DNA from: Paracoccus salsus
Lineage (GTDB): Bacteria; Pseudomonadota; Alphaproteobacteria; Rhodobacterales; Rhodobacteraceae
Direction: 5' to 3'
Assembly (NCBI RefSeq): GCF_021556615.1
Contig: NZ_JAKGGD010000001.1
Coordinates: 248,001-312,000 of the forward strand
Length of the DNA stretch: 64,000 nt
Shown here: positions 1 to 64,000 of the stretch, one piece after another
Layout: every line of letters begins with the position of its first letter
Numbering within the stretch: the stretch's first letter is position 1
Notes under the pieces: generated by a model
What the model was told of the DNA's origin: nothing
What the model saw: the letters and a program-made list of their open reading frames with translations, nothing else
Database searches by the model: none
Translations under genes and position numbers: made by a program

Positions 1-2
1 TG

Positions 3-332
3 CTGGTTCTGACACTGGCGATGCAGTCCGCCGTCATGCTGCTCTGGCTGGGCCTGGCCGATCGCGCATCCCTGCGCGGGATCGTGACCGAATGGCGCGT
101 CTCGCTGGCGGCGGGCGCACTTGGCGCCTTTGCGTCGCTATTCTGGTTCATCGGCTTCGCACTGACGCCAGCGGCCAATGTGAGGACACTGGCGCTGGTC
201 GAGGTGGTCTTCGCGCAGGCCGTCTCTGGCAGGGTGTTGCGCGAGAAGACCGGCCGGATGCAACGGGCCGGGATGGCGCTGATCGTCATCGGCGTCGGGT
301 GGCTGCTGGCCGTGACAGTCCAGCGCCCCTGA
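3..332 (+). CDS. EamA/DMT-family permease, C-terminal end (partial)
   Basis: The reading frame is open from the window edge to the TGA at 330-332, so this is the last ~109 codons of a gene that begins upstream. The visible part has about three hydrophobic helices separated by short loops, including a segment LGAFASLFWFIGFALTPAAN and the typical late motif VEVVFAQAVSGRVLREK. That pattern fits the second half of a 10-helix drug/metabolite transporter (EamA) in the inner membrane. The substrate cannot be told from the fragment. The next gene on this strand starts about 140 bases later. Confidence 0.7.
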   Translation: MVLTLAMQSAVMLLWLGLADRASLRGIVTEWRVSLAAGALGAFASLFWFIGFALTPAANVRTLALVEVVFAQAVSGRVLREKTGRMQRAGMALIVIGVGWLLAVTVQRP

Positions 333-475
333 TCTGCGTGGCAACGGCTCGCACAGGGCCGCCGCCCGTGACCCGGGCGCGGCGGACCCGGAACACGGAC
401 CGGCGGAGCGCGCGGGTTTGACACGCTGCCGCAGCTATGGAACCATCAGCCATCTGTCGGTCATGCGTGTACGCC

Positions 476-1060
476 ATGCGTCGTCTGTTCCCTGCCCTGG
501 TCGTCCTTCTGTCGGCAAACCCCGTCGCGGCCGAGGTCTGGGAATATGGCGACCGCGAGTGCCGCGAGTTGTGGTTCATGCGAAACCTGATCATGGACCG
601 GGCGGGCTATTGCTTCGGTTCGGCCCTGGGCAGGGCGCTGTTCGACAACCGGGACTGCAGCGGTGCCGACATCGATCCCGGGCCGGACCAACGCCGGCAG
701 GTCAGCAAAATCCAGGCGCTCGAGAGCCGGATCGGCTGCCGGGTCGACACCACGGCAACGGAACTGGGTGGTGTCGACATGCAGGGCCTGCGGCGACTGC
801 GCGACATGCCGCTGCCGGACAATGGCGGCAGCGCCTGCGTGTCGTGGCGCGGCAAGACCGTGCCGCTGCATGATGGGTATGGTCCCGGATCGAGGGTCAT
901 CGGCCAGCTGCGGCCTGGCGATCGGGTGGATTTCGGCTTCATTGGCGAGGGCGACTGGAACGTGATCTCGGTCGCATCCGGGGCGGAGGACGGCAGGCTT
1001 GGCTGGCTCAACATGTCCGATGTCGATTGGTCGGCCTCTTGCACGGACTGGGTCGGCTGA
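476..1060 (+). CDS. DUF4453 secreted protein with YARHG and SH3-like parts
   Basis: 194 residues. I start at the internal ATG (476) because it gives a clean signal peptide, MRRLFPALVVLLSANPVAAE; the ATG at 437 would add 13 residues ahead of it. The mature N-terminus has a Tyr/Arg-rich region (WEYGDRECRELWFMRN) of the kind called YARHG, followed by spaced cysteines (CRELW, YCFG, DCSG, GCRV) that could form disulfides in the periplasm. The C-terminal third, from about VPLHDGYGPGSRVIG, resembles an SH3-like domain. This architecture matches DUF4453 proteins of Rhodobacteraceae. Function is unknown; cell-envelope location is inferred from the signal peptide. Confidence 0.7.
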   Translation: MRRLFPALVVLLSANPVAAEVWEYGDRECRELWFMRNLIMDRAGYCFGSALGRALFDNRDCSGADIDPGPDQRRQVSKIQALESRIGCRVDTTATELGGVDMQGLRRLRDMPLPDNGGSACVSWRGKTVPLHDGYGPGSRVIGQLRPGDRVDFGFIGEGDWNVISVASGAEDGRLGWLNMSDVDWSASCTDWVG

Positions 1061-1167
1061 CGGCGGGTCACGCCTGGACCTTGTTCGGCCCATGCGTGAT
1101 TTCCATCAGGATCGGGGCCAGAAGAAAACCCCACAAGGCGGTGCGCCGGACACGGCCGGAATCTGCG

Positions 1168-2022
1168 TCAGATCCATTTCGCAACGGGCGGCAGGCTCAT
1201 CAGCACGGCATCGGCGTTGTGCCCGGTTTCAAGACCGAATTTCGTGCCGCGGTCATAGACGAGGTTGTATTCCGCATAAAGCCCGCGATGAACCAGCTGC
1301 GCATCCTTGTCGGCCTCGTCCCAGGTCTGGCTCATCCGGGCTTCAGCCAGCGGCAGGAAGGCGGGCAGGAAAGCTTCGCCCACCGCTTTCGTGAAGTCGA
1401 AATCGGCCTGCCAGTCGCCGCTGTTCAGATCGTCGTAGAAGATACCGCCGACGCCCCGGGCGCGTCCCCGGTGCGGGATGAAGAAATATTCGTCCGCCCA
1501 GGCCTTGTAGCGGTCGTAAAGTTCGTTGCCATGCGGTGCACAGGCCGCGCGCAGTGTGTCGTGGAAATGGGCCGTGTCCTCGGGATATTCGAGGCACGGG
1601 TTCAGATCGCTGCCGCCACCGAACCACCATGCGCCCGGCGTCCAGAACATCCGGGTGTTCATGTGGACGGCCGGCGCGTGCGGGTTCTGCATATGCGCGA
1701 CAAGGCTGATGCCCGATGCCCAGAAACGCGGGTCCTTGTCCATGCCCGGCACGCCACGCGCCGCCATCGCCGCCTGCGCCCGGGGGGCCAGGGTTCCGTG
1801 CACCTCGGACCAGTTCACGCCGACCTTCTCGAACACGCGGCCGCCGCGCATGACCGACATCAGGCCGCCGCCGCCATCCTCGCCGCGCTGCGTCGGGGTG
1901 ACCACGAACCGGCCCACCGGGGCCTCGCCGGGGCCACGATCCTCAAGTGCCTCGAACGCCATCACGATGCGGTCGCGCAATTCGCGGAACCAATCCGCTG
2001 CCTGGCGGCGTTGATCGTCCAT
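1168..2022 (-). CDS. hemF: Oxygen-dependent coproporphyrinogen III oxidase
   Basis: 284 residues. HemF converts coproporphyrinogen III to protoporphyrinogen IX with O2 in heme synthesis, in the cytoplasm. Family motifs are clear: NPHAPAVHMNTRMF near residues 113-126, WWFGGGSDLNP (132-142), the FHDTLR histidine near 154, RGVGGIFYDDLN (189-200) and EYNLVYDRGTKFGLETG (251-267). The frame is open further upstream, but the ATG at 2022 is chosen because homology begins there. The protein ends just after PPVAKW; the E. coli enzyme carries roughly 20 more residues, so this is a short C-terminus rather than an obvious truncation. Being the aerobic enzyme, it fits an organism that also builds a cbb3 oxidase. 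Confidence 0.95.
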   Translation of the reverse strand: MDDQRRQAADWFRELRDRIVMAFEALEDRGPGEAPVGRFVVTPTQRGEDGGGGLMSVMRGGRVFEKVGVNWSEVHGTLAPRAQAAMAARGVPGMDKDPRFWASGISLVAHMQNPHAPAVHMNTRMFWTPGAWWFGGGSDLNPCLEYPEDTAHFHDTLRAACAPHGNELYDRYKAWADEYFFIPHRGRARGVGGIFYDDLNSGDWQADFDFTKAVGEAFLPAFLPLAEARMSQTWDEADKDAQLVHRGLYAEYNLVYDRGTKFGLETGHNADAVLMSLPPVAKWI

Positions 2023-2086
2023 GTGACCCCCATTCGTGAATTGCCAAGCGAGCGCCCCGGCGGATAGCATTTCACAAACCGCTGTA

Positions 2087-2518
2087 ATGAGACAGGCCAT
2101 GCCCCGCAACACCGCCCTTGCCCTGATGGTCCTTCCGCTGCTGATGGCGGCCTGCGCGACCCCGCAGGAACGGTGCATCAGCCGCCACACCGGGGAATTC
2201 CGAACCGTCAGCCGCCTGCTGGCCGAGGTCGAGGCCAATCTTGCCAGGGGTTACGCCTGGGAAGAAAGGCAGGTGGTGCGCGACCGCTACACCCAGTGCC
2301 GCACGGTCGAACGCGACAGGCAGGGCGAGGTCATCGGCGTCACCACCCGGGGCTGCTGGCGCGACTATGTGGATACCGAACGCTTTCGCGTTCCCATCGA
2401 CCCCGCAGCCGAATCGCGCAAGCGCGAAAACCTTGCCGCGCGAAAGGCCGCCCTGGCCGATCGCGCGCTCGCATCGGTGGCGGCGTGCAAATCGGCATTT
2501 CCCGAGCCGCAGAAATAG
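2087..2518 (+). CDS. Small lipoprotein, function unknown
   Basis: 143 residues from ATG 2087; an ATG at 2099 gives a tighter signal peptide and is equally possible. The N-terminus MPRNTALALMVLPLLMAAC ends in a lipobox (MAAC), so the protein should be lipidated. The mature part has six cysteines including ERCIS, TQCRT, RGCWRDY and a C-terminal VAACKS, and many charged residues. I do not recognise a domain. It is divergent from hemF and its stop lies 10 bases from the convergent SDR gene. A weak promoter-like pair TTGCCA (2041) and TAGCAT (2065) lies upstream. Confidence 0.6.
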   Translation: MRQAMPRNTALALMVLPLLMAACATPQERCISRHTGEFRTVSRLLAEVEANLARGYAWEERQVVRDRYTQCRTVERDRQGEVIGVTTRGCWRDYVDTERFRVPIDPAAESRKRENLAARKAALADRALASVAACKSAFPEPQK

Positions 2519-2528
2519 CACCGCGGCG

Positions 2529-3335
2529 CTAGAGGTCCTGAGCGGTCACCGGATCGGCAAGGCTGCGCCCGCCATCGACGGTCACGATCTGACCGGTCAT
2601 GAAGCGCGCGCCCTCGCTTGCCAGGTAATGGACCGTCTCGGACAGTTCGTCGGCCGAGGCGATCCGCCCCAGCGGCGTTCCCGCGATGATCTGGTCTCGG
2701 ATCTCGGAATTCTCGCGCAGCGCGCATTTCAGTTCGTGCGACATCACGCTGCTGAACCGCACACCGTTGACGCGAATGCGATGCGGGGCCAGCGCCAGCG
2801 CAAGCCCGCGGGTCGCCTGCTCCTGCGCCGCGCAGGCGATGGAATAACCCAGCATGGCGGGAACCGGCTTGACCGATGCCAGCGTCGAGATATTCACGAT
2901 CGCGCCGGCCTGGATCACGTCGGTCTGGCCCTCGGCCTGCTTGATCATTCGCTTTGCGACCATCTGCGACAGGCGAAGCCCGGCGGTCATGTTCTGACGC
3001 ATCATCTCGTCCAGCACGCCCGTGTCGGTGTCAAGCGGGTCGGAACCCTTGACGAAACGATGTGCGTTCACCAGCACATCGACCCGATCAAACGCATCCA
3101 GCGTGGCCGAAAGCAGATTGGCCATCGCCAGCTTCTGCGAGATGTCGCCGGCGAATTTCACAAGATGTGCGTTTTCCTTGACGTGGTCCGACATGGCCTG
3201 ATCCAGCGCCTCCTCGTCGCTGTCGGCAAACACGACGTTGGCGCCCCGTTCGACGAAGTGCCTGGCGATTGCCAGCCCGATGCCGCGCGAGGCGCCGGTG
3301 ACGATTGCAGTCTTGCCCTGGATCGACAGGCTCAT
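2529..3335 (-). CDS. SDR-family protein lacking the catalytic lysine
   Basis: 268 residues with a full Rossmann-type short-chain dehydrogenase fold: TGASRGIG (13-20) for the cofactor, DVLVNAH (86-92) at the NAG position, QNMTAG (114-119), a Thr at the usual catalytic Ser position (NIST, 148-151), Tyr164, and the C-terminal MTGQIVTVDGG. In the canonical YxxxK motif the Lys is Cys (YSIAC, 164-168), and NAG is NAH, so ordinary SDR catalysis is doubtful. Its start overlaps the stop of rsmC by 4 bases, so the two are probably co-translated. Substrate unknown; it may be a redox sensor or structural homologue. Confidence 0.8.
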   Translation of the reverse strand: MSLSIQGKTAIVTGASRGIGLAIARHFVERGANVVFADSDEEALDQAMSDHVKENAHLVKFAGDISQKLAMANLLSATLDAFDRVDVLVNAHRFVKGSDPLDTDTGVLDEMMRQNMTAGLRLSQMVAKRMIKQAEGQTDVIQAGAIVNISTLASVKPVPAMLGYSIACAAQEQATRGLALALAPHRIRVNGVRFSSVMSHELKCALRENSEIRDQIIAGTPLGRIASADELSETVHYLASEGARFMTGQIVTVDGGRSLADPVTAQDL

Positions 3336-4339
3336 GGGCGGCCTCCCCTGTTCCCCGCCTGGCGCCCTGCGCCGGTGGCCTCGATGATCTTGTAGCGACT
3401 GTCGCCGCCGATTTCCGTGACCTTGGCGAAATGCCCGGCAAGGACGTTTTCATAGGGCAGATGCCGGTTCGACACCATCCAGAGCCTGCCGGCCCCGGTC
3501 AACAGCCGTGCCGCGGTCGCGATGAAGGCAGCCCCCAGTTTCGGTTCGGGCTGGCGCCCCTCGTGAAAGGGCGGATTCATGATCACGCCGTTCACCGGTT
3601 CGGGCAGGGTGAAATCACGCGCATCCGCCCAGTGAAACTGCGCGCGCGGGTCGCTGATATTGTCGCGGGCGGATTGCAGCGCGGCGTGATCAGCCTCGAC
3701 CAGATGGATGATCTCGAGGCCAGGACGGGCCAGCGCCTGCGCGGCCAGCCACCCCCATCCCGCGCCCAGGTCCACGACGCGTGTCGGCAGGCGATCGGGC
3801 AGATGCTGCGCCAGCAAGGCCGAACCGGGATCGATCCCGTCGGCAGAAAAGACCCCGGGACGCGTGACAAAGCCGGGTGCGACCTCGGAGGGCCGGGATC
3901 GCCACTCCGGCGGCAACCCGTTTTCGACGGGCAGAGTCACCCGAAAGATCTTGCCATGCGCCTTGCTGTGAACCTCGTCGATATCGGCAAGCCGACGCAA
4001 TTCCTTCAGGATCGAATCGACGCCATCGGTCTTTTGCCCGTCGATCCACAAAGGCGCCCCGGGAACCAGCCTTGCGGCAGCGTCCGCGATGCGCGCCCGT
4101 GCCTGCTGCTTCGAGCGTGGCAGGACCACAAGGGCGCCGTCGAAATCTCCGTCGATCGCGACGGACACGTGATAACCGCGCGCGGCAAGGGCCTGATGAT
4201 CGGGGAAATACCCCTGCTGTATCCGGGTCGCGTTCACGTCAAGCGGCGACAGGTCATCATCGCCGCGCGCGCCGACGACCAGAAAACGCCCTGCCGGGTG
4301 ACCATCCGGAAAGGCCAGCATTAATCTGCTTGCTGTCAC
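3332..4339 (-). CDS. rsmC: Class I SAM methyltransferase, RsmC-like (16S rRNA G1207)
   Basis: 335 residues in two halves: a degenerate N-terminal methyltransferase-like domain, and a C-terminal catalytic domain with VVDLGAGWGWLAAQ (SAM binding) and IMNPPFHEG, the NPPF motif of N2-guanine methyltransferases. This two-domain layout is typical of RsmC, which methylates G1207 of 16S rRNA. It lies 3 bases after the clpS stop and overlaps the SDR start by 4 bases (ATGA), so clpS-rsmC-SDR look like one reverse-strand unit. RlmG-like activity is the main alternative. Confidence 0.85.
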   Translation of the reverse strand: MTASRLMLAFPDGHPAGRFLVVGARGDDDLSPLDVNATRIQQGYFPDHQALAARGYHVSVAIDGDFDGALVVLPRSKQQARARIADAAARLVPGAPLWIDGQKTDGVDSILKELRRLADIDEVHSKAHGKIFRVTLPVENGLPPEWRSRPSEVAPGFVTRPGVFSADGIDPGSALLAQHLPDRLPTRVVDLGAGWGWLAAQALARPGLEIIHLVEADHAALQSARDNISDPRAQFHWADARDFTLPEPVNGVIMNPPFHEGRQPEPKLGAAFIATAARLLTGAGRLWMVSNRHLPYENVLAGHFAKVTEIGGDSRYKIIEATGAGRQAGNRGGRP

Positions 4340-4342
4340 GTT

Positions 4343-4672
4343 CTACTCTTTTTCCATGGTGCATTGCAGCGGGTGCTGCTGCCGGCGCGCAAGTTCCATG
4401 ACCTGCGCGACCTTCGTTTCGGCGACCTCATGGGAGAAGACACCGACCACGGCGACGCCGCGGCGATGGACCGTCAGCATGATCTCGATCGCCTGGGCGT
4501 GGGTCATGTTGAAAAGCCGCTCCAGCACATGGACAACGAATTCCATGGGTGTGAAATCATCATTCAGCATCATGACCTTGTACATCGGCGGACGCTGCGG
4601 CTTGGTCCGCGGCTTCACGGCCAGTTCGGACTGGCCGTCGGGTTTGTCGCTGTCGGTCATCCAGTGCGTCAT
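4343..4672 (-). CDS. clpS: ATP-dependent Clp protease adaptor ClpS
   Basis: 109 residues; the in-frame ATG at 4660 could also be the start. ClpS binds N-degron substrates and delivers them to ClpAP. The core motifs are present: [20 protein letters not shown], with the acidic and methionine residues of the N-end binding pocket, then [33 protein letters not shown] and the terminal [10 protein letters not shown]. The N-terminal ~25 residues are charged and variable, as in the family. First gene of the clpS-rsmC-SDR unit. The 254 bases between it and the divergent carboxypeptidase gene must hold both promoters. Confidence 0.95.
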
Positions 4673-4926
4673 CAGGTCACGTTCCGGCCATTGCAGGCCT
4701 TGTATGAAATCTTGGCCCGCCGTTCCGGCAGCCCGTCCGAAACGGAAATATAGTCAATTCTGCGGTGGATGAAAGCCCCGCGCGGGTCGTTGCCCCGGTG
4801 CGGGGAGAAGGGACCAAATAAGTCAAATGCCCGGTTTCAAGCACAATATACTCGTGCTATTGTGACTTTGTTAATGACGGGTGTGCAACAAAAGAAACGC
4901 CCGCACGAGGCAGAGAGACCGCGACA

Positions 4927-6627
4927 GTGACCCGATTTTCCCTGAAGGCCCGGTTGTGGGCTTATATCATGTTGGCTGTTCTGGCCCCGGCGACGCTTTC
5001 GGCGGCTCCCTTCGCCGCCTATGTGATGGACGCGCGAACCGGGCAGCCGATCTACAAACAGAACGCCGACACCAGGCTTCATCCCGCGTCCCTGACGAAG
5101 ATGATGACGCTCTACCTGGCATTCACCGCGGTCGAACGCGGGCAGGTGCGACTGGATTCGCAGTTCACGATCTCATCGAACGCGGCGGCGGAGCCACCGT
5201 CCAAGCTGGGCTTGCGGGCCGGACAGAAGATCGAACTCCGCTATCTGTTGCGCGCGGCCGCGATCAAGTCCGCCAATGATGCAGCCACCGCGATCGGCGA
5301 GGGACTGGCCGGTTCGGAGGCTGCCTTCGGCCAGCAGATGACGGCAATGGCGCGCGCCCTGGGGATGCAGAACACCCAGTTCCGCAATGCCAACGGACTG
5401 ACCCAGGACGGCCATTTTTCCACCGCGCATGACATGACCATCCTCGGGCGTCACCTGTTCTATGATTTCCCGCAATACTACAATCTTTTCTCGCGGCGCT
5501 CGGCCGATGCGGGGATCAGCAAGGTATCCTCCACCAACAAGCGGTTCTTGGACGGCTATTCCGGCGCGGACGGCATCAAGACCGGCTACACGCGCGCAGC
5601 CGGCTTCAACCTGACCGCATCGGCACAGCGCGGCAACAAGCGGCTGATCGCCACCGTGTTCGGCGGCACCTCGACCGCGCAGCGCAATCAGGTGATGGGA
5701 GAGTTGCTGGATTCGTCCTTCACCCGCATCCCGGACCGCGTGCGCGAGACGCGCCCCTCTCCGCCCCGTTTCGCGGCGCAGCAGAAGATCGTGCGCCGTG
5801 CCCAGGTTGCGCCGACGGTCGCGGCGACCGCCCCCGAACCGCAACAGCTTGTGCTGTCCGCTTCTGAGCCTCCGGCGCGGGTCCGCCGTCCCACGGCCTC
5901 GACCGCGGCGATTGCGGTCGCTGATCCGCTGGCGGAGGCGGTGAGGCAGGCGACACGGGCCCCGATCACCGCAAAGAGCCTGAACCTGGCCGCCAGCACA
6001 CGGCCGCCCTTGCGTCCCCTCGCGCAGCGCGCAGCGGTGGCCGACGCGCTTGCGACCGCGGTCGCTGCGGCTGAAAGCGCGACACCCAGTGCGCAGTCGC
6101 CCAGCCTCGCGGCACCAGTCCTCGAGGCGTCCGACCGCCCCGTCCCCGCCCCGCGTTCGCGCACCGGCAACGGCCAGGCCAGCACCGCCGCAGTCGCGCA
6201 GCCCGACAGCGGTCAGGCCGATGCCGTGGCGCAGGCGGTGGCCGAAGCCTCGGCGGAAAGCGCCGGAACGATGTCGCTTCTGGCCTCACCCGCGCCCAAA
6301 CCGCGTTCGGAAACGGTGATCCTTGCCGCCATGGGCGAGGGCGACATCTCAGAGCCGGCGGCGCTGGAAATCGTCTCGCGCCCCTCGGGCAGCGGGCGCA
6401 GCTGGGGCATCGCGCTGGGTCGCTTCGGCTCGCAGGTCGAGGCTGAAAAACTGCTTCTGCGCACCGCGTTGCAGGATGGCACGGCCCTTGAGGGCGCGGA
6501 CCGGCGCATCGCCGATACGGCGCGCGGCTTCGAGGCGGCCTTCGTCAACCTGTCGAAGGCCGACGCCCATCTGGCCTGCGAAAGGCTGAAAGCCCGATCG
6601 CAGGAATGCCGCGTCACCGGCCCCTGA
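4927..6627 (+). CDS. Secreted D-alanyl-D-alanine carboxypeptidase with C-terminal SPOR domain
   Basis: 566 residues, GTG start preceded by GAGGCAGAGAG. Residues 1-27 form a signal peptide ending TLSAAPF. The penicillin-binding serine peptidase domain (about 28-275) has SLTK (catalytic Ser and Lys), SAN and KTG motifs, so it should trim the terminal D-Ala of peptidoglycan stem peptides in the periplasm. A long Ala/Pro-rich linker (about 280-480) follows. The last ~80 residues, starting near SWGIALGRFGSQVEAEKLL, match a SPOR domain, which binds denuded glycan at division sites. This fusion is common in Rhodobacterales (DacC/DacF-like). A strong terminator follows the gene. Confidence 0.93.
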   Translation: MTRFSLKARLWAYIMLAVLAPATLSAAPFAAYVMDARTGQPIYKQNADTRLHPASLTKMMTLYLAFTAVERGQVRLDSQFTISSNAAAEPPSKLGLRAGQKIELRYLLRAAAIKSANDAATAIGEGLAGSEAAFGQQMTAMARALGMQNTQFRNANGLTQDGHFSTAHDMTILGRHLFYDFPQYYNLFSRRSADAGISKVSSTNKRFLDGYSGADGIKTGYTRAAGFNLTASAQRGNKRLIATVFGGTSTAQRNQVMGELLDSSFTRIPDRVRETRPSPPRFAAQQKIVRRAQVAPTVAATAPEPQQLVLSASEPPARVRRPTASTAAIAVADPLAEAVRQATRAPITAKSLNLAASTRPPLRPLAQRAAVADALATAVAAAESATPSAQSPSLAAPVLEASDRPVPAPRSRTGNGQASTAAVAQPDSGQADAVAQAVAEASAESAGTMSLLASPAPKPRSETVILAAMGEGDISEPAALEIVSRPSGSGRSWGIALGRFGSQVEAEKLLLRTALQDGTALEGADRRIADTARGFEAAFVNLSKADAHLACERLKARSQECRVTGP

Positions 6628-6657
6628 GCCGGATTGCGCCGGGGCATGGAACCTGAC

Positions 6658-6690
6658 AAGGGCGGGGCTGACAGCCTCGCCCTTTCTCGT
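6658..6690 (+). terminator. Rho-independent terminator after the carboxypeptidase gene
   Basis: Near-perfect hairpin: AAGGGCG (6658-6664) and GGCT (6666-6669) pair with AGCC (6673-6676) and CGCCCTT (6678-6684) around a 3-base loop, with one G/T mismatch, followed by TCTCGTTGT. It starts 30 bases after the stop and could also help stop transcription from the convergent ccoS side. Confidence 0.75.
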
Positions 6691-6805
6691 TGTCGCAAGC
6701 CTGCTCTCCGCTCGGCCAGGCGCGCCCAAGAGGGCCATCCGCTCGACTGGATGTGATCCCTCCTTCCCCACAGGGCGCACAGCATCGCAGCAGCGGATCG
6801 TGGTT

Positions 6806-6967
6806 TCAGTCCGGCCGCGGCCGGTCGTCCCAGGCATCGCTCAGGATCCGCTCGGCGTCGCCCTTCGGATCCTCGAACTGTCGAGATCGCAGCGCCCAGA
6901 TGAAGGCGGCAAGCCCGACACCGCCAAGGCCAAGCGAAACGGGGATCAGGATCGCAAGGATTTCCAT
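6806..6967 (-). CDS. ccoS: cbb3-type cytochrome oxidase assembly protein CcoS
   Basis: 53 residues, easily missed because of its size. The sequence starts MEILAILIPVSLGLGGVGLA, a single membrane helix, continues AFIWALRSRQFEDPKGDAER and ends DDRPRPD. The RSxQFEDPxGxAxRIL pattern is the CcoS signature. CcoS is needed to make cbb3 oxidase active, probably by helping insert heme and copper cofactors. It is the last gene of ccoG-ccoH-ccoI-ccoS, starting 12 bases after the ccoI stop, and is convergent with the carboxypeptidase gene. Confidence 0.93.
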   Translation of the reverse strand: MEILAILIPVSLGLGGVGLAAFIWALRSRQFEDPKGDAERILSDAWDDRPRPD

Positions 6968-6979
6968 ATCGTCCTCCGT

Positions 6980-9208
6980 TCAGCGCCGCAGACGCAGCGC
7001 GTTCAGTGTCACGGTAATCGAACTGGCCGACATTGCCAACGCGGCGATCAGCGGCGTTGCAAAACCGGCAATCGCCACCGGCACCGCGACGATGTTGTAG
7101 ATGATCGAGATCGCGAAGTTTTCGCGGATGCGGGCCGTGGCGCGGCGCGCGGTCAGCAGGGCATCGGCGACCGGGCTCAGATCCTGTCCGGTCAGCACCA
7201 TGTCGCTGGCCACCCGGGCCGCGTCCAGCGCCGATGCCGGAGAGATCGAGGCATGCGCCCGCGCCAGCGCCGCGGTGTCGTTCAAGCCGTCCCCCACCAT
7301 CAGGACATGCGCGCCCTCGGCGGCGAGAGCCTCGATCAGGTCGGCCTTGCCCATCGGGTCGATGCCGGCATGAAACTGCTCGATCCCAAGCGTCGCCGCC
7401 AGTTCGGCGACAGCGGCCGGCCGGTCACCCGAGAGCAGGATCAGGCGCTGCCCGTCCGCGCGCAGCCTGGCCACGCATTCCCGGGCGCCGGGGCGCAGGC
7501 TGTCAGCGAATTCCAGACGGATCGGAGCCTCGCCCGCGACCGAGAACCAGGCCGCGCTGCCGGGCCGCGCGGCCTCGTCATCGGTCACGCCCAGCCAGTC
7601 CGCGCGACCCAGACGGACCTCGCGCCCTTGCCAGCAGGCCGAGCTGCCCCGGCCGGGATGTTCCTGCTGGTCCTCGATGACGGCCGCCGTCTCGGCGGAC
7701 AGCGCCTCGGCCAGCGCGCGGGACAGCGGATGGGCAGACCCACGGGCCAGGGCCAGGGCGACCGGGCGCAGCGACGCGGGCAACGGATCGGCCGACACCA
7801 GCCACGGCCGCCCCATCGTCAGCGTGCCGGTCTTGTCGAAGACGACCGTGTCGATCTGGGCCAGACGCTCAAGCGCCGTGCCGTCCTTGATCAGCAGGCC
7901 GCGCCGGAACAACCGGCCCGAGGCCGCGGTCGCGACGGCGGGCACCGCCAGCCCCAGCGCACAGGGGCAGGTTATGATCAGGACCGCGGCCGCGATATTG
8001 ACCGCCAGTCGCAGATCCCCCGTCGCCCAGACCCAGCCGGCAAAGCTGGCCAGAGCCATCAGATGGACCAGCGGCGAGTAGGCGCGCGCCGCGCGCTCGG
8101 CCAGCGATGTATAGCGGCCGCGGGCGGATTCGGCCGCCTCGACCAGCGCGGTCAGTCGGGCCAGAGAGCTGTCGCGTCCGGCCGCCGTGACCCGCATGAC
8201 CAACGGCCCGGTCAGGTTGACCTCGCCGGCCGACAGCATCAGCCCCGGCGCGGCGGCGACCGGCAATGTCTCGCCGGTCAGCAGGGCGCGGTCGATCTCG
8301 CTGCGTCCGGCGACGATCTCGCCATCGGCGGGGATTCGGTTTCCGGGCCGGATCCGGATCAGGTCGCCCGCGGCCAGGCTTGCCACCGGCACCACCTCCT
8401 CGGCCGCGTCGGCGATCGAGGCGCCGGTCACCGCACTCGGGCGAAGCAAGGTCGCGCGCGGAACCTCGAGCGCGGTCAGCTCGGCCGCCGCCGAACGGGC
8501 AATGGCGCGGGTGCGGTGGTCCAGATAGCGGCCGACCAGCAGGAAGAAGCACAGCATCACGGCCGCGTCGAAATAGGCGTGATGACCGGATTGCGAGGTC
8601 TCGTAGACCGAGATGGCGGTGGCAAGAACCAGCGCCAGCGAGATCGGAACATCCATCCCCAGCCTGCCGGCCTTCAGCGCGGCAAGCGCACTGGCAAAGA
8701 ATGGTTGGCCGGCAAAGGCGATGGTCGGCAGGGCGATGGCCGCGCTGATCCAGTGAAACATGTCGCGGGTGGCGGTCTCGGCGCCCGACCAGACCGCGAC
8801 GGACAGGATCATGATGTTCATCATGGCGAACCCGGCGATCCCGATCCGCATCAGCAGGTCGCGACCCTGACGATCGGCGGTCGTCGAGGACAGCGCCTCG
8901 GGGTCCAGCTCGTGCGCCTCGTATCCGATGCGCTCCAGCGTCGGGATCAGGTCGCCTGCGGTCAACCCCGGAGCATCGACGGTAACCCGGCGCAGCGTCA
9001 AATTGACCCGCGCCCCGCGCACCCCCGGCACGGCATTCAACGCACGCTCGACATCGGTGATGCAGACCGCGCAATGGGCGGTCGGAAGCGACAGGATCAC
9101 GTCGCCAACCGGGGCGGTCACCGCGCCTTGCTCGGCCATGCGCTGCGCCAGAGGGGCGGCATCGCAGGCCGGGCAGGCACTGATCCTTGGGGCGCCGAGA
9201 TCGGTCAT
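6980..9208 (-). CDS. ccoI: cbb3 oxidase-linked copper P-type ATPase CcoI (FixI)
   Basis: 742 residues. A P1B-type ATPase that exports Cu+ to the periplasmic side for cbb3 oxidase assembly. N-terminal part: CPACDAAPLAQR, then a ferredoxin-like metal-binding fold with HCAVC. Core: eight membrane helices with the CPC motif ([14 protein letters not shown]), phosphorylation site DKTGTLTMGRP, the HP locus (SAHPLSRAL) and the hinge VGDGLNDTAALARA. The N-terminal Cys-x2-Cys plus position between ccoH and ccoS separates it from the copper-resistance ATPase at 42994-45327. It starts 1 base after the ccoH stop. Confidence 0.95.
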   Translation of the reverse strand: MTDLGAPRISACPACDAAPLAQRMAEQGAVTAPVGDVILSLPTAHCAVCITDVERALNAVPGVRGARVNLTLRRVTVDAPGLTAGDLIPTLERIGYEAHELDPEALSSTTADRQGRDLLMRIGIAGFAMMNIMILSVAVWSGAETATRDMFHWISAAIALPTIAFAGQPFFASALAALKAGRLGMDVPISLALVLATAISVYETSQSGHHAYFDAAVMLCFFLLVGRYLDHRTRAIARSAAAELTALEVPRATLLRPSAVTGASIADAAEEVVPVASLAAGDLIRIRPGNRIPADGEIVAGRSEIDRALLTGETLPVAAAPGLMLSAGEVNLTGPLVMRVTAAGRDSSLARLTALVEAAESARGRYTSLAERAARAYSPLVHLMALASFAGWVWATGDLRLAVNIAAAVLIITCPCALGLAVPAVATAASGRLFRRGLLIKDGTALERLAQIDTVVFDKTGTLTMGRPWLVSADPLPASLRPVALALARGSAHPLSRALAEALSAETAAVIEDQQEHPGRGSSACWQGREVRLGRADWLGVTDDEAARPGSAAWFSVAGEAPIRLEFADSLRPGARECVARLRADGQRLILLSGDRPAAVAELAATLGIEQFHAGIDPMGKADLIEALAAEGAHVLMVGDGLNDTAALARAHASISPASALDAARVASDMVLTGQDLSPVADALLTARRATARIRENFAISIIYNIVAVPVAIAGFATPLIAALAMSASSITVTLNALRLRR

Positions 9209-9209
9209 C

Positions 9210-9674
9210 CTATTTCACCATGGCGCCCGCGAAATGGTCCAGCCGCTGACGAAGCTGGGTTCCATCCGGCGCGGTGGCCACGACGTGAATGTTCCAGATT
9301 CCGGGTTCAAGCTCCAATTGCGCCGTGTAAAGCCCGCCCTCATAGCGGAATTCGGGCACCCGGTCGGCCCGCTTGTGGGTCGGTCGCCCGATCGTCGCCG
9401 CAAGACGTTCCACCGGCGCGGGCAGGCCCTGGGCGTCGGTGATGGCAAGCGTCAGCTGTTGCCCGTCATAGGATGGCGTGACCGTCCATCCAAGCGCCGC
9501 CTGGGCGTTGCGTTCCCTGTCGAAGCTCTGCGAGGCGACGTAGGAATTCGGCACCTCCAGCCCCGGGAACGTGTTCACCGCCTTGAAGGCCAGAAACAGG
9601 TTGACGGCGATGATGACGCCAAAGGCTGAGACGGTGATGGCCAGCACATGCCGGCCGGTCAGTTCTCGACGCAT
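9210..9674 (-). CDS. ccoH: cbb3 oxidase assembly protein CcoH (FixH)
   Basis: 154 residues with one N-terminal membrane helix (HVLAITVSAFGVIIAVNLFL) followed by a periplasmic beta-rich domain containing NSYVASQSFDRERNAQAALG and GIWNIHVVA, typical of FixH. CcoH associates with the cbb3 oxidase or its assembly intermediates. Its ATG overlaps the final base of the ccoG stop, indicating translational coupling. Confidence 0.93.
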   Translation of the reverse strand: MRRELTGRHVLAITVSAFGVIIAVNLFLAFKAVNTFPGLEVPNSYVASQSFDRERNAQAALGWTVTPSYDGQQLTLAITDAQGLPAPVERLAATIGRPTHKRADRVPEFRYEGGLYTAQLELEPGIWNIHVVATAPDGTQLRQRLDHFAGAMVK

Positions 9675-11215
9675 TATCGGCTCCTTCCGTGGAATACGGT
9701 CTCGACCGCCGTGCTGCCTTCGCCGTCCACCTCGTCGACGACCAGCTGCAAAGATGTGCTTGCGCTGAACGTCAGCGGCGATCCGGCTGGCGCGGTCAGG
9801 TAAAGCCGCGCGCTGAGGGTTGCGTCGGAGGCGACCTCGACAGCCTTGCCGGTGACACCTTCGATGGCCAGGGACAGGTCCTCTGCCCCCTCGCCTTCGA
9901 CGCTGAAGGCATAGCTGGTCGCGTCATGCTGCTTGTTGCGCAAGCGCAATTCGTAGGTGTTGCGGACCGCACCGTCGGACATGGTGACGAAAAGCGGATT
10001 GCGGACGGGCGAGACGTTCAGATCCACCGATGAGCGCATGATAAGCGCCACCGCCAGCAGCACGCCGATCCCCGACCAGAGCGTGAAATACATGATCGTG
10101 CGGGGCCGCAGGATGTGCTTGAGCAACGGCTTGGGCGCGGCGCCGGTGCGCTCGGCGGTCTCGTCCTTCAGCGCCATGTAGTCGATCAGCCCGCGCGGCT
10201 TGCCGATCTTTTCCATGATATCGTCGCACGCGTCGATGCACAGCGCGCAGGTGATGCATTCCAGTTGCTGGCCATCGCGGATATCGATGCCCATCGGGCA
10301 GACATTGACGCAGGCCATGCAGTCGATGCAGTCGCCATGCGCGCTGTCGGCCGGCGCCGCGGATTTCAGCTGCGGCGCCTCGGCAACCAGGGCGCCGGGG
10401 GCGGCGGCCGCCGGGTCGCCGACGACGCCCGCGGCACCCTGCCCCTTGGGTTGCCTGCGGTCGTGCCCGGATTTGCCGCGCGGCTCGCCCCGCCATTCAC
10501 GATAGGCGACAGTCAGCGTGTCCTCGTCCATCATGGCCGCCTGGATGCGTGGCCACGGGCAGGCATAGATGCAGATCTGCTCGCGGGCGAAACCGCCGAA
10601 CAGGAACGTCGTCGCGGTCAGGATGGCGATCGTGATATAGGCGACGGGCCGCGCCTGCGCGGTCAGCAGGTCCGCAAGCAGGGTCGGAGCGTCGGTAAAG
10701 TAGAACACCCACGCCCCGCCCGTCAGCAGGGCGATCAGCAGCCAGACCGTGAACTTGATCGCCCGCAACCGGATCTTCTGGCCGTTCCAGTTCTGGCGGT
10801 GCAGGCGGATGCGGGCGTTCCGGTCCCCCTCGATCCAGCGCTCGACCAGCATGAAGAGGTCGGTCCAGACGGTCTGCGGGCAGGAATAGCCGCACCAGAC
10901 CCGACCCAGCGCCGAGGTGAACAGGAAAAGCCCCAGCCCCGCCATCACCAGAAGACCCGCCACGAAGTAGAATTCATGCGGCCAGATCTCGATCCAGAAG
11001 AAGAAGAAGCGCCGATTCGCCAGGTCCACCAGCACCGCCTGATCGGGCATGCTCGGGCCGCGATCCCAGCGGATCCACGGCGTGACATAGTAGATCGCCA
11101 GCGTCACTGCCATGATGATCCATTTGAGATTCCGGAAACGGCCCTTGACGCGCTTGGGGAAAATCGGCTCGCGCGCAGCGTAGAGGCTGGGCGGGTCCAT
11201 CTGGGGTGTGGACAT
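9674..11215 (-). CDS. ccoG: cbb3 oxidase accessory ferredoxin-like protein CcoG (FixG/RdxA)
   Basis: 513 residues. Several membrane helices in the N-terminal 250 residues, including the NapH-like segment GYSCPQTVWTDLF. A soluble region with two 4Fe-4S cysteine sets follows: CIDCMACVNVCPMGID and CITCALCIDACDDIMEK. The C-terminal ~130 residues form a periplasmic Ig-like domain. CcoG is thought to act as a cupric reductase supplying Cu+ for cbb3 oxidase. First gene of ccoGHIS. The catalytic subunit genes ccoNOQP, often next to this operon, are not in the window. Confidence 0.95.
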   Translation of the reverse strand: MSTPQMDPPSLYAAREPIFPKRVKGRFRNLKWIIMAVTLAIYYVTPWIRWDRGPSMPDQAVLVDLANRRFFFFWIEIWPHEFYFVAGLLVMAGLGLFLFTSALGRVWCGYSCPQTVWTDLFMLVERWIEGDRNARIRLHRQNWNGQKIRLRAIKFTVWLLIALLTGGAWVFYFTDAPTLLADLLTAQARPVAYITIAILTATTFLFGGFAREQICIYACPWPRIQAAMMDEDTLTVAYREWRGEPRGKSGHDRRQPKGQGAAGVVGDPAAAAPGALVAEAPQLKSAAPADSAHGDCIDCMACVNVCPMGIDIRDGQQLECITCALCIDACDDIMEKIGKPRGLIDYMALKDETAERTGAAPKPLLKHILRPRTIMYFTLWSGIGVLLAVALIMRSSVDLNVSPVRNPLFVTMSDGAVRNTYELRLRNKQHDATSYAFSVEGEGAEDLSLAIEGVTGKAVEVASDATLSARLYLTAPAGSPLTFSASTSLQLVVDEVDGEGSTAVETVFHGRSR

Positions 11216-11273
11216 GGTCTGAATCGCTCCTGTTTCGCGCCTCGGGTCTTAGGGCCGGAGCCAATGAGCTGCA

Positions 11274-11287
11274 TTGACCTGCATCAA
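11274..11287 (-). promoter_or_regulatory. FNR/FnrP box upstream of ccoG
   Basis: TTGACCTGCATCAA matches the FNR/Anr consensus TTGAT-N4-ATCAA at 9 of 10 fixed bases. Its centre (11280.5) would lie at about -41.5 if transcription starts near 11239. A -10-like CTAAGA (11252 down to 11247 on the reverse strand) sits at the right spacing, the class II FNR layout. The ccoG ATG is 59 bases downstream. Oxygen-limited induction of ccoGHIS by an FnrP-type regulator is therefore likely, as known for Paracoccus. Confidence 0.75.
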
Positions 11288-11359
11288 CCCCCGTGGCGAC
11301 ATGTATTCCCTAGCATGAATTCGGGAAGCCCGGCAGGTTGTCGCAGCCGAAAAGGACGG

Positions 11360-12298
11360 TCAGACCATCAGCCCGGCGGCGACGAGGGCGATCAGCATCC
11401 CGGCGGCCACCTGCATGATCCCGGGCAGCCAGCGCGCCAGGGCAGCCAGCGGCCCGCTTGCCGGCAGCATCGCCATGCTGCCTTGGCGCGCCCAGACCGA
11501 AAGCAGCGCCACGACCAGCGAGACCGAGGCCGTGCCCAATCCCATCGCCAGCGCGCCGGCGACGCCGGTTCCGAAAATGCCCATCCGCCAGGTCAGGATC
11601 AGCAGGAACAGCGCGCCCGTGCAGGGTCGCACCGCAATACCACCGATCAGCACCAGCGCATCGCGCAGGGACCGGGTCTGGGCGACCTCGGACGCGGTCG
11701 GGCCGTGCGCGTGGCCGCAGCCGTGATCCTCGTCATGATGATGATCTGCGCGCGACGCGTCCCGTTCAGGTGCGCCGCGCGCCGTCCGCAACACCTGCCG
11801 CAGGCCGCGCCAGGCCAGCCATAACCCGACCAGACCGATCATGCCGGCGCTGAGTTGGGCCATGGCATCCTCGGTCAGGTCGGTCAGCGTCTGGCGCGAC
11901 AGGTCCAGAAGCGCGATCCCGCCCCACACCAGCACCACCGCCGTCAGCGCCTGCGCCAGCGACGCCAGCACCGCCAGCACCGCCAGGCGTTGCAGCGGCA
12001 CCTGCGTGCCGTAGCCATAGCCGCCGATCAGCAACTTGCCGTGGCCGGGCCCGACCGCATGGACGAATCCATAGCCAAAGCAGATCGACAGCAGCGCCGC
12101 GGTGGCCCCGGGCTCGCCCGCCCGCAGGCCGCGCAGCGCCCCGGCCATCAGGGTCTGCGCCTCGCGCTGCCGTTCCGCCGCCCAGCCCTCGATCCCGGCA
12201 AGACCGCCGCCTTGCCAGACCAGCACCAGCAGCACCGCGACAGCCAGTCCGCTGAGCGCCAGCGCGCGCGCCGCGACATGGCGTGGCGTGGCGGCCAT
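11360..12298 (-). CDS. NicO/RcnA-type nickel/cobalt transporter
   Basis: 312 residues from ATG 12298. Inner-membrane protein with about six helices, the family segment FVHAVGPGHGKLLIGGYGYG, a second half containing GGIAVRPCTGALFLL, and a cytoplasmic metal-binding loop DHHHDEDHGCGHAHG. Such proteins move Ni2+/Co2+ (some zinc) across the inner membrane. It is preceded by a DUF1007 gene whose stop lies 2 bases upstream. This pairing recurs in proteobacteria and suggests a two-part metal system with DUF1007 as the periplasmic part. Import versus export cannot be decided from sequence. Confidence 0.85.
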   Translation of the reverse strand: MAATPRHVAARALALSGLAVAVLLVLVWQGGGLAGIEGWAAERQREAQTLMAGALRGLRAGEPGATAALLSICFGYGFVHAVGPGHGKLLIGGYGYGTQVPLQRLAVLAVLASLAQALTAVVLVWGGIALLDLSRQTLTDLTEDAMAQLSAGMIGLVGLWLAWRGLRQVLRTARGAPERDASRADHHHDEDHGCGHAHGPTASEVAQTRSLRDALVLIGGIAVRPCTGALFLLILTWRMGIFGTGVAGALAMGLGTASVSLVVALLSVWARQGSMAMLPASGPLAALARWLPGIMQVAAGMLIALVAAGLMV

Positions 12299-12300
12299 CC

Positions 12301-12975
12301 TCAACTGCCCTGCCCCGTGCCGCAGATCACCTCCATCTCGCCCGCGCCGACGGCGCCGATATCCACCGTCACCATCTCGGCCTCGGAATCATCGGTGGCG
12401 CCGTCCAGCGCGTCCTCAAGCGCCCGCCGATAGGCCTCACGCGTGGCGTCGGGGTCGCCCTCGGTCAGCCTGGCGCTGCAATCGTCGCGGCCCAGCATCC
12501 GCGGCTGCGCCAGCAGGTTGAAATCCACATAGAATTCGGGGTCATAGACCTGGAAACGCGCCGGCTCCTCGCCGGCCAGCGGCGTGGCCAGCGGGCGCAG
12601 ATGGCGCGAGATGATGCGCCCGTCGCGATAGGTGGCGGTGAAATCGGCGGGGGCCAGCAAGCTGACCGGCCCGGCGTCGCTGGCAAGATAAAGCCGGCCG
12701 TCGAAACCAGGCTCCCAGTCGGCGTCAAAGCCCTGCAACGCGGCGTTTTCCTCGGGCGTCAGAACCCCGTCGCCATCGGGATCCAGTCCCAGATCCTCGA
12801 CGATCAGCAGCGAGTAAAGCTCGTCATAGGACCATCCCACCTCGACCGCGCTCAATCGCCCGGCATCGTCATAGACCAGCCCCAGCGCCGCATCGATATA
12901 GACATGCGGATGCGCGGACGCGGCCTGCGCAGACAGGGCAAGGGCAAGGGACAGGCAAAGGCGGCGCAATGTCAC
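12301..12975 (-). CDS. DUF1007 periplasmic protein with an EF-hand-like motif
   Basis: 224 residues. I choose the GTG at 12975, preceded by AGGA and followed by a signal peptide (LRRLCLSLALALSAQAASA) and the mature start HPHVYIDA. The longer frame up to 13092 adds non-conserved sequence. The AHPHV-type start is a feature of DUF1007 and suits divalent metal binding. A DPDGDGVLTPEE segment looks like an EF-hand loop. Cysteines near the end (DDCSA, ICGTG) could pair. Paired with the NicO transporter downstream, it likely handles nickel, cobalt or zinc in the periplasm. Confidence 0.8.
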   Translation of the reverse strand: MTLRRLCLSLALALSAQAASAHPHVYIDAALGLVYDDAGRLSAVEVGWSYDELYSLLIVEDLGLDPDGDGVLTPEENAALQGFDADWEPGFDGRLYLASDAGPVSLLAPADFTATYRDGRIISRHLRPLATPLAGEEPARFQVYDPEFYVDFNLLAQPRMLGRDDCSARLTEGDPDATREAYRRALEDALDGATDDSEAEMVTVDIGAVGAGEMEVICGTGQGS

Positions 12976-13176
12976 GGGGGGCGATCCTATCGAGCGGCTG
13001 TTCACCCCCCCCATTAGTGCGCCCGACGCCTCAGCGCAAATGCGACTTGCGGCGGCGCCGGGCACGAAGTAGCGGCGGGCCATGACATTCATGCGAGGTC
13101 GCGGCTTTGGCGCGCACGGGAACCGCAGTCCCGCCGTGACTGTTCATGGTATTGGCGCGACAGGAGCGGGAACGAC

Positions 13177-14151
13177 ATGGCAGGATTGAAACCGGGACTC
13201 GCGGCGCTGGTGCTGCTGGCTGTTTCCGTGGCCGGATGTGCGGCCATCGTCGAGGATCGCGCCGACGCCCGCGAGCAGCAGGCCGAGCGGGCCTATCCGC
13301 CGACCGGCCGGCTTTTGCAGGTGAACGGACACAGGGTGCATGCCCATGTCGAGGGCAGCGGTCCGGATCTGGTTCTGATCCACGGCGCCAGCGGCAACAC
13401 CCGCGATTTCAGTTTCGATCTGATCGGCCGGTTGCGTGACGATTATCGCGTCATCGCCTTCGACAGGCCGGGGCTGGGCTGGACCGACAATATCGGCGCG
13501 CAGAACGACAACCCGATCGCCCAGGCCGAGTTGCTGCGGGCGGCCGCCGACCAGCTGGGCATCCGCCGCCCGATCCTGCTGGGCCACAGCTACGGCGGCG
13601 CGGTGGCGATGGCCTGGGCGTTGCGCGACCCCGGCGGCCCGGCCGCGATCGTCCTGCTGTCGGGCGCGACCCATCCCTGGCCCGACGAGGCGGATCTGGG
13701 CGCGTTCTACCCATTCGTCACAAGTGCCATCGGCCGGAACCTGGCCATCCCGCTGATCTCGGCCTTCGCGCCGGAAAGCCGGGCCGATGATGTCGTTGCG
13801 CGCATCTTCGCGCCCAACCCGGTGCCGGACGGCTATCTCGATCATGTCGGCATCGGGCTGTCGCTGCGCCGGGACAGCTTTCTGGCCAATGCCAGGCAGG
13901 TCGACAACCTCAAGCCCTATCTGGCGCAGATGGCGCCGCGCTATCCCGGCCTGCCGCAGCCCATCGAGATCGTGCATGGCGACCGCGACAGGACCGTCGG
14001 GCTGGATTATCACTCGCGCAGGATGGCCGCCGAAATGCCAAGATCCCGCCTGACCGTGCTGCCCGGCGTCGGCCACATGCCGCATCACGCCGCCCCGCAG
14101 GAGGTGGTGGACGCCATCGACCGTGCCGCCAACCGCGCCGGACTGCGCTAG
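13177..14151 (+). CDS. Lipoprotein alpha/beta hydrolase
   Basis: 324 residues. Signal peptide MAGLKPGLAALVLLAVSVAG followed by Cys21 gives a lipobox (VAGC), so the enzyme should be membrane-anchored outside the cytoplasm. The hydrolase fold is clear: LVLIHGASGNTRDF (oxyanion region), GHSYGGAVAM (nucleophile Ser), HGDRDRTVG (acid Asp) and GVGHMPHH (His). Substrate is unknown; homologues are annotated as esterases or haloalkane dehalogenase-like. The gene ends with a 4-base overlap against the convergent ppk2. Confidence 0.85.
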   Translation: MAGLKPGLAALVLLAVSVAGCAAIVEDRADAREQQAERAYPPTGRLLQVNGHRVHAHVEGSGPDLVLIHGASGNTRDFSFDLIGRLRDDYRVIAFDRPGLGWTDNIGAQNDNPIAQAELLRAAADQLGIRRPILLGHSYGGAVAMAWALRDPGGPAAIVLLSGATHPWPDEADLGAFYPFVTSAIGRNLAIPLISAFAPESRADDVVARIFAPNPVPDGYLDHVGIGLSLRRDSFLANARQVDNLKPYLAQMAPRYPGLPQPIEIVHGDRDRTVGLDYHSRRMAAEMPRSRLTVLPGVGHMPHHAAPQEVVDAIDRAANRAGLR

Positions 14152-15161
14152 CCAGGCTTGCCTGCGGCCGTCTTCCGTGTGTCGGGATGCAGCGCGGTGC
14201 CAAGGATGTGTTCGGCGCTGTGAACGACATGGCCGGCATGCCCGACGATCAGCGGGTCGGGCGGAACCACGATGTCGTGGTCCTTGTCGGGATAATCGAC
14301 GGTCGACAGGAAGTGCCGCATGCAGTTCAGCCGGGCGCGCTTCTTGTCGTCGGACTTGACGATCGTCCAGGGCGCATCGGCCGTATTGGTATAGAAGAAC
14401 ATCGCCTCCTTCGCCTCGGTGTAATCGTCCCATCGGTCGAGACTTGCCTTGTCGATCGGCGACAGTTTCCAACGCTTGAGCGGGTCGGTTTCGCGCTGGA
14501 CAAAGCGGCGGGCCTGCTCGGCCCGCGTGACCGAGAACCAGAACTTGTAGAGACGGACCCCCGACCGGACCAGCATCCTTTCGAATTCGGGCGCCTGCCG
14601 CATGAACTCGAGATACTCGTTCGGCGTGCAGAACCCCATGACCCGTTCGACGCCTGCCCGATTGTACCAGCTGCGGTCGAAGAACACCATTTCGCCCGAC
14701 GTCGGCAGATGCTGGACATAGCGCTGAAAGAACCACTGGCCGCGTTCCTCGTCGGTCGGCTTGTTCAGCGCCACGACGCGGGCGCTGCGCGGGTTCAGAT
14801 GTTCGTTGAAACGCTTGATCGTGCCGCCCTTGCCGGCGGCGTCGCGGCCCTCGAACAGGATCACGAACTTTTCCCCCTGATCCAGCGCCCACAGCTGAAG
14901 CTTCAGAAGTTCGGCCTGAAGCCGCGCCTTTTCGACCTCGTATTGGCGGCGTCCCATCTTGCGCGCATAGGGATAACGCCCGCTCTCGAAGGCGGCCCGG
15001 ACGGCGTCGGGCGTCGCGATGGGAAACCCCGCGCGCAGGGCAGGCTTTCGTCTGACGGCGGCCGGCTTCGTCGCGGGCGCCGGACTTGCGACCGGGTCGC
15101 GGCCAGCATCGGCGCGCTGCGGGTCGTCGGCTTCCGGTGCCGGGGTCACATCGTCGGTCAT
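14148..15161 (-). CDS. ppk2: Polyphosphate kinase 2
   Basis: 337 residues from ATG 15161. PPK2 transfers phosphate between polyphosphate and nucleotides. Walker A is FEGRDAAGKGGTIKRF, the lid region includes GQWFFQRYVQHLP, and Walker B is MVFFDRSWYNRAG; WTIVKSDDKKRARLN is the C-terminal family motif. The first ~45 residues are Pro/Ala-rich and probably disordered. A single PPK2 domain and this length suit class I enzymes (polyP-dependent nucleoside diphosphate phosphorylation), though class cannot be proven by eye. Confidence 0.93.
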   Translation of the reverse strand: MTDDVTPAPEADDPQRADAGRDPVASPAPATKPAAVRRKPALRAGFPIATPDAVRAAFESGRYPYARKMGRRQYEVEKARLQAELLKLQLWALDQGEKFVILFEGRDAAGKGGTIKRFNEHLNPRSARVVALNKPTDEERGQWFFQRYVQHLPTSGEMVFFDRSWYNRAGVERVMGFCTPNEYLEFMRQAPEFERMLVRSGVRLYKFWFSVTRAEQARRFVQRETDPLKRWKLSPIDKASLDRWDDYTEAKEAMFFYTNTADAPWTIVKSDDKKRARLNCMRHFLSTVDYPDKDHDIVVPPDPLIVGHAGHVVHSAEHILGTALHPDTRKTAAGKPG

Positions 15162-15318
15162 GCAAGGATCTCCAAAGGCAGAATGGCGCTGAACTGACAT
15201 CATTCTGTCACATTTTCGCGATGCGCGCCTTGAGCGGGATCAAATCATGCGACTTCCCGTCATCCAGGCTTGCGACTAGCGTGGCGCCGCAAGACAGCAC
15301 AACCGAAGGAGCCCGCCC

Positions 15319-15978
15319 ATGCTGACCATCCACGGCGTCACGCGATCGCGCGCGTCGCGCATCATCTGGCTGTGCCATGAAATCGGCCTTCCCTTCCAGC
15401 AGGTTCCGGTGATCCAGGCCTATCGCCTGCCCGATCCCCACGCCCCCGGCGCGCCGCTGAACACCCGCTCGCCATCGTTCCTGAAGATGTCGCCCGCCGG
15501 GTCGATCCCGGTGATCGAGGATGACGGGCTGTGCCTCAGCGAGTCTCTGGCCTGCACGCTGTATCTGGCACGCAAGTTCGGGCAGCCCTTCGGTCCTGCC
15601 GACACCGGCGAGGACGCGCTGATGCTGCAATGGAGCTTTTACGCGGCCACCACGATCGAGGCCGATGCCCTGACAATTCTGTTCCTGAACGCGCCGGGCA
15701 AGGCGCTGGCCGGAGCCGAGGCGGCCGCGGTCGCCACGGCGGCCGAACGTCTGCTCCGTCCGTTGCAGGTGGTCGAGGATCACCTGGCGCGTCAGGGCCA
15801 CATGGTCAGCCGCCGCTTCACCGTGGCCGACATCAACATGGCCGAGGTCCTGCGCTACGCGCAGCCCCATGCGCCGCTGATGGACCATTTTCCCGCGATC
15901 CGCGCCTGGCTGCAGGATTGTCAGGCGCGCCCCGCCTTTCGCAAGATGTGGGAATCGCGGCTGGCCGAGCCGGAATGA
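15319..15978 (+). CDS. Glutathione S-transferase family protein
   Basis: 219 residues. Thioredoxin-fold N-terminal domain beginning MLTIHGVTRSRASRIIWLCH, the GSH-binding PAGSIPVIEDDG and SESLACTLYLARKFG (Ser-dependent site), then an all-helical C-terminal domain with FTVADINMAEVLRYA, the N-capping motif of GSTs. The gene starts with a good AAGGAGCCC site. Substrate unknown. It lies between ppk2 (divergent) and parE. Confidence 0.88.
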   Translation: MLTIHGVTRSRASRIIWLCHEIGLPFQQVPVIQAYRLPDPHAPGAPLNTRSPSFLKMSPAGSIPVIEDDGLCLSESLACTLYLARKFGQPFGPADTGEDALMLQWSFYAATTIEADALTILFLNAPGKALAGAEAAAVATAAERLLRPLQVVEDHLARQGHMVSRRFTVADINMAEVLRYAQPHAPLMDHFPAIRAWLQDCQARPAFRKMWESRLAEPE

Positions 15979-16105
15979 TCCCGCCGCGGGCGCCGGTCCA
16001 CGCGCAACCGATTGCGGCAGTGAATGCCCCGCGCCACAACCCCTTGCCGCTGCCACCCCGCGCATGAGATAGTCCTCAAAAGCCCGCAAGAAACGAGCAG
16101 ACCCG

Positions 16106-18067
16106 ATGGCCGACGACCTTCTCTCCGCCGCCGACGCGGCCGCTGACAGCTATTCCGCCTCGTCCATCGAGGTGCTCGAGGGGCTGGAACCGGTCCGCAA
16201 GCGGCCCGGCATGTATATCGGCGGCACCGACGAGCGCGCGCTGCACCATCTGGTCGCCGAAATCCTCGACAACTCGATGGATGAGGCCGTCGCCGGCCAT
16301 GCCACCCGGATCGAGGTGGAACTGCTGGCCGATTTCAGCGTCGTGGTGCGCGACAACGGGCGCGGCATTCCGATCGACCCGCATCCGAAATTTCCCGGCA
16401 AGTCGGCGCTCGAGGTGATCCTCTGCACGCTGCACGCGGGCGGCAAGTTCTCGGGCGACGCCTACGAGACGTCGGGCGGCCTGCACGGGGTCGGCGCATC
16501 GGTGGTGAACGCGCTGTCCGACAGCCTGATCGTCCAGGTCGCACGCAACAAGGATCTGTTCGAGCAACGGTTCTCGCGCGGGGTGCCCGAGGGTCCGGTA
16601 CAGAGGATCGGCGCCGCCCCGAACCGCCGCGGCACCACGGTGACCTTCCACGCGGACGAACAGATCTTCGGCCATCACCGCTTCAAGCCGGCGCGGATGC
16701 TGAAGATGGTGAAATCCAAGGCCTATCTGTTCTCGGGCGTCGAGATCCGCTGGAAATCCGCGATCGATGACGGCGAAACGCCGGTCGAGGCGACGTTCCA
16801 TTTTCCGGGCGGGCTGGCCGACTATCTGTCGGAAACCCTGTCGGGCGCCTCGACCTATGCCGAACGTCCCTTCGCCGGCAGCGTCGATTTCAAGCGTTTC
16901 AACGCGCCGGGCAAGGTGGACTGGGCGATCAACTGGACGCCCTCGCGCGACGGCTTCATCCAGTCCTATTGCAACACCGTCCCCACGCCCGAGGGCGGCA
17001 CCCACGAGGCCGGGTTCTGGGCGGCGATCCTGAAGGGCGTGCGCGCCTATGGCGAACGCGTCAGCAACAAGAAGGCCGCCCAGATCACCCGCGAGGATCT
17101 GCTGGCCGGGGGCTGCGCGCTGGTCAGCTGCTTCATCCGCGAACCGGAATTCGTGGGCCAGACCAAGGACCGGCTGGCCACCACCGAGGCCGCGCGCCTG
17201 GTCGAGAACGCCGTGCGCGACCATTTCGACAACTGGCTGGCAGCCGACACGAAATCGGCGGGCGCGATCCTCGATTTTCTGGTGCTGCGGGCCGAGGAAC
17301 GCCTGCGCCGCCGGCAGGAAAAGGAAACCGCCCGCAAGTCGGCCACGAAAAAGCTGCGCCTGCCCGGCAAGCTGGTCGATTGTTCGAACAATGCGCGCGA
17401 AGGGACCGAGCTGTTCATCGTCGAGGGGGATTCGGCCGGCGGCAGCGCCAAGGCCGCCCGCGAACGCCAGACCCAGGCGCTGCTGCCGCTGCGCGGCAAG
17501 ATCCTGAACGTGCTGGGGGCCGCGTCGTCCAAGATGGGCGCCAACCAGGAGATCAACGACCTCTGCCAGGCGCTTGGCGTGGGCATGGGCAGCAGGTTCA
17601 GCATCGATGACCTGCGCTATGACAAGATCATCATCATGACCGACGCCGACGTGGACGGCGCCCATATCGCATCGCTGCTGATGACCTTCTTCTTCACCCA
17701 GATGCGGCCGCTGATCGACCGCGGGCATCTGTATCTGGCCTGCCCGCCGCTGTACCGGCTGACCCAGGGCGCGCAGCGCATCTATGTCGCCGACGACGCC
17801 GAGAAAGAGCGGATGATGGCCAAGGGCCTGGGCGGCAAGGGCAAGATCGACGTCCAGCGATTCAAGGGCCTGGGCGAGATGGACGCCAAGGACCTGAAGG
17901 AAACCACGATGAACCCCCGCTCGCGCAAGCTGATCCGGGTCAGCATCGACGACGACGAGGGCGGCGAGACCGGCGATCTGGTCGAACGGCTGATGGGCAA
18001 GAAGCCGGAACTGCGCTTTGAGTACATTCAGGAGAACGCGCGGTTCGTCGAGGAACTGGATGTCTGA
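16106..18067 (+). CDS. parE: DNA topoisomerase IV subunit B
   Basis: 653 residues. ParE supplies the ATPase and TOPRIM parts of topoisomerase IV, which decatenates sister chromosomes. Motifs: VRKRPGMYIGGTDERALHHL and DNSMDEA (GHKL ATPase), DNGRGIP, GGLHGVGASVVNAL, the TOPRIM triad in EGDSAGGSAK and DADVDGAHI, and QRFKGLGEMDAKDLKETTM at the C-terminus. The length and absence of a GyrB-type insert point to ParE. parC is not in the window. Confidence 0.95.
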   Translation: MADDLLSAADAAADSYSASSIEVLEGLEPVRKRPGMYIGGTDERALHHLVAEILDNSMDEAVAGHATRIEVELLADFSVVVRDNGRGIPIDPHPKFPGKSALEVILCTLHAGGKFSGDAYETSGGLHGVGASVVNALSDSLIVQVARNKDLFEQRFSRGVPEGPVQRIGAAPNRRGTTVTFHADEQIFGHHRFKPARMLKMVKSKAYLFSGVEIRWKSAIDDGETPVEATFHFPGGLADYLSETLSGASTYAERPFAGSVDFKRFNAPGKVDWAINWTPSRDGFIQSYCNTVPTPEGGTHEAGFWAAILKGVRAYGERVSNKKAAQITREDLLAGGCALVSCFIREPEFVGQTKDRLATTEAARLVENAVRDHFDNWLAADTKSAGAILDFLVLRAEERLRRRQEKETARKSATKKLRLPGKLVDCSNNAREGTELFIVEGDSAGGSAKAARERQTQALLPLRGKILNVLGAASSKMGANQEINDLCQALGVGMGSRFSIDDLRYDKIIIMTDADVDGAHIASLLMTFFFTQMRPLIDRGHLYLACPPLYRLTQGAQRIYVADDAEKERMMAKGLGGKGKIDVQRFKGLGEMDAKDLKETTMNPRSRKLIRVSIDDDEGGETGDLVERLMGKKPELRFEYIQENARFVEELDV

Positions 18068-18070
18068 CGT

Positions 18071-18823
18071 TCAGTCGTGCCGTGGTGGCGGCCGATAGTT
18101 CAGCCATTCCGGTTTCTCATGTAGTTCGCGCAAGGCCCTGATCTCGGGCGGCGTTCGTCTTGAATCGGCAGGCAGCGCCACCATCGACAATGCCTCCACC
18201 TCAATGGCCGCCAATCGTTCCCTGCCGTGATAAATTGTTCTAAGAAAGGCCACTTCGTCATCGTTGTGGCCCGACACAAGCTCTGTCGATATTTGCGTGT
18301 TGAAGACTGCGGAATAGACGACAACAAGCGTGGACCGCGCTACTTCGATGCAGGCTTCCACGTCGCTCCGTGAGACTCCTCCCATCTGCGTTTCGGAGAA
18401 TGTGGCCTCGCGGTCTGAATGCGCAACGTGCCAGTTTCGACGATCCCTGAGGGGTCGGCAGAGACCTTGAAACACTTTGATCCGCCCAGAAAGGTCTTTC
18501 TTGAATGGCACGTCGTCCAGAAATGACAACAGGCTTGCAAAGCTGTTGTTGCTTTTGCCTGCTGATCTCGCGGCGTCAGCGGAACGACACAGGCTGAGGA
18601 TCACATCGTCATAGAGCGCATCCTGAATTATACCGGCGGTTGTGCCAGACACACCATTCAGCAGCTCAACGCGCTCGTTGTTCGTGCCGTAGAAAGCACG
18701 GTAAACACGCCATTTAAGGCGGGTATGGACCAGTTCATTCACCAGGAACTCGACCAGTCGCTCGAGCGCGTCCACATTTTCTTGGCGGATGGCAAGGTGC
18801 CCGTCACGTTCAATCCCGGTCAT
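18071..18823 (-). CDS. HEPN/AbiU2-like protein, possible defence RNase
   Basis: 250 residues from ATG 18823; earlier starts would run into the cytochrome c gene. The protein is mostly helical. The first half has an AbiU2-like pattern: DALYDDVILSLCRSADAAR, then NNSFASLLSFL. A candidate HEPN catalytic motif R-N-x4-H (RDRRNWHVAHSD, Arg129 and His135) follows. HEPN_AbiU2 proteins include lactococcal abortive-infection factors, and HEPN proteins often cleave RNA, so an antiphage role is plausible but inferred. The last ~70 residues (EIRALRELHEKPEW and around) match nothing I know. It is a single gene, convergent with parE, and its DNA looks less GC-biased than its neighbours, which suggests transfer. 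No antitoxin partner is visible. Confidence 0.6.
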   Translation of the reverse strand: MTGIERDGHLAIRQENVDALERLVEFLVNELVHTRLKWRVYRAFYGTNNERVELLNGVSGTTAGIIQDALYDDVILSLCRSADAARSAGKSNNSFASLLSFLDDVPFKKDLSGRIKVFQGLCRPLRDRRNWHVAHSDREATFSETQMGGVSRSDVEACIEVARSTLVVVYSAVFNTQISTELVSGHNDDEVAFLRTIYHGRERLAAIEVEALSMVALPADSRRTPPEIRALRELHEKPEWLNYRPPPRHD

Positions 18824-18875
18824 CCAGCCACCTTGGAGGCTGCGGACGCGCTGTTCAAGGCATAGGTATGCTCTG

Positions 18876-19283
18876 TTATTCCTGCATCCCTTCCACATAT
18901 TCCATCAGCGCCACCAGCCGCCAGGGCGTCGGCGTCTCGATGCCGTCGCCGGTATCGTAAAGCACCGTGCGCCCTTCCAGCAGGTCGCCGAATTGCGGCA
19001 TCGGGCTTTCGCTGCGGCCCATCGTGTAGCCGTAGATATGGCTCATCACGCGGTTCTTGGGAAACACGCCGTCATTGTTGCGCGCAACCCGGGTGATGTC
19101 GGTGGGCCGAGGCTCCATGCCGGCGGCCGCCGGGCCGTCGCCCTTCCCGGTCGGGCCGTGGCAGTCCACGCACAGGTTCATGTAGTCGCTGCGGCCGGTC
19201 GTCACCTGCGTCTCGGGCGCGCAGGCTGCGATCAGTCCCGCCATCGCCACGGCGCCGATCCCGGCCAAATATACTGCCTTCAT
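18876..19283 (-). CDS. Membrane-anchored cytochrome c
   Basis: 135 residues from ATG 19283. Signal peptide MKAVYLAGIGAVAMAGLIAA followed by Cys gives a lipobox. One heme c site, CVDCH, is followed by GPTGKGDGPAA, typical of class I cytochromes c. A likely axial Met lies in ESPMPQFGDLL. It should be a lipid-anchored electron carrier in the periplasm. It ends upstream of the HEPN-like gene on the same strand, but the differing composition argues against a shared role. Confidence 0.85.
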   Translation of the reverse strand: MKAVYLAGIGAVAMAGLIAACAPETQVTTGRSDYMNLCVDCHGPTGKGDGPAAAGMEPRPTDITRVARNNDGVFPKNRVMSHIYGYTMGRSESPMPQFGDLLEGRTVLYDTGDGIETPTPWRLVALMEYVEGMQE

Positions 19284-19332
19284 TGCTGCCCCCTCTGGTT
19301 TCTTTGCGCCGACTCTGCCCCGCCTGACTGTC

Positions 19333-20004
19333 TCAGGCAACCGTTTCGTTCAGCCGGATCACCCTGTCCATCCGCCTGGCCAGTGCGTGATTATGCGTGG
19401 CGATCAACGCCGACAGCCCGGTTTCGCGCACCAGCGCCATCAGCACCGCGAAAACCCGGTCCGAGGTTTCGGGGTCCAGGTTGCCGGTCGGTTCGTCGGC
19501 CAGCAGCAGCGAGGGCGCGTTGGCCAGCGCACGGCAGAACGCGACCCGCTGCTGTTCGCCGCCCGACAGCTCGGCCGGCCGGTGATCGGCGCGGTGGGCA
19601 AGGCCGACCCGGTCCAGCAGGTCGGCCGCGCGATCGGCGGCGGCGCGCGCGCGGGTTCCGTTCGCAAGCTGCGGCAGGATGATGTTCTCGGCCGCGGTGA
19701 ATTCGGGCAGAAGATGATGGAACTGATAGACAAAGCCCAGCTCGCGACGCCGGGCCTCGGTGCGCGCCCTGTCCCCCAGCCCGGTCATGTCGCGGCCCTT
19801 GAGCAGCACCCGCCCGGCATCGGGCGTGTCCAGCAGCCCCGCGATATGCAGCAGCGTGGACTTGCCGGCCCCAGAGGGCGCGACCAGCGCGACCACCTCG
19901 CCACGCGCCACCGTCAGGTCCAGCCCGCGCAGCACCTCGACGGGCGCCGGTCCGGTCCGGCCATAGGTCTTGCCGACCGCCTCCAGCCGCAGCACCTCAC
20001 TCAT
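19333..20004 (-). CDS. lolD: Lipoprotein-releasing ABC transporter ATP-binding protein LolD
   Basis: 223 residues. The ATPase that powers extraction of lipoproteins from the inner membrane to LolA. Walker [14 protein letters not shown]-loop [12 protein letters not shown], signature [15 protein letters not shown], Walker [17 protein letters not shown]. It overlaps the 3' end of the permease gene by 8 bases, and both run on the reverse strand. Confidence 0.93.
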
Positions 20005-21298
20005 AGCGCAGCGCCTCGACGGGGTTCATGCGCGCGGCCCGGCGCGCGGGAAAGATCGTCACGATGAAGGACAGCGTCAGCGACAGCCCGACGGCGCGCA
20101 GGATGTCCCAGGCGCGCAATTCGGCGGGCAGACGATAGATGCCACGCACCTCGGGCTGCCACGCCCCGCCGCCGGTCAGCGCGTTGATGGCCGCCATGAT
20201 GCTGTCCACGTTCAGCGCCAGAAGCACGCCCAGCACGACCCCGGCCAGCGTGCCAAGCACCCCGGTGAAGGCGCCGCACAGGAAGAACACCCGCAGCACC
20301 GCGCCCTCGGTCAGCCCCATCGTCCGCAGGATGCCGATATCGCGCCCCTTGTTCTTGACCAGCATGATCAGCCCCGAGGTGATGTTCATCGACGCGATCA
20401 GCACCAGAACCGACAGGATCACGAACATCACGTCGTCTTCCATGTCCAGCGCCGCGAGGAACGACCCCGAGGCGTCGCGCCAGGTCCAGACCTGCGCGCC
20501 CGGCCCCGCCGCCTGCAACAGCGGCAGGGTCCAGTCGCCGACCTTTTCGGGATCATCGACGAAGACTTCGATCTCGTCGGCCACGCCCTCGCGGTTGAAA
20601 TAGCCCTGCGCCTCGGCGATCGGCATGTAGATGCGGGTGCGGTCGATGTCATAGCGCCCGGCGCTGAAGACATAGGTCACCTCATAGGCCTTGACGCGCG
20701 GCGTTGTGCCGATGGGTGTGCGCGCGCCTTCGGGCGCGATCAGCCGGACCTTGTCGCCGATCCCGACGGCCAACTCGCGCGCGATCCCCGACCCGATCGC
20801 GATACCGCCGCCGAAATTTTCCACATCGCCGACCGACGTCGCCGGATCGACGATTCGCGGCATCGCGGCCAGATCACCGGCGGACACGCCGAACACCTCG
20901 GCGACATTGGAACTGTCATTCGCGGTCGCCATCACCTGCCCGCGGATGATCGGCGCCGTCCGCACCACACCGGGAATCCCGGCCAGCGTGGCCGCCATCG
21001 CGTCATAGTCGCGGATCCGCCCCGGCACGACATAGACATCGTCGGTGAACGCGTTCTCGACGCGCTCGGGCGCCATGTAGACCGTGCTGTGGGCGTTCGC
21101 CCCCAGGATCGTGTCCACGAATTCCGCCCGGAAACCGGCCCGCACCGACAGCGTGGCGATCAGCGCCATTACCCCCAGCGCGATCCCGATCAGGCTGATC
21201 CACGTCATCACGCTGACCCCGCCCTCGGCACGGCGCGCGCGCAGATAGCGCCAGGCGATCAAGAACTCGTAGCGGGAAAAGGGCGCTGGACTGGACAT
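19997..21298 (-). CDS. lolC: Lipoprotein-releasing ABC transporter permease LolC/LolE
   Basis: 433 residues from ATG 21298. One N-terminal helix after [16 protein letters not shown], a large periplasmic domain, and three C-terminal helices ([19 protein letters not shown] and following, ending EALRYE) form the MacB/LolCE layout. The [10 protein letters not shown] start and [10 protein letters not shown] are LolC/E hallmarks. Only one permease gene is present next to lolD, so the transporter may be a homodimer (LolF type) as in other alphaproteobacteria; this is inference. Confidence 0.92.
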
Positions 21299-21432
21299 GG
21301 GCGGACCTTGCGGAAATCGCGCAGACCCTGACCGCGCGGCAGGCAAAGATCAAGCCGACAAAGCCGTGAGCGCGCCGCAGCAAGGCAATACTCATGTTGC
21401 GGGCTGGGCCCCCAGATGCCACAACATGTGGC

Positions 21433-22809
21433 ATGGTCAAACCCGTCTCTGCCTTCACCTGTTCGGAATGCGGCGCCGCACACAAGAAATGGTCCGGGCG
21501 TTGCGACGCCTGCGGCGCCTGGAACAGCATCGTCGAAGAGGCGCCTCTGTCGCAGGGTCCCGGTCGCGGACTGGGCGCCGCCAAGGGCCGCAGGGTGGCC
21601 TTGTCCGCGCTTGCCACCGATGAGCCGCCACCACCCCGCCGGCAGTCGGGCCTGGCAGAGCTTGACCGGGTGCTGGGCGGCGGCCTGGTGCATGGCTCGG
21701 CGGTGCTGGTCGGCGGCGATCCCGGCATCGGCAAGTCGACCCTGCTGCTGCAGGGCGCGGCAGCCTTCGCCCGCAAGGGGCTGAGCGCCATCTATATCAG
21801 CGGCGAAGAGGCCAGCGCCCAGGTTCGCATGCGCGCCCAGCGGCTGGGGCTTGCCGACGCACCCGTCAGGCTGGGCGCCGAGACCAATCTGCGCGACATC
21901 CTGACCACGCTGGACACCGAACGCCCGGACCTTGCGATCATCGACTCGGTCCAGACGCTGTGGTCCGACACGGTCGACGCCGCGCCGGGCAGCGTGGCCC
22001 AGGTCCGCGCCGCCGCGCACGAGCTGGTGACCTTCGCCAAGCGCCGTGGCGTCGCGGTGGTGCTGGTCGGCCACGTCACGAAGGACGGCCAGATCGCCGG
22101 CCCGCGCGTGGTCGAGCACATGGTCGATACCGTGCTGTATTTCGAGGGCGAGCGTGGCCATCAGTTCCGCATCCTGCGCAGCGTCAAGAACCGCTTCGGA
22201 CCCGCCGACGAGATCGGCGTGTTCGAGATGACCGGCGCCGGACTGGCCGAGGTCGCCAATCCTTCGGCGCTGTTTCTCAGCGAACGCGGGCAGCCCTCGC
22301 CCGGCAGCGCGGTCTTTGCGGGCATCGAGGGCACGCGCCCGGTGCTGACCGAGGTGCAGGCGCTGGTCGCGCCCTCGACGCTGGCCTCGCCGCGCCGCAC
22401 GGTCGTCGGACTGGACAGCGGCCGGGTCAGCACCATCCTGGCCGTCCTCGAGGCGCGCTGCGGCATTCCGTTCGCCGGTCTCGACGTGTTCCTGAACGTG
22501 GCGGGCGGGATGCGGGTCAACGAACCGGCCGCCGATCTTGCGATCGCCGGGGCGCTGCTCTCGGCGCGCGAGGACAGTGCCCTGCCGCCCGAAGCCGTGC
22601 TTTTCGGCGAAATCAGCCTGTCCGGCGCGCTCCGTCCCGTCGCACAGGCCGAAAACAGGTTGAAAGAGGCACAGAAACTTGGTTTTTCACAGGCGATTTT
22701 GCCCGAAGGCCAGAAGGTCGAGGGCACGGGAAACAGTCGCGGCGGCATGAGCACACGGCGCATTGCCGATCTGACGGGATTTGTGGGTGAGGTTTTCGGC
22801 GCCGGCTGA
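21433..22809 (+). CDS. radA: DNA repair protein RadA
   Basis: 458 residues from ATG 21433. RadA drives branch migration in homologous recombination. An N-terminal zinc finger CSECGAAHKKWSGRCDAC (10-27) is followed by Walker A GGDPGIGKST (94-103), the RadA-specific KNRFGPADEIGVF, and a C-terminal Lon-like domain (VNEPAADLAIAGALLSA). Divergent from lolC; cvpA follows 40 bases later on the same strand. Confidence 0.95.
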   Translation: MVKPVSAFTCSECGAAHKKWSGRCDACGAWNSIVEEAPLSQGPGRGLGAAKGRRVALSALATDEPPPPRRQSGLAELDRVLGGGLVHGSAVLVGGDPGIGKSTLLLQGAAAFARKGLSAIYISGEEASAQVRMRAQRLGLADAPVRLGAETNLRDILTTLDTERPDLAIIDSVQTLWSDTVDAAPGSVAQVRAAAHELVTFAKRRGVAVVLVGHVTKDGQIAGPRVVEHMVDTVLYFEGERGHQFRILRSVKNRFGPADEIGVFEMTGAGLAEVANPSALFLSERGQPSPGSAVFAGIEGTRPVLTEVQALVAPSTLASPRRTVVGLDSGRVSTILAVLEARCGIPFAGLDVFLNVAGGMRVNEPAADLAIAGALLSAREDSALPPEAVLFGEISLSGALRPVAQAENRLKEAQKLGFSQAILPEGQKVEGTGNSRGGMSTRRIADLTGFVGEVFGAG

Positions 22810-22849
22810 ACCACCTGAATTTCAACGATATCCGGCGCAGGGGCAGAAC

Positions 22850-23458
22850 ATGGACGGATTCACGATCATTGACGCGGTGGTGGCCGCAGTCATCATTCTT
22901 TCGGCGATCCTGGCCTGGTCGCGGGGATTCGTGCGCGAATCGCTGGCCATCCTGGGCTGGATCGCGGCCGCCGTCCTGGCCTTCCTGTTCGCCGCCACCG
23001 CGCGCCCCATGATCGCGCAATTGCCGGTTCTGGACCGTTTCCTGGGCGACAGTTGCGAACTCGCCACGATCGCCGGATTCGCGGTGGTGTTCGCGCTGGC
23101 GCTGGTGGTGTTCTCGATCGTCACGCCGCTGTTCTCGTCGGTGGTGCAAAGATCGGCACTGGGCGGCATCGATCAGGGCATGGGCTTCCTGTTCGGGGTG
23201 GTGCGGGGCATCCTGCTGGTCGCCATCGCCTTCATCGTCTACGACCGCGTGATGACCAGCCAGCAGGTGCCGATGGTCGAGAATTCCCGCTCGGCGCAGG
23301 TCTTCGAGCGGATGCGCGGCCAGATGGACGAGCAGATCCCCGATGACGCGCCGGGCTGGATCGTCAGCCGCTACGAACAGATGGTGCGCGGCTGCAACGC
23401 GACGGAAACCGTTTCTCCCGACGCCACCCCGCAGCCGGATGCGCCGGAATCGAACTGA
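22850..23458 (+). CDS. cvpA: CvpA family membrane protein
   Basis: 202 residues. Starts MDGFTIIDAVVAAVIILSAI and has four membrane helices, including WSRGFVRESLAILGWIAAAV, the CvpA signature region. The C-terminal tail is hydrophilic. CvpA is needed for colicin V production in E. coli and has envelope and biofilm roles elsewhere. It directly precedes purF, an arrangement shared with many proteobacteria including E. coli, but the two are separated by a hairpin here. Confidence 0.88.
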   Translation: MDGFTIIDAVVAAVIILSAILAWSRGFVRESLAILGWIAAAVLAFLFAATARPMIAQLPVLDRFLGDSCELATIAGFAVVFALALVVFSIVTPLFSSVVQRSALGGIDQGMGFLFGVVRGILLVAIAFIVYDRVMTSQQVPMVENSRSAQVFERMRGQMDEQIPDDAPGWIVSRYEQMVRGCNATETVSPDATPQPDAPESN

Positions 23459-23506
23459 TCCCCGCCCGCATCCTGGCCGGGAGGTGACCGTTTCGTGACG
23501 AAAAAC

Positions 23507-23530
23507 CGCCCCCGTTCTTGCGCGGGGGCG
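23507..23530 (+). terminator. GC-rich hairpin between cvpA and purF
   Basis: CGCCCCCG (23507-23514) pairs perfectly with CGGGGGCG (23523-23530) around an 8-base loop. Only a weak T stretch follows (TGACTTTG), so it may attenuate rather than fully stop transcription from cvpA into purF. Confidence 0.45.
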
Positions 23531-23593
23531 TGACTTTGCACTCCACGGGCCCTACATAGCTCTCGACAGCCCAAAGCCATTCAGGATGCCGCG

Positions 23594-25084
23594 ATGCAAC
23601 CATTCCTGGCCCATCCGTTCGATTCGGACCGCCTGCATGAAGAATGCGGGATCTTCGGTGCGACCGGCGTGGCCGACGCCTCAAGCTTTGTCGCCCTTGG
23701 GCTGCACGCCCTGCAGCATCGCGGACAGGAAGCGGGCGGCATCGTGGCCCACGACCCCGAGCATGGCTTCAACAGCGCCCACCGCTTTGGCTATGTGCGC
23801 GACAACTTCACCAAGGCCGATGTGATGGGCACGCTGCCGGGGCCGCTGGCCATCGGCCATGTGCGCTATTCGACCGCCGGCACCAAGGCCGCCACCGCGA
23901 TCCGCGACGTGCAGCCGTTTTTCGGCGAGTTTCACATGGGCGGCTGCGCGATCGCGCATAACGGCAACATCACCAATGCCGCCGCCCTGCGCCGCGAACT
24001 GATCGAGCGCGGCTCGATCTTCCAGTCCTCGTCGGACAGCGAATGCATCATCCACCTGATGGCGCGCTCGATCCAGCGCAACATCCCCGAACGGATGAAG
24101 GACGCGCTGCGCCGCATCGAGGGGGCGTTCAGCGTGATCGCGATGACCCGCACCAAGCTGATCGGCGTGCGCGACCCGCTTGGCGTGCGGCCGCTGGTGC
24201 TGGGCAAGGTCGGCGATGACGGCTTCGTGCTGGCGTCCGAGACCTGCGCGCTGGACATCATCGGCGCCGAGTTCCTGCGAGAGATCGAGCCGGGCGAGAT
24301 GGTCGTGATCTCGCGCGGCAAGATCGAGACCTCGCGCCCCTTCGGACCCTCCACGGGCCGGTTCTGCATCTTCGAGCATGTCTATTTCTCGCGCCCCGAT
24401 TCGATCATCGGCGGGCGGTCGGTCTATGAAACCCGTCGCCAGATCGGCGTGGAACTGGCCCGCGAGGCACCGGTCGAGGCCGATCTGGTCTGCCCCGTCC
24501 CCGACAGTGGCACCCCCGCCGCCATCGGCTATGCCCAGGAATCGGGCATCCCCTACGGCATGGGGATCATCCGCAACCAGTATATGGGCCGCACCTTCAT
24601 CGAGCCGAGCGAGCAGATCCGCAACATGGGCGTCCGGCTGAAGCTGAACGTGAACCGGGCGCTGATCCGCGGCAAGCGCGTGGTGCTGGTCGATGACAGC
24701 GTGGTGCGCGGCACCACCAGCCGCAAGATCAAGGACATGATCGTCGAGGCCGGCGCCGCCGAGGTGCATTTCCGAATCGCCTCGCCGCCGACCGCGTGGC
24801 CATGTTTTTACGGTGTGGACACGCCGGATCGCGACAAGCTGCTGGCGGCGCAGATGTCGACCGAGGAAATGCGGAACTGGATCGGGGTGGACAGCCTGGC
24901 CTTCGTGTCGCTGGATGGGCTGTACCGGGCCGTCGGCGAGGCCAAGGGCCGCGACACGAAATGCCCGCAATATTGCGACGCCTGTTTTTCGGGCGATTAC
25001 CCGGTCGCGCCCTTCGACCAGCTTGAGCGCGGCTTTCGCATGAAGCCCGGATCCGAGACGGCGGTGACCGAGGCGGCCGAATAG
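23594..25084 (+). CDS. purF: Amidophosphoribosyltransferase
   Basis: 496 residues. First committed step of purine synthesis: PRPP and glutamine to phosphoribosylamine. The glutaminase nucleophile is Cys18 in EECGIFGATG, so a short propeptide must be removed. The PRPP loop is VVLVDDSVVRGTTS. The C-terminal region CPQYCDACFSGDYP carries cysteines of the 4Fe-4S type seen in the Bacillus-like PurF group. purK and purE lie 0.5-2 kb downstream on the other strand. Confidence 0.96.
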   Translation: MQPFLAHPFDSDRLHEECGIFGATGVADASSFVALGLHALQHRGQEAGGIVAHDPEHGFNSAHRFGYVRDNFTKADVMGTLPGPLAIGHVRYSTAGTKAATAIRDVQPFFGEFHMGGCAIAHNGNITNAAALRRELIERGSIFQSSSDSECIIHLMARSIQRNIPERMKDALRRIEGAFSVIAMTRTKLIGVRDPLGVRPLVLGKVGDDGFVLASETCALDIIGAEFLREIEPGEMVVISRGKIETSRPFGPSTGRFCIFEHVYFSRPDSIIGGRSVYETRRQIGVELAREAPVEADLVCPVPDSGTPAAIGYAQESGIPYGMGIIRNQYMGRTFIEPSEQIRNMGVRLKLNVNRALIRGKRVVLVDDSVVRGTTSRKIKDMIVEAGAAEVHFRIASPPTAWPCFYGVDTPDRDKLLAAQMSTEEMRNWIGVDSLAFVSLDGLYRAVGEAKGRDTKCPQYCDACFSGDYPVAPFDQLERGFRMKPGSETAVTEAAE

Positions 25085-25145
25085 GCTTGCCCCCCGCCCT
25101 CCCCCGGATTGCCCGACGAGATATCGGCATCCTGGCCGGACCGGA

Positions 25146-25592
25146 TCAGGGAACGATCGGCTCAAGCGGGTCGTAATGCGCCGCGCCGTTTCCCCAGACC
25201 GCACCGGCCAGCCCATCGGGTTTGTGGCGCAGCCCGGCCAACCCGCGGCGCGACACCCAGCGAAAGCGGTTCACGACGCAATCGGGGTCATCGAGGGCGA
25301 TCGCATCGCTGCCTGCGAGGGTGGCGCGGAAATGCAGCTCGACCTGGTGAAAGCCGCTCTGGGGGTCGTGGAACTCGTTCACCAGGATCGGGACGCCGAC
25401 CCGGATCACCAGGCCGGTTTCCTCGGCGACCTCGCGGATCAGGTTCTGGTGCAGCGACTGGCCGGGTTCGACGCCGCCACCGGGCAGGCACCACAGGTCG
25501 CTGCGGGACCCCGGATAGGCGTTGACCATCAGCAGCCGGTCGCGATGCAGGATCGCCGCGCGCACCGCCAGCCGAGGCCGCTCCGGCCTCAT
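25146..25592 (-). CDS. Nudix hydrolase
   Basis: 148 residues. The Nudix box is GGVEPGQSLHQ followed by NLIREVAEETGL; the first conserved Glu is replaced by Gln, while the metal-binding REVAEE is intact. It starts with an 8-base-scale overlap of purK (4 shared bases), so it is probably co-expressed with purE-purK. Nucleotide-sugar or NTP pyrophosphatase activity is possible; the substrate is unknown. Confidence 0.85.
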   Translation of the reverse strand: MRPERPRLAVRAAILHRDRLLMVNAYPGSRSDLWCLPGGGVEPGQSLHQNLIREVAEETGLVIRVGVPILVNEFHDPQSGFHQVELHFRATLAGSDAIALDDPDCVVNRFRWVSRRGLAGLRHKPDGLAGAVWGNGAAHYDPLEPIVP

Positions 25593-26629
25593 GGCGCGAT
25601 CAGGTTGACATGCCCCATCTTGCGGCCGGGACGCGCGGCGCCCTTGCCATAGAGATGCAGCTGCGCGCCCGGCATCGCCAGCAGTTCGGGCACACGGTCG
25701 ATCTCGTCGCCGATCAGGTTTTCCATCACCACGTCGACATGCCGCCTGCCATCACCCAAGGTCAGGCCGGCGATGGCGCGGATATGCTGTTCGAACTGGT
25801 CCACAGCGCAGCCGGCCTGGGTCCAGTGGCCCGAATTATGCACCCGCGGGGCGATCTCGTTCACGATCAGCCCCGCGCCGGTCACGAACAGCTCGACCCC
25901 CATCACCCCGACATAGTCGAGCGCGTTGACGATCCGGCCGGCGATCAGCACGGCGTCGGTCGTCAGCCCCGCCGGCAGCCCGCATGGCACGGTGGTGGTC
26001 CGCAGGATCCCGCCGCGATGCACGTTCAGCCCGGGATCGAAGGCGGCCACCCGGCCATCGGCGCCACGCGCGACGATCACGCTGATCTCGGCCGAGAAAT
26101 CCACGAAGCCCTCGAGCACCGAGGGCGCGCCCGGCCATTCGACCGGCCCGCCGCCGTCCTCGATCCGGACCTGCCCCTTGCCGTCATAGCCCATGCGCCG
26201 TGTCTTGAGGATCGCGGGCCGGCCGATCCGGTCGATCGCCGCATCCAGATCGGCCTGGTCCGGCACGTCGGCGAAGGGCGCGGTCAGCAGGCCGATCCCG
26301 TTCAGGAAGGTCTTTTCGGTCAGCCGGTCCTGCGACACCGCCAGAGCGTGCCGGTTCGGGCGGATCGGACGGATCGATTCCAGCAGATCCAGCGCCGAGG
26401 TCGGCACGTTCTCGAATTCATAGGTGATGACATCGACCGAATCGGCAAATTGCCGCAGCGCCGCGACGTCCTCGTAGGGCGCGGTCGTCAGCGCATGGGC
26501 CACATCGCCGGCCGGTGCCGCCCCCGGCTCATAGACATGGCAGCGCAGCCCAAGCCGGCTGGCCGCGACCGACAGCATCCGGCCCAGCTGGCCGCCGCCC
26601 AGGATCCCGATGCTGCGGATCTCAGTCAT
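25589..26629 (-). CDS. purK: 5-(carboxyamino)imidazole ribonucleotide synthase
   Basis: 346 residues from ATG 26629. PurK makes N5-CAIR from AIR, ATP and bicarbonate. N-terminal [23 protein letters not shown]-grasp motifs [30 protein letters not shown] and [14 protein letters not shown]. It overlaps purE by 8 bases, and Nudix follows with a 4-base overlap. Confidence 0.95.
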
Positions 26630-27107
26630 CGGACGGCTCCTCGGGGATCGAGGCCGAAAGCGCCGCGCGCCAGTCATCGAGCCGCCGCGCCAGCGCCGGA
26701 TCGCCCAGGGCCAGGATCCCGGCGGCCATCAGCCCGGCATTGGCGGCTCCCGCCGCGCCGATCGCCATGGTCGCGACCGGAAAGCCACGGGGCATCTGCA
26801 CGATCGAGTAAAGCGAATCGACCCCCGACAGCGCGCGCGTCTGGACCGGCACGCCGATCACCGGCACGCGGGTCTTTGAGGCCATCATGCCGGGCAGATG
26901 GGCCGCGCCGCCCGCCCCCGCGATGATCACCTTCAATCCGCGCTCGACGGCGGTCCTGCCATAGTCCCACAGCCGGTCCGGCGTCCGATGGGCGCTGACG
27001 ATCCGCGCCTCATGGGCCACGCCCAGCTCGTCCAGCACGGCCGCCGCCTCGCGCATGGTCGGCCAGTCGGACTGGCTGCCCATGATGATTCCCACCGGCT
27101 TTTCCAT
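26622..27107 (-). CDS. purE: N5-CAIR mutase, catalytic subunit
   Basis: 161 residues from ATG 27107. PurE converts N5-CAIR to CAIR. Class I motifs: [26 protein letters not shown] (catalytic His), [12 protein letters not shown] and GIPV-like [11 protein letters not shown]. First gene of purE-purK-Nudix. The frame upstream of 27107 is open but non-conserved. Confidence 0.96.
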
Positions 27108-27167
27108 GTGGCCCGTCCCCCTTGCTGTCTTGCCGCACGCCATAGCGCGCAGGCGCTGTCATCGCAA

Positions 27168-27386
27168 TCAGGCGATGATGTCCGGGGTCAGTTCGTCCTC
27201 GATCCGGGCGATCTTGTCCTTCAGCACCAGCTTTTGTTTCTTCAGCCGCTGCAAGGCCAGCGACGAGGTCAGCTGTTTCGAGGCCAGCGCCGCGATCGCC
27301 TCGTCCAGATCGCGATGCTCGCAGCGCAGCGCGACCAGCTTGGCGCGGATGATTTCCTCATGGGACATTTCATGGTGCACGTTCAT
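27168..27386 (-). CDS. YdcH family (DUF465) small protein
   Basis: 72 residues, almost entirely helical and charged, e.g. LVALRCEHRDLDEAIAAL and LQRLKKQKLVLKDKIARIED. This pattern is the DUF465/YdcH family, short coiled-coil proteins of unknown role widespread in proteobacteria. It precedes purE on the same strand with a 60-base gap. Confidence 0.85.
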   Translation of the reverse strand: MNVHHEMSHEEIIRAKLVALRCEHRDLDEAIAALASKQLTSSLALQRLKKQKLVLKDKIARIEDELTPDIIA

Positions 27387-27572
27387 CTGGCGATCTGCCT
27401 GTTGGCGCTTGGACGCTGTTTTTCAGCTTATAGCCTTTCGGAACGGCACTGTTAACTGAATCCTTCAATTGCCGGGCATCGCGGGGCCGACCTGTCTATT
27501 CGGCGCGGTTGCGTGATGAGGCCGCAAGCGCGACACTGCGAGTCACCGGGATCGGCAGCAGGGGACGATCAG

Positions 27573-28136
27573 ATGAAGGCGATCAGGGTACTGGCCATAC
27601 TCGCCGCGGTGACCATGCCGCTGGCCGCGCAGGCCCAGATGGACGAGGACGAGATGCAGCGCTGTGTCTGGCGCTGCCTGGCCGATTCGCCGGGCGCGGC
27701 AAGCCAGCAATACGATGCCTGCGTGCAGCGGATGTGCGTGAACCCGGCCCCGCCCCGCGCGCAGCCCTCGGGATGGGGCAATACCGGCGATGCCTCGGGT
27801 GGCGGGCAGATGGCCTCGATCACCGTCGGGCTCAGCACGCTGGCCTATTCCTGCCAGCCCGGCAAACCCGCCGTGCTGGGCATCGACGGGCTGCCGGGGC
27901 CGTCCGACGGAATCATCGTGACCGTCGACGGGCGCGAGTTCCGGCCCCGCTTCGCGCGACAGAACACGGTGCATTACACCGTGCTGCCGCCCGGTTCCGA
28001 CCTGCTGGCGGCGCTGCTGGCGGGCCGTTCGGCGCAGCTGCGCAACCCGGCCGGCAAAAGCGTCTCGGGCTTTCCGCTGGCCGGCTCGGCGCGGGCGATC
28101 GGCGTCGCGATGGCGCGCTGCGGGATCAGCCGCTGA
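27573..28136 (+). CDS. Secreted protein of unknown function
   Basis: 187 residues from ATG 27573. Signal peptide MKAIRVLAILAAVTMPLAAQAQ. The mature N-terminus has a Cys-rich stretch (RCVWRCLADS, ACVQRMCVNPAPP) and a Gly/Pro linker. The C-terminal ~100 residues (VGLSTLAYSCQPGKPAVLGI and later MARCGISR) resemble a small beta domain. I recognise no family with certainty. It should be periplasmic with two to three disulfides. It stands alone between divergent YdcH and hsp20. Confidence 0.65.
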   Translation: MKAIRVLAILAAVTMPLAAQAQMDEDEMQRCVWRCLADSPGAASQQYDACVQRMCVNPAPPRAQPSGWGNTGDASGGGQMASITVGLSTLAYSCQPGKPAVLGIDGLPGPSDGIIVTVDGREFRPRFARQNTVHYTVLPPGSDLLAALLAGRSAQLRNPAGKSVSGFPLAGSARAIGVAMARCGISR

Positions 28137-28254
28137 CCAGACCCCGGCGCCGCGGGATCTTGTTTCGCGGCGGTATGATGCACATATTTGCTGTCGAAGC
28201 GGATCGCCGTCACGGGGTCCGCAATGACCAGTCGCTTGAACGGAGAGGGCTGAG

Positions 28255-28665
28255 ATGACAAAGATTTCTCTGGGGGCGCATCCCTATCTGCTGGGTTTCG
28301 ACCAGCTCGAGCGTCTGGCCGAACGTGCCGCGAAGGGCGCCGAGGGCTATCCCCCCTACAATATCGAGCATATCGCCCCTGACGGGTTCCGCATCACGCT
28401 GGCCGTGGCCGGATTCGCCGAGGACGATCTGTCCGTCACCACCGAGGACCGTCAACTGGTCATCCGCGGCCGCATGGCCGAACCGGACGATCAGCGGGTC
28501 TTCCTGCATCGCGGCATCGCCGCGCGGGCCTTCCAGCGCAGCTTCGTGCTGGCCGATGGCGTCGAAGTCGAGTCCGCCCGCATGGAAAACGGCCTGCTGC
28601 ATATCGACCTCAAGCGCCGGACCACGCAGCAGTTGGTGCAGACAATTCCGATCAGCCGCAGATAA
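28255..28665 (+). CDS. Hsp20-family small heat shock protein
   Basis: 136 residues with a GGAGAGGG site. The alpha-crystallin domain spans roughly 40-125: PPYNIEHIAPDGFRITLAVA, GFAEDDLSVTTEDRQLVIRG and the closing MENGLLHIDLKR. Such proteins hold unfolding proteins as ATP-independent chaperones. It is followed 10 bases later by a DUF1150 gene, a conserved pair in Rhodobacterales. Confidence 0.92.
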   Translation: MTKISLGAHPYLLGFDQLERLAERAAKGAEGYPPYNIEHIAPDGFRITLAVAGFAEDDLSVTTEDRQLVIRGRMAEPDDQRVFLHRGIAARAFQRSFVLADGVEVESARMENGLLHIDLKRRTTQQLVQTIPISRR

Positions 28666-28675
28666 GGGGATCACC

Positions 28676-28903
28676 ATGGATACAGAATTCGATTTCGGCG
28701 ATACCGAAGACCAGAACATTGTCTATATCCGCCGGGTTGCGACCAGCACCCTGCCGGACGAGATCCAGCAACAGCTGCCCGGCGTGGACAGCATGTATGC
28801 CGTGCACGACACCGATGGAGAGCGTCTTGCGCTGGTGCGCGAACGCGCGATGGCCTTCATGCTGGCCCGCCAGAACGAACTGACGCCGGTCAGCGTCCAC
28901 TGA
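28676..28903 (+). CDS. DUF1150 family protein
   Basis: 75 residues, starting MDTEFDFGDTEDQNIVYIRR and containing LPGVDSMYAVHDTDGERLAL and RAMAFMLARQNELTPVSVH. This matches DUF1150, a small alphaproteobacterial family of unknown function found next to Hsp20 genes. A preceding AAGGGG site supports the start. Its end overlaps the convergent TolB-like gene by 14 bases. Confidence 0.88.
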   Translation: MDTEFDFGDTEDQNIVYIRRVATSTLPDEIQQQLPGVDSMYAVHDTDGERLALVRERAMAFMLARQNELTPVSVH

Positions 28904-29753
28904 CCCGCGCAGGGTTCGCGCCCCTGTCGGCGCGCAGCGGCACCGCCTCGGGCGCATAGCGCATGAAGGCGAAAGCCTGTCCGTCGGGCGACCAGCAGGG
29001 CACGTTAAGCGAGCCCTGGCCTCCGAACAGATCCACGATCCGGCGCCGCCGGCTGCCATCCGGCGCCATCAGCCACAGCGACACGTCGCGATCGCGCGGA
29101 TGGCCCTCGGTGCCGGGCGGATAGGCCAGGTAGACCACATGGTTCCCATCGGGCGAAGGATGGGGAAACCAGTTCACGTTGGCGTCGCGAAAGACCGGCG
29201 CGGCATCCCCGCCATCGACCCCGACCCGCCACAGCTGGGCGTGCCCCGTCGCGTCCGAATTGAACCACACGAACCGTCCGCAGGCCGAGAAGTCCGGCCC
29301 GTCGTGATGGCCCGGCTGTGGCGTCAGCACCTGTTCCGTGCCGCGATCCAGGTCCAGCACCGCGATCCGCACCACCCGGTCGCGGCGCGCGCAGGCATAG
29401 GCGATCCGCCGGCCATGCGCCCCATGCCACCAGCTTGGCCGCGCCAGTGCCAGCTCGCGCGGGCCATCGGCCTCCAGCAGGTAGATGCCGGCGCCGCTCT
29501 CGTCGTGGCACGAGAATGCGATCCGCCCATCCGGCAGGACGCCGTGATCGTTGTTGCAGCGCGCCAGCCCGCCCGTGTCGATCGGCGTCAGCCCCGACGG
29601 ATCGGCGCGCCACAGCCGCCCTTCGGCGTTGACGAGGAACCATCCTTCGGGATGCCAGTTGGGCGCCTCGATCAGCCGCGGGCTGCGCAGCACCACACGA
29701 ATCCCGCCGGTCGCGATGTCGAAGACTTCAAGCGAGGATCTCCATCCGCTCAT
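28890..29753 (-). CDS. TolB-like beta-propeller protein
   Basis: 287 residues from ATG 29753. Repeated blades of about 45 residues carry the PD40-type pattern: PDGRIAFSCHD, GPDFSACGRFVWFNSD, FPHPSPDGNHVVYLAYPP and VPCWSPDGQAFAFMRY. No signal peptide is visible, unlike periplasmic TolB, so it is probably cytoplasmic. It has no clear ribosome site of its own and overlaps by 4 bases (ATGA) the stop of a 43-codon ORF that has a strong one, so it is likely translated by coupling. Function unknown; PD40 proteins often bind proteins or sugars. Confidence 0.78.
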   Translation of the reverse strand: MSGWRSSLEVFDIATGGIRVVLRSPRLIEAPNWHPEGWFLVNAEGRLWRADPSGLTPIDTGGLARCNNDHGVLPDGRIAFSCHDESGAGIYLLEADGPRELALARPSWWHGAHGRRIAYACARRDRVVRIAVLDLDRGTEQVLTPQPGHHDGPDFSACGRFVWFNSDATGHAQLWRVGVDGGDAAPVFRDANVNWFPHPSPDGNHVVYLAYPPGTEGHPRDRDVSLWLMAPDGSRRRRIVDLFGGQGSLNVPCWSPDGQAFAFMRYAPEAVPLRADRGANPARVSGR

Positions 29754-29881
29754 GTCGCGCCCGCCCCGATCATCGGCGCCTGCACGTGCGCCCCGAAGCG
29801 CCCGGCAAGATCGCTGCCCGCCATCGACCCCGGCGCAGACGGCGCGGTCGCCAGCCCGTAATCCGCGTCGCGGCCTGTCAT
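29750..29881 (-). CDS. Small coupled ORF ahead of the TolB-like gene
   Basis: 43 residues, too short for most gene finders. Support: AGGAAAGGAG sits at 29896-29887, 5 bases before the ATG, one of the best ribosome sites in the window, and the stop overlaps the next start as ATGA. The product starts MTGRDADYGLATAPSAPGSM and is Gly/Ala-rich with no signal or membrane helix. It may be a functional small protein or only a leader that loads ribosomes for the downstream gene. No homologue is recognised. Confidence 0.5.
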   Translation of the reverse strand: MTGRDADYGLATAPSAPGSMAGSDLAGRFGAHVQAPMIGAGAT

Positions 29882-29944
29882 CTGGTCTCCTTTCCTGGAC
29901 GGGTCGGACCGGTCGCCGCGGCCGCATCCTGCCCCCAAACGCAT

Positions 29945-29974
29945 GCGGCCCCGCCCGGAACAGGGCGGGGCCGC
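29945..29974 (-). terminator. Terminator after sat-cysC
   Basis: GCGGCCCCGCCC (29945-29956) pairs perfectly with GGGCGGGGCCGC (29963-29974) around a 6-base loop. It lies 25 bases beyond the sat-cysC stop on the reverse strand and separates that gene from the downstream small ORF and TolB-like pair. There is little T tract, but the 12-bp stem is strong. Confidence 0.7.
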
Positions 29975-29998
29975 GATCCGGTCATGGCGCCTGCCGGT

Positions 29999-31708
29999 TC
30001 AGTTCAGGCCGATCAGCCCCATCCCTTCCAGTTTCAGCAGCACCTGATGGGCGCAGTTGTCCACCTCGATATCCTGCGTGTCGACGCGCAGTTCCGGCTG
30101 CCTGGGCTCTTCGTAGGGGTCCGAGATGCCGGTGAACTCCTTGATCTTGCCCTCGCGCGCCAGCTTGTACAGGCCCTTGCGGTCGCGGCGCTCGCATTCC
30201 TCGAGGCTGGTCGCGACATGCACCTCGACGAAGGCGCCATATTGTTCGATCATCTCGCGCACGGCACGGCGGGTCGCGGTGTAGGGCGCGATCGGCGCGC
30301 AGATCGCGATGCCGCCGTTCTTGGTGATCTCGGACGCGACATAGCCGATGCGCTTGATGTTGATGTCGCGATGTTCCTTGGAAAAGCCCAGCTCGCTCGA
30401 CAGGTGCTTGCGGACCACGTCGCCGTCCAGCAGCGTGACGGGCCGGCCGCCCATTTCCATCAGCTTGACCATCAGCGCATTGGCGATCGTCGACTTGCCA
30501 CTGCCCGAAAGCCCGGTGAAGAACACCGTGAAGCCCTGATGCGCGCGCGGCGGCGAGGTGCGGCGCAATTGCTGGACCACTTCGGGAAAGCTGAACCACT
30601 CCGGAATTTCCAGGCCTTCGCGCAGCCGGCGGCGCAGTTCGGTGCCGCTGATGTTCAGCACGGTGACGCCCGGTTCGATCTCGTCGGCGGGTTCGTACTG
30701 GGCGCGCTCCTGCACATAGACCATGTGCTTGAAATCAACCATCTCGACGCCGATCTCGTCCTGGTGCTGGCGATACAGGTCCTGCGCGTCATAGGGACCG
30801 TAGAAATCCTCGCCGGCGCTGTTCTTGCCCGGTCCGGCGTGGTCGCGGCCGACGATGAAATGCGTCGCGCCGTGGTTCTTGCGGATCAGCCCGTGCCAGA
30901 CCGCCTCGCGCGGGCCGGCCATCCGCATCGCCAGGTTCAGCAGCGACAGCGTGGTGGTGGCCGAAGGGTATTTGTCCAGCACCGCCTCGTAGCAGCGCAC
31001 GCGCGTGAAGTGATCCACGTCGCCCGGCTTGGTCATGCCGACGACCGGATGGATCATCAGGTTGGCCTGCGCCTCGCGCGCGGCGCGGAAGGTCAGTTCC
31101 TGATGCGCGCGGTGCAGCGGGTTGCGGGTCTGGAACACCACGACGCGGCGCCAGCCCAGCTTCTTGAACTGCGCGCGCAGTTCGTTCGGCGTGTTGCGGC
31201 GACCGCGGAAATCGTAATGCGTCGGCGTCTGCAATCCCTTGACCGGGCCGCCCAGATAGACCGGACCGGCCACATTGTGCAGATAGTTCACGGCCGGATG
31301 GGCCAGGTCGTCCGCGCCATAGACATGTTCGGCCTCGAGCGCCTTGTTCGGCACCCATTTGTCGGTGACCGACATGATCGCCAGGATCACGCCTTCCTGG
31401 TCGCGCAGCGCGATGTCGGTGCCCGGCGCCACGCCTTCGGCGAATTTCTCGCTGACATCCAGATTGATCGGCATCGGCCACAGCGCGCCCGATGACAGCC
31501 GCATGTCCTTCACGACGCCATCGTAATCGGCTTCGGTCAGGAACCCCCTCAGCGGCGTGAAGCCGCCATTCATCAGCAGTTCCAGATCGCAGATCTGGCG
31601 CGGGGTCAGATCCCAGCTGGGCATCCTGCCCGCTTCGTCCTTCAGCGCGGCGGCGGCCTCTTCAGAGACGTAAAGTTCGGGAATCGGCGTCTGGTTCGGA
31701 TGGGTCAT
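29999..31708 (-). CDS. Bifunctional sulfate adenylyltransferase / APS kinase
   Basis: 569 residues from ATG 31708. N-terminal ATP sulfurylase (about 1-390) with VVVFQTRNPLHRAHQELTF (the QxRNPxHxxH active site) and HFIVGRDHAGPG. C-terminal APS kinase (about 398-569) with P-loop FFTGLSGSGKSTIA, LDGDVVRKHLSSELGFSKEH and the family end GISDPYEEP. One protein thus makes APS and then PAPS from sulfate for assimilation. The single-chain Sat type replaces cysDN here. Promoter should lie in the 318-base gap upstream. Confidence 0.95.
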   Translation of the reverse strand: MTHPNQTPIPELYVSEEAAAALKDEAGRMPSWDLTPRQICDLELLMNGGFTPLRGFLTEADYDGVVKDMRLSSGALWPMPINLDVSEKFAEGVAPGTDIALRDQEGVILAIMSVTDKWVPNKALEAEHVYGADDLAHPAVNYLHNVAGPVYLGGPVKGLQTPTHYDFRGRRNTPNELRAQFKKLGWRRVVVFQTRNPLHRAHQELTFRAAREAQANLMIHPVVGMTKPGDVDHFTRVRCYEAVLDKYPSATTTLSLLNLAMRMAGPREAVWHGLIRKNHGATHFIVGRDHAGPGKNSAGEDFYGPYDAQDLYRQHQDEIGVEMVDFKHMVYVQERAQYEPADEIEPGVTVLNISGTELRRRLREGLEIPEWFSFPEVVQQLRRTSPPRAHQGFTVFFTGLSGSGKSTIANALMVKLMEMGGRPVTLLDGDVVRKHLSSELGFSKEHRDINIKRIGYVASEITKNGGIAICAPIAPYTATRRAVREMIEQYGAFVEVHVATSLEECERRDRKGLYKLAREGKIKEFTGISDPYEEPRQPELRVDTQDIEVDNCAHQVLLKLEGMGLIGLN

Positions 31709-32026
31709 GTCGAATGCTCGGCTGTTCGGTATACGGAATGGCGCCGCGTCTGCGCAGGGCGGTTCGCGCCGTCGGCACGCCCATAGACCCGCCGTTGCGG
31801 ACATACAACCATGCGCCCGTCGTGTCCGCGCCGATTTCCGCGCGATGCTGCCCGAACGCCGCGGAGACGCGCGGAACGCCCCTGCGTCGCGGGCGCATGC
31901 CGCACGAACAGCGGTCCCGGCGGACAGGCCGGTGCGGAACATCCGTTCAGCCGCCGGCATCGCGGCAGCAATTCCGTTCGTTTCCGCACCCCGAGACCCG
32001 AAAGCCACAGCCCGGAGGACGCGCCT
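31709..32026. other. Intergenic region between sat-cysC and trxB
   Basis: 318 bases, GC-rich. It must carry the sat-cysC promoter, and the trxB end lies at 32027. I see no convincing small ORF, tRNA, riboswitch or hairpin. Reading frames across it are open only because stops are rare in such GC-rich DNA. Confidence 0.4.
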
Positions 32027-33055
<1,029 letters not shown>

Positions 33056-33182
33056 CTAACCCTTGGGCGCGGCTTCTGCAACGCGACCCCGCATCCCGCC
33101 TTGCCCCCGAAAGAATGTTGCGCGCACCCGGCCCGCATTGTAGTTTCCCGAAACGCCGCAATCCAATCCAAGAAAGAGCAGC

Positions 33183-33683
33183 ATGGCTGGCGCGAAACTG
33201 GACGACATCGACCGCAAGATCCTGGCCGAGCTGCAGGCCGACGGTCGGATGACGAATGTCGAGCTTGCGCGCCGCGTCGGCATCTCGGCCCCGCCCTGCC
33301 TGCGCCGCGTCCGCACGCTGGAAGAGCTGGGCTTCATCCGCGGCTATCACGCCGATATCGACGCCCGCGAGCTGGGCTTCGAGGTGCAGGTCTTCGCGAT
33401 GGTCCGTCTGGCCTCGCAATCCGAACGCGACCTGTCCGCCTTCGAGGATCTGGTGCGCCGCTGGCCGCTGGTGCGCGAATGCCACATGCTGAACGGCGAG
33501 ATCGACTTCATCCTCAAATGCGTCTCGCCCGACCTGTCCAGCTTCCAGCGCTTCCTGACCGAAAACCTCACCGCCGCCCCCAACGTCGCCAGCGTCAAGA
33601 CCTCGCTGGTCATCCGCGCCGCCAAGGACGAACCCTCGGTGCCGTTCGAGGTGGTCGAGAAGAGGGTGCGGGAGGCGGGGTGA
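33183..33683 (+). CDS. Lrp/AsnC-family transcriptional regulator
   Basis: 166 residues. N-terminal winged helix-turn-helix: LDDIDRKILAELQADGRMTN, VELARRVGISAPPCLRRVRT. The C-terminal RAM ligand domain includes FAMVRLASQSERDLSAFEDL and the closing TSLVIRAAKDEPSVPFEVVE. Such proteins sense amino acids and bind as octamers. It is divergent from trxB with about 157 bases between them. Its stop overlaps the start of the next gene. Confidence 0.92.
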   Translation: MAGAKLDDIDRKILAELQADGRMTNVELARRVGISAPPCLRRVRTLEELGFIRGYHADIDARELGFEVQVFAMVRLASQSERDLSAFEDLVRRWPLVRECHMLNGEIDFILKCVSPDLSSFQRFLTENLTAAPNVASVKTSLVIRAAKDEPSVPFEVVEKRVREAG

Positions 33684-34417
33684 TTTTCCCCATGATCCCC
33701 GAGGCGTCCGGTCTCTACTTCGTCGGGATTTCTGGCGACGACCTTGTTCCGATCGATCACAACCCCTCGCGGCGCGATGTCTGCATCAGGGTCAACAGGC
33801 TGAACAGCAAGTTCGGACAGGCGCGAAATCTGAAACAGCGATACAGAAGCTACCAGCGCAGCTTCGGCGCAGCGCGGGTCGATTTTCAGGTCCTGCTGCT
33901 GACCCGGGACACAGAGGCCGTCGAGCGAGACATGAAAAACAGCTTCGGCGCCTTCCGGATGAGGGGACGCACTGGCCGGCTCCACGAATGGCTGCACGGC
34001 ATCGACCCTCGCGATGCGTTGCGCATCGCGCATGAGGTCTGTGCCCGGCACGGTGCCACGGATCGCGCCTCAGACGCTCTGGGCGCCGAAGCCCTGACCC
34101 GGCCTTCGCGCGAAAGGCAGAGGCGGACAGAATTCGACGTCGGGCCGGTCGACGGAGCGGAAATCGTCAAGGCGCTGGACTATCTGCACCGCGTGTCGTT
34201 GCCCAAAGAACTGATTGTTCGGCTGCATCATTCGGAAAAGCCGTCAGAGACGGTCAGCGCGGCGCTCACCTATTTCACGAAGCACAGGAACGCGCGGTTT
34301 GGCGCAAGGAACAGGCTATACGGCCATCGACTGATCTTCGTGGCCAGCCAGCATGGTCTTGGTCGGGGCACTCTCCACGACCTGTGCAAGCGCGCGATCC
34401 AGAATTTTCCCGCCTGA
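33680..34417 (+). CDS. GIY-YIG/T5orf172-like protein, uncharacterised
   Basis: 245 residues from GTG 33680, which overlaps the lrp stop (GTGA) and has GGAGG 5 bases upstream; an ATG at 33692 is the alternative. The N-terminal ~100 residues follow the GIY-YIG layout of the T5orf172 group: GLYFVGIS in place of GIY, KFGQARNLKQRYRSY in place of YIG plus arginine, an acidic helix RDTEAVERDMKNSF, and a terminal RLHEWLHG where these families have EW[FL]. The remaining half (DYLHRVSLPKELIVRLHHSE, HGLGRGTLHDLCKRAI) has no family I recognise. A nucleic-acid-cutting role is inferred. This is the first non-core gene of the accessory region. Confidence 0.55.
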   Translation: MIFPMIPEASGLYFVGISGDDLVPIDHNPSRRDVCIRVNRLNSKFGQARNLKQRYRSYQRSFGAARVDFQVLLLTRDTEAVERDMKNSFGAFRMRGRTGRLHEWLHGIDPRDALRIAHEVCARHGATDRASDALGAEALTRPSRERQRRTEFDVGPVDGAEIVKALDYLHRVSLPKELIVRLHHSEKPSETVSAALTYFTKHRNARFGARNRLYGHRLIFVASQHGLGRGTLHDLCKRAIQNFPA

Positions 34418-35555
34418 ACCTGTCACCACCCGTTAACCCACCGTGCGTTGTCGGTGTACAGCCTGTGCACGCGCGGTGCAGCCCTGGTGCACGCTCTGTG
34501 CGGGCCCAAACCCAGCACCCGCTGACCCGGATCCCCTTCCCGCGCCCCAGAAGTCCTCACGCAACGCACGCTGCCGTTGCGCGCATGTTGCGCGGCGCCT
34601 CCGCTCGCTGCCCGCAGGTCGGACAGGCCGTCCACACCATGCCCTCCGAGGCGGCTTGCCGGATGGACCGCTCCGCGCTGCGCAAGGCCATTGCCAAGGA
34701 CCGGGGGGCCGGCCTGCACCCGCCCTGCGTTATCGCCATCTCCGGAACCGTCAACGCCGGCTGCCGAACGCCGCATTGGACAGGACCCTGCAAACGCAGC
34801 GAATGGCAGGTCTGGTGATGCTGCGAGGCCTTGATGATGTGTCCGCCACCCCCCCCCCGGGGGGGCGGGGAGACGGCATCGCTGTGCCAGGGTGGGTCTG
34901 ATCGGGGCTCGTCAGTCGATGAATGGTGACGGCTCGATCGCAACGGGCAGACGCCCAGAACCGGACGGAAACGGTTCGCAGCGGCGCGGCGTTTCCTTGC
35001 CGAGGCGTAAGCCGGCGTTCAAATCTGGTGCATGCCTATCTCGGATTTCCTCCATGACGCCGGATCATGACGAAAGGAGATGGCGCCGTGCCTGGGGCAA
35101 GACGGCGCCGCGGGGCTCGAGACACATCATCTTGGACATCACCCGGCAGATGGTGCTGCCGTGTTGCTTTGCCCTTTGGAGGAACCGGCATGGCGGAAGC
35201 ACGCCGAGGCTGCGCAGCGCCTCCATCGACCGGACGGACGTCCCTTCGGTGACGATGCCCCTGGCAGCATTGATCTTGATCGCAGCGCGGATCGCCGCCA
35301 TCTGCACGATCTTGCCCATCGCAAGGCACGGCCGCCGAGACCTGCTGGCCGGCTGTGCAATCATCGAGCAGGGTGATATGATTTCTGATCGGCAAATGGC
35401 GGTCGGGGTCACGGACCGTCCGCTTGGCCGCACACGGTTTGCGCCAGCGTCCCCGCATCCCGGACAGAGCCAGGGGACCACGGCTATCGTTCCAACGCGC
35501 GCGTCGTGTCCTTCCCTCATCCACGGCGCGTCGGCCACATTGCCAGGAGACAGCC
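34418..35555. other. 1.1-kb stretch without a supported gene
   Basis: Several overlapping open frames cross this region on both strands, but none has a credible ribosome site, a recognisable domain or a stable amino-acid composition. It includes a tract of ten C followed by seven G at 34849-34865. The region lies between the GIY-YIG-like gene and DUF3008 and may be decayed mobile or accessory DNA. No tRNA or CRISPR repeats are visible. Confidence 0.5.
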
Positions 35556-35747
35556 ATGCCAGCCAGATCGAAAGCACAGCAAAAGGCGGCCGGGGCCGCC
35601 CTCGCCGTCAAGCGGGGCGAGGCCGACAAGTCCAGCCTGAAAGGCGCGTCGAAAGAGATGTTCGACACCATGACGGAAGAGGAACTTGAAGACTTCGCCG
35701 CCACCTCGCACGAAAATCTGCCCGACAAGGTTGACGAAGACGACTGA
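35556..35747 (+). CDS. DUF3008 family small protein
   Basis: 63 residues with a CCAGGAGACAGCC ribosome site. The product starts MPARSKAQQKAAGAALAVKR and contains SSLKGASKEMFDTMTEEELE, a close fit to DUF3008. This is a short, basic then acidic family with MPxKSKAQQxAAGAAL starts, common in proteobacteria and of unknown function (some are stress-linked). It ends just before the SLC13 remnant on the other strand. Confidence 0.85.
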   Translation: MPARSKAQQKAAGAALAVKRGEADKSSLKGASKEMFDTMTEEELEDFAATSHENLPDKVDEDD

Positions 35748-35808
35748 CCGGCTGGGATACGAAGGCCAGGTTCGCATTTTCCGCTGCGACCGGGCAGTGC
35801 GCCGACAT

Positions 35809-36030
35809 GGGCAATATGCGCGCAAGGCCCACGCTCATGATGAAGCTTGACCAGGCGGTGGTGATGGCGGGGTGGGAAAATTCCGAGAACGCCTTGGCCC
35901 GGGTCACAAGCCCGCCAGGCGCCAGCGCCGACAGTCCCAGCAGCGCCACGAGGTCCATCCGGACCCATCGGGTCACGACGAAAGCCGGCGCGACCAGCCG
36001 AGTTGCAGGAACCAGTCCGATCTCGGCTGT
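35809..36030 (-). pseudogene. Remnant of a second SLC13-family permease (N-terminal part)
   Basis: On the reverse strand this stretch encodes TRWVRMDLVALLGLSALAPG, then GLVTRAKAFSEFSHPAITT. It aligns with the intact SLC13 gene next door, which has RFRHDIVALMALMACVVTG and AADAFAGFGHPAVIT at the same place. Only about 70 codons remain, without the later helices, and similarity stops near 35809. It begins about 10 bases beyond the stop of the intact copy, so a tandem paralogue was probably deleted. The frame continues open but runs into unrelated sequence. Confidence 0.65.
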
Positions 36031-36040
36031 CTGCGGCCCC

Positions 36041-37900
36041 TTACAATGGCCAGACGATCAGCAACAGCGGGATGCTGACCGCGACCACAAGCACCTCGAG
36101 CGGCAGGCCAAGTCTCCAGTAGTCGCCGAAGCCGAAGCCGCCGGGACCGAGGATCAGGGTGTTGTTCTGGTGGCCGATGGGGGTGAGGAAGGCGCAAGAG
36201 GCGCCGATGGCCACGGCCATCAGGAAGCTGTCGGGATTGACACCCAATGTGGCGGCGATGCCGATGGCGACGGGGCAGAGCACTGCGGCGGTGGCGGCGT
36301 TGTTCATCACGTCCGACAGGAACATGGTGGTGACCAGCACCACCGCCAGCGCGGCGACGGGGTTGCCCTGCGCGATGGTCTCAACCAGAAACCGCGCCAG
36401 CAGGTCGGCGGTACCCGTGACTTGCATCGCCCCCGCGACCGGGATCAGGGCCGCCAGAAGCACGATCACCGGCCAGTCGATCGCGGCATAGACCTGCCGC
36501 GGGGGAAGCGTGCGCAACAGCATCGACGCGATCACCCCAAGCGTGAAGGCCGCCGCTGCCGGCAGCAAGCCGGCGGTGACGATACCCACCGATCCCAGCA
36601 TGATCGCACCCGCGATGACTGCCATGCGCTTGTCGGGAATGCGCAATTCGCGCTCGCCAAGCGGCACGCAGCCGGTGTCGTTGACGAACTCCGAGATCAC
36701 CTCGGCGGGACCCTGCATCAGCAGCAGGTCGCCCGATTTCAGCTTGAGCGTGCGCAGCCGTGTCTTCGGTGGCTGCCCCTTGCGCGACACCGCCAGAAGA
36801 TTCAGCCCGTAGCGTGTGCGCAACCGCAGGTCGCTGGCCGAACTTCCCACGATGCTGGAACCGGGGAGCACGGCCAGTTCGCGAAGCACGATGCTGTCGT
36901 CAGGCTTGCTGTCATCGTCTTCCGCGTCATCCTGTGCCTCGCTGGATGTTTTCCCGTCCTTCCCGGCGTTGGCTGATTCTGCTTCTGTCCTGTCGTCGTC
37001 TTTCGAGGACGCCTCCTCTTCTTCCAGCTTGATCCCAAAGACCGACAGCGCCTTGGCCAGGGTCTCGACATCGGCCTCCAGGATCAGGATGTCTCCTTCG
37101 CGGATGCGGCGGCCGCCAGACGGTGCGGTCATCCGCACCTCGTTGCGCACCAGGCCCACGATCTGCGCCTCGCTGTCCTCGATCTTGCTCTCGAACTGGC
37201 GCAGGGTCAGGCCAACGGCCTTGCTGTCCTCCGGCACGCAGACTTCGGTCAGATAGGAGCCTGTCTCGAACCCTTCTGCCCTGGCCGCCTTGCGTATCGG
37301 CACCAGACGCCAGCCGACCAGCGCCACGAAGGCCGCGCCCAGAACCGCCACCGCCGCGCCCACCGGGGCAAAGTCGAACATGCCGAAATCGCCCAGCCCC
37401 GCCTCGGCGCGAAACCCCGAGACGATCAGGTTTGGCGGCGTGCCGATCAGTGTGGTCATGCCGCCCAGGATGGTGCCGAAGGACAGCGGCATCAGCACCT
37501 GTCCCGGGGTCAGCTCCAGCCGATCCGACAGTTGCACCGCAACCGGCATCAACAGCGCCATGGCGCCGACGTTGTTCATGAACCCGGACAAGAGCACGCC
37601 CAGCCCCATCAGCGTGGCCATGCTCGTCAATCGCCCGGCCTTCTGCGGCAGCACGGTCCGCGCCAGCCAATCGACGGCGCCAGTGTTCTTCAGGCCCTGG
37701 CTCAATATCAGGACGCAGGCCACGGTGATCACCGCCGGATGACCGAAGCCCGCAAAGGCGTCCGCCGCCGGCACCAACCCGGTGACCACGCAGGCCATCA
37801 GCGCCATCAGCGCCACGATGTCGTGTCGGAACCGGCCCCACAGGAACAGGCCCATCGTCGCGATGAGGATGGCAAGGATCAGCATCTGCGGGGTGGTCAT
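36041..37900 (-). CDS. SLC13-family permease with two TrkA-C domains and acidic linker
   Basis: 619 residues. Inner-membrane anion/Na+ symporter-type permease in two homologous halves: NNVGAMALLMPVAV and TLIGTPPNLIVSGF in the first, FLSDVMNNAATAAVLCPVAI and FLTPIGHQNNTLILGPGG in the second. The SNT-like GTPPN motif is typical. Between the halves lie two RCK_C (TrkA-C) domains, the first around EGFETGSYLTEVCVPEDSKA, the second around SSIVGSSASDLRLRTRYGLN. They are joined by a very acidic linker (EEEEASSKDDD onward, about 45 residues). Substrates of this group include sulfate and dicarboxylates; this one is unknown. Confidence 0.88.
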   Translation of the reverse strand: MTTPQMLILAILIATMGLFLWGRFRHDIVALMALMACVVTGLVPAADAFAGFGHPAVITVACVLILSQGLKNTGAVDWLARTVLPQKAGRLTSMATLMGLGVLLSGFMNNVGAMALLMPVAVQLSDRLELTPGQVLMPLSFGTILGGMTTLIGTPPNLIVSGFRAEAGLGDFGMFDFAPVGAAVAVLGAAFVALVGWRLVPIRKAARAEGFETGSYLTEVCVPEDSKAVGLTLRQFESKIEDSEAQIVGLVRNEVRMTAPSGGRRIREGDILILEADVETLAKALSVFGIKLEEEEASSKDDDRTEAESANAGKDGKTSSEAQDDAEDDDSKPDDSIVLRELAVLPGSSIVGSSASDLRLRTRYGLNLLAVSRKGQPPKTRLRTLKLKSGDLLLMQGPAEVISEFVNDTGCVPLGERELRIPDKRMAVIAGAIMLGSVGIVTAGLLPAAAAFTLGVIASMLLRTLPPRQVYAAIDWPVIVLLAALIPVAGAMQVTGTADLLARFLVETIAQGNPVAALAVVLVTTMFLSDVMNNAATAAVLCPVAIGIAATLGVNPDSFLMAVAIGASCAFLTPIGHQNNTLILGPGGFGFGDYWRLGLPLEVLVVAVSIPLLLIVWPL

Positions 37901-38055
37901 CTGAAGGGCTCGCGTCTCTGCATAGCCCCGACAAGATCAGAGCCGCCGTTCTTGCGCAAAAGGGAATTGCCGCCTCTGTCTTTTCCAGACTCCGACCCGG
38001 GTGACACGGTCAGCGGCAGGGTCCAGGGCATATTCCGCGCGACGTGTCGGCGGCA

Positions 38056-38085
38056 TCCCGGCGCTGCAACGATGCAGCGCCGGGA
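38056..38085 (-). terminator. Terminator after the BCCT transporter
   Basis: A perfect 13-bp stem: TCCCGGCGCTGCA (38056-38068) pairs with TGCAGCGCCGGGA (38073-38085) around the loop ACGA. It begins 10 bases beyond the transporter stop on the reverse strand. There is no clear T tract, but stem length and placement make it a likely transcription stop. Confidence 0.75.
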
Positions 38086-38094
38086 CGTCTTGTG

Positions 38095-39753
38095 TCAGCG
38101 CGGTTCGTTCAGCAGCCCGCGCACGACCGCGTAGCAGGCGGCCAGCAGGACCACTGTGAACGGCAGGCCGGTGGACACCGCCATCGCCTGCAACGCTGCC
38201 AGCCCGCCGCCAAGGAGAAGCGCAATCGCGACCACGCCCTCGAAGCTGGCCCAGAACACGCGCTGGAACACCGGTGCGTTGGTCTTGCCCCCTGCGGCGA
38301 TCGTGTCGACCACCAGCGAGCCGGAGTCCGACGAGGTGATGAAGAACACCACCACCAGAACGATCCCGATGAAGGAGGTGATCGCCGTCAGCGGCAGCTG
38401 GGTCAGCATCTGGAACAGCTTCAGCTCCAGCGCGGCATCCTGAACGGCCGTGTAGCCATCGTTCACCACCTGCCCGATGGCCGTCCCGCCCAACGCGGTC
38501 ATCCACAGCACCGACAGCACCGTCGGCACGATCAGCACGGCGATCAGGAACTCGCGCACCGTCCGGCCCCGGCTGACGCGGGCGATGAACATGCCCACGA
38601 ACGGTGACCAGCTGATCCACCAGGCCCAGTAGAAGGCCGTCCAGCCGCTGGCGAAGTTGCTGTCCTCGCGCCCGAAGGGCATCGACAGCGCCGGCAGGTG
38701 CCGGCCATAGGCGACCAGGTTGTCGAAGAACCCGGTCAGGATGGCCATGGTCGGCCCGGCCAGGATCACGAAGGCCAGCAGCAGCGCCGCAAGACCCATG
38801 TTGACCTCGGACAGCACCTTGACCCCGCCTTCAAGCCCGCGGATGATCGAAACGATGGCGATCAGCGTGATCACGATGATCAGCAGGATCAGCATCGAAT
38901 TGCCGGTTCCCATACCGAACAGGAAGTTCAGCCCTGCCGCCGCCTGCTGCGCGCCGATCCCCAGCGAGGTGGCCAGCCCGAAAATCGTGGCGAGCACGGC
39001 CAGGATGTCGATGATGTGGCCCGGCCAACCCCAGACACGTTCGCCGAAGATCGGATAGAAGCACGACCGCAACGTCAGCGGCAGGCCCTTGTTGTAGCTG
39101 AACAGCGCCAGCGACAGCGCGACCACGGCATAGATCGCCCAGGGGTGCAGACCCCAGTGGAAGATCGTCGCCGCCATGCCCAGCCGCCGCGACTCGACTT
39201 CGTTTCCTTCGGCGCCGCCCAGGGGCGCCCAGTCGGTGCGCAACCCGTCCTCGCCGACGGTGATGCCGCCCATCGCGGACGAGTAATGCGACATCGGCTC
39301 GGACACGCCATAGAACATCAGCCCGATGCCCATGCCCGCCGCGAACAGCATCGAGAACCAGCCCATATAGCTGAAATCCGGCGTGGCTTCGGTCCCGCCA
39401 AGGCGCACCTTGCCCAGAGGCGAGATGATCAGTCCCAGACAGACGAGGACGAAGATGTTGCCCGACAGCAGGAAGAACCAGTCCAGATTGCCCGTGAGCC
39501 AATCGCGCAGGCCGACGAACAATGGCTCGACTTCAGTCTGGAAAGCCATCGTCAGAAAGACGAAAAGCATGATGCTGACCGCGGAGACCGAAAAGACGAT
39601 CTTGTGGATGTCCCAGTCGAGCGCGACGGTGCCGCTGAAATTGTCCTGGCCGATGTCGTAATTGGTCTGAATGATCTCGGTTTCGCCTTCAGGTTCGGGG
39701 ATCGCCTCGACCTCCGGCTGTTCGACCTGTGGATCCTGTTCGTTTTCGTTCAT
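38095..39753 (-). CDS. BCCT-family betaine/choline/carnitine transporter
   Basis: 552 residues from ATG 39753. Twelve-helix inner-membrane transporter for compatible solutes. The acidic N-terminal tail (MNENEQDPQVEQPEVEAIPE) is soluble. The glycine segment GMGIGLMFYGVSEP fits sodium-coupled betaine carriers, and the family signature runs FYWAWWISWSPFVGMFIARV, followed by SRGRTVREF. The C-terminus is short (RGLLNEPR), lacking the long regulatory tail of BetP, so osmosensing may differ. It follows a universal stress protein gene 40 bases upstream on the same strand. Confidence 0.93.
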   Translation of the reverse strand: MNENEQDPQVEQPEVEAIPEPEGETEIIQTNYDIGQDNFSGTVALDWDIHKIVFSVSAVSIMLFVFLTMAFQTEVEPLFVGLRDWLTGNLDWFFLLSGNIFVLVCLGLIISPLGKVRLGGTEATPDFSYMGWFSMLFAAGMGIGLMFYGVSEPMSHYSSAMGGITVGEDGLRTDWAPLGGAEGNEVESRRLGMAATIFHWGLHPWAIYAVVALSLALFSYNKGLPLTLRSCFYPIFGERVWGWPGHIIDILAVLATIFGLATSLGIGAQQAAAGLNFLFGMGTGNSMLILLIIVITLIAIVSIIRGLEGGVKVLSEVNMGLAALLLAFVILAGPTMAILTGFFDNLVAYGRHLPALSMPFGREDSNFASGWTAFYWAWWISWSPFVGMFIARVSRGRTVREFLIAVLIVPTVLSVLWMTALGGTAIGQVVNDGYTAVQDAALELKLFQMLTQLPLTAITSFIGIVLVVVFFITSSDSGSLVVDTIAAGGKTNAPVFQRVFWASFEGVVAIALLLGGGLAALQAMAVSTGLPFTVVLLAACYAVVRGLLNEPR

Positions 39754-39793
39754 CTTGTCCCTCCTCGTGTGTGCAATTCTTTCGCTGGTCGCT

Positions 39794-40207
39794 TCAGCGT
39801 ATGACGAAAACCGAGATCTCTGCATGCTCGGCGACATGCCCGCCATGCGACGGCAGGATCCAGTCCAGCATCCGGGGCGGGTGGCTCGCCATCACCACCA
39901 GATCGGCGCCGGTATCCTTCACGGCCTTCAGGATCAGCTTGTTGATCTCGGCCGCCGGATCGGTGCTGACGACCGCCAGCCCCTCGGCCGTGATGCCATG
40001 TGCTTTGGCCTGCTCGGCGGCAAAGTCCGCAAGCTTGGCTTCGTATTCCTTCGGGTTGTGGGCAACGGCGCCCGGCGTCTCTTCGGTCACGCCCATATAG
40101 ACAACGCTTGCCGCATGATGCCCGGCCTCGGCGGCGGCGACAGCCAATGCCTTCTGCAATCGGTCCAGATGGCCCAGATCGACCGGGACCAGAATTTTCT
40201 TGAACAT
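39794..40207 (-). CDS. Universal stress protein (UspA family)
   Basis: 137 residues with an AGGAGGAAACGTC site before the ATG. MFKKILVPVDLGHLDRLQKA is the UspA start; DLVVMASHPPRMLDWILPSH then GGHVAEHAEISVFVIR replaces the usual GSxG-x9-GS-V nucleotide loop. The glycine-rich ATP loop is only partly kept, so ATP binding is uncertain. It is probably co-transcribed with the BCCT transporter, like the TeaD-type Usp regulators found beside compatible-solute transporters. Confidence 0.88.
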   Translation of the reverse strand: MFKKILVPVDLGHLDRLQKALAVAAAEAGHHAASVVYMGVTEETPGAVAHNPKEYEAKLADFAAEQAKAHGITAEGLAVVSTDPAAEINKLILKAVKDTGADLVVMASHPPRMLDWILPSHGGHVAEHAEISVFVIR

Positions 40208-40818
40208 GACGTTTCCTCCTCACTGTTTTGGTTCGGCCCGATCAGCCGTGCAGCCGGTTCACAAAAGCTGGCGCGGACGGCCTTTCTTACGCCATGGCGT
40301 CCCAGATGACCGTGACAAAACGACACAGCTGGCTGATATGCGACGCCGACCTTACACGATTTTCAGCGCAATTGTAAAAGGCTAAGGATAGAACACATTG
40401 ATGTCTATAGCCGTTTTTACGCTCAAGTGGATCTTTTGGGTCTTCCACCCGCAGCAAGCGCGAGATGGAAGCCGAGCGGCGAGGCGCCCGAACAGAATTC
40501 GACCGATCAGTCAGGCACCCGTCGCGCGCAGTTGAATGCGCTGTGCCATGGCCGGTCACGGGCCGTGCTGCGGTTCCGTCCGGGCTTGCCGGGCTTCGAT
40601 CTGACGATCATCGGCAACTGAATCGTGTTCGCGCGCGACAGGATAGCTCCAGGTGCCGTACTCGGCCGGGACGGAGCCGTTCGCCGTGGCCGACATTCTG
40701 CGCCAGCGCGGGCGCGATGCGGGTCATGGGTCACGGGTCATGGCGGCCGGCCTGATCAGGTGACGCGGGGCCGCCCGCCCGTCGTCAGTTCGCGATCGCG
40801 TGCGCGGGCTGAGTTGCT
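40208..40818. other. Intergenic region between usp and the NreA-like gene
   Basis: About 610 bases. It includes an AT-richer patch (40365-40440) that may hold the usp promoter. A 44-codon frame from ATG 40401 (MSIAVFTLKWIFWVFHPQQA) has AAGGA 11 bases upstream but no other support. Other frames in both directions look non-coding. No tRNA or repeat array is visible. Confidence 0.4.
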
Positions 40819-40839
40819 CTATCCTCTCGGGGAGGATAG
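40819..40839. promoter_or_regulatory. Palindromic operator ahead of the NreA/DmeR-type repressor
   Basis: CTATCCTC (40819-40826) and GAGGATAG (40832-40839) form perfect 8-bp arms around TCGGG, ending 9 bases before the repressor ATG. GC-rich palindromes of this kind, with a C/G centre and A/T-bearing flanks, are typical binding sites of CsoR/RcnR-family proteins. Autoregulation is inferred. The placement would also cover the ribosome site, so a translation-blocking hairpin is an alternative. Confidence 0.6.
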
Positions 40840-40848
40840 CGTCCTTCC

Positions 40849-41109
40849 ATGACAAGGCCGCATGTGCACGCAACCCATCCCGCCCTGATCGCCCGGCTGA
40901 AACGTGCCGACGGCCACCTGCGCGCCGTGATCGGCATGATCGAGGCGGGCAAGCCCTGCCTCGAGATCGCGCAGCAGCTTCAGGCGGTCGAGAAGGCGGT
41001 GGTGAACGCCAAGCGGGCGCTGATCCACGACCACGTGGACCATTGCCTGGATGCCGATCACTCGCTCGCGGACCGCGATGAACTGAAAACCATCTCCCGT
41101 TACCTTTGA
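40849..41109 (+). CDS. CsoR/RcnR-family metal-sensing repressor (NreA/DmeR type)
   Basis: 86 residues, all helical, with the DUF156 fold. Expected metal ligands are visible: His in HVHATHPALIARLKR, Cys in AGKPCLEIAQQLQAVEKAVV, and His in ALIHDHVDHCLDADHS. This ligand set matches the nickel/cobalt-type DmeR/NreA group better than copper CsoR. Metal binding should release the operator upstream. The downstream NreB-like exporter starts 7 bases after its stop, so both are one operon. Confidence 0.85.
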   Translation: MTRPHVHATHPALIARLKRADGHLRAVIGMIEAGKPCLEIAQQLQAVEKAVVNAKRALIHDHVDHCLDADHSLADRDELKTISRYL

Positions 41110-41116
41110 GGCCCCC

Positions 41117-42436
41117 GTGCTGGAAGTCCTTGCCGACCGGACCTATCGCCATCTCTTCGCCGCGCAGGTCGTGGCGCTTCTGGGCACGGGTCTTGCCACT
41201 GTCGCGCTCGGGCTTCTGGCCTACGATTTGGCGGGCGATAACGCGGCGATGGTGCTGGGCACGGTCTTCACCATCAAGATGGTGGCCTATGTCGGCATCG
41301 CCCCGATCGCCGGCGCGTTCGCGAACCGGGTGAACCGTCGGGCGCTTCTGGTTGCGCTGGATCTGGTTCGGGCGGGTGTCGCGCTGTGCCTGCCTTTCGT
41401 GACCGAGGTCTGGCAGGTCTACGTGCTGATCTTCCTGCTGCAATCGGCGTCTGCCGCCTTCACGCCGACCTTCCAGGCGACCATCCCGGACGTGCTGCCC
41501 GACGAGGCGCGCTACACGCGGGCGCTGTCGCTGTCGCGGCTGGCCTATGACCTCGAGAACATCGTCAGCCCGATGCTGGCCGGGCTCCTGCTGGCGGTGG
41601 TGAGCTACAACTCCCTCTTCCTTGGAACGGTGGTGGGGTTTGCGGCTTCGGCGGCGCTGGTCGTCTCGGTCCTGCTGCCTTCGCCGAAACCAGCCGAGCC
41701 GCGCGGCATCTACGACCGCACGACGCGCGGCATCCGCATCTACCTCGCGACACCACGCCTGCGCGGCCTGCTGGCGCTGAATCTCGCCGCCGCCGCTGCG
41801 GGTGCGATGGTGCTGGTGAACTCGGTGGTGCTGGTGCGCAGCACGCTGGGGCTGGACGCATCCGCGCTGGCATGGACGCTGTTCGCCTTCGGCGCGGGCT
41901 CGATGTTGGCAGCCCTTGCGCTGCCGAAGCTGCTCGACCGCGTGCCGGACCGGCCGGTGATGGTCGCCGGGGCCGCGCTCATGGTCCTGACGCTCCTCGG
42001 TCTCGCCGGAGAGGTCGCCGCCCTTGGGCTGAACTGGCCCGTCCTCCTTGGCGCGTGGCTGTTGGTGGGCCTGGGGTATTCGGCGGTGCTCACACCCTCA
42101 GGCCGCCTGCTGCGACGGTCCGCCCATGCGGAGGATCGCCCCGCGCTCTTCGCCGCCCAATTCGCGCTCAGCCATGCCTGCTGGCTTGTGACCTATCCGC
42201 TTTCCGGCTGGCTGATGACGCAGTTCGGACCGGTCGCGGCCCTCGGGACGCTTGCGGCGCTGGCAGGCGTCGGCGCGCTATCGGCTCTGCGCCTCTGGCC
42301 AAAGGAGGATCCAGAGATCCTCGAGCACAGCCATGACAACCTGCCGCTCGACCACCCCCATCTCAAGGGTGCGCGGCGTCACGCGCATCCGTTCGTCGTG
42401 GACGACCAGCATCCCCGCTGGTCGTCACAGCTCTGA
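41117..42436 (+). CDS. NreB-like MFS metal exporter
   Basis: 439 residues. A twelve-helix major facilitator protein starting LADRTYRHLFAAQVVALLGT, with the MFS loop GAFANRVNRRALLVALDL. The C-terminal tail is rich in His and Asp (EHSHDNLPLDHPHLKG then RRHAHPFVVDDQHP), a known feature of nickel-resistance NreB. Coupled to the NreA/DmeR-type repressor. Likely role: expelling Ni2+ (perhaps Co2+) across the inner membrane. The metal is inferred from family and context. Confidence 0.8.
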   Translation: MLEVLADRTYRHLFAAQVVALLGTGLATVALGLLAYDLAGDNAAMVLGTVFTIKMVAYVGIAPIAGAFANRVNRRALLVALDLVRAGVALCLPFVTEVWQVYVLIFLLQSASAAFTPTFQATIPDVLPDEARYTRALSLSRLAYDLENIVSPMLAGLLLAVVSYNSLFLGTVVGFAASAALVVSVLLPSPKPAEPRGIYDRTTRGIRIYLATPRLRGLLALNLAAAAAGAMVLVNSVVLVRSTLGLDASALAWTLFAFGAGSMLAALALPKLLDRVPDRPVMVAGAALMVLTLLGLAGEVAALGLNWPVLLGAWLLVGLGYSAVLTPSGRLLRRSAHAEDRPALFAAQFALSHACWLVTYPLSGWLMTQFGPVAALGTLAALAGVGALSALRLWPKEDPEILEHSHDNLPLDHPHLKGARRHAHPFVVDDQHPRWSSQL

Positions 42437-42474
42437 GAGGCCGCCAAGGCGCGACCCGGAATGCCATGCAAATC

Positions 42475-42954
42475 TCAGGCCGCCTGATAGCTTGAAAATG
42501 TCTCTGCCGTGCCGTCACGACGGATCAGATAGACGACATAGGCTTCTCGCTGCGACTCCGGACCCATGCCGGGCGAGCCATAGGGCATGCCGGGCACTGC
42601 GAGACCGACTGCGTCCGGACGCTCGTCCAGCAGACGGCGTATGTCGGCAACGGGCACGTGGCCCTCGATCATGTAGCCATCTACGCGACCCGTATGGCAG
42701 GAGACCATCTCCTGCGGGATGCCGTTGTCCAGCTTGTAGCGCATCAGGAGCGTTCCCCCGCTCGCCTCGGTCGTGACTGCGAAACCGTCGTTTTCGAGGA
42801 TCTCGATCCAGGCCGAGCAGCAGCCGCAGTTCGGGTCCTTCATCACGTGGATTGCCGGACCGGCGCCTTGTGCCAGGGTCCTCAAGGGCGACGCAGCCAT
42901 TAGCGCAGCAGCGCTGATCAGAAGGGTGCGGCGGGAGAACGTGTGTCGGGTCAT
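42475..42954 (-). CDS. DUF411 metal-binding protein
   Basis: 159 residues from ATG 42954. Tat-like signal (RHTFSRRTLLISAAALMAAS) and mature part with HVMKDPNCGCCSAWIE, the CxCC cluster of DUF411, and EMVSCHTGRVDGYMIEGHVP. These proteins are found with copper-resistance genes and are thought to bind copper in the periplasm. Last gene of the copper run, 39 bases after the CopA-type ATPase stop. Confidence 0.88.
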   Translation of the reverse strand: MTRHTFSRRTLLISAAALMAASPLRTLAQGAGPAIHVMKDPNCGCCSAWIEILENDGFAVTTEASGGTLLMRYKLDNGIPQEMVSCHTGRVDGYMIEGHVPVADIRRLLDERPDAVGLAVPGMPYGSPGMGPESQREAYVVYLIRRDGTAETFSSYQAA

Positions 42955-42993
42955 CTGATCTTCCTTTCGAGATTGCATGGGTGGACTGACAGG

Positions 42994-45327
42994 TCAGAGA
43001 TCGACCCGCCTGAGCCGTAGAGCGTTGGTGATCACCGAGACCGACGACAGGCTCATCGCCGCCGCCGCGATCATCGGCGAGAGTAGAAGGCCGGTCACGG
43101 GGTAGAGCAGTCCTGCTGCGATGGGGACGCCGAGAGCGTTATAGGCGAATGCGAAGAACAGGTTCTGCTTGATGTTGCGCAGGGTGGCACGGGCCAGTTT
43201 GCGCGCCCGCACGATGCCCATCAGGTCGCCGCCCAGGAGGGTGATGCCTGCGCTTTCCATTGCCACATCCGCGCCGGTGCCCATGGCGATGCCCACGTCG
43301 GCAGCAGCCAGCGCGGGCGCGTCGTTCACCCCGTCGCCCGCCATTGCGATCTTGTGGCCCTCTCGGCGAAGCTGGTCGATGAGATCCTTCTTTGCCTCGG
43401 GCAGGATGCCGGCGCGCACCTCGTCGATGCCGAGCCTTCCCGCGACCGCCTGCGCCGTGCGCTCATTGTCGCCCGTCGCCATGATGACCCGCAGTCCCTG
43501 GGCGTGCAGTTCTTTGATGGCCTGCGCGCTACTCTGCTTGATCGGGTCGGCGACCGCCACAATGCCGACGAGCGCGCCATCGAGCGCGATGAACATCGCC
43601 GTCTTGCCCTCGGCGCGCAGGGTGTCGGCCTTTGCCTCGGCCTGCGTGGAGTCGAGCCCCATCTCCCGCATCATTGCCGCATTGCCAAGCGCCACGGCAC
43701 GGCCGCCAACCTTGCCACGCACACCCTTGCCGGTGACCGCCTCGAAGTCTGTGGCTTCCTTCCGTTGCGCCCCTTGTGCTTCTGCCCCCTCGACGATGGC
43801 TTCGGCCAGCGGGTGTTCCGAGCCGCGCTCCAGCGCCGCAGCCAGCGACAGCAGGTCAGCCTCGGGAACGTCCGCCAGCGCCACGGTATCCGTCAGCGTC
43901 GGCTTGCCCTCGGTCAGCGTGCCGGTCTTGTCCACGATCAGAGTATCGACACCCGCCATGCGCTCCAGCGCCTCGGCGTCCTTGATCAGCACGCCCGCCT
44001 GTGCGCCGCGCCCCGCGGCCGTGGTGATCGAGATCGGTGTCGCAAGCCCCAGCGCGCAGGGGCAGGCGATGATGAGGACCGAAACGGCGGATGCTATGGC
44101 GAAGACCAGCGCGGGCTCCGGGCCGAAGATCATCCAGACCACGAAGGCAAATATCGCAATGGCGACCACGGTTGGCACGAATACCGCCGAGACCCGGTCG
44201 GCCAGACCCTGGATCGGCGCGCGGGACCGGCGCGCGTTCGACACCATGGCGACGATCTGCGCCAGCACGGTATCGGACCCGACCTTGCCCGCCTCGATCA
44301 CCAGAGAGCCGTTCTTGTTGATCGTCGCCCCGGTCACCGCATCGCCCGGGCCCTTTTCGACCGGCATCGACTCGCCGGTCAGCATGCTTTCGTCCAGAGA
44401 CGAGCGTCCCTCGATCACTGTCCCATCGACGGGGACCGCATCGCCGGGGCGCACGCGCAACCGGTCGCCTTCCATGATGTTTTCCAACGGTGCATCGTAT
44501 TCGGTTCCATCCGGCAGGATGCGCCGCGCGGTCTTGGGGGCGAGGTCCAGAAGCGCCCGAATCGCGTCTCCGGTGCGTTCGCGCGCCCGCAACTCCAGCA
44601 CCTGGCCCACGAAGACCAGCGTCACGATCACCACAGCGGCTTCGAAATAGGTGCCGACACCGTGGCCCATCCGGTATTGCTGCGGGAACAGCCCCGGCAG
44701 GAACGTCGCGACGATCGAATAGAGATAGGCCGCCGCCACGCCGAGGCTGATCAGGGTCCACATGTTCGGGCTGCGGTTCACGACCGAATCCCGGCCGCGC
44801 CGGAAGAATGGCAAGGCCGCCCAGAGGATGATCGGCGTGGCCAGCACGAATTCCAGATAGCTTGCGGTCTGATGCCCGATCGAGTCGCGCACCGGCAGCG
44901 CGACCATCTCGCCCATCGTCAGGATGACAAGCGGCACCGCGGCGGCGGCCGAAATCCACATCCGGCGTGTAAAGTCGGTCAGTTCCTCGCTTGGCTCGTC
45001 CGAAGGGACCATCGGCTCCAGCGCCATGCCGCAGATCGGGCAGGCCCCAGGCGCATCCCGGACGATCTCGGGATGCATCGGGCAGGTATACTGGACGTCC
45101 GCCGGGGCCGCTTTCGGGCGCGCTGCGGCCCGGCCCGTAGCGTAGAACCAGGGATCCGCCTTGAATTTCGCGAGGCATTTCTCCGAACAGAAATGAAAGG
45201 TCTCTCCCTGGAACCCGGCGTGACGCCCGTCCGTCTTGACCGCGACCGTCATCCCGCAGACCGGGTCTTTCGCCGTCTCGGTCCCCGCCGGGATCTCGGG
45301 CGACGCGTGATGGTGATCGTGCTCCAT
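42994..45327 (-). CDS. copA: Copper-exporting P1B-type ATPase with YHS and heavy-metal-binding domains
   Basis: 777 residues from ATG 45327. A His-rich start ([11 protein letters not shown]) leads into a YHS domain ([10 protein letters not shown] to [10 protein letters not shown]) and a Cys/Met finger [20 protein letters not shown] followed by GMALEP. The core has eight helices with CPC ([14 protein letters not shown]), [11 protein letters not shown], the HP locus ([10 protein letters not shown]) and [11 protein letters not shown]. The YHS plus finger layout is that of CopA/CopB-like copper exporters. It differs from ccoI in N-terminal domains and context; this one serves copper tolerance. 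Confidence 0.92.
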
Positions 45328-45493
45328 GGTCTGTCGGCCTTTCAATCGCTTGTTTCAGCTTGCGGCGTCCAGAAACTGGAAGCTCAAGCCCTTGTTGTTG
45401 CTCGTCGTGAGCGCTTTCCCAGACAGGATTGCGCCAGGAATACTCCGACGAACTGGAACGCCACCGCCAAGCAGACCCCGCCGATCACGACGA

Positions 45494-45802
45494 TTAGCGG
45501 ATCAGCGCCCCGATCCCGGCACCGGTCACGACCTGCCTTGTCCCCCGTGGATGCAGGCAGGCCGCCCCGGCCGCCAGCGCGATGGGCGCGCCGGGGATGG
45601 GGCTCGCCACGACAGTGACGGTCATGAGCGTGACGCTCACGACCGGCCCCCAGAGACCAGCGCGCGCGACCGGCGCTTCGAGACGCTTGCCGTCCATCAG
45701 TCCGCATGCCTCGATGAGCACCGAAGGCGCCAACAGCCAGACGCCGAGCAGGACCAGCGCAAGGATCACCACGGCCACGAAGATGATGTCGGGCCGGCTC
45801 AT
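45494..45802 (-). pseudogene. Truncated TVP38/TMEM64 (VTT) membrane protein
   Basis: 102 codons. Two helices and the VTT motif region TVVASPIPGAPIALAAGAA are present, matching the N-terminal half of TVP38/TMEM64 proteins (usually ~220-250 residues). It stops at GAGIGALIR, where family members continue with further helices. Past the stop, a different frame encodes a hydrophobic stretch (PLIVVIGGVCLAVAFQFVGV) of unclear origin. Starts 1 base after the DUF302 stop. The truncation is visible; whether the stub is expressed is unknown. Confidence 0.65.
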
Positions 45803-45803
45803 C

Positions 45804-46190
45804 TCAGATCGCCGCGACGGCCTTGGCCAGAGAGTCCCTCACCTCAGCCGCGAGGGCCGTCAGGTCGGCGTTCTCGATCGCCTGCATCGACGCCACCGGG
45901 TCGACGGCGCTGACCTCCACACCGCCCTCGACCTCGCGCAGGATGACGTTGCAGGGCAGCATCGCGCCGACCCTGGGCTCGATCCCGATCGCCCGATGCG
46001 CCATCCGGGGGTCGCAGGCGCCAAGGATGCGATAGGCCGGCATCTCGACATCCAGTTTCGTCTTCATCGTCGCCTTGACGTCGATCTCGGTCAGAACTCC
46101 GAAGCCGTGATCCGCAAGCGCCTTTCGCGCGCGGGCGTCGACGTCGTCGATCCCGGCATCAGGGATCGTGCGATTGATTGTATAAGCCAT
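45804..46190 (-). CDS. DUF302 family protein
   Basis: 128 residues. Begins MAYTINRTIPDAGIDDVDAR and contains GFGVLTEIDVKATMKTKLDV, YRILGACDPRMAHRAI and LPCNVILREVEGGVEV, which match DUF302. These small proteins occur in metal- and redox-stress loci; no biochemical role is established. Member of the reverse-strand copper run, 16 bases after the small membrane protein. Confidence 0.85.
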   Translation of the reverse strand: MAYTINRTIPDAGIDDVDARARKALADHGFGVLTEIDVKATMKTKLDVEMPAYRILGACDPRMAHRAIGIEPRVGAMLPCNVILREVEGGVEVSAVDPVASMQAIENADLTALAAEVRDSLAKAVAAI

Positions 46191-46206
46191 CGAGACGTCC
46201 TTTCTC

Positions 46207-46332
46207 TCATTTCCGAAGATATTTGATCAGCGCAGCTATGGCCAAAACCACAAGGGCAAGGATCAGCAGCCCGAACAGCCATCCAAACCCCATTCCGAAA
46301 CCCATTCCGTGGCCCATTTCGTTCCAGTTCAT
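46207..46332 (-). CDS. Small Met/Gly-rich membrane protein (41 residues)
   Basis: Encodes MNWNEMGHGMGFGMGFGWLF, then GLLILALVVLAIAALIKYLR and a final K. The N-terminus is rich in Met, Gly and one His, suited to Cu+ binding, and is followed by a single membrane helix. AGGACGAGATC upstream is a usable ribosome site. It lies between the multicopper oxidase and DUF302 genes, all on one strand. I know no named family, but short proteins of this look are common in copper loci. Confidence 0.75.
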   Translation of the reverse strand: MNWNEMGHGMGFGMGFGWLFGLLILALVVLAIAALIKYLRK

Positions 46333-46458
46333 GATCTCGTCCTCCTGTTCTTACAGCGGAAGGCTGTGCCTTGTGACCCGCCCTTGCGACCTCATGGGAG
46401 CGGGACAGTACGGCACATGGTCGGTATCGGGGCGACGGGTCCGAACGCCCCGCCCCGA

Positions 46459-48012
46459 TCAGGCCGATGCGTCGACCGCGAACTCGGTCATCATGCCGCT
46501 CGCAAGATGCGGCATGTGGTGACAATGCAGCATCCAGCGCGCGGTTTCGCCGGCATCAAGCGCGATATCGACCATCGACATCGGCGGCACATGAACCGTG
46601 TCGCGCATCGCGCCCGCGACGGCGCGGCCATTCAGCCCGACGACCTGGAACACATGGCCGTGCAGATGCATCGGGTGGGCCATCATCGACATGTTGTGGA
46701 AGGACAGCACGACCCGTTCGCCGCTTCGCGCGGTGATCGGCTGGTGCCGGCCCCAGACGGCCCCGTTGATCGTCCAGACATAGGGCTGCATCGTGCCGCC
46801 CAGCATCAGCATCTGGCGGCGGTCCACCGGCCGGTCCGGCAGGGCGTCGCGGGCGATCAGGCGCGCCTCCTGCGCAAGATCGGTGTCGAACGCGGGCGCT
46901 TCGGACTCTGCCAGGGCATCGAGGCGCCGGACCTCGGCACCCTGCGTGGCGAGGATCAGGCCGGTGCGTTCCCGCGCACCTTCGCGCAATGCGAGGATCG
47001 GCCAGGCGCCGCCTTCGTTCGGCAGGTCGATCTCGATGTCCAGCCGCTGGCCCATCGCCAGGCCGAACCGCGCACCCGAGAGAGGCTGGACGGGATGTCC
47101 GTCCACCGCAACCAGTCTGGCCTGCGCCAAGCCGGTGTCGATCCAGAACACGGTCGCCGCGGCGGCGTTGATCACCCGCAAGCGGACGCGGCCGCCGCGC
47201 TCGACCTGCACCACTTCGGGGTCCGAAAGCGTCCGGTCATTGGCGAGATAGGCATCCCAGTCATGGTCGTTCAGGTCCATGGCCATGCCGCCCGTCTGGC
47301 CGCCCATGCCCATCATCCCGCCCATTCCGGGCATGTTGCCCATCGGCACGCCGCCCATTGCGCCATGGCCCATGGCGCCATGATCCATGCCCTGCGTCGC
47401 GCCCATGCCACCGATTGGCGCTCCTTGATCGGGCTGCGCACCTGTCCCGTGGCCAGCGCCGTGTCCAACGCCATGACCAGCGCCGATTTCGGCGAGAACC
47501 TCCTCGGGAGACTTGAACGAGAAGTCATGCAGGAACATCACGATGTCCTGCCGGTCGGCGGCAAGATCATCCTGCGAACGAACGATCAATGGCGCCGCGA
47601 GCAACCGCATCTCCTGGATCGGCACATGACTGTGCATCCAGTGGGTGCCCGGCCGCGCCTCGAAATCGTAGCTCCTCGTCTCTCCCGGCGCGAGAAGGGG
47701 CATCGGCAGGTCCGGCACGCCGTCCTGCGCGTTGGGCGCGATCTGGCCATGCCAGTGGATGATCGTTCCGACGTCGAGATCGTTTGTCAGGTCGACCCGG
47801 AACCTCTGGCCGGGGTCGAGCACCAGCCCCTGGCCGCCGGGACCGGCAAGGCCGAACACGGTGGCCGCGCGCCCGTCGATATCGAGGGTCCGTTTCGCGG
47901 CGGCGAGGCTGATCGGCACCACCCCTTGCGCGAAGGCGATCCGGGGCATGTGTGCCATGCCAAAGGCGGCAGCACTTGCGGCCAGAAAGCCGCGTCGTGA
48001 AAGCATGTTCAT
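46459..48012 (-). CDS. Multicopper oxidase (copper resistance, CueO/CopA type)
   Basis: 517 residues from ATG 48012, with GAGGAGACGACC ahead. Tat signal SRRGFLAASAAAFGMAH. All four copper sites are visible: HWHGQIAP, HWMHSHVP, HPMHLHGHVF and HCHHMPHLASGM. A Met/His/Gly-rich insert (GHGVGHGAGHGTG, then PMGNMPGMGGMMGMGG) lies mid-protein, as in CueO-like cuprous oxidases. It should oxidise Cu+ in the periplasm. First large gene of the copper run, following the 118-residue secreted protein. Confidence 0.93.
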   Translation of the reverse strand: MNMLSRRGFLAASAAAFGMAHMPRIAFAQGVVPISLAAAKRTLDIDGRAATVFGLAGPGGQGLVLDPGQRFRVDLTNDLDVGTIIHWHGQIAPNAQDGVPDLPMPLLAPGETRSYDFEARPGTHWMHSHVPIQEMRLLAAPLIVRSQDDLAADRQDIVMFLHDFSFKSPEEVLAEIGAGHGVGHGAGHGTGAQPDQGAPIGGMGATQGMDHGAMGHGAMGGVPMGNMPGMGGMMGMGGQTGGMAMDLNDHDWDAYLANDRTLSDPEVVQVERGGRVRLRVINAAAATVFWIDTGLAQARLVAVDGHPVQPLSGARFGLAMGQRLDIEIDLPNEGGAWPILALREGARERTGLILATQGAEVRRLDALAESEAPAFDTDLAQEARLIARDALPDRPVDRRQMLMLGGTMQPYVWTINGAVWGRHQPITARSGERVVLSFHNMSMMAHPMHLHGHVFQVVGLNGRAVAGAMRDTVHVPPMSMVDIALDAGETARWMLHCHHMPHLASGMMTEFAVDASA

Positions 48013-48087
48013 GGTCGTCTCCTCGGGACATGCCGTCCCGTTCATCAAGGCCGATGGGACGCCGCGGGCATCGGCCCGGGCGCGCGC

Positions 48088-48444
48088 TCAGAGGAGACGG
48101 AGCTTTGGGGGTCGTTCGTTCAGTCCCGGCGCATGGCAGACGTGGATTGCCTCGGACGGGAGGTCATGACTGGCGCTGCCGAAGACATGCCCGCATTCCC
48201 CGCCTGGCGAGGTCAGGATGGCCGAAAGGCCCGCGCAGACGAACTCGCACATCGCGGCATCGGTCGATCCGCAACGCGGTCCGGTGTCACACGAGCGTTC
48301 GCCGCCGTCGGCACCATGCATCATCTCGCCGACCGGGACAGCGTGGGCCGGCTCGCCATTCATGCGCGCAGCATGCCCTGACACCGTCGTCGTGAGGACG
48401 GTGATTGCAACGATGGCCAACAGGGCGATGACACGCGTGAGCAT
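48088..48444 (-). CDS. Small secreted Cys/His protein ahead of the multicopper oxidase
   Basis: 118 residues from ATG 48444; ATG 48480 would add 12 residues. Signal peptide MLTRVIALLAIVAITVLTTT, then a mature part with seven cysteines (RSCDTGPRC, MCEFVCAG, GECGHVF, HVCHAPG) and several His/Met. I recognise no named family. Same strand and 75 bases ahead of the multicopper oxidase, so a copper-binding periplasmic role is a reasonable guess. Confidence 0.6.
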   Translation of the reverse strand: MLTRVIALLAIVAITVLTTTVSGHAARMNGEPAHAVPVGEMMHGADGGERSCDTGPRCGSTDAAMCEFVCAGLSAILTSPGGECGHVFGSASHDLPSEAIHVCHAPGLNERPPKLRLL

Positions 48445-48532
48445 GGCGCAAAGATAGGCATCGCTCACCGGGATGTCCATGTAGAAGGCGGCAGATATGC
48501 CGCGCCTGTCGTCCGCGCGGCGGGGTGCCGGT

Positions 48533-49447
48533 TCACTTTCGGGTGTTCGCAACCTCTGTCGGCAACGTGACGGACGCCTGGTACCCGGACCGAGCGCCAG
48601 GGCCTGGCGAACGCGCAACCAGCGGGCTGTCGATACGATCCGCAATGGCGACGACCATCGCGAGGCCAACTCCGCTGCCGTCGCTGTCAGCGCCCGCGCG
48701 CTCGAAGCGGGCGGCCAGACGGGCCAGCGTTTCAGGCGGCACGATCGGACCTTCATTTGCAATGCTGAAACGCCCATCCGGCATCAGCGTCACCTCGACA
48801 GGCAGGCCCGCCGCGCCGTGACGCAGGGCGCTCTGCACAAGGTTCCGGCGCAGGATTCCGAACGCGACGGGACCCGGATCCGACATCGCTGGCCCCTCTG
48901 GCAGCGTCGGCGCGACCCGACCGGCAACCTCGTTTCGTGCAAGATCGTCGACCATGACGCGCGCCACGGCACTCAGATCGGTGGCACGATCAAGGCGACG
49001 CTGCCCGTCCTCGGCCCGTGCAGGCTGCATGAAGCGTTCCGACACGCGCGCAAGCCGCTTGAGCGTCGCCTCGATATCGGCTGGCCGTGCCAAGGCGGCC
49101 GGTTCGCGGGTTTCCGACGGCAACCGCTGCGCCTGCGCGATTGCGCCGGCAAGCGACTGAAGCAGGACGCGCCCATCCGCGTCGCGGACGATGTATGAGA
49201 GGAACGCGTCATGTGCGCGGACCGCGCCAAGCCGCTGGGTGACGCCATCGTCCTCTCGTCCCACGATAGCCACCACCGCCAGCGGCAAGAGACGCGGCGC
49301 GGTTTCCTGCAGGGCCGAGTCGAAGACCTCGTCCATCTCGTGCCGCAGCAGGAGGGCGGTCACGGAAGCGGCAGCGATCCGAAGCAGGCTCAGCAAGACG
49401 CCGAGCGACAGCGCCAGCCGCGCCTGAAGGCTGCGCGGAGACCTCAT
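48533..49447 (-). pseudogene. Gutted sensor histidine kinase (H-box deleted)
   Basis: 304 codons, open from ATG to TGA, but compared with QseC/PmrB-type kinases (~450) about 140 residues are missing. The N-terminal sensor part runs to SYIVRDADGRVLLQS (residue 98) and then joins directly to LAGAIAQAQRL, which in normal kinases follows the phospho-accepting His (HELRTPLAGAIAQAQRL). HAMP, H-box and the His itself are gone. The N-box reads NLVQSALRHG with Ser at the second Asn position, while the G-box GSGVGLAMV is present. It cannot autophosphorylate in the usual way. Overlaps the response regulator stop. Confidence 0.8.
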
Positions 49448-49804
49448 GGCCTGCCCAGCCGATAGCCGATGCCGCGCTCGGTTTCGATGACCTGCGCGCC
49501 CGGTTTCTTGCGCAGGCGGCTGACATGGACCTCGATGGTGTTGCCCTCGACCTTTGCGTTGAAAGCGTAGAGCTTTTCCTGCAGTTGCGGCTTCGACAAC
49601 AGCCGACCCGGCCGTGTGCGGAAGGCGTCCAGCAGCGCCCATTCTCATGCGGTCAAGCTGGATCAGATCTTAGGACCTGCCGCGCACCGCGTGGCCTGCC
49701 GTGTCGAGGCGCGTGACCCGGTAAACCGACTGGCCATCGGCCCCGATCTGATCGCGCACGGCGGCCCCGAGAGTCGTGTCGTCCTCGATCAGCAGGATGC
49801 GCAT
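49444..49804 (-). pseudogene. Broken OmpR-family response regulator
   Basis: The start MRILLIEDDTTLGAAVRDQI is a normal receiver. It runs to VRGRS and hits TAA, where relatives read YDLILLDLML; DLIQLDRM continues after the stop. The frame then jumps: from GAATGGGCGCTGCTG onward the sequence encodes EWALLDAFRTRPGRLLSK, EKLYAFNAKVEGNTIEVHVS and ERGIGYRLGRP in another frame, an intact winged-helix DNA-binding end. The total length (361 bases) is about half the usual and not a multiple of three. So there is one nonsense codon plus an internal out-of-frame deletion. Confidence 0.85.
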
Positions 49805-49951
49805 GGTGGTTCCCGTTCCTTTTCCCGATGACCCGTCATGATCCGCCTGGCTTGCGCCACACTGACGCCGGCGTGCGCACCCCCTTCAGGCTGCCGTCAG
49901 CTTCGCGGCGCATGAATTGCCTCAAGATGGCCCTGCCAAGGAGTTTGGCCC

Positions 49952-50278
49952 ATGAAGACGACCGTGACGATTCTCGGCTTTCTCGCCGTCTTCCCGGCCG
50001 GGTTCGCGCTGGCGGACGACGACTGCTTCTCACCGATGGCCGATTGGCAGCCGCGTGATTCCATCGTCCGGCTGGCCGAAGAAAACGGCTGGACCGTGGG
50101 CCGCATCAAGATCGACGACGGCTGCTACGAGATCGACGGCCGCGACGCCGAGGGGCGCCGGATCGAGGTAAAGGTCCATCCGGCCACGCTTCAGGTGATC
50201 GAGTTCGAATACGAGGACGACGATGAGGACGACGATGCGCGCCCGCAAGGGGATCGCGAAGCGGACGGCGATGACTGA
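49952..50278 (+). CDS. PepSY-domain secreted protein
   Basis: 108 residues, with AAGGAG ahead of the ATG. Signal peptide MKTTVTILGFLAVFPAGFAL. The PepSY core runs WQPRDSIVRLAEENGWTVGR, then IKIDDGCYEIDGRDAEGR and VHPATLQVIEFE. The tail is strongly acidic (EDDDEDDDARPQGDREADGD). Divergent from the broken two-component system. PepSY proteins of this size often sit beside QseBC/PmrAB-like pairs and may be their targets. Confidence 0.8.
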   Translation: MKTTVTILGFLAVFPAGFALADDDCFSPMADWQPRDSIVRLAEENGWTVGRIKIDDGCYEIDGRDAEGRRIEVKVHPATLQVIEFEYEDDDEDDDARPQGDREADGDD

Positions 50279-50531
50279 TGCCACCGCGCAGGACACAGCG
50301 CAGATCAACATCGGGAGGCCGGGCAAGGTCCGGGAACTGGTCCCGCTGCTGCGTCCTCCACGACAGACGGAAATCCCGGGGCCGACGTTCCGTCGGCCTC
50401 TACCCGGCCCGCTGTCACAGGCGGGGCCCTGTTCTTCGTGACGACAAGCGGAAGCGGAAGTCGCTTCGCCGTGTGGAAGCCCCCAGGTCGGCTCGCCAGA
50501 TCGTCCCGAGCAGACGCAAGGAGGCCCTGCC

Positions 50532-50855
50532 ATGAACACGATCCTGACACTTCTTGTCGCGTCCACGGCGCTGACCGCCGCCATCGGCGTCGCGGCCCGC
50601 AGCGCGAGGATGGCCCCCGCCGGCGGCGGCCTTCCACCTTTCGCCGCGCTCTTCCAAGAGGGCTCGCACGCGATGCTGCTGGCTCTTGCCCGTGACGATG
50701 ACGATCGCGGCTGGCGCGAAGGCGCGCGGCGCGGTCACGACGGTGATGACGATTGTCGTGGCGGCGCTCGCAATCCCGTACCGGCAGGTACTGCCGCACC
50801 GCCGCAGAACGGGCACTTCGGTCATGGCGCTCCGCCGCAGGTTCAGGTGAACTGA
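50532..50855 (+). CDS. Acidic secreted protein of unknown function
   Basis: 107 residues with a strong AAGGAGG site 8 bases ahead. Signal-like start MNTILTLLVASTALTAAIGV. The middle holds ARDDDDRGWREGARRGHDGD and the end APPQNGHFGHGAPPQVQVN. I recognise no domain, but ribosome site, signal peptide and position between PepSY and DUF2271 fragments support a real gene. It may bind cations. Confidence 0.5.
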   Translation: MNTILTLLVASTALTAAIGVAARSARMAPAGGGLPPFAALFQEGSHAMLLALARDDDDRGWREGARRGHDGDDDCRGGARNPVPAGTAAPPQNGHFGHGAPPQVQVN

Positions 50856-50893
50856 TCCGCTCCTTGGAACCTCTCCCAACGAGGATTCATCCG

Positions 50894-51350
50894 ATGAAAT
50901 CGCTTCTTGCAACGCTTGCGCTGACCACCGCGCTGACGCTGCCCGGCCTCGCCGTGGCAAGGCCGGTGACGCTGACAACGACCCTCAACGACCCTGGCGG
51001 CGACGGCGCCTCTCTCGCGCTTCGGGACGCCGCGGTGGCGACCTCGGGCGACTACCGTCACGGGGTCGAACTGCGGGGCCGTCGCCTTTCGCACAGCATG
51101 GATCCGAAGCGCAGCGCTGATCGCTTCGCCGGCCTCGGTCACGGTCGTGGCCCGCAGCGGTGCCCAGGCCGATGCCCGGGCGACCGCGCTCATGGTTCTT
51201 GGCGTTGACAAGGGGGCCGCACTGGCAAGACAACGCGGCCTCGACGCGCTGTTCCTGCTGCGCGATGATGAAGGTCGCACAAGCGGTGTCAGCGTCGGAC
51301 GGCTTTCTTGCCAGAAGCCAGCGGCAACACCCTTTGCCGAGGAAGGATGA
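50894..51350 (+). pseudogene. DUF2271-ApbE fusion pseudogene
   Basis: Starts as a DUF2271 protein: MKSLLATLALTTALTLPGLA signal, then RPVTLTTTLNDPGGDGA. At about 51010 it switches to ApbE (FAD:protein FMN transferase) sequence: ALRDAAVATSGDYRHGVELR, GRRLSHSMDPK. Near 51120 the frame is lost by one base; the next frame continues ApbE: LIASPASVTVVARSGAQADA, RATALMVLGVDKGAALARQ, GLDALFLLRDDEGRTSG, stopping at 51350. This shows a deletion joining two neighbouring genes plus a frameshift. DUF2271, PepSY and ApbE genes form one redox/flavin locus in relatives, as I recall. Confidence 0.8.
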
Positions 51351-53266
51351 GCCCCGTGGAGCAGACTGGCACCGATCGCTTCAAGACCGCAATCCTGCTG
51401 CTGGCCGCGATCGGCCTGATGGCGGGTCTTGCATTCCGCGTCGCAGGCCAGGCCGACATCGCCAACCTCTTCTGGATCGCCGGGGTCGTTCCCGCGCTCG
51501 CCGCGCTTCTTTTCGAGATCCTGCGCAGCATCGGTCGGGGCGAGGTCGGGCTGGACATCGTTGCGGCGCTGTCCATGACCGCGGCGCTGGTCTTCGGTGA
51601 AACGCTTGCGGCGGCGGTTGTCGCGGTGATGTATTCCGGAGGCAGCTTCCTCGAAAGCTTCGCGGAAGGCCGCGCCCGGCGGGAGATGCACGACCTGCTG
51701 TCGCGCGTGCCCCGGACGGCAACGCGCCATCTCGACGGCGGGCTCGAGGAGGTGCCTCTTGACGAGATCGCGCCGGGCGACCGTCTTCTGATCCGGCAGG
51801 GCGACGTCGTGCCCGTGGACGGCACCGTGGCCTCGGACAAGGCCTTCCTCGATACCTCGGCGCTGACCGGCGAATCGCTGCCCGCGCGGCTGGAACGCGG
51901 GGCCGAGGCCATGAGTGGCTCGACGAATGCTGGCGAGGCGTTCGACCTGACCGCGACGCACCGCGCGAAGGAAAGCACCTATGCCGGGATTGTCCGGCTG
52001 GTCGAGGAAGCGCAGCGGTCGAAGGCGCCAATGTCCCGGCTGGCCGACCGCTGGTCCCTTGGCTTTCTCGCCGTCACGGTCGTCATCGCCCTTGCCGCCT
52101 GGTGGTTCACCGGTGATCCGATCAGGGCCGTCGCCGTGCTGGTCGTCGCCACCCCGTGCCCGCTGATCCTCGCCGTGCCCGTGGCGCTGGTCGCGGGCCT
52201 CTCGCGCGCGGCCCATTTCGGCGTGCTGATCAAGGGTGCTGGCCCGCTTGAGGCGATGGCGCGCATCCGCACCCTGATTCTCGACAAGACCGGCACGCTC
52301 ACCGAAGGCCGCCCCGAGATCGTGTCGATCGACCGTCACGACGGCATGGACGAGGGCGACATCCTGCGCCTCGCCGCCGCACTCGATCAGGCATCCAAGC
52401 ATCCTGTGGCGCAAGCCGTCGTCGCAGCCGCGAAGGCGCGGGGCCTCGCGCTGCCCGTCCCTTCGGAGGTGGCGGAGTTTCCCGGCGAAGGCGTCGAGGG
52501 TCGCGTCGAAGGCCGCAAGGTCGTTGTGGGCGGCGACGGCTTCGTCGCGAAGCGCGTGGGGCGCAAGGGGAGCGAGGACCATACAGCCATCGAGGCAGGA
52601 TCCGTCCTCGTCGCCGTGGCGGTCGACGGCCAGATGGCGGGACGTCTCGTGATGGCCGATCCGCTGCGTGATGGCATTGCCGCCATGCTTGCCGGATTTC
52701 GCCGCGAAGGGATCGCGCGCATTCTTCTGGCGACCGGCGACCGCGCCGCGGTGGCAGAGCGCGTGACCGAGGGGCTCGGACTGGACGGACTGCGCAGCGG
52801 GCTCACGCCCGATCAGAAGGTCATGCTTGTCCTTTCCGAGCGCAAGCACGGGCCCGTCATGATGGTGGGCGACGGTGTGAACGATGCCCCCGCTCTGGCG
52901 GCGGCCGATGTCGGCGTCGCCATGGGAGCGCGCGGGGCCGCCGCCTCGGCCGAGGCCGCCGACGTGGTGCTGCTGGTCGATCGGATCGACCGGCTCGGGC
53001 CGGGGATCGAGATCGCGCGGGCCTCGCGTCGGATCGCCGTCGAAAGCGTCGTCGCCGGCATTGGACTTTCGGTCCTCGGCATGATCGCCGCCGCCTTCGG
53101 CTATCTCACGCCGGTGCAGGGGGCATTGTTGCAGGAGGTGATCGACGTCGCCGTGATCCTGAACGCGCTGCGTGCCCTGAGGATCGCACCCCACGAGCCT
53201 GCCACAGCGAACCCCCTCGAGATGTCCGGCAGGCCGGCCGAGATGCTCGCAGAGACCAGTCCGTGA
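51347..53266 (+). CDS. P1B-type metal ATPase with TPCP motif
   Basis: 639 residues from ATG 51347, overlapping the pseudogene stop; GTG 51356 is an alternative. No N-terminal metal-binding domain. The membrane motif is TPCPLILAVPVALVAG rather than CPC, with [15 protein letters not shown] locus (SKHPVAQAVV) and [24 protein letters not shown] marks the P1B-5 group, linked to Ni2+/Fe2+ (Nia-type). Those usually carry a C-terminal hemerythrin-like domain, absent here; the protein ends about 20 residues after the last helix. Metal is inferred. Located with the decayed redox cluster and near the tRNA. Confidence 0.85.
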   Translation: MSPVEQTGTDRFKTAILLLAAIGLMAGLAFRVAGQADIANLFWIAGVVPALAALLFEILRSIGRGEVGLDIVAALSMTAALVFGETLAAAVVAVMYSGGSFLESFAEGRARREMHDLLSRVPRTATRHLDGGLEEVPLDEIAPGDRLLIRQGDVVPVDGTVASDKAFLDTSALTGESLPARLERGAEAMSGSTNAGEAFDLTATHRAKESTYAGIVRLVEEAQRSKAPMSRLADRWSLGFLAVTVVIALAAWWFTGDPIRAVAVLVVATPCPLILAVPVALVAGLSRAAHFGVLIKGAGPLEAMARIRTLILDKTGTLTEGRPEIVSIDRHDGMDEGDILRLAAALDQASKHPVAQAVVAAAKARGLALPVPSEVAEFPGEGVEGRVEGRKVVVGGDGFVAKRVGRKGSEDHTAIEAGSVLVAVAVDGQMAGRLVMADPLRDGIAAMLAGFRREGIARILLATGDRAAVAERVTEGLGLDGLRSGLTPDQKVMLVLSERKHGPVMMVGDGVNDAPALAAADVGVAMGARGAAASAEAADVVLLVDRIDRLGPGIEIARASRRIAVESVVAGIGLSVLGMIAAAFGYLTPVQGALLQEVIDVAVILNALRALRIAPHEPATANPLEMSGRPAEMLAETSP

Positions 53267-53738
53267 TCGTGCCGGACATGTCCGGGACAATCCTGCGATC
53301 CCGGGCTTCTTCTCGTCGCTGAAAACCGGGCGAACGGGTCAAGAGATCTGCCGGATGCGCGACAGAGCCGCGCCGATCTGCCTGGCTGCCTCAGGCTCTC
53401 AAAGGTTGGCCGATGCGGTTGCTCGCGGCCTGCGTCCCCAAAACGAGATGCGGATCTGCCTCAGGGCGAAACAGCCGCGCATCTGCGGTTGAAGGACCCG
53501 CGTGGGACTGCTGTCGCGCTACGATCGGATCCGGGCGAGGGTCTGTCGCAGATCTGCGCCGCGCGTGGCCACCGGCTGCGATCCCGCAGGCGCATCCTGA
53601 AACGGGATCTTGCCATGACGCCCGCCTTGTGGCGGGACGCGATCATGGCCTTGAAAGCAGCCCGGACATGCGGTCTGCAACCGAACCGGATGGGGCCGAT
53701 CAGCACTGCCGAAAAAGCATTGAAATCAATAGGATGAA
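53267..53738. other. Gene-poor region between the ATPase and tRNA-Arg
   Basis: 472 bases with no supported ORF. A perfect 14-bp palindrome CCGGACATGTCCGG lies at 53272-53285, just past the ATPase stop; it could be an operator or a weak stem. The rest looks like degraded coding DNA. This is the segment next to the tRNA 3' end, where an attachment site would be expected; none is recognisable by eye. Confidence 0.4.
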
Positions 53739-53815
53739 TGGCGGACCCGGAGCGATTCGAACGCCCGACCCCCAGATTCGTAGTCTGGTGCTCTATCCAG
53801 CTGAGCTACGGGTCC
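53739..53815 (-). tRNA. tRNA-Arg (anticodon ACG)
   Basis: 77 nt including encoded CCA. Acceptor GGACCCG pairs with CGGGTCC, discriminator G, then CCA. D-arm GCTCAGCTGGATAGAGC, anticodon stem CCAGA/TCTGG with loop CTACGAA (anticodon ACG, read as ICG for CGN codons), and T-arm GGGCG-TTCGAAT-CGCTC. Its 3' end faces the accessory region. Arginine tRNAs are frequent integration targets. Confidence 0.95.
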
Positions 53816-53887
53816 GTCGTAGGGGGCTGATCTATCGCTGTGGTTCGGGGGATGCAAGGGGGCAGCGCGAAAAAGTTGGCCTGGCTC

Positions 53888-55309
53888 TCAGCGCGCGGAA
53901 CCGGCCTGTCGCAGGGCCTCCATGCCCGCGTCGCGCGGCACATGGATCAGGAATTCGCTGCCTTCGGCATCGCTGCGGATCAGGTCCAGCCGGCCCCCAT
54001 GTCCGCGCACAAGCTCCGCCGCGATGGTCAGCCCCAACCCCGTCCCGCCCTTGCGCGCACTGCCCGTGAAGGGCTTGAACAGGAACTCGCGCGCCTTTTC
54101 CGGCAGGCCCGGCCCTGAATCGCCCACCCTGATCCACCATTCGGCGTCGGTCTCGCCCGCGCCGATCTCGACAATGCCGGGCTTTGAACTGCCCTCGATG
54201 GCCTGGCGGGCGTTGCGGACCAGATTGGTCAGCACTCGGTACAGCTGATCGCGGTCTGCGCGGATCATCAGGCTGGCAGGAATATCGCTGAGAAACTCGA
54301 CCCGGCCCTCGGCCTGCCCGGCCAGCGACTCGGCTTCGACCATCTCGGCAACCAGCTGCGAGAGGTTGAAGCGCGACAGGGTCGGCGGCGGCTCTTCGGC
54401 CTTGCCGAACGCCAGGGTGGTTTCGCACAGGTGCACGGCGCGGGTGATCGAGTTGACCAGCTTGGGCGCGGCGCGCCTGACCTTGGGATCGGCGCTGTCC
54501 TCCAGACGGTCCGCGAAGATCTGGGCCGTGGTCAGGATGTTGCGCAGGTCGTGGCTGATCTTGGCCACGGCCTGTCCCAGCAACGCCATGCGTTCCTTCT
54601 GCTTCAGCGACGATGTGACGGTCTTCTGCATCGCCTCGAGCGCGGTCTCGGCCTCGCGCAGCTCCGCCAGACGCGCATCGGGACGGATGATGTGACGCGG
54701 ATCCTCGGGCGCGCCGGCATAGGCGGACAGGTTGCTGATCACGCGGCGGATCGGGACCAGGATCAGCCGCTGCGCGGCCAGGTTCAGCAGAACCGCGGTC
54801 AGGATCGAAAAGGCCGCCGACACGGCAAGAAGCCGCAGCCCGTAATCGACCATCGCGGTACGCAGCGGCGCGGTCGGCATGGTGATCTCGATCAGCTGCC
54901 CGGCCTGGTTGACCGGTGCGCCGATCACGCGGACCACCCGGTCCTTGGCGTCCAGCAGCGTTGCCACGCCGTCGAGCATGGCCTCAAGAAGATTCACGTC
55001 CCGCAGGTCGTAGGTCGCGAAGACGGGCCCCGGTATCGGCGAGGACAGCACCAGTTGCCTGATATCGTTACGCCGCAGCACGACGTTGAAGACCCCGGCA
55101 TTCTGCAGCAATTCGGATTCCAGATCGAGGGCAAGCGATTCGTCGGTCGCAAGCAGCGCAAGGCTGGCGATCTGCGCCCGCTCGAGCCGCGATTCGACAT
55201 AGTCCAGCCGAAAGCCGGCAAGGGCCGGCAACAGGATGAACAGCTCGGCCAACACGACGAAGATCATCGTCAAGGCAGCAAATCGGCCAGATATGGTGTT
55301 CAGTCGCAT
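53888..55309 (-). CDS. Sensor histidine kinase
   Basis: 473 residues from ATG 55309. Two membrane helices (FAALTMIFVVLAELFILLPA near the start and LAVSAAFSILTAVLLNLA near 190) flank a periplasmic domain. A HAMP-like linker follows. The H-box is AKISHDLRNILTTAQIFADR with the phospho-accepting His, N-box VLTNLVRNARQA, G-boxes DSGPGLPEK and GGTGLGLTIA. No response regulator is adjacent, so it may be an orphan. Unlike the kinase at 48533 it is complete. Confidence 0.9.
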   Translation of the reverse strand: MRLNTISGRFAALTMIFVVLAELFILLPALAGFRLDYVESRLERAQIASLALLATDESLALDLESELLQNAGVFNVVLRRNDIRQLVLSSPIPGPVFATYDLRDVNLLEAMLDGVATLLDAKDRVVRVIGAPVNQAGQLIEITMPTAPLRTAMVDYGLRLLAVSAAFSILTAVLLNLAAQRLILVPIRRVISNLSAYAGAPEDPRHIIRPDARLAELREAETALEAMQKTVTSSLKQKERMALLGQAVAKISHDLRNILTTAQIFADRLEDSADPKVRRAAPKLVNSITRAVHLCETTLAFGKAEEPPPTLSRFNLSQLVAEMVEAESLAGQAEGRVEFLSDIPASLMIRADRDQLYRVLTNLVRNARQAIEGSSKPGIVEIGAGETDAEWWIRVGDSGPGLPEKAREFLFKPFTGSARKGGTGLGLTIAAELVRGHGGRLDLIRSDAEGSEFLIHVPRDAGMEALRQAGSAR

Positions 55310-55570
55310 CTTTTCCGGGTCGTGGGATCGTGGCGTCCGCTTTTGCCGGGCATGTCGGCGATTGCACATCAAACGAATGTGATCGCGCCCAGGTTCCGCA
55401 GGACGACGATTTCACAGGCGTCATAAACGCAGGTCTTGGCGGTTGACGCCACCCCCACCTTGCACTATCCAGCGGGCTTCGAACAACCGGCATGTCTGCG
55501 TGCGGGTCCGTGGCTTTTTGTCATGCCCCACTGGACCGCCAACCGCAAGCACCGACCCGGAGACCTGACC

Positions 55571-55705
55571 ATGAAGCGCACCTTCCAACCTTCGAACCTC
55601 GTTCGTGCGCGCCGTCACGGCTTTCGCGCCCGCATGGCCACCAAAGGCGGCCGCCGCGTGCTGAATGCCCGCCGCGCCAAAGGCCGCAAGCGCCTGTCGG
55701 CCTGA
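55571..55705 (+). CDS. rpmH: 50S ribosomal protein L34
   Basis: 44 residues: [20 protein letters not shown], then [20 protein letters not shown] and RLSA. A near-perfect match to L34. Ribosome site GGAGACCTGACC. First gene of the classical rpmH-rnpA-yidD-yidC block. The open frame upstream to 55436 is not conserved. Confidence 0.97.
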
Positions 55706-55712
55706 CAGTGTC

Positions 55713-55733
55713 CGGCGGGTTTCGAACCCGCCG
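55713..55733 (+). promoter_or_regulatory. Perfect hairpin between rpmH and rnpA
   Basis: CGGCGGGTT (55713-55721) pairs with AACCCGCCG (55725-55733) around the loop TCG, in the 44-base gap between rpmH and rnpA. No T tract follows. It could be an RNase processing or attenuation site balancing abundant L34 against the low-level RnpA protein. The role is inferred; the stem is plain in the sequence. Confidence 0.55.
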
Positions 55734-55749
55734 ACGAAAGGCCTTGGAC

Positions 55750-56166
55750 ATGCCGCCCTTGCCCGATCCCCACGCTGAAATTCGGCCAGTGGATGACGGC
55801 ACGGCGGCATTTCGCATGTCCGGGTCGCGGCTTTCGATGCCGCCCGTCCTGACCAAACGTGCCGATTTCCTGGCCGCAGCAAGGTCGCTGCGGCAGGGCA
55901 TGCCGGGTTTTCTGCTGCAGGCCCGCGATCGCGGCGATGACGGACCGGCGCGTGTCGGGTTCACCTGCTCGAAGAAACTCGGCAACGCCGTGATGCGCAA
56001 TCGGGCCAAGCGTCGCCTGCGCGAGGTCGCTCGCCTGCGGTTGTCCCGGCTTGCGCGGCCTGGATGGGACTATGTGCTGGTCGGCCGACCGGACGTGACC
56101 GCCAGCCGCGACTTTGCGGCGCTTTGCGACGATCTGTGCCGCGCGCTGCGGAAAATGCACCGATGA
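55750..56166 (+). CDS. rnpA: Ribonuclease P protein component
   Basis: 138 residues from ATG 55750. RnpA assists the RNase P RNA in trimming tRNA 5' ends. Core motifs: [48 protein letters not shown] and [11 protein letters not shown]. The [10 protein letters not shown] segment is the family signature. The first ~35 residues are variable; an internal start near [10 protein letters not shown] is possible. Its stop overlaps the yidD start (ATGA). Confidence 0.93.
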
Positions 56167-56420
56167 GCCCACTGGCCCATATGCTTGCGCTGCCGGTGCG
56201 GGCCTACCGTCTGGTCGCCTCGCCCTGGGTGGGGCATGGCTGCCGGTTCCAGCCGACCTGCTCGGCCTATGCGCTGAACGCGTTGCGGCGTCACGGAGCG
56301 ATCCGGGGAAGCTGGCTGGCCGTTCGGCGCATTGCGCGCTGTCACCCTTGGGGCGGGCGTGGGTATGACCCGGTCCCGGGCGATGATCCCGCCCATGAAA
56401 GACATTCCGATGCTGGATGA
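56163..56420 (+). CDS. yidD: Membrane protein insertion efficiency factor YidD
   Basis: 85 residues. Signature [19 protein letters not shown] and [20 protein letters not shown]. YidD helps YidC-dependent membrane insertion. It overlaps rnpA by 4 bases and the start of ttcA lies inside its last codons, so the block is tightly coupled. Confidence 0.95.
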
Positions 56421-57255
56421 TGCCGACGACGCCGAGATCCATCCGCTGTTCGCGGGCGCCCCGTCCTCGACCGAGTTCCGCAAGCTGCGCAAGCGACTGG
56501 TCCGAGAGACCCGGGCGGCGATCGAGGATTACGGGATGGTCCGTCCCGGCGACCGCTGGCTGATCTGCCTGTCCGGAGGCAAGGACAGCTATACGTTGCT
56601 GGCGGTCCTCCACGAGCTGAAATGGCGCGGATTGCTGCCGGTCGATCTGCTGGCCTGCAATCTGGATCAGGGGCAGCCGGGCTTTCCGGCGACTGTCCTG
56701 CCCCAATTCCTGACCGAGCGCGGCGTCGCGCATCGCATCGAATACCGGGACACCTATTCGATCGTCATGGAAAAGGTTCCGCAGGGGCGCACCTACTGCG
56801 CGCTGTGTTCGCGGCTGCGGCGCGGCAATCTGTACCGGATCGCGCGCGAAGAGGGGTGTTCCGCCGTTGTGCTGGGCCATCATCGCGACGACATCCTCGA
56901 GACCTTCTTCATGAACCTGTTCCACGGCGGGCGGCTGGCCGCCATGCCTGCCAAGCTTCTGAACGAAGAGGGGGACCTGACCGTGCTGCGTCCGCTGGCC
57001 TATGTGGCCGAGGCGGATTGCGACCGATTCGCGCGTTCGATGGGATATCCGATCATCCCCTGCGACCTGTGCGGCAGCCAGGAGGGTCTGCAGCGTGTCC
57101 AGGTCAAGAAATTGCTGGATGAATGGGAGGCACGCTCGCCCGGCCGCCGGCAGGTCATGTTCCGATCGCTGATGAATGTCCGCCCCTCCCACCTGCTTGA
57201 TCCACAACTGTTTGATTTCGTTTCATTGTTACCCAAAGATTCAAATCCAAGCTAA
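56395..57255 (+). CDS. ttcA: tRNA 2-thiocytidine synthetase TtcA
   Basis: 286 residues from ATG 56395. TtcA thiolates C32 of certain tRNAs using a 4Fe-4S cluster and ATP. PP-loop [20 protein letters not shown], Cys pairs [20 protein letters not shown] and [10 protein letters not shown], plus [20 protein letters not shown]. It overlaps the end of yidD by 26 bases. Confidence 0.93.
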
Positions 57256-57342
57256 ATTTGCGGAAGGCGCCTCAGGACCATTAACGGGACACAAATCTTT
57301 CTTGCCTAGACCGGGTCCTGAAGTTTCCTGGAAGGGGCCGCG

Positions 57343-58650
57343 ATGTTGGCGAGGCTGATCAGAACCGGGCAGAGGCTGTGGCAGCGATCGCGATCGTTAC
57401 GGCCCGCGTCGGCGGCGCCGGGTGCAAGAAGCCTGCTGCTTCTGCGGCTGGAAAACATGGACACGCTGTCGGCGCATCTGGGCAAGGCGGGGTTCGGACA
57501 TCTGCTGGTCAGCCTGTCGGTTCGGCTGAACCGTGCGATCCGACCCGAAGACCCCGTCAAGATCCCCGAAACCGGAATATTCGCCATCGTGCTGACCGAC
57601 CGCAGCGAGGCCGAAGCGATGCGGGTCGCGCAGCGTCTGCAAGGGCGCGCACAACAGCCGCTTGCGGTTTCCGGCCTCTCCATCACCCCGGTCCTGACCG
57701 GCGTCCTCATACATGCCGAAGGCGCCAGGCAAGCCGATCTGGACGAAACGATCCGGAATGCGCGTTGCCGTCTGGCGCAACTGGGCGTGGATCGACTGGG
57801 TGGCGTAAGCCTGTTCGAACACGATCCGGCCCTTGAAGGCGGCGACCTGCCCGCGACGGTGGCCGAGGCCGCCGGGACAGGCCAGATCGTCGCCTATTTC
57901 CAGCCGCAGATCTGCTGCGATTCAGGCCGCGTCACAGGCTTCGAAGCTCTGGCCCGCTGGAACCATCCCACCCGCGGGCTGCTGCTGCCCGCCGCGTTCA
58001 TGTCGCGCATGGTCGATGCCGATCACAAGGCCCTGACCCGACGCATGATCCGCCAGTCGATCGAGGCGCTGAAATTCTGGGATTCCCAGGGCTGCCAGGT
58101 CCCGACCGTCTCGGTCAACATATCGAACAGCGAGCTGTCGGATCCGGACTTTGCCAACAGCCTGCTGTGGGAACTCGACCGGCAGGATGTCCGTCCGGAC
58201 CGGGTGGTGCTGGAGGTTCTGGAAAGCGTCGCTCCGGTCACCAGCGGCTCTGAGGCCCGTCAGAATCTGTCCCTGCTGACCAAGGCAGGTTGCCGCGTGG
58301 ATCTGGACGATTTCGGCACCGGCTATGCCAGTCTGGACGCGATCCGTCAGTTCGGCGTCAACCGGATCAAGATAGACCGCAGCTTCGTGATGGGCTGCGA
58401 TATCGACCCCGGCCAGCAGCGCATGATCCTGGCCATTCTGGCGCTGGCCGAACGGCTGAACATCTCGGCGCTGGCCGAGGGCGTTGAAACGCGTGAAGAG
58501 CATGGCTTCCTGGCGCAGATGGGGTGTGACGAGGTCCAGGGCTATGCGGTGGCGCGGCCGATGCCGCTGCCCGAGACACTGCAATTCCTGGCAAATCAGG
58601 AACGGAATGCGGGCGAATTGCCCGGCATGCCGCGCCGCAGCGCCGGCTGA
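57343..58650 (+). CDS. EAL-domain c-di-GMP phosphodiesterase with degenerate GGDEF
   Basis: 435 residues. The N-terminal half (about 25-165) has the size of a GGDEF domain but no GGDEF motif, so it is likely a regulatory relic. The C-terminal EAL domain is intact: GFEALARWNHP (EAL), VNISNSELSD, LEVLESV, DDFGTGYASLDAI, IKIDRSFV and LAEGVET. It should hydrolyse c-di-GMP. No membrane helix is evident. It sits between ttcA and yidC. Confidence 0.9.
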   Translation: MLARLIRTGQRLWQRSRSLRPASAAPGARSLLLLRLENMDTLSAHLGKAGFGHLLVSLSVRLNRAIRPEDPVKIPETGIFAIVLTDRSEAEAMRVAQRLQGRAQQPLAVSGLSITPVLTGVLIHAEGARQADLDETIRNARCRLAQLGVDRLGGVSLFEHDPALEGGDLPATVAEAAGTGQIVAYFQPQICCDSGRVTGFEALARWNHPTRGLLLPAAFMSRMVDADHKALTRRMIRQSIEALKFWDSQGCQVPTVSVNISNSELSDPDFANSLLWELDRQDVRPDRVVLEVLESVAPVTSGSEARQNLSLLTKAGCRVDLDDFGTGYASLDAIRQFGVNRIKIDRSFVMGCDIDPGQQRMILAILALAERLNISALAEGVETREEHGFLAQMGCDEVQGYAVARPMPLPETLQFLANQERNAGELPGMPRRSAG

Positions 58651-58902
58651 GCCAGCCGCCGATGACGATCCACGGCGGTGAAGGACCGGCCCTCGGCGCC
58701 CCGTTCAACATCATGCGCCAGGGTCCACACTCACGGCTCCGCGGTGCCCAAGCCGGGGTTCTCCGTCACCCGGAAAGCCCGATCCGACCGGATCTGCCCT
58801 GAATTTCTTGGCCTTGTTCCCCGCTTCGCGGCAAATGCGCTTGACCTTTGACCCCCCCTTCTGTTGAACCGGCGCGACTGACGCGATGACAGTGGTGACC
58901 TG

Positions 58903-60786
58903 ATGGAAGACAACAACCGAAATCTGATCCTGGCGACGGTCCTGTCGTTTCTGGTGATCCTGATCTGGTACACCGTCTTCGCGCCAGAGCCACCGGCCGA
59001 ACAGAGCGGCGGGCAGCCGGTCACCGAACAGGGCCAGACCGTCGCCCCAGCGACGCCGACCGCCCCTTCGGCCACGACGACCGCCGATCTGGGCGGTGAC
59101 GCCGCCGCGGGCGCCGAGGCCAGCGTCGGTCGCGTCCTCATCAAGTCGCCATCGCTGGAAGGCTCGATCTCGCTGGCCGGCGGGCGGGTCGACGACCTGC
59201 TTCTGACCCAGTACCAGGAGACGCTTGACCCGAATTCCTCGAATGTCAGGCTGCTGGCCCCCTCCTCGGCCACCGCCGATCCGGCGCTCGATACCGCAGG
59301 CGCAAAACCCTATTACGCCGTCTACGGCTGGACGGCGTCGGCCGGCACAGACCCGGGTCTGGTGCCCGGCCCCTCGACCGTCTGGTCAGTGGAATCCGGC
59401 GAGACGCTGGCACCCGGCCAGCCGGTCACGCTGGTCTGGGACAACGGCGCAGGTCAGGTTTTCCGCCGCGTGTTCGAACTGGACGAGAATTATCTCTTCA
59501 CCGTGTCGCAACGTCTGGAGAACAATGGCGACGCAGCCTTCAGCGCGGCGCCCTATGGCATCATCGCCCGTCACGGCCGTCCCGACACCCAGAACTTCTT
59601 CGTGCTGCACGAGGGTGCCGTGGGGATGCATGATGGCGAACTGGTAGAGCTGAAATACAAGAAGATCGTCGATCTTGACCCGCTTGAACGCGAAGGCCGC
59701 GCCGATCTCATTCCGGTGAACGAGAATGGCTGGATCGGCTTCACCGACAAATACTGGATGACCACGCTTGCGCCCGCCCCGGGCCAGGCCTTCACCGCCG
59801 TCATCAAATACGCCGAAGCTGCCGACATCTACCAGACCGAGGCGCGCTATCCGATGCAGACGGTCCAGCCGGGGACCCAGCTGACCTCGACCGGCTATCT
59901 GTTCGCCGGCGCCAAGGTGACCGAGATCATCCGCGATTACGAGGAAACGCCGGGCATCCAGCGATTTGTCGACTCGATCGACTGGGGTTGGTTCTATTTC
60001 CTGACCAAACCCATCTTCAGCCTGCTGCACTGGCTGAACACGCATATCGGAAACATGGGCTGGTCGATCATCGCCCTGACCTTCATCCTCAAGCTGCTGG
60101 TCTTCCCTCTGGCGCGCAAATCCTACATCTCGATGGCCAAGATGAAGGAATTGCAACCGCAGATGGAGGCGATCAAGGAGCGGACCGGCGACGACCGGAT
60201 GAAGTATCAGAAAGAGGTGATGGAGCTTTACAAGACCCAGAAGGTGAACCCGGCCGCCGGCTGCCTTCCGGTGCTGTTGCAGATCCCGATCTTCTTCGCG
60301 CTCTACAAGGTGATCTTCGTCACCATCGAATTGCGCCACGCTCCGTGGATCGGCTGGATCCGCGACCTTGCCGCGCCCGATCCGTCCAGCCTGCTGAACC
60401 TGTTCGGCCTGTTGCCCTTCTCGCCGCCGGCACAAGGCACGCTGCTGCACTCGCTGTCGCTGCCGGTCCTGGCGATAGCGCTGGGGGTCAGCATGTGGAT
60501 GCAGCAGCGCCTGAACCCGACACCGACCGATCCCGCGCAGAAGATGATCTTCGCCTGGATGCCGTGGATCTTCATGTTCATGCTGGGCGGATTTGCCTCG
60601 GGGCTGGTGCTGTACTGGATCACCAACAACGTCATCACCATCATGCAGCAGTATTCGATCATGTCGATGCATGGCCACCGGCCCGATCTGTTCGGCAACA
60701 TCAAGGCCGCAATACCCAAGCGCTCACGGGCCGATGGTGGTGCGACCAAGGACGGAAAGCCCGAGGGAAAAGGCAAGGGCAAGTGA
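58903..60786 (+). CDS. yidC: Membrane protein insertase YidC
   Basis: 627 residues. N-terminal helix NLILATVLSFLVILIWYTVF, a large periplasmic beta domain, then the insertase core of five helices with GWSIIALTFILKLLVFPLAR, QKVNPAAGCLPVLLQIPIFF and GLVLYWITNNVITIMQQYSI. Inserts and folds inner-membrane proteins, with or without Sec. Its stop overlaps the MOSC GTG start (GTGA). Confidence 0.95.
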   Translation: MEDNNRNLILATVLSFLVILIWYTVFAPEPPAEQSGGQPVTEQGQTVAPATPTAPSATTTADLGGDAAAGAEASVGRVLIKSPSLEGSISLAGGRVDDLLLTQYQETLDPNSSNVRLLAPSSATADPALDTAGAKPYYAVYGWTASAGTDPGLVPGPSTVWSVESGETLAPGQPVTLVWDNGAGQVFRRVFELDENYLFTVSQRLENNGDAAFSAAPYGIIARHGRPDTQNFFVLHEGAVGMHDGELVELKYKKIVDLDPLEREGRADLIPVNENGWIGFTDKYWMTTLAPAPGQAFTAVIKYAEAADIYQTEARYPMQTVQPGTQLTSTGYLFAGAKVTEIIRDYEETPGIQRFVDSIDWGWFYFLTKPIFSLLHWLNTHIGNMGWSIIALTFILKLLVFPLARKSYISMAKMKELQPQMEAIKERTGDDRMKYQKEVMELYKTQKVNPAAGCLPVLLQIPIFFALYKVIFVTIELRHAPWIGWIRDLAAPDPSSLLNLFGLLPFSPPAQGTLLHSLSLPVLAIALGVSMWMQQRLNPTPTDPAQKMIFAWMPWIFMFMLGGFASGLVLYWITNNVITIMQQYSIMSMHGHRPDLFGNIKAAIPKRSRADGGATKDGKPEGKGKGK

Positions 60787-61544
60787 CGGCCCGGCTGGCC
60801 CATATCCGTCGGCATCCGATCAAGTCGATCGGCGCAGAGGGGCTGGACAATGTCATGTTGAGACCCGCGCGGCGGCTGCCCGGTGACCGCGAATACGCGG
60901 TCCTGACCGAAACGGGCGAGCGAAACGCAAGGGCCAGCGAGACCGATGGCGCGCCCGATCGCTGGCTGCCGAAATCCTGCTTTGTCCGCGGCGTGTCCTC
61001 GGCACAGGTCCAGGCCATCGACGGCGGCTGGCAGCAGGGGCGGATCGCCTTGCGCCATCCGACCCGGGCTGAGCTGATCTTCGACCCGGAAACCGAGGCA
61101 GCCCGGCTGATCGACTGGCTTCGGCCGCTATGGCCCGCCGATGCGGCGCCCCCCTCGCGGCTGGTCAAGGGCGCAGCCATCTGGACCGACAGCAAATGGC
61201 CGTGGATCTCGATCCTGTCGCTGGACAGCCTGGCCGAGCTGGAGCGATGGGTCGGGCGGCGGCTTGGCATCCATCGCTGGCGTGGGAACCTGTGGATCAA
61301 GGGCTGGACGGGTTTTGCGGAACGTGACCTGGTCGGCAGGATCATCCGCATCGGCGAAGTCGAGCTGCGCGTCACCGATCATATCGGCCGCTGCGACGCG
61401 ACCAGCGCCGATACCGAGAGCGGCGAACGCGATATCGACATGGTCGATTCACTGCAACGGCTTTTCGGTCATACCGAATTCGGCGTCTTCGCCGAGGTCG
61501 TGACGGGCGGGCGCATCGCATCGGAAGACGAGGTGACCGCATGA
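60783..61544 (+). CDS. MOSC-domain protein
   Basis: 253 residues, GTG start overlapping the yidC stop. N-terminal beta-barrel part with RRHPIKSIGAEGLD, then the MOSC domain with RWRGNLWIKGWTGF and the sulfur-carrying Cys in HIGRCDATSADTESG. MOSC proteins move sulfur or bind molybdenum cofactor. Its place between yidC and engB is conserved in Rhodobacterales as I recall. Cellular role not established. Confidence 0.88.
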   Translation: MTARLAHIRRHPIKSIGAEGLDNVMLRPARRLPGDREYAVLTETGERNARASETDGAPDRWLPKSCFVRGVSSAQVQAIDGGWQQGRIALRHPTRAELIFDPETEAARLIDWLRPLWPADAAPPSRLVKGAAIWTDSKWPWISILSLDSLAELERWVGRRLGIHRWRGNLWIKGWTGFAERDLVGRIIRIGEVELRVTDHIGRCDATSADTESGERDIDMVDSLQRLFGHTEFGVFAEVVTGGRIASEDEVTA

Positions 61545-62191
61545 AGGTTGCATTTCCGGTCGCCGGCGAACCCGAACCCGAAACAGCCGAGAGCGCGCGG
61601 CAACTGTTCGCCGGCCCCGTCGAATTCCTCAAGGGGGTGGTCGCCATGGACGGGCTGCCGCCGGCCGACCGACCCGAAGTCTGCTTCGCCGGCCGCAGCA
61701 ATGTCGGCAAGTCCAGCCTTATCAATGCGCTCACAGGGCGCAAGGGCATTGCACGGGCATCGAACACGCCCGGCCGGACACAGGAAATCAACTATTTCAC
61801 TCTGGGCGAGCGCAGCTACCTGGTGGACCTGCCGGGCTATGGCTTCGCCAAGGCGCCGGTTGCGGTCGTGGCAAAATGGCAGGGGCTGCTGAAATCCTAT
61901 CTGTCGGGCCGCCCCACGCTGCGCCGCGCCTTCTGCCTGATCGACTCGCGTCACGGCGTCAAGCCCGTGGATCACGAGATCATGACCCTGCTCGACAGGT
62001 CGGCGGTTCCGTTCCAGGTCGTTCTCACCAAGGCCGACAAGCTGGGTCCGAACGCCATCAAGCCGGTCCTGGCGCAGGTCGGGGAAGAACTGCAGAAGCA
62101 TCCCGCCGCGTTTCCGCAGCTTGTCCTGACCTCGTCGGAAAAGGCCGACGGGATCGCGACGCTTCGCGCGATCATCGCCGGTCTGGACTGA
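61541..62191 (+). CDS. engB: Ribosome biogenesis GTPase EngB (YsxC)
   Basis: 216 residues overlapping the MOSC stop by 4 bases. GTPase motifs: CFAGRSNVGKSSLINALTGR (G1), RTQEINYF (G2), LVDLPGYG (G3), LTKADKLG (G4), LTSSEK (G5). Involved in large-subunit assembly. Confidence 0.95.
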   Translation: MKVAFPVAGEPEPETAESARQLFAGPVEFLKGVVAMDGLPPADRPEVCFAGRSNVGKSSLINALTGRKGIARASNTPGRTQEINYFTLGERSYLVDLPGYGFAKAPVAVVAKWQGLLKSYLSGRPTLRRAFCLIDSRHGVKPVDHEIMTLLDRSAVPFQVVLTKADKLGPNAIKPVLAQVGEELQKHPAAFPQLVLTSSEKADGIATLRAIIAGLD

Positions 62192-62239
62192 CCGCGCCCG
62201 GCGTCCTAGGGTCCGTGTCGTCGCATAGGGGCCGCAAGG

Positions 62240-63154
62240 ATGAGAACACAGAAAATGAACCGGGACTGGATCGCCACTGCTCGCACGCTGTCCGAGGCAC
62301 TGCCCTATCTGCAACGATATTCGGGGGCGGTCGTCGTCGTGAAGTTCGGCGGGAATGCCATGGGCGACGATCAGGCGATGGGCGATTTCGCCCGCGACAT
62401 CGTGTTGATGAAGCAGGTCGGAATGAACCCGATTGTCTGTCATGGCGGCGGCCCGATGATCAATCAGCTGCTGGAGAAGCTGGGCATCGAAAGCCGCTTC
62501 GTGAGGGGCAAGCGCGTCAGCACCAAGGAGACCGTCGAGGTCGTCGAAATGGTGCTGTCGGGCCTTGTGAACAAGCGCATCGTGCAGGCGATCAACGACG
62601 CCGGCGGGCGCGCCGTGGGCATCAGCGGAAAGGACGACGACATGATGGTCTGCGAGGCGGACGACCCCGAGTTGGGCTTCGTCGGCCGCCCGGTCGAAAT
62701 GAACGTCCAGATCATCCGCGATCTCTACACCGCCGGGATGATCCCGGTCATCGCGCCGGTCGCCACCGGCATGGAGGACAACGAGACGTTCAACGTCAAC
62801 GCCGACACCGCCGCCGGGGCGATCGCAGGGGCTCTGCGGGCCGACCGGTTGCTGCTGCTGACGGATGTGGCCGGCGTCAAGGACGCCTCTGGCCAGGTGG
62901 TGACACAGCTTCACCCCGATCAGGTCCGCAGCATGATCGCCGACGGGCAGATCGCGGGCGGGATGATCCCCAAGACCGAAACCGCGCTGAAGGCTATCGA
63001 AGAGGGGGTGCGCGCCGTCGTGATCCTGGATGGGCGCGTGCCGAACGCGTGCCTGCTGGAATTGTTCACCGAGCACGGTGCAGGTTCGCTGATCCGTTCG
63101 ACCGAACCGCTCGTCAAGCCACGCGGGCTGCGGCAGGGCGAGGATGGATTGTGA
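62240..63154 (+). CDS. argB: Acetylglutamate kinase
   Basis: 304 residues from ATG 62240 (62255 is an alternative). Second step of arginine synthesis. [53 protein letters not shown] and [14 protein letters not shown] are the amino-acid kinase motifs; the N-terminal [20 protein letters not shown] suits the arginine-inhibited type. The stop overlaps the next gene by 11 bases. Confidence 0.95.
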
Positions 63155-63758
63155 GGTGCGGCTGAAGCCGCCTGACGGATTGACGGTCGCCGGGCTGGCG
63201 CCGCTGGACGGACGCACCCTCGCCCTGATCGCCCCTGACGAGCCGCGCTTCTGGGGCGTTTTCACGGCCGCCCCCGAATTCGCCGATCATGCGCCGGACC
63301 CGCTGGATCGCTGGTCGCGACGGGTGATCGGAGGGTGGGCGGCAGGCCTCGGCGCCGAGGCGGTTTTTCCCTCGGACGGACCGCCCTATGCGCCCTTCAC
63401 GGACTGGGCCCTGGCCACCGGTCGCTGCCGATCCTCGCCCGTGGCCATGCTGGTCCATGAGCGGATGGGACTTTTCATCAGCTTTCGGGGGGCGATCATC
63501 CTTCCCGAAGAGGCGACGCGAACCACATCATTCCCGGATCCCTGCGCGCACTGCGATCGCCCCTGCCTGACGGCCTGTCCGGCCTCTGCCTTCGCCGAGG
63601 GCTATGACGTGAACGCATGTCATGCGTGGCTGGACGGAAAAGACGGCCTGGATTGCATGAATTCGGGTTGCCGTGTCAGACGCGCTTGCCCGATCAGCAA
63701 GGGCTGTGGCAGGCTGCCTGAACAATCGGCATGGCATATGAGGCAGTTCCACACATGA
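63144..63758 (+). CDS. 4Fe-4S ferredoxin-like protein
   Basis: 204 residues. N-terminal ~120 residues have no clear motif. The C-terminal region carries a ferredoxin-like cysteine set: [44 protein letters not shown]. The order recalls the QueG/reductive dehalogenase-type Fe-S tail, but the cobalamin part is absent. Redox role inferred. Starts inside argB and ends with an ATGA overlap to the next gene. Confidence 0.75.
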
Positions 63759-64000
63759 TCCCCTCTGGACACAGACGCCTGATCCTGACCCGCCACGCGA
63801 AATCGGCCTGGGACGATCCGACCCTGTCCGATCACGACCGCCCCCTGAACGAGCGTGGGCGGCGCTCTGCCAGGGCGCTTGGAGACTGGATGGCCAGCCG
63901 TGGCTACGAGCCCGAGGAAGTGTTGTGTTCCTCGGCCAAGCGCACGCAGGAAACCTGGGCGATGATCGCCGGTGCTCCGCTTGAGGTGCGTCCGCTGATT
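63755..64000 (+). CDS. SixA-like histidine phosphatase (partial)
   Basis: First 82 codons only; continues past the window. The RHG-type motif is LILTRHAKSAWDD with catalytic His in RHAKS, then DHDRPLNERGRRSARAL and VLCSSAKRTQETW. Matches phosphohistidine phosphatase SixA and related histidine phosphatases. Overlaps the previous stop by 4 bases (ATGA). Confidence 0.85.
   Translation, partial: MIPSGHRRLILTRHAKSAWDDPTLSDHDRPLNERGRRSARALGDWMASRGYEPEEVLCSSAKRTQETWAMIAGAPLEVRPLI

Follow-up and report, generated by a model that had tools for sequence, protein, structure and literature searches.

An AbiU2-type HEPN gene at a polymorphic slot behind parE in Paracoccus salsus

The 64,000-nucleotide stretch of Paracoccus salsus DNA that we analysed (the window) carries, tail to tail with parE, a gene for an AbiU2-type HEPN protein. 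A polymorphic slot adjoins the 3' end of parE in the chromosome, and the gene is one of its alleles. Sequence comparison establishes the family of this protein, the conservation of its motif, the clade to which it belongs, the slot and the turnover within it. We think it fairly probable that the gene encodes a single-gene Abi-type HEPN RNase that is exchanged at this slot via the conserved flanks.

The gene lies between parE and a cytochrome c gene, where a preliminary description of the window had placed it (Table 1). The stop codons of parE and of the convergent HEPN gene are 3 bp apart, and upstream of the cytochrome-c-like gene lolD and lolE follow on the same minus strand. A longer HEPN reading frame reaching 18898 was considered and found unneeded; it would overlap the cytochrome gene. 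As had been remarked, the gene is less GC-biased than its surroundings (56% versus about 65% in the flanks): its GC is 0.559, within values of 0.546-0.574 as against about 0.61-0.69 in the flanks, and its GC3 is 0.62 versus 0.885 for parE. The earlier statement that no antitoxin is adjacent also held, the gap containing no second open reading frame (ORF) and being flanked by parE and the cytochrome gene only; neither an MNT antitoxin gene at the locus nor an abiU1 partner next to the single ORF was found. A scan of the window locus for promoters and terminators gave none, including no terminator between parE and the HEPN gene; an Rfam search of 17500-19500 gave no match, and direct repeats flanking the gene were not seen. 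Transcription probably comes from the neighbouring minus-strand genes lolE-lolD-cytochrome, with which the HEPN gene may be co-transcribed.

Table 1 Features of the parE slot in the window
Feature	Position	Strand	Basis or remark
parE (topoisomerase IV subunit B), one slot border	16106..18067	+	Gyrase-B-type domains
Variable slot, parE to cytochrome gene	18068..18875	.	Empty in some congeners, then about 50 bp long
AbiU2-type HEPN protein CDS, 250 aa	18071..18823	-	ATG at 18823; PF18734, E 3.7e-24
C-terminal extension past PF18734, residues 191-250, mostly helical	18074..18253	-	Pfam match ends at residue 190
P238-E-W-L241, clade-specific P-x-[WF]-L tail motif	18101..18112	-	Clade alignment
RNWHVAH, R129-H135, predicted HEPN RNase active-site motif	18419..18439	-	Conservation and predicted structure
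Shine-Dalgarno-like AAGGTGG 5' of the ATG at 18823	18828..18834	-	Direct sequence reading
Cytochrome-c-like lipoprotein gene, other slot border	18876..19340	-	Weak profile score

Judged by its sequence the ORF encodes a genuine HEPN_AbiU2 protein. The Pfam profile PF18734 matches residues 19-190 with 85.7 bits (E 3.7e-24), so far over the cut-off of 26.8 bits that chance resemblance is excluded, and the same profile matched all 11 members of the parE-linked clade that were scanned. No match to a non-HEPN family was obtained; PADLOC, NCBIfam and PHROGs returned nothing for the protein, a plasmid search and a PDB sequence search were likewise empty, and a phage search gave a single weak partial match. 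The RNWHVAH motif, from which an AbiU2-like HEPN protein had originally been proposed, is conserved. Across 37 aligned AbiU2-type proteins from the genomes searched, H135 is the sole invariant residue (37/37); 34 of them keep A134 and 32 keep R129, and the position after the motif arginine holds N, D or H in 33. The conserved motif is R-[ND]-x3-A-H, and R129-N130-x4-H135 of the window protein fits the Rx4-6H rule of HEPN domains, in which a polar residue follows the arginine and the motif sits at a helix end and the next loop (PMC3710099). The AF2 model computed from the 37-row alignment, which supersedes an 11-row model of middling quality, is almost wholly helical (mean pLDDT 89.6) and puts the motif where that survey describes it, at the junction between helix 123-133 and the loop that follows. 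Foldseek against the PDB found nothing at E <= 0.001, only unspecific helical matches, as it also did in a viral library, so the fold is unconfirmed by structure comparison.

The C-terminus had been called unlike that of known members. The last 60 residues do lie outside the Pfam model, but the tail is common to the clade. In the AF2 model it forms helices at 189-215, 226-235 and 239-242. Near its end all 11 full-length clade members carry P-x-[WF]-L, a motif missing from every other row of the 37-row alignment. The motif recurred in members found later, including two lepA-linked copies with an intact C-terminus (one reading PCWI), and in the gene fragments of genomes G412 and G1051; among the unbroken clade genes only that of G161, a shorter gene 1.2 kb away from parE, lacks it. 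A role of P-x-W-L as a ParE-binding motif was considered and is weakened, the tail being kept in lepA-linked members.

The AbiU2 gene is an accessory gene, PF18734 carriers making up 14/125 congeners, 24/397 genomes of the family and 14/337 of the class in a sample of one genome per species. A single-sequence search of genome contigs gave no match, because the relatives are too divergent; a three-sequence search recovered Paracoccus homiensis only, whose relative is 56% identical to the window protein. Eight of the 14 carrier congeners have the gene at the parE 3' end, with proteins mutually 26-58% identical; with 8/125 congeners so occupied, and sister species differing, the locus is far from conserved in all relatives. 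Five of these congeners (G132, G081, G084, G064 and G105) have a hemF-like gene, named by sequence reading and without a library match, on the other side, and in several of the five just a few bp separate the stop of that gene from the HEPN start; in G006 the AbiU2 gene lies 557 bp from parE, behind a BrnA gene. Outside the genus 7/23 family loci are beside parE or at most 1.2 kb away, and for 13 loci outside the family parE was absent within the 1.5 kb searched. Adjacency in 15/37 loci would be vanishingly rare by chance, although kinship makes the loci non-independent. The order parE-HEPN-cytochrome-lolD is found at several loci in other genera, making the slot older than the genus.

The convergent parE-linked genes form one clade (support 95/88), separate from a second AbiU2 lineage that occupies the same slot co-directionally with parE in three genera (three loci, of which L186 is weakly placed in the tree); on this tree the slot must have been reached at least twice. 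Searching 393 genomes of the order with a profile of the parE-linked clade added seven genomes with clade members, five of them at parE (G1070, G955, G1058, G1010 and a split copy in G1051) and two at the lepA 3' end (G956 and G942). An earlier contig-end case, G394, turned out to be a lepA locus; G412 has a parE-end copy whose parts lie on two contigs. The clade members found thus number 21, each of them 3' of a housekeeping gene: parE in 18 cases (8 in congeners and 10 in other genera) and lepA in three. The lepA 3' end is a second fixed address of the clade; the genes there form one group (100/100), come from three genera (L224, L225 and L214) and closely follow lepA in the same orientation. 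The gene was first described as an orphan, which is right in that it has no partner gene but not as regards its location, which is recurrent.

What else the slot holds was read from 117 congeneric parE 3' flanks, 48 of them in other, rearranged contexts, by simple gene calling that may miss or merge small genes. When empty the slot measures 49-52 bp between parE and the cytochrome gene, or 46-47 bp between parE and the hemF-like gene, one of the latter with a hairpin followed by T. When occupied it holds AbiU2, BrnT/BrnA, YnfA, a ChaC-like or ThyA-like protein, a trypsin-like peptidase or unknown genes. This narrow gap at the parE end seems to be a parking place for fast-changing genes; the idea of a pure defence island is weakened, YnfA, ChaC and ThyA being found there too. 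Turnover is seen between sister species. Genomes G006 and G135 are 94.2% and 96.5% identical in the two flanks and have unrelated contents (BrnA and AbiU2 versus two unknown ORFs), and G081 and G005 (94.4% and 94.6%) hold AbiU2 and YnfA, respectively. Between G000 and G083 the HEPN proteins are 57% identical versus 93% for ParE. A further pair, G132 and G105, looked like a recent allele swap from ParE C-termini 99% identical and HEPN proteins 37% identical, and was dropped, the parE DNA being just 82% identical.

Some occupants deserve mention for themselves. The BrnT/BrnA pair of G006 (L051) fills the first 560 bp after parE, ahead of the AbiU2 gene; its BrnT frame looks shifted, with the halves in two frames, a sign of a possible pseudogene or sequencing error. 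The two ORFs of G135 (L098, first 800 bp after parE) encode 194 and 68 aa and have no Pfam match above cut-off. A 154-aa protein in G007 (L144, about 100-570 bp after parE) looks HEPN-like and helical by eye, with no Pfam or PADLOC match, and G020 (L149, 13-860 bp after parE) encodes a trypsin-like peptidase (PF13365) with weak PADLOC candidate matches.

Gain, loss and replacement at the slot would proceed by homologous recombination through the flanking genes and not by a mobile element, a process inferred from the position of the breakpoints at stop codons rather than from mapped tracts. Alternatively the gene may be ancient and vertical, already next to the 3' end of parE in the ancestor of the family and subject since then to very fast evolution and many losses, with little or no transfer. 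Such a history would account for the single clade of convergent genes, for HEPN and parE stop codons that overlap in four congeners, and for a correlation between HEPN and ParE identity (Spearman 0.67 over 11 genomes; weak within the genus, 0.43), yet AbiU2 presence is scattered on the trees of the neighbouring genes, with clustering no better than that of shuffled labels. It would also fit the decaying copies of G412 and G1051, which represent two genera, both split at contig ends with IS-like sequence, the latter with an in-frame stop too. GC3, on the other hand, is lower in the HEPN gene than in parE in 11/11 genomes compared, replacement between sister species is complete with the flanks unchanged, and the lepA copies reveal a lineage able to move, so that we regard descent without exchange as rather unlikely. 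Old descent with frequent loss overlaps partly with the exchange reading, which is the simplest account. The split genes themselves were found at L183/L231 (G412) and L222/L228 (G1051), with a transposase-like frame in G1051.

As to function, an AbiU2-family protein would dimerise and cut RNA with R129 and H135, and phage infection would release the RNase from an inactive state, slowing or killing the infected cell. Stand-alone phage defence by the window gene is an inference that we draw because of its family (PMC3710099), the patchy and fast-diverging pattern of the gene, the toxin-antitoxin cargo at the slot, and a relative beside a CBASS pair on a viral contig (L205:1291-3822), where the AbiU2 gene directly precedes a CBASS-type cyclase and a 2TM effector. 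Against it speak the lack of a PADLOC match and the many slot occupants (YnfA, ChaC, the ThyA block) that are not defence genes. It is also against it that AbiU2 of Lactococcus lactis was neither toxic nor growth-inhibiting in E. coli (PMC3985639), so toxicity is not to be assumed here either. That result would suit a domesticated or inactive HEPN relative, engaged in cellular RNA processing or without a current role, as would the loss of the motif arginine in three clade members (L189, L181 and L183). The window protein and most relatives nonetheless keep R129 and H135 intact, and a patchy, fast-diverging spread is unlike housekeeping RNA processing; we consider this reading improbable.

A partnership with topoisomerase IV, in which parE would control the HEPN protein, or be sensed by it, through protein contact or antisense transcription, and the protein would guard DNA topology, draws on the position of 18/21 clade members behind parE, most of them with stops a few bp apart or overlapping, and on the terminator scan that gave none between the two genes in the window, but it is most improbable given three members behind lepA, two of which retain both their C-terminus and its motif, unrelated cargo in the same slot, and a second AbiU2 lineage whose co-directional orientation means that antisense cannot be general. 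Its fuller version is just as hard to credit: tail-to-tail transcription with parE or a P-x-W-L contact would silence the HEPN protein, and phage disturbance of topology or transcription would free the RNase. Were it true, the clade would be found almost exclusively behind parE for reasons of function and not just because the slot is convenient.

With these findings an apparent orphan becomes a subfamily that can be defined, the AbiU2 proteins with P-x-W-L in their tail, and that has definable addresses in one bacterial family, the parE 3' end and second the lepA 3' end. The parE slot can be read in any genome of the family for further small defence or toxin-antitoxin genes, and sister-species pairs with and without the gene, in flanks 94-96% identical, offer a natural test of a single AbiU2 gene. 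How HEPN-type Abi proteins act was largely enigmatic according to the 2013 survey of HEPN domains (PMC3710099).

Compared with known systems, the window protein resembles AbiU2/HEPN_AbiU2 (PF18734) of the HEPN superfamily (PMC3710099) in its profile match over residues 19-190, in R-x5-H within Rx4-6H and in its helices. It departs from other AbiU2 proteins in the 60-residue C-terminal extension of its clade, ending in P-x-W-L, and in the fixed address of the clade at the parE (or lepA) 3' end; other AbiU2 genes are reported with restriction-modification or Sel1-repeat neighbours, whereas the window gene has neither. The lactococcal AbiU abortive-infection locus holds the HEPN protein that gave the family its name but consists of two genes, abiU1 and abiU2, versus one ORF here, and HEPN-MNT toxin-antitoxin pairs share the HEPN domain with Rx4-6H, whereas an MNT antitoxin does not adjoin the window gene. 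The slot itself recalls the core defence hotspots cDHS1 and cDHS2 of Pseudomonas aeruginosa, where variable cargo likewise lies between fixed core genes (PMC10250203). The parE slot differs from them in usually holding one or two genes, in lying between protein-coding genes without a tRNA or tmRNA edge, and in that much of its cargo is unrelated to defence; exchange through conserved flanks, as we propose here, has also been proposed for cDHS1 and cDHS2 (PMC10250203).
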